Positions 1 to 25,622 of a stretch of DNA of 25,622 nucleotides are shown in pieces. Location: the IMG/VR virus record IMGVR_UViG_3300020578_000385, positions 1-25,622 of that record; one strand, 5' to 3'. The notes under the pieces were generated by a model, which was not told the DNA's origin, did not search any database, and saw nothing but the letters and a program-made list of their open reading frames with translations. The DNA is from a virus. The first letter of the stretch is position 1. Every line of letters begins with the position of its first letter. Made by a program: the position numbers and the translations under genes.

Positions 1-48
1 GCAATCAGGACATCCTGCCCCACAGCATCCCCTATTAGTTGATCTCAT
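1..48 (-). CDS. Cys-rich small protein, N-terminal fragment (DUF5522-like motif)
   Basis: Only the first 16 codons are inside the window; the gene continues past base 1. The visible residues are MRSTNRGCCGAGCPDC, from an ATG at 46-48. The CCGxGCxxC pattern resembles the short metal-binding-type motif of DUF5522/oxidoreductase-like small proteins, but that match is from memory. The gene lies 16 nt downstream of the 66-aa gene on the same strand, so both are probably read from the promoter at 289-317. No function can be assigned from the fragment. Confidence 0.5.
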   Translation of the reverse strand, partial: MRSTNRGCCGAGCPDC

Positions 49-64
49 AGTTTTCCATATAGGG

Positions 65-265
65 TTATTTAGCATGAATCATTGACTCTAACTCATTGAC
101 CCTGCTGAATTCTTCGTATGCTTTTTCAGACCTTTCCGATAGGATATCAGAAATGTCTTCAAGAATTACTTCGTTATCGATATATTCATCCAGATACTTA
201 TCCAATGCTTCTTTCAGATACCGATAACGATGCCACTCAGGGGAGTATGGTTTGTAGTGTGCCAT
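65..265 (-). CDS. conserved cyanophage hypothetical protein, 66 aa
   Basis: A short charged protein beginning MAHYKPYSPEWHRYRYLKEA, rich in Glu, Asp, Lys and Tyr and predicted mainly helical. There is no signal peptide or membrane segment. I recall similar MAHYKPYSPEWH proteins in other T4-like cyanophages, with no known role. A perfect sigma70-type promoter lies just upstream, and the expected 5' leader is only about 17 nt with no convincing Shine-Dalgarno sequence. That promoter suggests early expression, unlike the late tail genes that end next to it. Confidence 0.75.
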   Translation of the reverse strand: MAHYKPYSPEWHRYRYLKEALDKYLDEYIDNEVILEDISDILSERSEKAYEEFSRVNELESMIHAK

Positions 266-288
266 AGCAAGATTGATATATGTGGCTA

Positions 289-317
289 ATTATAAGCTAT
301 ATATGCTAATTTGTCAA
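289..317 (-). promoter_or_regulatory. perfect consensus sigma70-type (early) promoter
   Basis: On the minus strand TTGACA (312-317) is followed by exactly 17 nt and TATAAT (289-294). Both boxes match the bacterial consensus 6/6. It points at the 66-aa gene starting at 265. It sits in the 121-nt spacer after the tail module, so it probably starts a new early transcription unit read by host RNA polymerase. Confidence 0.85.
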
Positions 318-386
318 GATCAACTTTTTTTATTAATTTTTTGGCAGAAATTTTTTTCCCAAATTCATGTAATTGAGTTTTGAATT

Positions 387-1577
387 TTAGTTTAAGTAAA
401 TAGCGGTAGCAATTACAGAAACTTTTGCTGGAGATACAGATAATTTATTTGTTTTACCAAATGATAAAACAGATTCTTTCTCCGTTATTTCTAATGCCCC
501 TGCTGCTTTACCAACATTAACTTTAAAAGATTTTTCCGATAAATCTAATACACCAACTTGTTTAGCAACCTCAACTACAAAATTTCCAGTAGTCGAAGAT
601 ATTTTAGCTCCACTACCTGATATAATACTATATGATGGAATAGTTTTGCTCTTTCCTGCTCCGACTTTAATCAAATAATTTTCTTCTTGTGATGAAGCTG
701 GTTTGGTAGCAGTTCCATTTACCTCAACCTTATATTTTCCTTCTATTTTGTCGGATCTATTACCTTTAACTACCTGAGCATAATCACCATCAACATTAAG
801 TTCATAACTTTTATTGACAATTTGCCTTACTTTTCCAGTAACACCTAATTCATAATCGCCATTAACTGTATACTTAATACTACCTGGAGTACTAATACTA
901 TTAGAAGCACCTTTATGAAACTGTTCAGTTGTCACTTCAGCAGCACCTGTGCTAGATTCTGATCCACTAATATTTTTTTCAAAAGAAGCAGCATTGAATG
1001 CTATTTTACCAGCATTCAAACTAATTCTCCCGCTCTTTTCTCCTGCTTCAATGTTAATGTCTTTCCCAGACTTGAGATTGAGTGTGCTTGAAGCATTTAC
1101 TGTTACATTATCACCTTTGATAGCAACTTCACCGCCAATACATTCAATTAATATGTCTCCATAAACTTTAAGAGAATAAGCAGGTACTTTAGTTTCTTCT
1201 GTAGTTCCTTTTTCTGTTTTAGTTTTACTTAATTTACCATCATCTTGTCTTCCAGTAACTTCAACAGAAATTGATGAATGTTTATCAATCTTACCACCTT
1301 TAGAAACATTAATCATTTTACCACCACAACCAGATTGACCTGGAGCACCAGCGGTAAAAATCATATTGTTTAATGTGTCAAAATGGATTGCCATCTCTCC
1401 ATTTGTTTTAGCCCATCCATATTTTCCATCAAGAACATAGCAACAATTAAGCCATCCAGCTCCTTCTATCTGTGACCATACAATTTGAGGTACTTCGCCA
1501 TAACTAGGAGTGGTTTCAGGTACACTTCCTTTTGTTTTTGCTGGATCTGATTGGGGTTTATTAGTAGGTGCTGTCAT
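387..1577 (-). CDS. beta-helical baseplate spike/puncturing protein (gp5 C-terminal or VgrG-like)
   Basis: A 396-aa protein. Residues about 130-390 are built of short alternating polar/hydrophobic units such as NLKSGKDINIEAGEKSG and YELGVTGKVRQI, typical of the triple-stranded beta-helix of T4 gp5 and VgrG tips. The N-terminal part (PQIVWSQIEGAGW onward) is not recognised and contains a GQSGCGG cysteine/glycine segment. I start it at ATG 1577, which overlaps the TAA of the preceding gene by one base (TAATG), rather than at a TTG three codons upstream. Its place directly after the gp5-like OB protein suggests it is the distal spike tip, separated from the OB domain that carries it in T4. The role is inferred from composition and position. 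Confidence 0.6.
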   Translation of the reverse strand: MTAPTNKPQSDPAKTKGSVPETTPSYGEVPQIVWSQIEGAGWLNCCYVLDGKYGWAKTNGEMAIHFDTLNNMIFTAGAPGQSGCGGKMINVSKGGKIDKHSSISVEVTGRQDDGKLSKTKTEKGTTEETKVPAYSLKVYGDILIECIGGEVAIKGDNVTVNASSTLNLKSGKDINIEAGEKSGRISLNAGKIAFNAASFEKNISGSESSTGAAEVTTEQFHKGASNSISTPGSIKYTVNGDYELGVTGKVRQIVNKSYELNVDGDYAQVVKGNRSDKIEGKYKVEVNGTATKPASSQEENYLIKVGAGKSKTIPSYSIISGSGAKISSTTGNFVVEVAKQVGVLDLSEKSFKVNVGKAAGALEITEKESVLSFGKTNKLSVSPAKVSVIATAIYLN

Positions 1578-4500
1578 TATGGGCAATCAATATATTTACC
1601 TGTTCCGATCTTGGCATAACCATTAGTTTCAAGACCTGTTATATCTAGGCAGGTTAGACTTGCTAAAACTCTAGCACCAGATCCACCGCCACCTATAATA
1701 GTTACCGTGGGAATTTCAGAATACTGTGTGACTCTATCAATGATTTCTACACTATATAAAAATCCTCTTTCATTAATTTTGCCTCTTGCTCTACCTTCAA
1801 CACCATTGATATAAACTGTTGGTTCTGAAGTGTAATCTCTACCAGGATTTAATAAAGTAAATGAATCAATGACACAAAATAGATTTGAATCAAGTGCTGT
1901 ATTTTTTTGATATCCAATTCCACCTCTAGTAACTCTAACTTCAGAAACTTTTCCATTGGCATCTAACAATGCTATAGCCGAAGCGCCATATCCTCCACCA
2001 GTAATAATAATTTTTGGTGGTTGTTGATATGGGCAACCAGGATCTTTAACTGGAATGCTAATGATTGCTCCTTTATTATCTGTAATTGGAGCACCAAATA
2101 ATGGTGGTGCATAACAAGGTTCTAATTCAATTTTATCATCTGGTATATCAATTCCAATAGATTCATTTAAAATTACAACGTCAGCAAAAGCATTTGTTCC
2201 ACTAATAACACATCTCAATGCCTCTTGATTTTCGGTAATGTTATCTTCTGCTAATGTTACATAGAATTTTGCTGTGTTATTAATGATAACAAAAGATCCG
2301 AATAAAGATTCGGAAGTAATATCTTTTGTAGTAATATTAGGTCCAAACAATAGATACTGTAACGTAGTGCCATCACTTACATTACTTGTGGTGACGGTAT
2401 AAGTTATTGTTTCTCCTTCTTTATATTCAAATTTATCTGTAGCGATTGAATAGACAGCAACATTATCTGGTAAAGTTATTGTATCACTTTGAGCGGCAAT
2501 AACTACATCAGCAGAAGCAGTTGTGTTATTAATATTGAATGTTAATAATTCTGCTTGCTCTAAAGTAGAATCAGATGCTACTGTTACTTGAACTTGTGCT
2601 GTATTGTTTTGTATAGTAAACGATCCTGTTAAAGATCCACCTACAATATCAGTAGTAGTGATATTACCACCAGATAAAGTGTAGTCTAATACAGTATTGT
2701 TTGCCACATTTAATGTTGTTATTGTATATGTAATTGTTTCGCCTTCAACAACTGTAACTTTATCAGCAACAACAGAATATTCTGGTGTTGTTAATGTGTC
2801 CGCTAAAATTAATACTGATGTAGAAGCTTGAGTATTATCAATTCCAAAGAATAATGTTTCTTCATCTTCATCATCATTATTTGCTAAGGTCACATCAACT
2901 ATCGCTTTATTGTTTTGAATAGTAAATGATCCAGTTAAATTGCCGCCGATAATATCAGCAGCAGTAATATTTGCTCCGTCAATAGTATAATTTAATATAG
3001 TTCCATTGCTTACATTAGCTGTTATAATTGTAAACTTAATTGTTTCTCCTTCTTTATAAGAAGATTTATCTGATGTCACACTATAAGATTGTACAACTGG
3101 AATTGGATCCAGTTGGATTGGAGAAGCAATAATTGGTTCTGGATTTGTTAAAATTGGTACTAATATTGGTGTTGGTTTTGTATTTCCACCCCCACCACCG
3201 CCGCCAGGTGGTGTAGTAGCGCCAGGAGAGTCTAAAATTTCACATGTAAATGTTTTTCCGTCGGGATATATATTGATATGTCCTGGGGGTATAGTAGCAT
3301 CTTCTAATTTTAAAGTAAAATTTTCTGGTCCTTCAACGGTGCTATCAATTAATGTGGTATATATAATTTCTTTTGATGTTTCTCCTGGAGAAAATCCTAA
3401 AGTTCCAGAACTAGCAGTAACAGCAACAAAATCAGAACCTAAAGTAGCCGTGCCGTTAATGGTTGTATATGCCACACTAGATGACACAGTTGTGTTTCCT
3501 GTTCTTAGTATGGTAAAGATAGCATTTTTACCTTCGACAGTAATAATATTTTGAGCCTGATATTTAATTATTTTTTCTCCTGGAACAACTGTATCGCCAG
3601 GCGAAGGATTTACAGGTGGACTAAAAATACCACCAATAGGAATAATTTTTGTTGTTTCTGGTGGTGGAGGATCTTGAGCATCTTGACAAACAGATCCTGG
3701 AGCACTTGGACCTGCTTCAAGCTGAGCAATTAAATCATCTAACCAATCTTTCTTATCATCTGTACCACAATCAGTACATTCTTTTGTTACTTTTTCACAC
3801 TGAGCACCAGGACCATCACAAGAAATACCTAGTAGTTGGAAGACAGTATTGATAGCAGACCCAATAATATTTAATGGTTCTGCTACTATTGCTAGCAATT
3901 CTTGTAGAGGTCCCAGTACACTAGCAATAAGTTCTTCTAAGAAGCCTAAAATTTCATTGATAATACCGTCAACTAATGTATCTACAAGACAAGCAGCAGC
4001 GTTGTAAGCATCCATTAGATAACCAAGTAAAAGATCTGTCAACCACTGAGCAAGTCGATCTGTAAAATCTGCCATGCTACATCCAAGATCTTCTAAAACT
4101 TTATTGACAGCATCTAAGATTGGTTTAATTCTACTTTGTTTTTTTGTGATAGGTTGAAAGGGTTTAATACCTAAATCTGGATTGACTGGTCCAGTATTTG
4201 TATTACCTAAAGCATCAGTTGTTGCTACATCTTCTGTTAGTAATAACTGGACTAGTTTATCTACTCCGTCACGAATTAATTTAACAATTTCTCCTTTCAC
4301 CCTGTTCAAAAAGCTAGTCACTAATCGAATAGCTTTATTAACATACTCCATGCCATTGTCAATATAGTTAGTAAGTTCACCATTAATTGTACTGACATAA
4401 TATGTTCCTAACTGACCGCCCGATTGTTGGTTAGCAGCAAGCATTCCGCCTAAGATATTTGTCAACCCACCTTTTAAATCTGATTCCGATCCACATTTTG

Positions 4501-5131
4501 GATTAGCAATCTCAACACAAACTTTAGATCCAGTTGGATTGGTAGCAGTATTCTCAGCAAACAATCCATAGAAAGCAGAAGGTGGTGTATCTGTAGCAAT
4601 TGCTGGCAATCCAGCTTCACCTACCTTAGTATACTCAGTGTTATCTTTTGATGTGTCTCCATCCTTTTTATCTTTCTCTGCTAATGGAGCATGAAGATAT
4701 GGATTTGAATTGGGGTCTAAAAATGTAGTAAAAGATTTACATGATGAATTTGGTTTAGGATCTTTCTCTACATTCTTTTTTAATGTAGCACCAGTAGTAT
4801 GACCAATCGATCCCATAATGATTGGTTTTTGTTTATCATTATCTAAGTAAAATCCTACTACCCAATTGCCTATCTTTAAGTTAACAGTCCCTCCTGTTGT
4901 ACCTCCATCAGTAAACGGAACTGTTACTGGCATCATCACATTAGCCCACGGCAAATCTTTAGTTGCCGTAGCATCACAATCTTTTAAGTGCTGTCCTACA
5001 ATACGTACTTTGTACCTACCAGATTTTTTAGGATCATCATTACTATTAGATTCAATCTGACCAATCCACCAGTTAAATCCATCAGATCCGATTTGATGTA
5101 CTGGGAACAGTGAAGATAATACTTGATCCAT
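1577..5131 (-). CDS. 5: gp5-like baseplate hub protein: OB-fold plus Calx-beta repeats
   Basis: 1184 aa. Residues about 20-112 form a phage/VgrG OB-fold (RYKVRIVGQH, LPWANVMMPVTVPF, GNWVVGFYLDND, PIIMGSIGHT), the part of T4 gp5 that docks on gp27. Residues about 250-450 are helical and hydrophobic, followed by a Cys-rich patch (CDGPGAQCEKVTKECTDCG). A Calx-beta domain lies at about 520-625, a glycine run at about 640, and three related domains of about 100 aa (start YSVTSDK, YSVVADK, YSIATDK) at about 680-990. The C-terminus has Gly-rich units of the TVTIIGGGGSGARV type. No lysozyme domain is visible, unlike T4 gp5. The gene follows gp27 by one base. The Calx-beta units are probably surface-exposed adhesive or structural domains. 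Confidence 0.75.
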   Translation of the reverse strand: MDQVLSSLFPVHQIGSDGFNWWIGQIESNSNDDPKKSGRYKVRIVGQHLKDCDATATKDLPWANVMMPVTVPFTDGGTTGGTVNLKIGNWVVGFYLDNDKQKPIIMGSIGHTTGATLKKNVEKDPKPNSSCKSFTTFLDPNSNPYLHAPLAEKDKKDGDTSKDNTEYTKVGEAGLPAIATDTPPSAFYGLFAENTATNPTGSKVCVEIANPKCGSESDLKGGLTNILGGMLAANQQSGGQLGTYYVSTINGELTNYIDNGMEYVNKAIRLVTSFLNRVKGEIVKLIRDGVDKLVQLLLTEDVATTDALGNTNTGPVNPDLGIKPFQPITKKQSRIKPILDAVNKVLEDLGCSMADFTDRLAQWLTDLLLGYLMDAYNAAACLVDTLVDGIINEILGFLEELIASVLGPLQELLAIVAEPLNIIGSAINTVFQLLGISCDGPGAQCEKVTKECTDCGTDDKKDWLDDLIAQLEAGPSAPGSVCQDAQDPPPPETTKIIPIGGIFSPPVNPSPGDTVVPGEKIIKYQAQNIITVEGKNAIFTILRTGNTTVSSSVAYTTINGTATLGSDFVAVTASSGTLGFSPGETSKEIIYTTLIDSTVEGPENFTLKLEDATIPPGHINIYPDGKTFTCEILDSPGATTPPGGGGGGGNTKPTPILVPILTNPEPIIASPIQLDPIPVVQSYSVTSDKSSYKEGETIKFTIITANVSNGTILNYTIDGANITAADIIGGNLTGSFTIQNNKAIVDVTLANNDDEDEETLFFGIDNTQASTSVLILADTLTTPEYSVVADKVTVVEGETITYTITTLNVANNTVLDYTLSGGNITTTDIVGGSLTGSFTIQNNTAQVQVTVASDSTLEQAELLTFNINNTTASADVVIAAQSDTITLPDNVAVYSIATDKFEYKEGETITYTVTTSNVSDGTTLQYLLFGPNITTKDITSESLFGSFVIINNTAKFYVTLAEDNITENQEALRCVISGTNAFADVVILNESIGIDIPDDKIELEPCYAPPLFGAPITDNKGAIISIPVKDPGCPYQQPPKIIITGGGYGASAIALLDANGKVSEVRVTRGGIGYQKNTALDSNLFCVIDSFTLLNPGRDYTSEPTVYINGVEGRARGKINERGFLYSVEIIDRVTQYSEIPTVTIIGGGGSGARVLASLTCLDITGLETNGYAKIGTGKYIDCP
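2150..3090 (-). repeat. three tandem Calx-beta-like repeat units inside the gp5-like gene
   Basis: Three units of about 290-300 nt encode parallel domains. Each begins YS(V/I)xxDK, continues with EGETI(K/T)(F/Y)T(I/V), then NIT, a SxxGSF(T/V)I(Q/I)NN segment and a closing A(S/D)(T/V)xxI strand. The DNA itself is also similar between units (for example around 2610-2640 and 2915-2945), consistent with duplication or recombination within the gene. Confidence 0.7.
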
Positions 5132-5132
5132 A

Positions 5133-6545
5133 TCACTTTACATTGCTAGAATAATTTTTAATACCATTTGTATCCCTAATCAATTCTAATTTCGTGGCAC
5201 ATGTAGAAGTATTTAGAAGCATATTGTTATGAGATAATTTAGATATTAAATAAGTACCACTATTTTCTTCATCATATTGTTGTACATCTCTTTTTTCTTG
5301 ACTAGAAACATTTGGCAGCATAACTTTTATTTTATCGCCTACTTTTAACGCCATGTTACCTGGAATTAGTATTTCTAATTTATGAGTCTCCATAAGATAT
5401 CTTCTAGCAATTCCTTGAGATACATAAAATTTTTGATAATCTGGGAAAGAAGATCCTCCAGATGTAGATGTTTTTCCTCTATCTTTTTCTTCAGGAGAAC
5501 CAGGACCATCACCATCAAACCATGTTTCATGATCTAAAACCATTGACATAATTCTAGTTGGATACTGCCCAAGATTTTTTTGAAACTCAGGTAACTTTGC
5601 TTGACTACCTAGATGAGACATAGCATTAAAAGTATCTGCTAAATTATAAGTATATTCTTCGTAAGCACCTGTGGAAAAATTATAAAACACCATATAGGTT
5701 GAGAAAATTCCATTCCTCATTTGATCAATCATATCTAATTCATCTGTGAATTGATACTCTTCTATTGTATAAACATTATTTGGATTGCCAGCATCCATAG
5801 ATGGTTTGTATGTATATGTAGCTACAGGAGGTTTGCCTCCAAATCCATCAGATCCATCAGAACATAATAAATCCATAGATTTAAATACGAAACCATCTTT
5901 AGTTTCAAAGAACAAATATCCAGCAGTTCCAGATGCCTTTTGTGTATTGGTTGGTATAGAAGATTTAGATCCAGATCTAGATGAAGTTTGTTCTCCTTTG
6001 GATATAGTAGATCTTTTTGGAACAGATTTAAATTGTAATGTTTGTATTATAGCGTGGGCTTTTTTACCGTTTGGATAAAAATTAACATTATATTTTGCTA
6101 TTTCAACATCAACTTTTTTCTTAGTTGCCAAATATTTTGTTAGAATACTTTTCACCACTTCATTTGGCAATCCAGATAGCTTTTCCGTAATTCTAACACC
6201 TTCATTATACAATGCTTCTTTAGATATCAATGATAGATTATAGGTTTGTATTTTTTTAGTAAAAGATCTGTCGTATATTTTCCAAACATGTAAATCATAT
6301 TCGTATGTTTTGTCTTGTACGTCTTTCAATTTAATTACTACTCTTTCACCACCTTGAATAGGTAAAGTGCCAATTAAATTCATACCGCTATCAACAACGT
6401 TTAACACCGCTGTTATAAACGGAGAATAAATGTCTTCGTAGTAAGCGAATGCCACACAAATTTTTGTAATGTCAAACTGCTTTCCTTTTACATCGTATAA
6501 AGTTGCTTTTACTAATTCTATACTACTACTATTAGGATTTGCCAT
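5133..6545 (-). CDS. 27: gp27-like baseplate hub protein
   Basis: 470 aa, longer than T4 gp27 (391 aa). The start resembles the hub family: a conserved opening with FDITKICVAFAYYEDIYSPF, then a GERVVIKLKD strand pair and a long domain with IDQMRNGIFSTY and LDHETWFDGDG. In T4, gp27 forms a trimeric ring joining the tail tube to the gp5 spike. The order gp27, then gp5-like OB protein, with one base between them, supports the call. A Ser/Lys-rich linker at about residues 178-200 is low complexity. Confidence rests on family resemblance from memory and gene order. Confidence 0.7.
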   Translation of the reverse strand: MANPNSSSIELVKATLYDVKGKQFDITKICVAFAYYEDIYSPFITAVLNVVDSGMNLIGTLPIQGGERVVIKLKDVQDKTYEYDLHVWKIYDRSFTKKIQTYNLSLISKEALYNEGVRITEKLSGLPNEVVKSILTKYLATKKKVDVEIAKYNVNFYPNGKKAHAIIQTLQFKSVPKRSTISKGEQTSSRSGSKSSIPTNTQKASGTAGYLFFETKDGFVFKSMDLLCSDGSDGFGGKPPVATYTYKPSMDAGNPNNVYTIEEYQFTDELDMIDQMRNGIFSTYMVFYNFSTGAYEEYTYNLADTFNAMSHLGSQAKLPEFQKNLGQYPTRIMSMVLDHETWFDGDGPGSPEEKDRGKTSTSGGSSFPDYQKFYVSQGIARRYLMETHKLEILIPGNMALKVGDKIKVMLPNVSSQEKRDVQQYDEENSGTYLISKLSHNNMLLNTSTCATKLELIRDTNGIKNYSSNVK

Positions 6546-6547
6546 AA

Positions 6548-8809
6548 TTACCAGCGGAAAATATAATTAGGTGATGATGGATTTGCTGAAAACACGTTTT
6601 TTATATGAGATACTCCTGGCGGAGGTTGTGGATTGTTTTTAGGTTTTGCTTTAGGTCTAGAAGCAACTACAGTTGTATTAGAAGCACTAGTTGCTCCACG
6701 AGTGTTACTGTTTGGGGTAGGAGTTCTAGTGCCTGGTTGAACAGATGGATTAGCTATTACTGGGGTTGTTCCTGGAGCACCAACTGTAGCTCGTCTAGCA
6801 TAATCAATTTTAGATAATGCTATAGAACCTTTTGTAACTTTACCACTTTGATTTCCACCTATCAAATCCACATATCCATCTTTAGGTGTACCAATAGCAA
6901 ACATGACATGAGATTTAGATCCTCCTCCATAATCACCAACAATTACATCGCCTGGTTGAATATTATTTTTATCTACAGGAGATCCCCAGTTTTCAAAACT
7001 ATTTGCCGCGGGTGATCCAGATCCTTGTATCCCATTTCTTTGTAGTTGGGAATTAACATAGTCGGCACACCAAGCTTGTTTTGTCGGATCACCTATTCCA
7101 GCACCACCAGTACTCATAATTTCATCCTTCATTTCAGCAGCATTTTTACCAACATCTGCTTCCAAATCAGCTATCAAACTTCCTGGCGTGCCACTTGGAG
7201 GATTGCCACCACCGCCTCCACCGCCGCCGCCTTGGCGTTTTCCTTTTCCTTTCTTTTTATCATCATCACCTTTTAGAAAATCTGCTATACCTTTAGAATC
7301 TAAAGTAGCGGCTTCTGCTGAACCACCACCAAGTAAAGAACCTATAATACCAGCAGGCAGTCCGAATACTCTAGCTAATGGACTAAACATTTGTGATAGA
7401 AATGGTCCTATAATTTTACCAACGCCACCAAGATTTTTGAAGACTTCTGTCATCGTAGATAATAATAAACCACCAGCAGCAGTAGTTGGTAATTGTAATG
7501 CTTTACCTAATGAATCACCAACAGTTTTTCCAGATGATGTTTTAGCATCAGTTGCTTTTGGTTTTTGCTCTTGAAATGCTTTCTTAACTGGATTGTTTCT
7601 ATTTAATGGTATTACTGCTTGCCCTGGTTGTAGAACTGTTTTGGTTGGATTATCTACAATCCCACCTCTAGCTAATTTCTGCTGTGGTTGTACAGAATTT
7701 TGCTGTGGTTTTTGAGATAGAGTTTTATTTTCTACAGGTTTTGATGTAGGGACAATATTATTTTTTGCCTCTGGAGTTTGTGATTGAGGTGTTAGTGTTG
7801 TACCCGAAGGAGCAATACCGCCTTCTGAAAGTTTAGGAAGCGATCTTAATCCTCTAGCGAAACCAACTCTTCCCCTTCTGTTTAATCTTCTAGCACTTCT
7901 TCCTACTCCTCTTCTAAAATTATTAAACTTCCTTCTAGCGTATCTTCTTCTAACCCCTCTTCTTCTCCTCCTACCCCTTTTGTCAACATCAAAATCAAAC
8001 ATTCTATCCATGAAAGATCTGTTGCCAGAATCTTCTTCGTCATCTTCTTCATCTTGAGCGTATGGATCACTATACTTAACACTACCTGATAGATCCTGTC
8101 CAGATTCTAATCTTGCTTCGATTTGTTTTAGATCATTACTTTCTTTTTGATCAACAAAGAAATCTAATTGTTGATTTTCAGTCTTGTTTTCTTCTTCTTG
8201 TAAGTCATTATTCTTATTAAAGAAATTTTTAATTGTTGTCAATCCAGATGTTATTTTAGTAAGAGACTTTGTATTTTTAATCTCTTCTTGAACAGCACCC
8301 TTTTCTTTGCTAGATAAAGCACCTATTTTATCAGCAATATTATCATAAGACTTTTGTATATTGTCAAACGCTACAGACAACCAAGACTTTAAAGATTTGT
8401 CTTCAACGTTTACAACGTTTTTATCATTACCTCCTGTATTTAAAGGTAACTCTAGTTGTTTAAATGGTTCTGGCTTTACAATATCTGAACCTAATAAAGC
8501 AGAAAATCTTTGTCGCTTTGATAAAGCAGGATCTTCTGATTCTGTAGGATCATTTGAAAATGTTCCTTTTGTTCTTCTTATTAAATCTCCGCCAAATTCA
8601 TGAGATAAAGCTTTACCAAAAAAGTATCCCTTATCATATTTTTGTATATCTTCTTCAGGAACACCTTCAGCACGTTGTTGTTCTGCCTTTTCGTTTGCTG
8701 CTTTTCTTTCTTCTGCCGACATTTGTGCAGCATCTTTTACTTTCTTAGCAAGGTATTCAGCAAGACTTCCTGTATCTGGTTTAGAATAACTTACGGATCC
8801 GTGTGCCAT
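6548..8809 (-). CDS. tape-measure-like virion protein with CHAP/NlpC-type peptidoglycan hydrolase domain
   Basis: 753 aa. The N-terminus (about 1-120) shares a block with the 959-aa neighbour (FGGDLI-RTKGTFS-DPTE). A second shared block, SGSVKYSDPY, lies near 240, and a basic patch GVRRRYARRKFNN near 290. Gly-rich segments (SEGGIAPSG, ARGGIVDNPTKT, PGQAVIPL) recall phage tape-measure proteins. A hydrophobic Gly-rich stretch spans about 435-500 and a poly-Gly run follows near 530. Residues about 555-680 form a Cys/His amidase-like domain with WCADYVN (Cys581) and SHVMFAIG (His634). The C-terminus is Pro/Asn/Thr-rich. A CTAAATA late motif lies upstream. It probably helps local cell-wall digestion during DNA injection. 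Confidence 0.65.
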   Translation of the reverse strand: MAHGSVSYSKPDTGSLAEYLAKKVKDAAQMSAEERKAANEKAEQQRAEGVPEEDIQKYDKGYFFGKALSHEFGGDLIRRTKGTFSNDPTESEDPALSKRQRFSALLGSDIVKPEPFKQLELPLNTGGNDKNVVNVEDKSLKSWLSVAFDNIQKSYDNIADKIGALSSKEKGAVQEEIKNTKSLTKITSGLTTIKNFFNKNNDLQEEENKTENQQLDFFVDQKESNDLKQIEARLESGQDLSGSVKYSDPYAQDEEDDEEDSGNRSFMDRMFDFDVDKRGRRRRRGVRRRYARRKFNNFRRGVGRSARRLNRRGRVGFARGLRSLPKLSEGGIAPSGTTLTPQSQTPEAKNNIVPTSKPVENKTLSQKPQQNSVQPQQKLARGGIVDNPTKTVLQPGQAVIPLNRNNPVKKAFQEQKPKATDAKTSSGKTVGDSLGKALQLPTTAAGGLLLSTMTEVFKNLGGVGKIIGPFLSQMFSPLARVFGLPAGIIGSLLGGGSAEAATLDSKGIADFLKGDDDKKKGKGKRQGGGGGGGGGNPPSGTPGSLIADLEADVGKNAAEMKDEIMSTGGAGIGDPTKQAWCADYVNSQLQRNGIQGSGSPAANSFENWGSPVDKNNIQPGDVIVGDYGGGSKSHVMFAIGTPKDGYVDLIGGNQSGKVTKGSIALSKIDYARRATVGAPGTTPVIANPSVQPGTRTPTPNSNTRGATSASNTTVVASRPKAKPKNNPQPPPGVSHIKNVFSANPSSPNYIFRW

Positions 8810-8830
8810 TTAATGCTACATCCCTTTTAA

Positions 8831-8837
8831 TATTTAG
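8831..8837 (-). promoter_or_regulatory. putative late promoter motif CTAAATA
   Basis: CTAAATA on the minus strand lies 21 nt upstream of the 753-aa gene and next to the stop codon of the 959-aa gene. The same heptamer precedes gp4 at 13426. It resembles the T4-type late -10 box TATAAATA. Confidence 0.45.
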
Positions 8838-8838
8838 A

Positions 8839-11718
8839 CTATCTCTGCCCAAGCACAGCAGAGTGAAGAGAGTTGATATCGTATGGATTGCGCAGCCGCA
8901 GTGCCCCGCCGCCGCCTACACCGAACGCTTCACTCAAAGAAGTATTTGCAGCGGTACTCCCAGATTGAGAAAGTAATACATTGAAATTAGATAATGGAGA
9001 TGCTGGTTGGCGTACTGGTGCTACTGGTCTAGTTCCTGGTTTAGTTCCTGATGGTACTGCCGCGGTGCTGCCACGTCGGTTCGTTTGAGTTCCTGGAACT
9101 ACTGGTGCTGCAGAACCAGGAGATCCAGAAGGGGCACCAGGAGTCGCTGTGGACGCTGAAGCAACGGCGGTGGCGTTTGGATTTGCCTGGTAAGCGGCAT
9201 TAGCGCCATTAATGGCAGCAATTAATTTATCATCAGGAACTTTTTGTAATCCAATCCATTCATTTCTGAAGTTAGTTGCATTTGCTCCAGTTTTTAATCT
9301 GTATTTAATCAAAGCAATACCAAGTTTATCTTGAGTTACCGCATCATATAAATCCGTTGGTTGTACTCCAGTATCACCATAGTTTCCATTCATTAATCCT
9401 TTAAGTGTGCTAGCAATAATTTGGTATCTACCAGTAGCATGTAGATCTCCTGATGCTTGTAAGCTCATTACCTCAGCAACAGTTCTCTGTGTCAATGGTT
9501 TTATTACACCACCAATAGCAACCTCGGCAGAATTACCAGAACCATGAGCAACTGTTCCGCCAGCACTACCACCTCTATTGAATGCTTCATATCCACCACT
9601 ACTAGTGCTTTCAACACCAGCAATAAGATCTAGCATATCTTTATAGGCACCAGCATCAGAAGCAGCAGATCCTCTAGTGCCAGATTGTCCTTCACTTCCC
9701 CCATCATCTTCATCTTCACCACGAAGAAATGATCCAATCTTCTTAATCAATCCAAGTATTCCACCTTCCTCTTGATTTGGTTCTTGAATATTGTTAAGGT
9801 TTTTCCCAACTTTAGTAGTAATATTGAATTCTGGTTTGCCATAAACTTTTGCTAAAGGTCCAATTATCTGCTGAACAAAAGGTTTTACAGCACCCGCAGC
9901 AGGACCAGCATTTTGTATTACTTTATCAGTTACCCCCAGTATGGTAGAAATAGAAGTTTTTACTGGGTCCGATCCCATTCCAACTAAAGAAGATAAATCC
10001 AAAGGTTGCCCTGGTGAAGTAACAAGTTCAGGACCAGCTTCGCCTACCATTGCTGGTACACCACCATTAGATAATTTAATCATACCACCTTCAGACATTT
10101 TCTTTTGCTTGCCACCAAAAATATCAAATATATCTTTTCCAAGTAATGCTAAATCAGTAACCCACGAAACAGCGGTGCCAGCAACAGGTATAGCATCAGC
10201 ACCTGCTCCGAAAGCAGCAATACCAGCACCAACTTTATCACCCCTGGCTGCTCGATCAGCAGCATCAGCAGCGCCAACAGCAGCGCCTACACCAGGAACA
10301 GCTTTTCCTCCAAAAGCACCAAATGCTTTACCCAATCTCATAATTTTAGGATTATCAGCAATAAACTTTCCAACTTTAGTTATTCCTGATTGCCCAGCAC
10401 GAAGTAATTTGCCACCCTGATCACCTAAAAATTTACTAACACTCTTTCCTTTATCAACAAAAAAGTTTTTAGCTCTATTACCTTGTTCAGCAATACCTTT
10501 TCCAATGTTTCTTGTAGCGTTATTAAATTTTCTTCTAGCTAATCTTCTTCTTACTCCTGGTCTTCTACTTCTACGGGGGTTTCGATCTGGTAAATCTATA
10601 TCAATGCCTCCACCACCACCTTCATCATCACACTCACAGTCATCACCATTGTCACCAGAAATAAAATCCATCGCCCTTTGAACTAATCCTTTACCTTCTT
10701 TTTGTTTAGAATATGGATCGGAATATTTGACACTACCCGATAGATCAGATCCTTTTTCCAAAGAGGCTTCACGAGCAGCATTTTCATTTTGTTCTGCTTG
10801 TTTTTTCTGTACGTTTAATTGTGTCTGCTTTATTTTATTTAAAGTTTTTCTTAATATATTATTTTCTTTAATAGATTCCTTTACAGTTGTAAATCTATCA
10901 GATATAATTTCCGAAATAGTATTCTCTTGTTTTGATACTGATATAGATTGATCTTTGGTTTCACTTAGATCAGATAATTTTTTATTTACTCGTTCAAAAC
11001 TCTTTTGTAATTTGCCAACATAATCTTTAACACATTGACCAATAGACCTGTCCACTACAGTAACGTACTTATTAGTGTCAAATAAAGATGGTTGTGTATA
11101 AGGTGTACTAACAGATGAAGCAGAAGCAACTTTAGGTTGATCTGTTGGTGGTTTAATATTTTTTAATGCAGCAGCAAATCTATCTCCTTTATTTGAAGAT
11201 GGATCCTGTTCTTCTGTTGGGTCGGATGAAAATGTTCCTTTCGTTCTATTAATTAAGTCACCACCAAATTCAAATCCTAATGCTTGCTTTAAGAAAAATC
11301 CTTTTGGTTTTGTTTCTTCACCTCTTTCCTTAGCATTTTTTCTTGCTGTTGCTGCCAAAGAAAATGATGATGATATTTTACGTCCTAAGAACTCGGCAAA
11401 ACTAGAATCTTTTTTCTCTATAGGTTTGTAACGATAAACCTTTATCTTTATTTTCTTTACTTTTACTTCTTTTACTTTCTTTGGTTTTTTTAGTTTAACA
11501 GGTGGAGGTGGTGCCTGAACATCCGCTATAAGTTTATCTAAATTTTTATCAAAAGCATTTGCCATCCTCTCAGCGAGATCATCACTGGGAGCATTTACAT
11601 CTATGGTAACTGGTTGCTTTTCATTATTACTTTGCACCTCAGAAATAGAGAGTACAACATTTCTTTCTTCCAGTTCTTCTCCTTTTTTATCTTCAGGTTT
11701 CGTTTCTTCTGGATTCAT
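8839..11718 (-). CDS. tape-measure-like virion protein with muramidase/transglycosylase domain
   Basis: 959 aa. The N-terminus is charged, with a run of alternating Lys-rich residues around 75-95. It then has the blocks shared with its 753-aa neighbour (FGGDLINRTKGTFS, SGSVKYSDPY, GVRRRLARRKFNN). Ala/Gly-rich hydrophobic helices span about 460-530. MIKLSNGGVPAMVGEAGPEL near 555 is the VGExGPEL signature common near tape-measure C-termini. Residues about 690-830 look like a lysozyme-fold domain: AGVES with candidate catalytic Glu703, then HATGRYQIIASTLKGLM. The tail is Ala/Pro/Thr-rich. It lies 2 nt after the frameshift extension of gp26, the normal place for a tape-measure gene. Confidence 0.65.
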   Translation of the reverse strand: MNPEETKPEDKKGEELEERNVVLSISEVQSNNEKQPVTIDVNAPSDDLAERMANAFDKNLDKLIADVQAPPPPVKLKKPKKVKEVKVKKIKIKVYRYKPIEKKDSSFAEFLGRKISSSFSLAATARKNAKERGEETKPKGFFLKQALGFEFGGDLINRTKGTFSSDPTEEQDPSSNKGDRFAAALKNIKPPTDQPKVASASSVSTPYTQPSLFDTNKYVTVVDRSIGQCVKDYVGKLQKSFERVNKKLSDLSETKDQSISVSKQENTISEIISDRFTTVKESIKENNILRKTLNKIKQTQLNVQKKQAEQNENAAREASLEKGSDLSGSVKYSDPYSKQKEGKGLVQRAMDFISGDNGDDCECDDEGGGGGIDIDLPDRNPRRSRRPGVRRRLARRKFNNATRNIGKGIAEQGNRAKNFFVDKGKSVSKFLGDQGGKLLRAGQSGITKVGKFIADNPKIMRLGKAFGAFGGKAVPGVGAAVGAADAADRAARGDKVGAGIAAFGAGADAIPVAGTAVSWVTDLALLGKDIFDIFGGKQKKMSEGGMIKLSNGGVPAMVGEAGPELVTSPGQPLDLSSLVGMGSDPVKTSISTILGVTDKVIQNAGPAAGAVKPFVQQIIGPLAKVYGKPEFNITTKVGKNLNNIQEPNQEEGGILGLIKKIGSFLRGEDEDDGGSEGQSGTRGSAASDAGAYKDMLDLIAGVESTSSGGYEAFNRGGSAGGTVAHGSGNSAEVAIGGVIKPLTQRTVAEVMSLQASGDLHATGRYQIIASTLKGLMNGNYGDTGVQPTDLYDAVTQDKLGIALIKYRLKTGANATNFRNEWIGLQKVPDDKLIAAINGANAAYQANPNATAVASASTATPGAPSGSPGSAAPVVPGTQTNRRGSTAAVPSGTKPGTRPVAPVRQPASPLSNFNVLLSQSGSTAANTSLSEAFGVGGGGALRLRNPYDINSLHSAVLGQR

Positions 11719-11720
11719 CT

Positions 11721-11903
11721 CTACTGAGCAGCTTTTTGTTGATCTTCTTTTTCTTTAATGTACTGATTTAATAAAGAGATGTATATAGTTCTTTCCCATG
11801 GCATCATATTTTCAATCTCTGTCAAGCTATATTTATGTTCCTCCATGAGAGTAAAGTTTGTTCTATAATAGTTCTCTAGATTATTGTAGAACAAACTTAT
11901 CCG
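11721..11903 (-). CDS. -1 frame extension of the gp26-like tail chaperone (60 codons, frameshift product)
   Basis: This is the -1 reading frame entered after the slippery site at 11903-11909. It is open from CGG (11901-11903) to TAG (11721-11723) and adds 60 residues, giving a predicted fusion of 297 aa. Its C-terminal part (MEEHKYSLTEIENMMPWERT and on) is helical and charged, and resembles the MxPWER-type segment I associate with the T part of GT tail chaperones. The only internal ATG (11844-11846, 41 aa) has no Shine-Dalgarno sequence, arguing against independent translation. It ends 2 nt before the 959-aa gene. Confidence 0.75.
   Translation of the reverse strand, partial: RISLFYNNLENYYRTNFTLMEEHKYSLTEIENMMPWERTIYISLLNQYIKEKEDQQKAAQ
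11854..11898 (-). promoter_or_regulatory. hairpin stimulating -1 frameshifting
   Basis: A perfect 12-bp inverted repeat (11854-11865 with 11887-11898; minus-strand arms AAGTTTGTTCTA and TAGAACAAACTT) encloses 21 nt. Four further pairs are possible inside after one mismatch. The stem begins 4 nt after the slippery heptamer, close to the usual spacing for frameshift-stimulating structures. The zero-frame stop codon sits at its base. Confidence 0.75.
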
Positions 11904-12613
11904 AAAAAAGATTGTAAACCCTCCAAGGTATACGTTGATTCCACACCTGTTGAAGGATTAGTTACAGAGAATTGATGACGTAACACAGGCATTGTATCAA
12001 AGAAATTTTGAATCTTTTCAAATTGCTGCTGTGTAAATGCTTCTATAAAAGAAACCAATTCTTTTCTTGTTGTAGTAGAAGAATCCCAAACTTCATCTCC
12101 CTGAAAAACTTGATCAATACAACCTGCTAGCATATCAAATACTTGATCAGTTGTATCTAAATCTTTCTCCAGCAATGTGATATTAATAAAATTATTCATG
12201 GCAGGATACTTCATTACAATACCAATTGTATCGTCAACCATAATTTTATTTGTATGTCCTTCTGGTTTAAAAACTTCAATATCATTTAAGTTAATAATAA
12301 CATCAACTACAGTTTGTTGATCATCTGAACATGTAACTTTCATTGATACTTCTTCACCAGCAGAAGCAGCTCTAATTTTTAAAAACAAATATTCTAAATC
12401 AAAACTAGGGAGGTCTTCTATCTTAATTCTAGCTTGAATACAACTTTTCAGAATATCTTTTACAGCATTTGTAATTTCTTTTTCATCTTCAGATTCCATT
12501 GCCATCAATAGAATTTTTTCTTCTCTGACTAGAAATGGTCTATATTTAATTTTTTTTCCTGTAGATGGCAACTCAAGTTCATAAGTTGGTACAGTGGGCT
12601 TTGGTAAAGGCAT
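11897..12613 (-). CDS. 26: gp26-like baseplate/tail assembly protein (zero-frame product of a frameshifting gene)
   Basis: 238 aa, close to T4 gp26 (208 aa). The family resemblance lies in the opening: LPSTGKKIKYRPFLVREEKILLMA, then KEITNAVKDILKSCIQ and DLEYLFLKIRA. In T4 the family acts in baseplate hub assembly. Here its position, after a tube-like gene and directly before a tape-measure-like gene, matches tail-assembly chaperones. The last codons TCT TTT TTC GGA TAA contain the slippery heptamer T TTT TTC, so a minority of ribosomes should make a longer fusion with the -1 extension. A GATAAATA late motif lies upstream. Confidence 0.75.
   Translation of the reverse strand: MPLPKPTVPTYELELPSTGKKIKYRPFLVREEKILLMAMESEDEKEITNAVKDILKSCIQARIKIEDLPSFDLEYLFLKIRAASAGEEVSMKVTCSDDQQTVVDVIINLNDIEVFKPEGHTNKIMVDDTIGIVMKYPAMNNFINITLLEKDLDTTDQVFDMLAGCIDQVFQGDEVWDSSTTTRKELVSFIEAFTQQQFEKIQNFFDTMPVLRHQFSVTNPSTGVESTYTLEGLQSFFG
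11903..11909 (-). promoter_or_regulatory. slippery heptamer T TTT TTC for programmed -1 frameshift
   Basis: In the zero frame of the gp26-like gene the codons are TCT TTT TTC GGA TAA, so the heptamer T TTT TTC fits the X XXY YYZ rule in phase. It lies 3 nt before the stop codon. P2 uses the similar T TTT TTG in its E/E' chaperone genes. Confidence 0.8.
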
Positions 12614-12635
12614 AGCAATTAATCACTCGTAATAA

Positions 12636-12643
12636 TATTTATC
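12636..12643 (-). promoter_or_regulatory. putative late promoter GATAAATA
   Basis: GATAAATA on the minus strand overlaps the stop codon of the tube-like gene and lies 22 nt upstream of the gp26-like start. It differs by one base from the T4 late consensus TATAAATA. Confidence 0.5.
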
Positions 12644-13424
12644 CAGCGTAAGCACGTATATTATTGTAGTTAATAAAATGTCTGGCGTAGTAAAAATTAG
12701 CAGAAACTTTTGTTACTTGAGAAGCACCATATGATAATGGAGTAGCGTCAATACTATAGGGAAAACAATCAATCATATTATAGCACATCGAAGCTCTTCC
12801 GTTGGGAGCATTTTTACTTTTCTCTGTTTTTGTTATTAAAATATTAGATAGATATGTGTTTGGGTAATTTAGTCTCACAGTTCTGGCGTAACTTCCTGGG
12901 GAATTATTACTTCCTGGTGTATTAGCATTGCCACCCCCAGCACCAGCACCACTCTTAAGATCATTTAAATTTTTAGGTGAACCAAAATAATTTCCAGAAA
13001 CTTTATTATCTTGTGTATCAAATTCCTGGAATATAAAACCGTACCATATTTCTAAAAATTTTAATGGTGTCATGTTAGCATCACACATCCACGACATTTG
13101 AAAGTCAGAATATAATTTTGTGTGGGGATAGTTTACTTGTCCTTCTCCTAATAATCTTCCTGTAATCTGCCCCGTTGCTGCTTGTATATTTGGTAGTTGT
13201 GCTTCATCACAAAACAATTTAACAACAGCACCAGTATCTGTCGGATTAGTAGAGTTTAATACCCCGCTACTAGTCTTTATTCCATAAGAATCCATTCTTG
13301 ATGCTAATGCTGATGGCAATCTAAACTCCACATCAAAATTATTGCTGTAGGACATGCCTCCGTTTTTAGCAATAGTTTCAATGAAAGAACTTATTGATTT
13401 GTTTGTAGTTTGTAAATTTGCCAC
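12639..13424 (-). CDS. tail-tube-fold baseplate protein (gp54/gp19-like)
   Basis: 261 aa from a GTG start. The core VVKLFCDEAQLP, then NYPHTKLYSDFQMSW and MTPLKFLEIWYGFIF, matches the pattern of the T4 tail-tube family (gp19 and the tube-initiator gp54). A Gly/Asn/Ser-rich insert sits at about residues 165-190 of this form. Such proteins nucleate or form the inner tail tube on the baseplate. An ATG at 13493 would extend it by 23 residues, but that start lies upstream of the late promoter motifs at 13445-13458 and inside divergent gp4. The GTG at 13422-13424 is therefore preferred, although its Shine-Dalgarno sequence is weak. Whether it is gp54 or a gp19 relative cannot be settled here. Confidence 0.65.
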   Translation of the reverse strand: MANLQTTNKSISSFIETIAKNGGMSYSNNFDVEFRLPSALASRMDSYGIKTSSGVLNSTNPTDTGAVVKLFCDEAQLPNIQAATGQITGRLLGEGQVNYPHTKLYSDFQMSWMCDANMTPLKFLEIWYGFIFQEFDTQDNKVSGNYFGSPKNLNDLKSGAGAGGGNANTPGSNNSPGSYARTVRLNYPNTYLSNILITKTEKSKNAPNGRASMCYNMIDCFPYSIDATPLSYGASQVTKVSANFYYARHFINYNNIRAYAG

Positions 13425-13425
13425 T

Positions 13426-13432
13426 CTAAATA
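13426..13432 (+). promoter_or_regulatory. putative late promoter CTAAATA for gp4-gp53 operon
   Basis: CTAAATA on the plus strand lies 23 nt upstream of the gp4 ATG and matches the motif upstream of the 753-aa gene. It is part of a 60-bp divergent control region shared with the tail operon. Confidence 0.45.
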
Positions 13433-13444
13433 TATGTGAGGGTT

Positions 13445-13458
13445 TATTTATATTTATG
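13445..13458 (-). promoter_or_regulatory. two overlapping late promoter motifs, TATAAATA and CATAAATA
   Basis: On the minus strand TATAAATA (13445-13452) and CATAAATA (13451-13458) overlap. They point at the tube-like gene with GTG start at 13424, predicting a leader of roughly 15 nt. The second copy overlaps the ATG of gp4 on the other strand. Confidence 0.65.
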
Positions 13459-13893
13459 GCATACTCTGGAACATATAAACCTACCAATCCCAAAAAGTAT
13501 AAAGGTGATCCAACTAGGATTATCTATCGTTCGATGTGGGAACGAAAGTTTATGGTATTTTGTGACACAAATTCCAACATCATTGAGTGGGGGAGTGAAG
13601 AAGTAATAGTGCCTTATCGTTGTCCAACTGATGGGAAATTCCATAGATATTATCCCGACTTTTACATTAAAGTAAAGAGCAAAGATAATACTCTTACAAA
13701 ATATATCATAGAGATTAAACCAAAAAGACAAGTCATTGGACCCAATGAAAAACCAAACAAAAAAACTGCTGCTTGGAAAAGAGAAGTCCTAACCTTTTTA
13801 AAGAATAAAGCTAAGTGGGAAGCGGCAAAGGACTTCTGTGAGGATCGGCAGATGAAATTTTTGATACTCACCGAAGACCACTTAGGAGTATAG
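13456..13893 (+). CDS. 4: gp4 head completion protein
   Basis: 145 aa, close to T4 gp4 (150 aa), which completes the head before tail joining. It shows a TnsA/restriction-like nuclease pattern: SMWERKFM (Glu29), HRYYPDFY (Asp68) and IIEIKPKR (Glu86, Lys88). I chose ATG 13456 (MAYSGTYKPT), not the ATG 34 codons upstream, because the shorter form matches the family length and begins after the CTAAATA motif and a GAGGG tract. It opens the plus-strand operon gp4, 235-aa gene, gp48, gp53, and is 2 nt from the next gene. Confidence 0.8.
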   Translation: MAYSGTYKPTNPKKYKGDPTRIIYRSMWERKFMVFCDTNSNIIEWGSEEVIVPYRCPTDGKFHRYYPDFYIKVKSKDNTLTKYIIEIKPKRQVIGPNEKPNKKTAAWKREVLTFLKNKAKWEAAKDFCEDRQMKFLILTEDHLGV

Positions 13894-13895
13894 AA

Positions 13896-14603
13896 ATGGC
13901 AAGAAAAAAATCTTCTACTTCTGGGATGGGATTTAATCCCACTCCTAGAAAAGTTGATACATCAAAAGGATACACAACTTTATTCGAAAGAGTAAGCGAA
14001 GCAACTGGAGGGGAGAAAAAAGGATTGAGTTGGTATAAACAAACCGTCAATACCTTAGCATCACAATTTAAAAAAGAACCAGAAAAATTAATTAGAGAAG
14101 AAAGAAAAGATCTTTTAGATGAAGAAGAATTTGAAGATGAAAATATGCTCAGACGTAGAGCAATCATGGGGCATTTATATTTCTTTGAATACGAAGCGAA
14201 GATGAAATATCTTCCTTACTATGATAAGTTTCCTTTGGTATATGTATTAAAGAGTACAGGAGATTATATCATTGGTGCTAATTTACATTACATAGAACCA
14301 AAGAAAAGGATACCAATCATCAATAAGTTAAAGCAAGGGAAGATTGATATACCCAAGGTTTGTGTTCATAAATATATAAATGATCATGTAAAAAGTTTGT
14401 TCGTTGATTTAGCGAGCCTAGAATGGGAGACTAGTATTCTCTTACCTGTCGAAGATTTTGTAACTACATCTGGGTCTGGAAAAATTTCTTATAATAGACA
14501 ACTGGTTTGGAATGAAACCAACGAAAAATACACAGATAGATTAAAAGGTCAACGTGTCATTAAAGGATATGGCAACTCAGGAGATATAGAGAAGGTTAAA
14601 TAA
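13896..14603 (+). CDS. conserved T4-like phage protein of unknown role, 235 aa
   Basis: The N-terminal 30 residues are basic and flexible (MARKKSSTSGMGFNPTPRKV). After an acidic helix (about 65-88) comes a conserved-looking core: RRRAIMGHLYFFEYEAKMK, FPLVYVLKSTGDYIIGANLHYI and ending with YGNSGDIEKV. The pattern FPLV followed about 15 residues later by G-NLHYI recurs in T4-like phages near head/tail completion genes. I considered a gp2-type DNA-end protector but cannot support it. The gene overlaps the gp48 start by one base (TAATG), so translation is probably coupled with the virion genes. Confidence 0.6.
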   Translation: MARKKSSTSGMGFNPTPRKVDTSKGYTTLFERVSEATGGEKKGLSWYKQTVNTLASQFKKEPEKLIREERKDLLDEEEFEDENMLRRRAIMGHLYFFEYEAKMKYLPYYDKFPLVYVLKSTGDYIIGANLHYIEPKKRIPIINKLKQGKIDIPKVCVHKYINDHVKSLFVDLASLEWETSILLPVEDFVTTSGSGKISYNRQLVWNETNEKYTDRLKGQRVIKGYGNSGDIEKVK

Positions 14604-15661
14604 TGCCAGTTACACTTAGTTTCAACGGAGCAAATCCTACAGGATCGGGAACATTAAGATATCCCAAAGTTTTGTATGAATCACATACTGACTATGTACG
14701 TTTTGATTTTTACAAATACAAACCACCTTTTAGTGCTATAGCAGGAGCTACACCAGCTGTTAATGCTGCTACTGGAGCACCTGCTCCTGCAGCAGGCGGT
14801 GGATTGTCAAATTATAATGCCTCATCTGAGGGTTTGGAAAAAGCTGCTGGTCTAGAAACCATACTTTTGTATATGCCAGAAGATATTAGTACTGGTACTT
14901 CAATTGAATGGACAGGTAAAGGATTTAGTAATGTGGCAGCAGATATTTTACGAGGTTCTAGCATCCCAAATGGCACAGCAACTGCTGGTGGTGGCGCTGC
15001 TGCTGTAACTCAAGCAATTACTGCCGCTGGGCAAAGAGGAGCAAGTATAGCGGCAGATGCCCTAGCAAAAGCAATCAATGGTTTACCTGGGGGAATCGGT
15101 GGTGACGTTAATATGCAGGATATTCTTGGTGGTGTAGGAGGAGTAATTTTAAATCCAAATACAGAATTAATGTTTGGTGGTTTTGGTTTAAGATCATTTA
15201 GTTTAAAATTTAAAATGTCTCCCAGAAGTAAAGAAGAAGCAATAGAAATTAAAAAAATATGTAACTCATTTAGAATAGCATCTTTACCAGAATATGGTCA
15301 AAGTCCTTCTGGTGTTTTCGGTGGGGCTGATAAATTTTTAGCCTTTTTCACAAATCCAGGTGGGCAAGGTGGTACTAGTGATGGAGCAGCAGATGATAAT
15401 AAAAATTATATTGGTGTTCCTAATCTATGTCGAGTAACTTTTATGAGCGGTTCAAATCCCAACAGATACATAGCACAATATAAAGCGTGTGCTATAAATA
15501 GTGTTGATATAAATTACACACCTGATGGATCTTATGCTACATTTGGTGGTAATGTAGGTGCTGACGAAAGATCTCCTGTAGCAACAGAATTAGCAATAAG
15601 TTTCACGGAAACAAAACTATTATACAGATCAGAAGTATCAATAGATGGAGGATCATTCTGA
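14603..15661 (+). CDS. 48: gp48-like baseplate tail-tube cap protein
   Basis: 352 aa, close to T4 gp48 (364 aa). The opening TLRYPKVLYESHTDYVRFDFYKY, followed by LLYMPEDISTGTSIEWTGKG, matches cyanophage gp48. The C-terminal half has tube-fold-like elements: LMFGGFGLRSFSLKFKMSPR, NLCRVTFMSGS and a late INYTPDGSYATF strand. The middle is Ala/Gly-rich. In T4, gp48 caps the baseplate and starts the tail tube with gp54. It overlaps the upstream gene (TAATG) and gp53 (TGATG), implying tight translational coupling. Confidence 0.75.
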   Translation: MPVTLSFNGANPTGSGTLRYPKVLYESHTDYVRFDFYKYKPPFSAIAGATPAVNAATGAPAPAAGGGLSNYNASSEGLEKAAGLETILLYMPEDISTGTSIEWTGKGFSNVAADILRGSSIPNGTATAGGGAAAVTQAITAAGQRGASIAADALAKAINGLPGGIGGDVNMQDILGGVGGVILNPNTELMFGGFGLRSFSLKFKMSPRSKEEAIEIKKICNSFRIASLPEYGQSPSGVFGGADKFLAFFTNPGGQGGTSDGAADDNKNYIGVPNLCRVTFMSGSNPNRYIAQYKACAINSVDINYTPDGSYATFGGNVGADERSPVATELAISFTETKLLYRSEVSIDGGSF

Positions 15662-16326
15662 TGTACTTTGGCAACATACCCTATGTAAAATACGATACAA
15701 AACCAACTAAGTATCCTTTTTCTGAATCGGATTACGTTATCGCCAAAAACTTTTTTAGAAGATACAAAATAAATCCAGATGCTTTTTCATATACAGTAGT
15801 ATTTAAAAAATATATTTTAAAAGATGGAGAAAGGTTAGATACCGTAGCAAAAAAAGCATACGGTAATCAGTTTTATGATTGGATTATTGTTTTGACAAAC
15901 AACATGATCAATCCTTTATTTGATATGCCATTATCAGAAAATTCATTAAAAAAATTCTGTGAATCTCAATACGAAGATCCATACTCATCAATAAAACATT
16001 ACAAAACTATTAGTAACGAGGCTCAAATCTCAGCATTTAATAGAGTTATTATCAAAGGTGATCAAATAGTAGATGAAACATTCTACAATTCATCTCACAA
16101 AAAATTTAATCAATCCACAAATTCAGTTGAGTCATTCCTTGGTGAGGTGTTATCTACACCAATAACATTTTTTGATTATGAAGTGGAACAGAACGAAAAG
16201 AAAAGAGAAATATATTTACTCAAACCGAAATATTTAAATACCTTCATAGAAGATTTTAGAAAAACAAATTTATATTCATCTTCAACAGACACTATCAATA
16301 GTAAAGTTAAGAAAACTGGAGTATAA
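15661..16326 (+). CDS. 53: gp53 baseplate wedge protein
   Basis: 221 aa, slightly longer than T4 gp53 (196 aa). Its opening (YFGNIPYVKYDTKPTKYPFS) fits the family. A LysM-like segment at about 48-82 (YILKDGERLDTVAKKAYG, WIIVLTNNMINP) is the clearest feature. In T4, gp53 helps join wedges into the six-fold baseplate. The ATG overlaps the gp48 stop (TGATG). It is the last gene of the plus-strand operon and is followed directly by a GC-rich terminator. Confidence 0.8.
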   Translation: MYFGNIPYVKYDTKPTKYPFSESDYVIAKNFFRRYKINPDAFSYTVVFKKYILKDGERLDTVAKKAYGNQFYDWIIVLTNNMINPLFDMPLSENSLKKFCESQYEDPYSSIKHYKTISNEAQISAFNRVIIKGDQIVDETFYNSSHKKFNQSTNSVESFLGEVLSTPITFFDYEVEQNEKKREIYLLKPKYLNTFIEDFRKTNLYSSSTDTINSKVKKTGV

Positions 16327-16355
16327 AAAAGGGGGGCGTAAACCCCCCTTTACTT
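16325..16355. terminator. bidirectional rho-independent terminator
   Basis: A-tract, GGGGGG (16331-16336), 6-nt loop, CCCCCC (16343-16348), then a T-rich stretch. It works on both strands: it ends the gp4-gp53 operon on plus and gp32 on minus, which converge here with only 32 nt between coding ends. Confidence 0.85.
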
Positions 16356-16358
16356 TTA

Positions 16359-17264
16359 TCAATCTTCTTCAGCGAGTCGAGCGAAGTAGCTGAGAGCATC
16401 GTCATCATCAGAACCAACAGAACTCATCACAGGAAGAGAAGGTTCACGACGAAGAGGAGCAACAAAATCTTCATCCTCTTCTTCATTCATACGGTTTGCT
16501 ACAGTAGCAGCACGAGCATTGGCGGGAGTTTGAGCAATCCCCAGAACCAAATTTAGACGCTGCTCAAGTTCTTCGTAGGACTTGAATTGATCGGGAGCAG
16601 TGAATGCTTCCAGACTGTACTCTTTGTTGTAGATTTCTTCTAGAAGATCATCGTTAGCTGCCAGAGCAGTGGGAGAATCAAACTCAGAACTATCATAGTT
16701 CCAGTAACCAGCAACAGTTTTGATCTTCAGTTTGAAGTTAGCACCTTCCCACAGATCAAATACATTTACAGGAGTTTCATCTTGGAACTCAGGTTGCATC
16801 GCTGCTTGAATCTTGTCAAAGATTTTCTTACCATACTTGTAAAGGAAAACTTTACCGTTGTTCTCAGGATTCTTAGGATCCTTAACAACATAGATGTTGC
16901 TGTAGTAAGCAAGTTTACGTTTCTGTTTACGTGCTTCTTCCTTATCAGCATCGCTACCGCTATTCCACAGTTTACGATTCACTTCCCCAACAGGATCCTT
17001 ACCACCAGTAGTAGTCAAGGAGTTTTCAATATACCAACCACCAGGACCTTGGAAGGCATGAGAATATAGTTTTGCCCAGGGAACGGATTCACCTTTAGGA
17101 GCAGGCAGGAAACGGATAACAGCATAACCATTACCAGAAGCATCAAGTTCTGGTTTCCAAAAGCGTTCATCAGCACCGCCACCAGTAGAAACAGTCTTCT
17201 CAAGTTCTTTCTGGAGAAATTCAAAACTGTTTTGGGACTTACGCTTAAGATCAGCAAAAGACAT
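16359..17264 (-). CDS. 32: gp32 single-stranded DNA-binding protein
   Basis: 301 aa, same size as T4 gp32. The N-terminus MSFADLKRKSQNSFEFLQ carries the LAST-like KRKS motif that mediates cooperative binding. The core has GYAVIRFLPAP, LYSHAFQGPGGWYIENSL, KLAYYSNIYVVKDPKNPENNG and VFDLWEGANFKLK. The tail is acidic, ending in SDDDDALSYFARLAEED, the usual partner-binding tail. The protein has no cysteine at all, so the T4 zinc site (three Cys, one His) is absent. A GAGGT Shine-Dalgarno tract precedes the ATG. The gene looks richer in G+C than the tail genes. It has its own strong promoter at 17320-17348. Confidence 0.9.
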   Translation of the reverse strand: MSFADLKRKSQNSFEFLQKELEKTVSTGGGADERFWKPELDASGNGYAVIRFLPAPKGESVPWAKLYSHAFQGPGGWYIENSLTTTGGKDPVGEVNRKLWNSGSDADKEEARKQKRKLAYYSNIYVVKDPKNPENNGKVFLYKYGKKIFDKIQAAMQPEFQDETPVNVFDLWEGANFKLKIKTVAGYWNYDSSEFDSPTALAANDDLLEEIYNKEYSLEAFTAPDQFKSYEELEQRLNLVLGIAQTPANARAATVANRMNEEEDEDFVAPLRREPSLPVMSSVGSDDDDALSYFARLAEED

Positions 17265-17319
17265 AGGATTACCTCGGATTAAATTAGATTTGGTCTTTGT
17301 GACGCCCGATCACTTAATC

Positions 17320-17348
17320 ATCATAACATAGGCAGAGGTCGGCGTCAA
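17320..17348 (-). promoter_or_regulatory. sigma70-type promoter of gp32
   Basis: TTGACG (17343-17348), 17-nt spacer and TATGAT (17320-17325) on the minus strand. The -35 box overlaps the stop codon of the DUF1825 gene and lies in the loop of a hairpin. Confidence 0.7.
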
Positions 17349-17357
17349 CCCTCTGCC
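17331..17357 (-). promoter_or_regulatory. 8-bp hairpin spanning the DUF1825 stop and gp32 -35 box
   Basis: GGCAGAGG (17331-17338) and CCTCTGCC (17350-17357) form a perfect 8-bp stem with an 11-nt loop containing the stop codon and most of the TTGACG -35 box. No T-tract follows, so it is not a typical terminator. It may protect the 3' end or attenuate read-through into gp32. Confidence 0.6.
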
Positions 17358-17683
17358 TCTAGTTTTTCTTTCATCATCGAAACTTTCTTCGATAGATCAT
17401 CAAACATAACAGTCAAACTAACATTAGGATTTCCTCCCAGCATAATAGCAGCTTGTTTCATTGTGTCTGCCATTTCAACTGCTTCTGGATCATCACTTAA
17501 AGCTAGTCTAGTATTAAATATTTTTTGTTTTTCAATCAGTTGTTCTAAAACATCAAAGTATTCTTTCTTTTTTTCTTTAGTGAGTACAGGAAAAGCAGCA
17601 GCACATTGAAAACAATATCTTTGTAGCTCCATTATTTCTTGTACTTCACCTCTCACCATTTCAGATTTAAAAAATTCAGACAT
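17345..17683 (-). CDS. DUF1825 family protein
   Basis: 112 aa. The layout FFKSEMVRGEVQEIMELQ, EYFDVLEQLIEKQKIFNTR, SDDPEA and a closing amphipathic helix LSKKVSMMKEKLEAEG matches the cyanobacterial DUF1825 family (about 110 aa), recalled from memory. The function is unknown. There is no signal or membrane segment, and several helices are predicted. It lies 1 nt after gp33 and immediately before gp32. As the family is mainly cyanobacterial, it is probably a host-derived gene. Confidence 0.7.
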   Translation of the reverse strand: MSEFFKSEMVRGEVQEIMELQRYCFQCAAAFPVLTKEKKKEYFDVLEQLIEKQKIFNTRLALSDDPEAVEMADTMKQAAIMLGGNPNVSLTVMFDDLSKKVSMMKEKLEAEG

Positions 17684-17684
17684 A

Positions 17685-17903
17685 TCAAACTAGCATCAAT
17701 TTTGCTCTAGAAGTTTTCTTCATATAGTTAAGTTTTTGAGCGTCATACTTAAGTTTATCTTTCAAAGGTTTAGAAATTAATTTAGGTACTGACTCAATTT
17801 CAATTTCATTTCTCTCACAATAATGTACAATAGCGTCGATATAATTCATGGAGTATTCGACAGCAATTTTTTCCACATCCTGCGAGAACTTCGCAGCAGT
17901 CAT
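17685..17903 (-). CDS. 33: gp33-like late transcription co-activator
   Basis: 72 aa from ATG 17903. This start is chosen because GGAGGA lies 7 nt upstream, whereas the earlier ATG at 17930 is inside the exonuclease gene. The sequence MTAAKFSQDVEKIAVEYSMN, with YIDAIVHYCERNEIEIESV and a basic C-terminus, matches cyanophage proteins annotated as gp33. T4 gp33 binds the RNA polymerase flap and links sigma gp55 to the sliding clamp for late transcription. It would act on the TATAAATA-type promoters listed here. No gp55 is in the window. Confidence 0.7.
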   Translation of the reverse strand: MTAAKFSQDVEKIAVEYSMNYIDAIVHYCERNEIEIESVPKLISKPLKDKLKYDAQKLNYMKKTSRAKLMLV

Positions 17904-17907
17904 AAAT

Positions 17908-18600
17908 TTATCCTCCAGTGTCTCTAGCATTTTTTTCTTTATATTCTTGGATATATTCTTGTAGTCTTATTAAGTATTCTTTTTTAGGTGGTTGAATACT
18001 GACTTGGCAATCGCCATCTTCACACGAAACAATCGTGACTAATTTCTTAACTTTTAAATTGTATATCTCCTGTAACATACAGGCGTAAGCACATTCTTGA
18101 ACGTAATAGTCATAGAGGTGCTCTTCTTTTTTTATCTTAGCGGAGGTTTTAAAATCTATGATGGATAATTCACCATCAAACTCAGCAATACAATCAACTC
18201 TACCTGCTATTTTTAGCGTATCAGAATAGAGAGCTGCTTCTTGAAGATATATGTTATTTATACGATTTAAAATTTCAACCGCAGAATGAAACATAATGAC
18301 AGGAAGAGGAGTGTCCTTATAATTTTCTATAACTAATTCATTATTGAAATAATCTTCAACAATTTTATGGTATTTTGTACCTCTATTGGCAGATCGAGTA
18401 GAAATTTGCTGAGCTTTTTCTTTACCAACCCGCCTTCTCCATTCAGATAGAACCTTTTGTTTTCTACTATTGTTTCCAATAACAGTTGTCACAGAGGGAT
18501 GCTTAAACCCTGTAGGTGTAACATAATATCTTTTACCATCAATGGTAACTGTATCCATTTCGATAGGTTTAAGCAACCCAACATGATTAAACTGTTTCAT
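17908..18600 (-). CDS. PD-(D/E)XK exonuclease (Cas4/RecB/MGME1-like)
   Basis: 230 aa. The motifs are in order: NRGTKYHKIVEDYF (His78), Glu121, GRVDCIAEF (Asp136), LSIIDFKTSAK (Asp149, Lys151) and YYVQECAYACML (Gln168, Tyr172). This is the RecB/Cas4-type nuclease core. It probably degrades or trims single-stranded ends during phage replication or host DNA breakdown. The ATG overlaps the phoH stop by one base (TAATG), so it is coupled to phoH. The gp33 ATG lies just beyond its 3' end. Confidence 0.8.
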   Translation of the reverse strand: MKQFNHVGLLKPIEMDTVTIDGKRYYVTPTGFKHPSVTTVIGNNSRKQKVLSEWRRRVGKEKAQQISTRSANRGTKYHKIVEDYFNNELVIENYKDTPLPVIMFHSAVEILNRINNIYLQEAALYSDTLKIAGRVDCIAEFDGELSIIDFKTSAKIKKEEHLYDYYVQECAYACMLQEIYNLKVKKLVTIVSCEDGDCQVSIQPPKKEYLIRLQEYIQEYKEKNARDTGG

Positions 18601-19352
18601 TAGAATCCTAGATTAATTTTAGCAATGATATATGATTTGATTAGACCAGAACGTACAATGTCTTCAACACCAAACTCAATAAGAGAAACTTCTTTCATTT
18701 GCTGAAGAATACGTTGAAAGTCAATGATACCAGAACGTTCGTTACTACGTTGTAGATCTGACTGACTAGCATCACCACAGAAAATAATTTTGGTATCTTC
18801 CCCAACACGAGTAATAATAGAATCAAGTTCGTGGAAGTTCAGGTTTTGACATTCATCTACAATAACAATAGATTTGTCTAATGTAGTGCCACGAAGGAAT
18901 GAAGTGGACCAGAAAGAAATAGTTTCTTGATGTTTGAGATTCTCGTAGAGCATTTCAAACGAAGCATCATCTGGCATCTCAAACATATACTTTACCATAT
19001 TCTTATATGGAATTTGATAAAGCGAAGACTTATCTTCATGTGTACCAGGAAGGAAACCAATCTCTCTAGTAGCAACCAAAGATCTTACCACATAAACTTT
19101 CTCGTATGGAGTGTTCTCATCCAATACATCACGAAGAGCTAAGTACATAGCAACAAATGTTTTGCCTGTACCAGCAGCACCATAAACAAATAGGTTTTGC
19201 CCTTTGCCATACTCTTCAAACATAACTCGTTGATTATCAGTCAACGGTTCAATGTTGAGGAGGTAATCATAATTGATTGGCTTTCTCCTCTTGAATTGTT
19301 TGACACTCATACCATTGATATCTGGTTGATTTCTTTTTCTTGCTCTTGGCAT
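18600..19352 (-). CDS. phoH: PhoH-like P-loop ATPase
   Basis: 250 aa, all of it the PhoH/RecD-like ATPase domain. Walker A is GAAGTGKT at 58-65 and Walker B is IVIVDECQN with Asp166 and Glu167, followed by IIFCGDASQSDL (sensor region). The short basic N-terminus MPRARKRNQP may bind nucleic acid. phoH is common in marine phages; links to phosphate stress are assumed rather than shown, and RNA helicase-type activity is suggested for the family. It lies 1 nt after the 79-aa gene and overlaps the exonuclease start. Confidence 0.9.
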   Translation of the reverse strand: MPRARKRNQPDINGMSVKQFKRRKPINYDYLLNIEPLTDNQRVMFEEYGKGQNLFVYGAAGTGKTFVAMYLALRDVLDENTPYEKVYVVRSLVATREIGFLPGTHEDKSSLYQIPYKNMVKYMFEMPDDASFEMLYENLKHQETISFWSTSFLRGTTLDKSIVIVDECQNLNFHELDSIITRVGEDTKIIFCGDASQSDLQRSNERSGIIDFQRILQQMKEVSLIEFGVEDIVRSGLIKSYIIAKINLGF

Positions 19353-19353
19353 A

Positions 19354-19593
19354 TTACCACTCCACTCGTGATCCAGGTACGTTTTTCATTTTGTTCATAA
19401 TTTCAGTCCATCCAGGGTGAGTTTTGTTCATTTTGTTTCGCCAATCTCCAACTTCACCAACACCAGCAACACCAGCAGTCCAATCTTTATCCCATTCGGG
19501 GTTATCTTTTCTCCACTGTTCATACTCTACCATCGACATGTAGAGTTCTTTCTTTTCTCCAGTCTCTTTATTTACAATAGGATATGTAGGCAT
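19354..19593 (-). CDS. small conserved cyanophage protein, 79 aa
   Basis: Starts MPTYPIVNKETGEKKELYMS and has Trp-rich acidic segments (YEQWRKDNPEWDKDW) and a C-terminal PGSRVEW. The MPTY opening recalls the start of FmdB-type proteins, but the zinc cysteines are absent. I take ATG 19593 because it overlaps the thyX stop (TAATG) rather than the non-ATG start nine codons upstream. It lies between thyX and phoH in one operon. Function unknown. Confidence 0.65.
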   Translation of the reverse strand: MPTYPIVNKETGEKKELYMSMVEYEQWRKDNPEWDKDWTAGVAGVGEVGDWRNKMNKTHPGWTEIMNKMKNVPGSRVEW

Positions 19594-20285
19594 TAGTTCC
19601 ACTCCAAAGCTTCGGCACAAATAGGGAATTGTTCAATGAATACTTCACGACAAGCATTAGCAATGATCATATGTTCTTTTTGAGTACCATGAGCACTCCG
19701 TAAATCTATATAGTGTATCCACGACCTTACTGATCCTGTCATATAGATTTTTGTTGGGGTTGCCAATGGAAGCACAAACCTAGCACATTCCTTTGCTACT
19801 CCCTGATTCAGAAGACGATTATAAAGTTGTTGTGCTTTAGCAAAGTGTTCTTGAATTTCAGTTTCAAGAACAAGTTTCAGATAACCATCAAGGTCATCGG
19901 TAGAATTTTGACGGTTCTTTGTATCCTGACGACGAAGTTCAGGAATAGGAATATACTGAGAAAGAAGATTGGTATCGGCATATCGTTGTGAAAATTCTTG
20001 ATATGTAAACGAACGGTGGCGTAAAATTTGAGCAGCAATACCACGATTAGTTTCAATCTCTAGTGTCATATGTGCTTGCTCAAATACAGACCAATGATTA
20101 TGTTTGATACAATACTTGAGCAGACCAGCAACGTTAGGGTTCTCCTGGTTCTGGGGATTGCTCACCCTCGCTACGTACCCCATTGTCTGTTCCGCTTGTG
20201 GGGTCACTGAGATCAGTGTCACTGGTGATTTCTGATTCGATTGGGGCATAGTTGTATCCAAATCCTCGGTATGCTTTTTCGTCAT
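19593..20285 (-). CDS. thyX: flavin-dependent thymidylate synthase ThyX
   Basis: Up to 230 aa. The ThyX signature RHRSFTYQEFSQRY (Arg89 to Tyr102) is intact, and the C-terminal active-site region reads HYIDLRSAHGTQKEHM. It makes dTMP from dUMP using FAD, NADPH and methylene-tetrahydrofolate, supplying thymidine for phage DNA. The start is uncertain: the ATG at 20285 gives a 152-nt overlap with the upstream gene, ATG 20249 and GTG 20222 give shorter overlaps, and family homology begins only near VTLISVTPQ (residue 22). The sequence looks more G+C-rich than the tail genes. Confidence 0.9.
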   Translation of the reverse strand: MTKKHTEDLDTTMPQSNQKSPVTLISVTPQAEQTMGYVARVSNPQNQENPNVAGLLKYCIKHNHWSVFEQAHMTLEIETNRGIAAQILRHRSFTYQEFSQRYADTNLLSQYIPIPELRRQDTKNRQNSTDDLDGYLKLVLETEIQEHFAKAQQLYNRLLNQGVAKECARFVLPLATPTKIYMTGSVRSWIHYIDLRSAHGTQKEHMIIANACREVFIEQFPICAEALEWN

Positions 20286-20445
20286 TAATAATACGCTCTC
20301 TCAGTTTTTTGATATCACGGTATTGTTTTTTAGCCTTGTGATATGTTTCATCATCAAGACCGATTGGGTTATCAAGCAATCGTTTAATATTTTTTGATAA
20401 GTTTTTTAAGGTTGCCGAACGTTTAAATGATAACATTTGATTCAT
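20134..20445 (-). CDS. unknown 103-aa protein overlapping thyX
   Basis: The N-terminal two thirds is basic and helical (MNQMLSFKRSATLKNLSKNI, YHKAKKQYRDIKKLRERI), with a GYNYAP segment. The C-terminal 30 residues, encoded where it overlaps thyX in another frame, are acidic and disordered (Glu, Ser, Asp, Pro, Gly). It is the first gene after the promoter at 20461-20489 but has no clear Shine-Dalgarno sequence. I do not recognise it. The real protein may be the conserved N-terminal part, with the tail arising through overlap extension. Confidence 0.6.
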   Translation of the reverse strand: MNQMLSFKRSATLKNLSKNIKRLLDNPIGLDDETYHKAKKQYRDIKKLRERIINDEKAYRGFGYNYAPIESEITSDTDLSDPTSGTDNGVRSEGEQSPEPGEP

Positions 20446-20460
20446 GTCAAATATGTTTGT

Positions 20461-20489
20461 ATAATAACATAAAAAAAGGAGGGTGTCAA
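20461..20489 (-). promoter_or_regulatory. strong sigma70-type promoter of the thyX-phoH operon
   Basis: TTGACA (20484-20489), 17-nt spacer, TATTAT (20461-20466) on the minus strand. The -35 box lies in the loop and inner stem of the terminator at 20471-20495. Confidence 0.8.
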
Positions 20490-20495
20490 CCCTCC
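20471..20495 (-). terminator. rho-independent terminator after the tiny-gene operon
   Basis: A 7-bp stem, GGAGGGT (20478-20484) with ACCCTCC (20489-20495), loop GTCA, followed in minus direction by seven T (20477-20471). It ends the 20503-20985 gene chain and overlaps the next promoter. Confidence 0.8.
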
Positions 20496-20502
20496 CGCTT
20501 GA

Positions 20503-20592
20503 TTAATTCTTATACAACCACTGAATGTAGGTTGAAAGTAAGATTGTTCCTAGAGCTGCTACAGCAGTTAGAGATATGATAGTTTGTATCAT
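20503..20592 (-). CDS. 29-aa single-pass membrane peptide
   Basis: The peptide is MIQTIISLTAVAALGTILLS followed by TYIQWLYKN: one hydrophobic helix and a short aromatic/basic tail. GGGAG lies 8-9 nt upstream, and the ATG overlaps the stop of the 32-aa gene by one base (TAATG). The size is like that of small photosystem or cytochrome b6f subunits, but no match to PetN, PetL, PsbM or PsaM is evident. It is the last gene before the terminator. Confidence 0.6.
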   Translation of the reverse strand: MIQTIISLTAVAALGTILLSTYIQWLYKN

Positions 20593-20690
20593 TATTTTGC
20601 TCCCACTAGTTGTGCTAGTTGTGCTTGATAACGACGCTCCTCTTTTTGCTTTTGTTCCTTAATCAATTGTAGGAAGTTAAGTTTTTTCAT
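20592..20690 (-). CDS. 32-aa basic/Gln-rich small protein
   Basis: MKKLNFLQLIKEQKQKEERR and then YQAQLAQLVGAK: one long amphipathic, charged helix. A near-perfect GGGAGG Shine-Dalgarno tract lies 7 nt before the ATG. Its start overlaps the preceding stop (ATGA) and its stop overlaps the next start (TAATG). Not recognised; possibly a coiled-coil or nucleic-acid-binding peptide. Confidence 0.6.
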   Translation of the reverse strand: MKKLNFLQLIKEQKQKEERRYQAQLAQLVGAK

Positions 20691-20848
20691 TGCTTTTCCT
20701 CCCAGTTCCAATTGTTACATGGACGATAGGAAATACCACGATACTTATTTGGTGGATGAGATGGAGCATGTGTTTCTGAATACCACTTACGATATTCTAG
20801 TTTCGGAATGTGAGTATTATACTTCACACCACGATAGGTTGCTGTCAT
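20687..20848 (-). CDS. 53-aa DUF4278-like protein with two YRG motifs
   Basis: Starts MTATYRGVKYNTHIPKLEYR and has a second motif KYRGISYRP at about residues 35-43, then a Trp/Asn-rich end. The repeated YRG-x-x-(Y/F) strand motif resembles cyanobacterial DUF4278, which I recall as (L/T)YRGVxY. Translation is coupled at both ends by ATGA overlaps. Function unknown. Confidence 0.65.
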   Translation of the reverse strand: MTATYRGVKYNTHIPKLEYRKWYSETHAPSHPPNKYRGISYRPCNNWNWEEKQ

Positions 20849-20985
20849 CCCTTGGTCCCCTCTTTTACAAATTTGACCCCACGATAGGTCTCATTGTATT
20901 GTTGAGGTTGTTGTTGCATTTGCTGTTGATAAGCGATACGCTTTTCGGTATCGTATTCAACGCCACGGTATACGACTTTCGACAT
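20845..20985 (-). CDS. 46-aa DUF4278-like protein with two YRG motifs
   Basis: The first motif is VVYRGVEYDT (residues 4-13) and the second TYRGVKFVK (33-41), separated by a Gln-rich linker (YQQQMQQQPQQY). AAGGAG lies 7 nt upstream of the ATG, making this the best initiated gene of the chain. The stop overlaps the next start (ATGA). It looks like a duplicate of the next gene with a diverged linker. Confidence 0.65.
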   Translation of the reverse strand: MSKVVYRGVEYDTEKRIAYQQQMQQQPQQYNETYRGVKFVKEGTKG

Positions 20986-21024
20986 TAGGTTTCTCCTTAG
21001 TTGTTCAGGTTAAAGAGCGTTCCT

Positions 21025-21180
21025 TCAGTCGGCTTTTGCGTCTATGAATTTACAGGTCTTTGGCGAGTGTTCTATATAAATTTGAACGAGCTCTTCCTTT
21101 ACATTGTTCGGCACTTTTGAAATGCGAACATTATTAATAAGTTTCTGAGCTTCTACACACGACCAGAGAATGATTTCCAT
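21025..21180 (-). CDS. unknown 51-aa protein
   Basis: MEIILWSCVEAQKLINNVRI, then a helix with VKEELVQIYIEHSP and the end KTCKFIDAKAD. It is the only ATG of its open frame and is preceded by an in-frame TAG. The Shine-Dalgarno sequence is weak. A TATAAT-like box and a hairpin lie upstream. It is a soluble, mixed-charge protein of unknown function located between speD and the tiny-gene chain. Confidence 0.55.
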   Translation of the reverse strand: MEIILWSCVEAQKLINNVRISKVPNNVKEELVQIYIEHSPKTCKFIDAKAD

Positions 21181-21215
21181 AGATGAACGATCCGTTCCGA
21201 GTCGGCTTACTTCCG

Positions 21216-21237
21216 TTCGCTATTCGGAAATAGCGAA
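21216..21237 (-). promoter_or_regulatory. 9-bp hairpin near the predicted 5' end of the 51-aa gene mRNA
   Basis: TTCGCTATT (21216-21224) and AATAGCGAA (21229-21237) form a perfect stem with a 4-nt loop. A TATAAT box at 21247-21252 (minus), with no -35 match, would start transcription just before it. No T-tract follows, so it is not a terminator. Confidence 0.5.
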
Positions 21238-21280
21238 TGAACGTTTATTATATATCTATTTAATTTTGTAGTGAGTGATA

Positions 21281-21616
21281 CTATCTATCAACATAATCCA
21301 AGGTAAAGTCCTTGGCTTTAAGTTGTTCTATTATTATATCACATCCAATTTTAGGTTCACATTCACCACAGGTAAAAATATCTGCTGCTGCTTTCCCTTC
21401 TTCTGGCCAAGTATGAATGCTAATGTGACTTTCAGAAAGTAAACTAACTACAGTAACGCCTTGTGGATCAAACTTCTCATAGATTGTTTGTAAGACCCGA
21501 GCGCCCGCAGCTTCAGCAGCATTTTCTAGCAAGTCACAAAGAAAAAATTCATTATTCAATGAAGAAAATGGACATCCATACAAACTTAACAAGTAGTGTC
21601 TACCCAGTCTTTCCAT
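21281..21616 (-). CDS. speD: S-adenosylmethionine decarboxylase SpeD
   Basis: 111 aa, prokaryotic class length. The self-cleavage and active-site block LLSESHISIHTWPE gives the pyruvoyl serine Ser63 and His68; FTCGECEP follows with Cys83. The enzyme makes decarboxylated SAM, the aminopropyl donor for spermidine, and phage copies are thought to adjust host polyamines. I chose ATG 21616 because GAGGT lies 7 nt upstream; the frame also allows a TTG one codon earlier. Neighbours are small cyanophage genes on the same strand. Confidence 0.9.
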   Translation of the reverse strand: MERLGRHYLLSLYGCPFSSLNNEFFLCDLLENAAEAAGARVLQTIYEKFDPQGVTVVSLLSESHISIHTWPEEGKAAADIFTCGECEPKIGCDIIIEQLKAKDFTLDYVDR

Positions 21617-21625
21617 CAATATACC

Positions 21626-21886
21626 TCACTTTTTTTTCTTTGTTTCGTCTTTATAAAACCATAGTTTAGGATTTACCCTTCCCTCGGTTTGTTTAAATGT
21701 TATGAACCCTTCACGATATTTATCCCAATAGTAATCAAAAATATCAACCTGCCTATTAGAAATTACAATATCATAACAAATTCCCTCAGCAACATCTTTA
21801 TACTTAACAATATAAGCACTATAAGGGAGACTTCTATCTTGTGCTAAATTTGGATCACAGTTTTGATGTAAAATTTTTATATTCAA
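21626..21886 (-). CDS. conserved cyanophage hypothetical protein (likely TTG start)
   Basis: 86 aa from TTG 21886, whose TTGA overlaps the stop of the upstream gene and follows a GGGGGGA tract by 5 nt. A GTG at 21901 would add five residues but has no Shine-Dalgarno sequence. The protein reads NIKILHQNCDPNLAQDRSLP, then SAYIVKYKDV, CYDIVISNRQVDIFDYYWDK and FITFKQTEGRVNPKLW. I recall related proteins in T4-like cyanophages without known function. The C-terminus is Lys-rich. Confidence 0.6.
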   Translation of the reverse strand: MNIKILHQNCDPNLAQDRSLPYSAYIVKYKDVAEGICYDIVISNRQVDIFDYYWDKYREGFITFKQTEGRVNPKLWFYKDETKKKK

Positions 21887-22314
21887 GAGCGTCCCCCCCA
21901 CTCAATTTGGGGGAAAGCTTCTTCAACACAAGCTCTGGTAATTTTATACTTAGATTGTAAGCCTTTATCTTTTACTAAAACTAAAATTTCTGCTTCTTCA
22001 GCATGTAATCCTTCAAGCATTTGAATAAAAAGATTCTCTCTCATCATTTGCTTGATCGAAGAACCACCTTTAAAGAAAACATAGAGCTTACGATACTCAT
22101 GTTCTAACATAGTGTGCTCTGTTCCTTTAGGAGCATCGTTAGGAGTATAAGGAACTTCTCCTTCGGGAAGCAAAGAAACAACAGAGTCATCGTAATTAGC
22201 AATTAAAATTGCTCGTAAAGCAGGAGTGTTATACTCTTGAAAAAGTTTTACTTTTTCTGCTTTTGTTTTAGCGTTGCTTACCTTCTGTAAGACTTCCGAC
22301 AGTAATAGTTTCAT
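21883..22314 (-). CDS. conserved T4-like cyanophage protein (DUF6433-like)
   Basis: 143 aa. The pattern VSNAKTKAEKVKLFQEYNTP, LRAILIANYDDSVVSLLPEG, PYTPNDAPKGTEHT, FFKGGSS and FIQMLEGLHAEEAEILVLVK matches a family I remember as DUF6433, found widely in T4-like cyanophages. It is soluble and helical, with no catalytic motif seen. It starts a short operon with the 86-aa gene and speD. The upstream spacer holds a possible late box GATAAATA at 22381-22388 and a weak TTGATG/CATAAT pair. Confidence 0.65.
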   Translation of the reverse strand: MKLLLSEVLQKVSNAKTKAEKVKLFQEYNTPALRAILIANYDDSVVSLLPEGEVPYTPNDAPKGTEHTMLEHEYRKLYVFFKGGSSIKQMMRENLFIQMLEGLHAEEAEILVLVKDKGLQSKYKITRACVEEAFPQIEWGGRS

Positions 22315-22380
22315 GGTTTAAATTAATTTTATTATGGGGGAAAGCATGTTCCCATCAAAGATGGTCACAGGATTTATTAT

Positions 22381-22388
22381 TATTTATC
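22381..22388 (-). promoter_or_regulatory. possible late promoter GATAAATA
   Basis: GATAAATA on the minus strand overlaps the stop of the 78-aa gene and lies 66 nt upstream of the 143-aa gene. It is one mismatch from TATAAATA. The leader would be unusually long for this genome, so the call is tentative. Confidence 0.35.
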
Positions 22389-22620
22389 TATCGTCGTATT
22401 CTTCATCATCATCAGTTTCAAATCTAACAGCCACAATTTCATCTGGGAGAAGATTACCATTCTCATCAAACATTTCTGGGTGCATAGGTTGAATTCTATT
22501 TTTATTTAAAAATGAATATACAATATCATTTCCAAACCATCCAAGCATAAACCCAATAACAAATGATCCGAGGATTCCTATTCCAGAAAAGAATAGAATA
22601 TATGGTGTTGCTGATTCCAT
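22384..22620 (-). CDS. small membrane protein with acidic tail, 78 aa
   Basis: A hydrophobic Gly-rich segment at about residues 7-30 (PYILFFSGIGILGSFVIGFM) predicts one membrane span. The rest is cytoplasm-like and ends in a very acidic tail (ETDDDEEYDDR). It lies 1 nt after the 60-aa gene. No family recognised; it is probably an inner-membrane phage accessory protein. Confidence 0.55.
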   Translation of the reverse strand: MESATPYILFFSGIGILGSFVIGFMLGWFGNDIVYSFLNKNRIQPMHPEMFDENGNLLPDEIVAVRFETDDDEEYDDR

Positions 22621-22621
22621 T

Positions 22622-22804
22622 TTAGTTCTCCCTTGTTAGATTATTATCTTCCCAAGTGAATTCAAACTTGATTTGAAATTTTTTCTTGAGGAAAACAAAT
22701 ATTTTGCTAATCTTTAGACCATATGTTTCTGGTTTTTGTTCTACTTTCCTCCTGAGCATAAGCTCAACACCTTTATTTATTGCGAGTTCTCTATCCGTTT
22801 TCAT
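22622..22804 (-). CDS. unknown 60-aa protein
   Basis: Basic protein starting MKTDRELAINKGVELMLRRK with a LKISKIFVFLKKKFQIKFEF strand-rich end. Its ATG overlaps the glutaredoxin stop (ATGA), so it is coupled to that gene. No signal or recognised domain. Confidence 0.55.
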   Translation of the reverse strand: MKTDRELAINKGVELMLRRKVEQKPETYGLKISKIFVFLKKKFQIKFEFTWEDNNLTREN

Positions 22805-23052
22805 TTTTTTCTTGAGGTTACCAATCCTTTTTCCACAAATAATTTAACCGTTTCTGTAAGTCCTCCAACTGGTTCTCCATCAATAATAACATATGGGAAT
22901 CCAATTGCTTGTGGAAACTTTTCTTTAAATTCTTTTCGGTTTATATCTTCTCCAACCATGTAAGAAGTATATGGAAGATCAGCACGTTCCATTAATTCTA
23001 CAATTTTATTACAGAATCCACAACCACTAGTTTTGTAAATAACAATCTCCAT
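22801..23052 (-). CDS. nrdC: glutaredoxin (NrdC-type)
   Basis: 83 aa, a single glutaredoxin domain: MEIVIYKTSGCGFC with redox pair Cys11/Cys14, cis-Pro segment GFPYVIIDGEP and the GG-LTE helix start. It donates electrons to ribonucleotide reductase or other phage enzymes. I start at ATG 23052, after the terminator T-tract, not 18 codons upstream, because the shorter form has normal glutaredoxin length. There is no classical Shine-Dalgarno sequence close to this ATG. The two downstream genes are coupled to it. Confidence 0.85.
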   Translation of the reverse strand: MEIVIYKTSGCGFCNKIVELMERADLPYTSYMVGEDINRKEFKEKFPQAIGFPYVIIDGEPVGGLTETVKLFVEKGLVTSRKK

Positions 23053-23077
23053 AAAAAAAGGGGGATTAACTCCCCCT
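23053..23077 (-). terminator. rho-independent terminator of psbA
   Basis: A 7-bp stem (23059-23065 with 23071-23077, G5/C5 core, 5-nt loop), then seven T read on the minus strand (23059-23053). It lies 25 nt after the psbA stop and directly touches the glutaredoxin ATG. Confidence 0.8.
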
Positions 23078-23106
23078 AGTGTATCAGATTTTATCCTGAT
23101 TGTCAA
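23078..23106 (-). promoter_or_regulatory. sigma70-type promoter of glutaredoxin operon, overlapping psbA stop
   Basis: TTGACA (23101-23106) contains the psbA TGA stop. A 17-nt spacer and TACACT (23078-23083) follow. The expected start point is near 23071, inside the psbA terminator hairpin. Confidence 0.6.
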
Positions 23107-24182
23107 CCAATTGCTGGAGCAGTGAGAGCAACAGGAGTTGCATTGCTGGAAGCAAGATCTAGAGGGAAGTTATGAGCGTTCCTTTCGTGCATTACTTCCA
23201 TGCCAAGACCACCACGGTTCAGAATGTCTGCCCAGGTAGGGATGACTTTGCCTTCACTCGATACGATGGACTGGTTGAAGTTAAAACCATTCAGGTTGAA
23301 TGCCATGGTGCTAACACCAAGAGCAGTAAACCAGATGCCAACTACAGGCCAAGCAGCAAGGAAGAAGTGTAGTGAACGAGAGTTGTTGAACGAAGCATAC
23401 TGGAAGATCAAGCGACCAAAGTAACCGTGGGCTGCCACGATGTTGTAGGTCTCTTCTTCTTGACCGAACTTGTAACCATAGTTCTGACTTTCGTTCTCGG
23501 TAGTCTCACGAACCAGTGAAGACGTAACCAGACTTCCGTGCATGGCACTGAATAGAGAACCACCAAACACACCAGCAACTCCGAGCATATGGAAGGGGTG
23601 CATCAGGATGTTATGTTCTGCCTGGAATACAAGCATATAGTTGAATGTGCCAGAGATTCCCAAAGGCATAGCGTCACTGAAAGAACCTTGACCAAAAGGA
23701 TAAACAAGGAACACAGCAGAAGCAGCAGCCACGGGAGCAGAATAAGCAACACAAATCCAAGGGCGCATACCCAAACGATAAGAGAGTTCCCATTCACGAC
23801 CCATGTAAGCATAGATACCGATGAGGAAGTGGAAAACAACCAGTTGGAAAGGTCCTCCGTTATATAGCCATTCATCAAGAGAAGCAGCTTCCCAGATGGG
23901 ATAGAAGTGAAGTCCGATAGCATTGGAACTAGGGACAACAGCACCAGAAATAATGTTGTTTCCGTACATTAATGAACCAGCAACAGGTTCACGGATACCG
24001 TCGATATCAACGGGTGGGGCAGCAATAAAAGCAACGATGAAGCAAATAGTAGCAGCGAGTAGGGTAGGAATCATTAGGGTTCCAAACCAACCGACGTAAA
24101 GACGGTTATCGGTAGAAGTGATCCACTCACAGAACTGTTGCCAAGTGTTACTTTGTCGCTGTTGGGCGATAGTAGCAGTCAT
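23103..24182 (-). CDS. psbA: photosystem II D1 protein, high-light type
   Basis: 359 aa, intact, no intron. Functional residues are in place: Tyr161, Asp170, Glu189, His190, His198, His215, Ser264, His272, His332, Glu333, Asp342 and mature C-terminus Ala344. Residue 130 is Glu (YMGREWEL), the high-light D1:2 form. The C-terminal extension after Ala344 is 15 residues. D1 is the fast-turnover PSII reaction-centre subunit; phage copies sustain electron flow and energy supply during infection. The gene looks clearly richer in G+C than the tail genes, consistent with host origin. Both early-type and late-type promoter boxes lie upstream and a terminator follows. Confidence 0.98.
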
Positions 24183-24243
24183 AGTTTTAAAAGAACGTTA
24201 AATTTACATGAATTGTGAAGAAATGTTTCCATCTCTTAACACT

Positions 24244-24277
24244 TATTTATAATAGCACGGTTTCCCGTACCTGTCAA
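24244..24277 (-). promoter_or_regulatory. overlapping early and late promoters of psbA
   Basis: TTGACA (24272-24277), 17 nt, TATTAT (24249-24254) form a strong sigma70-type promoter. A perfect T4 late box TATAAATA (24244-24251) overlaps the -10. The leader to the psbA ATG is about 55-60 nt. Confidence 0.75.
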
Positions 24278-24284
24278 CCCCCCC

Positions 24285-24302
24285 CATAAATAAAGATAAA
24301 TA
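24285..24302 (+). promoter_or_regulatory. two late promoter motifs for the tail-fibre gene
   Basis: CATAAATA (24285-24292) and GATAAATA (24295-24302) on the plus strand, 17-27 nt before the fibre ATG, each one mismatch from TATAAATA. They stand back to back with the psbA promoter in a 137-nt divergent spacer. Confidence 0.6.
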
Positions 24303-24319
24303 AAACCTTTTTATGGATA

Positions 24320-25622
24320 ATGGCAAATCGATTCCCATTAGTAATCAATAATTCTACTACTGTTGTCGGAGAGTTGCAAGCCTCCGACAATTTGAATTTA
24401 TCTTTATCTGGAATTTATGATGGGGCTGGTACAGGTATTTTAGGTCAAGTTTTAAAATCAACTGGCAGTAATGGAGTTGTTTGGGGAACTGTTGGTGATG
24501 TATTTTTAACCAGCACACAAACACTAACAAATAAAACATTTAGTTCTTGTACTTTTAATGCTTTATCTAATACACTGACTAATATTCCTAATAATTCTTT
24601 AGTTTATTCAACAATAACTATTAATGGTGTTGCTATTCCTTTAGGTGGAACAGTAGCGACTATAGATACAAACACAACATATTCATTAGGAACATCAACT
24701 CCATCAGTTAATTATGCTTTGATTAAATTAACTGCTGGTGGGAGTGGAGGTGCTAGTTCAGAATTTAGTATATATGGATTAAATGGTATAACAGTAAGTA
24801 AACAAGCAAATGGTGATATACAACTATCGCCCAGTTTACAATCATTGACGCCAGGAAATTATATAACTGGATCTTCTTACGATGGTTTAACTGCTAGAAC
24901 TTGGGACATCAACGCTGTTGTTACTGCTACAGCATCCACTATAGTTGCCAGAGATTCTACTGGTTCTTTTGCTGGAAATAATATAGCAGCATCACAATTT
25001 ATAAAAACAGGTGGAACTTCATCTCAATTTTTAAAAGCAGATGGGTCAATTGATTCTAATACTTATTTAACTTCTGCCCCAACTCCAGGAAATGGAACTT
25101 TAACTCTTGCTGTTTCTGGTACAGGATTAAGTGGTTCCCAAACCTTTACTGCAAACCAAAGTGGAAACTCTACATTCACAGTAACATCAAATGCTACATC
25201 AGCAAATACTGCATCAACTATTGTTGCTAGAGATAGTTCAAATAACTTCTCTGCTGGTACAATTACCGCCGCATCATTTGTCAGATCTGGAGGAACCTCA
25301 GCACAATTTTTAAAAGCAGATGGATCTATAGATAGCAACTCTTATTTAGTGTCGGCGCCACCAGAAATTCCCTCTGGATCTGTATTTTTACTTTACCAAG
25401 CAAACGCACCTACAGGATGGACAAAGGTTACTACTCAAGATAACAAAGCATTGAGAGTTGTTTCTGGAACTGGTGGTGGAATGGGAGGTTCAACTGCATT
25501 TACATCAGTCTTTACTTCCAGAACGCCTAGTGGTTCTGTTTCTATGACTAATGCTGCAGTTACCTTGAGTGTATCACAAATTCCAAGTCATAATCATACA
25601 TTTGCAGGAACAACTGGATATG
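24320..25622 (+). CDS. tail fibre protein with phage collar domain, 3' end outside window
   Basis: Open from ATG 24320 to the right edge, 434 codons, no stop. It begins MANRFPLVINNSTTVVGELQ. A TLTNKTFSSCTF structural-protein motif follows near residue 75. Two 51-codon repeats (residues about 204-254 and 297-347) share TASTIVARDS and SSQFLKADGSIDSN-type text. At about 350-400 a collar domain is visible: PSGSVFLLYQANAPTGWTKV, RVVSGTGGG; the domain appears to continue to VSQIPSHNHTF. Such proteins form receptor-binding fibres. The first nearby ATG (24313) stops after 12 codons; ATG 24320 has a GGA 5 nt upstream. Confidence 0.8.
   Translation, partial: MANRFPLVINNSTTVVGELQASDNLNLSLSGIYDGAGTGILGQVLKSTGSNGVVWGTVGDVFLTSTQTLTNKTFSSCTFNALSNTLTNIPNNSLVYSTITINGVAIPLGGTVATIDTNTTYSLGTSTPSVNYALIKLTAGGSGGASSEFSIYGLNGITVSKQANGDIQLSPSLQSLTPGNYITGSSYDGLTARTWDINAVVTATASTIVARDSTGSFAGNNIAASQFIKTGGTSSQFLKADGSIDSNTYLTSAPTPGNGTLTLAVSGTGLSGSQTFTANQSGNSTFTVTSNATSANTASTIVARDSSNNFSAGTITAASFVRSGGTSAQFLKADGSIDSNSYLVSAPPEIPSGSVFLLYQANAPTGWTKVTTQDNKALRVVSGTGGGMGGSTAFTSVFTSRTPSGSVSMTNAAVTLSVSQIPSHNHTFAGTTGY
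24929..25081 (+). repeat. tail-fibre internal repeat, copy 1
   Basis: A 153-nt in-frame unit encoding TASTIVARDSTGSF and then SSQFLKADGSIDSNTYLTSAP. It pairs with a copy of the same length at 25208-25360. The AATTTTTAAAAGCAGATGG core is identical in DNA. Confidence 0.75.
25208..25360 (+). repeat. tail-fibre internal repeat, copy 2
   Basis: Second 153-nt unit: TASTIVARDSSNNF and then SAQFLKADGSIDSNSYLVSAP. It starts 279 nt (93 codons) after copy 1, so phase is kept. It lies just before the collar domain. Confidence 0.75.

Follow-up and report, generated by a model that had tools for sequence, protein, structure and literature searches.

Introduction

In phage lambda, many copies of gpG and a few of gpGT bind the tape measure protein, and the T part of gpGT binds the tail tube protein (PMC5009743). 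According to a 2016 review, this G/GT frameshift is conserved across the long-tailed phages "except T4" (PMC5009743). In T4 itself, gp26 and gp51 have been classed as hub assembly chaperones; gp51 is required for assembly and absent from the particle (PMC3004832). A conserved −1 frameshift is also described in the Vandenendeviridae and Andersonviridae (phage Adele), where the short chaperone gene has a T-rich motif at its end and the −1 frame is open in all genomes (PMC12846349).

Here we analyze a gp26-like gene in a viral DNA stretch of 25,622 nucleotides (IMG/VR record IMGVR_UViG_3300020578_000385, positions 1 to 25,622), which we call the window. Its heptamer is different from that of lambda gpG/gpGT, with which no sequence relationship was found. 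T4 carries its chaperones as two genes on opposite strands, whereas this phage has one gene and a predicted frameshift. The Adele-type motif is GTTTTT, in contrast to T TTT TTC in this phage, and the phage families are different. Taken as a whole, the sequence comparisons make it very probable that the product of the gp26-like gene is a tail assembly chaperone, made in two forms via a −1 slip of the ribosome.

The idea has a published precedent. Vladimirov, Gautam and Davidson (Virology 2022, PMID 34826709) identified tail assembly chaperone genes of T4-like phages, and the title of their paper points to a mechanism other than frameshifting for these phages. A 2025 paper cites the same work for poly-T frameshift signals in T4-like chaperone genes. 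The sequence-only reading of this locus, which treated a frameshift in gp26 as apparently undescribed, was mistaken on this point, given the 2022 identification and the poly-T signals credited to that work in the citing text. Going by that citation, the general claim of frameshifting in T4-like chaperones has very likely been published already; our literature search returned no report on it that was more specific. The present locus is a well-supported new member of the T4-like frameshift chaperones. As far as the accessible papers show, our additions are a clade lacking start codons, codon-level statistics, a compensatory pair in the hairpin, and degraded slip sites in Ackermannviridae-type loci.

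A gp26-like gene in the tail region of a cyanophage-like genome

The features discussed below are as follows, in the order in which they would be transcribed.

12639..13493, minus strand: tail tube protein, upstream neighbor of the gp26-like gene (PF23849 Phage_TTP_2, E=4.2e-49; phrog_45)
11897..12613, minus strand: gp26-like gene, zero-frame product of 238 aa (predicted short chaperone, TAC-N / gpG-like; PF12322, E=4.8e-74; phrog_150, E=1.4e-79; AlphaFold2 pLDDT 85)
11903..11909, minus strand: slippery heptamer T TTT TTC in the zero-frame register (in phase in 47/50 non-redundant relatives versus 10/143 control Phe-Phe pairs)
11854..11898, minus strand: putative stimulatory hairpin 4 nt past the heptamer, with a perfect 12-bp outer stem (fold z=-3.95; kept in the S-PM2-like clade)
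11721..11903, minus strand: −1 extension of 60 codons plus TAG, C-terminal part of the predicted 297-aa product (TAC-NC / gpGT-like; phrog_634, phrog_150 and gp51 homology; pN/pS 0.18)
8839..11718, minus strand: 959-aa tail gene in the tape-measure position, downstream of the gp26-like gene (phrog_5453, unknown function, E=9.8e-53)

The genome from which the window comes is cyanophage-like. By eye, a psbA-like gene (photosystem II D1) can be recognized at 23103-24182, consistent with a cyanophage. The tail tube gene lies directly upstream of the gp26-like gene and the 959-aa tail-region gene directly downstream. The latter is tape-measure-like by position only, as it has no Pfam match and no tape-measure match, and its PHROG matches are mostly of unknown function. 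The adjacent 753-aa tail-region protein (6548-8809) also matches PHROG 5453, and the two appear paralogous; the 753-aa protein shows a weak CHAP-domain match as well.

Membership of the gp26-like protein in PF12322, the T4 gp26/gp51 family, is clear, with a score of 249.2 bits against a curated Pfam cut-off of 24.5 and residues 9-237 aligning to positions 2-218 of the 219-position profile. No NCBIfam model covers this family, and the surrounding 4.7-kb region, used as a nucleotide query, found no match in the phage collection. The AlphaFold2 model is of good confidence. Comparison with PDB folds gave no significant match for this model or for T4-type gp51. In BFVD, the significant matches of the model are phage proteins, the named ones being mostly hub or baseplate proteins, and the best match is named "baseplate hub assembly chaperone."

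A phased heptamer and an open −1 frame

The sequence-only reading had described a zero frame ending TCT TTT TTC GGA TAA with a phased T TTT TTC, and this holds base by base, the TAA lying at 11899-11897 on the minus strand. The heptamer, in register, has the X XXY YYZ form of tandem-slippage −1 frameshift sites. Its account of the −1 frame is likewise borne out: after the slip, 60 codons are open from 11903 to 11724, and the TAG at 11723-11721 ends 2 nt before the next gene, whose ATG is at 11718. The product lengths it gave, 238 aa and 297 aa, were both reproduced as predictions from the sequence, with the junction in the predicted long product reading LQSFFR|ISLF.

The −1 extension is a conserved protein segment related to T4 gp51

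In AT-rich sequence, a short open frame is by itself unremarkable, and the −1 ORF could in principle be a chance open frame or a decayed gene with no product. The conservation data exclude this. The extension is conserved as protein in every relative found, and among related extensions pN/pS is 0.18, with 60% of changes falling at third positions of the −1 frame; it is under purifying selection. It is also homologous to the C-terminus of T4 gp51.

Several comparisons establish this homology. The 60-residue extension of the window matches PHROG 634, "baseplate hub assembly catalyst" (E=1.6e-26). On phrog_150, the gp26-like protein covers positions 5-232 and the extension 239-281 (E=2.9e-7), the two together tiling a profile that T4 gp51 spans from 13 to 280 in a single frame. 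The extension finds gp51 of Aeromonas phage 25 directly (E=2e-4), and profile comparison with T4-type gp51 (hhalign) gives E=7.5e-7. T4 gp26 (208 aa) and gp51 (249 aa) both belong to PF12322. Because of this tiling, the direct and profile matches and the shared PF12322 domain, the cyanophage −1 tail can be equated, at the level of sequence homology, with the gp51 C-terminus of T4, which T4 encodes as a fusion and this phage by a frameshift. T4 encodes the short and long chaperone forms as two genes, 26 (short) and 51 (long). The sequence-only reading had proposed that the gp26 family is the T4-type equivalent of the G/GT pair, and a short T4 gp26 beside a long gp51 that carries the extension supports this. 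The G/GT hallmark of a short form and a C-terminally extended form is thus present here as predicted products of 238 and 297 aa, with gp51 as a natural fused homologue. The gp51 alignment leaves out L110 because its reading frame is broken. In that public viral contig, the T4-type gp51 gene (L110:3001-3746) is interrupted mid-gene, by a sequencing error or in reality.

The heptamer and the −1 ORF are conserved together

Relatives comprised 80 IMG/VR loci, fetched with gp26 as the query, plus cultured phages. Wherever the first 87 sequences include the end of the gene, it carries T TTT TTY in phase, and the −1 frame stays open for 155-200 nt beyond the stop. For counting, we used a non-redundant set of 50 loci whose gp26 sequences are less than 90% identical to each other, and a stricter 80%-identity set of 32 loci. 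The −1 ORF is kept in all 50 non-redundant relatives and the in-phase heptamer in 47, and their conservation reaches down to about 27% gp26 identity. Both are common to Synechococcus and Prochlorococcus phages, Cr30, phiN3, and Stenotrophomonas, Delftia, Vibrio and Aeromonas phages. In one clade, the zero-frame stop has shifted 21 nt downstream, yet the heptamer and the −1 frame are retained. The sequence-only reading would have been contradicted by relatives that lack a slippery site, or whose downstream ORF has a ribosome-binding site of its own and lies in an incompatible frame; the comparison of relatives came out in favor of frameshifting.

The codon-level statistics point the same way. 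Of the 32 loci in the 80%-identity set, 29 carry T TTT TT(C/T/A) in phase: 28 have a Phe-Phe slip site, in every case a phased T TTT TTY, and the 29th has T TTT TTA. At other Phe-Phe codon pairs in the same loci, T TTT TTY occurs in phase in 10/143, and TTC TTT is preferred. The codon preceding the heptamer is NNT in 29/29, although the residue it encodes varies (Asp, Ser, Asn, Ala, and Arg in L094).

The T run itself raises the question of transcriptional slippage, in which RNA polymerase would add or drop a U so that some mRNAs encode the fusion. In its favor, 6 or 7 Ts are present in every heptamer-bearing relative. A run of six Ts is, from general knowledge, short for efficient slippage by bacterial polymerases. 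Furthermore, such slippage needs no codon phase, yet 29/29 runs in the 80%-identity set are phased, which is what slippage of tandem tRNAs requires. We therefore regard transcriptional slippage as highly improbable, and ribosomal frameshifting as the better account of the phased run.

The 3 exceptions among the 50 loci are of the Ackermannviridae type and keep the −1 ORF without a tandem heptamer. In these (L090, L091 and L093, namely Salmonella phage pertopsoe and Vibrio phages SD25 and D528), the slip region reads GAG ATT TTC, CAC GTT TTT or TCA CTT TTC. A different variant is found in a related Rhizobium phage, RL38J1 (L101:2435-2754), whose gp26-like gene carries T TTT TTG; the junction there falls within an annotated repeat close to the record's end. 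The P2 E/E' frameshift uses a slip site of the T TTT TTG type, which is exactly the site in RL38J1.

Restart at the gp26 stop as an alternative

A second way to express the −1 ORF would be termination and reinitiation, with ribosomes restarting at a start codon that overlaps or lies near the gp26 stop and making a separate small protein, as the "gp51" annotation assumes. Many relatives do have a start codon overlapping or shortly past the stop. An ATG overlaps the gp26 stop in the −1 frame in L003, L005, L006, L088, L091, L093 and L094, and in 35 of the 47 non-redundant heptamer loci an ATG occurs no later than extension residue 20. Since TAATG and TGATG overlaps also enter the −1 frame, the frame alone does not decide between frameshifting and restart.

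Other observations do discriminate. In 10 of the 47 heptamer loci, there is no ATG, GTG or TTG between the last −1 stop and extension residue 20, which makes separate initiation implausible in those loci, and they nevertheless retain the residues directly past the slip (RISLAHNSLEAYF...). Where starts exist, a Shine-Dalgarno-like match almost never accompanies them. This is also the case in the window, for which the sequence-only reading had noted a single internal ATG lacking a Shine-Dalgarno sequence: the ATG, at extension residue 20, is not the sole candidate, as a TTG is also present 5 nt past the stop, and neither of the two has a Shine-Dalgarno-like match. Annotated "gp51" starts vary among related phages, or the ORF is not annotated at all; a joined gene annotation was found in none of the phage records examined. 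In addition, T4-type gp51 is the fused form, and the heptamer is not needed for restart, so that its conservation would go unexplained. We consider reinitiation improbable, if slightly less so than transcriptional slippage. A programmed −1 frameshift, as originally proposed for this gene, is supported by the conserved phased heptamer, the conserved −1 ORF and the loci lacking a start.

A putative stimulatory hairpin

The perfect 12-bp stem noted 4 nt past the heptamer was confirmed, with 11898-11887 (AAGTTTGTTCTA) pairing with 11865-11854 (TAGAACAAACTT) at 12/12 positions. When the 86-nt stretch was folded, 1 of 200 shuffles folded as well as the native sequence (z=-3.95). We then compared 45 distinct sequences of the clade, drawn from a pattern scan of viral contigs and from the earlier loci. 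The core pairs, formed by GTTYTATAATA and its partner, are retained in 84-100% of these sequences, and one stem pair is C-G in 35, U-A in 8, U-G in 2 and C-A in none. Pairing between the arms exceeds that in 2000/2000 re-assortments of arms between sequences. As the scan pattern prescribed a portion of one arm, both arms are coding and the sequences are related, these data support the structure without proving a role for it. A stimulatory structure is usual for such frameshift sites, though not obligatory, and in this clade the predicted 12-bp stem with its one compensatory pair could fill that place. In distant clades, this hairpin is absent, and other stems or none are predicted. A reading of the hairpin as a terminator was rejected, the terminator scan having found it not terminator-like, and Rfam gave only chance-level matches below the gathering score. 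A downstream hairpin at ribosomal spacing would be unexpected under transcriptional slippage.

A model for the two forms and their counterparts in other phages

In the frameshift model, most ribosomes would stop at the TAA and release the short form. A minority, stalled by the downstream hairpin, would slip by −1 on T TTT TTC as both Phe tRNAs pair anew; having passed the stop, these ribosomes would translate 60 further residues to give the long form. If the parallel with lambda gpG/gpGT holds, the tape-measure protein would be coated by the short form in many copies and by the long form in few. Tail tube subunits would be recruited by the C-terminus of the long form, and neither form would stay in the virion. 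That slippage occurs, how efficient it is, and what the two forms bind are points that we infer.

T4-superfamily phages, and cyanophages above all, do carry the frameshift signal, though the 2016 review lists T4 as an exception. On this model, the gp26 and gp51 of T4 are the two frameshift products turned into two genes, and what cyanophage records enter as "gp51 baseplate hub assembly catalyst" is a frameshift tail and not a gene. More tentatively, and with the odds in our view against it, the chaperone family may meet its need for a fixed ratio of short to long forms in several interchangeable ways. Cyanophages and most relatives would use tandem −1 frameshifting; T4, and perhaps separately Vibrio phage phiKT1024, a gene split or duplication; and Ackermannviridae-type phages, with their decayed slip site and retained −1 ORF, a third mechanism such as slippage of a single tRNA or coupling of stop and start. 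Vibrio phage phiKT1024 (L100:1251-2593) has a tandem pair of genes, one short and one with a C-terminus that by eye resembles the extension, and here the frameshift gene may have been split a second time, independently. In the family tree, T4 gp26 and gp51 are joined with moderate support (90/86), and the phiKT1024 proteins sit on long branches.
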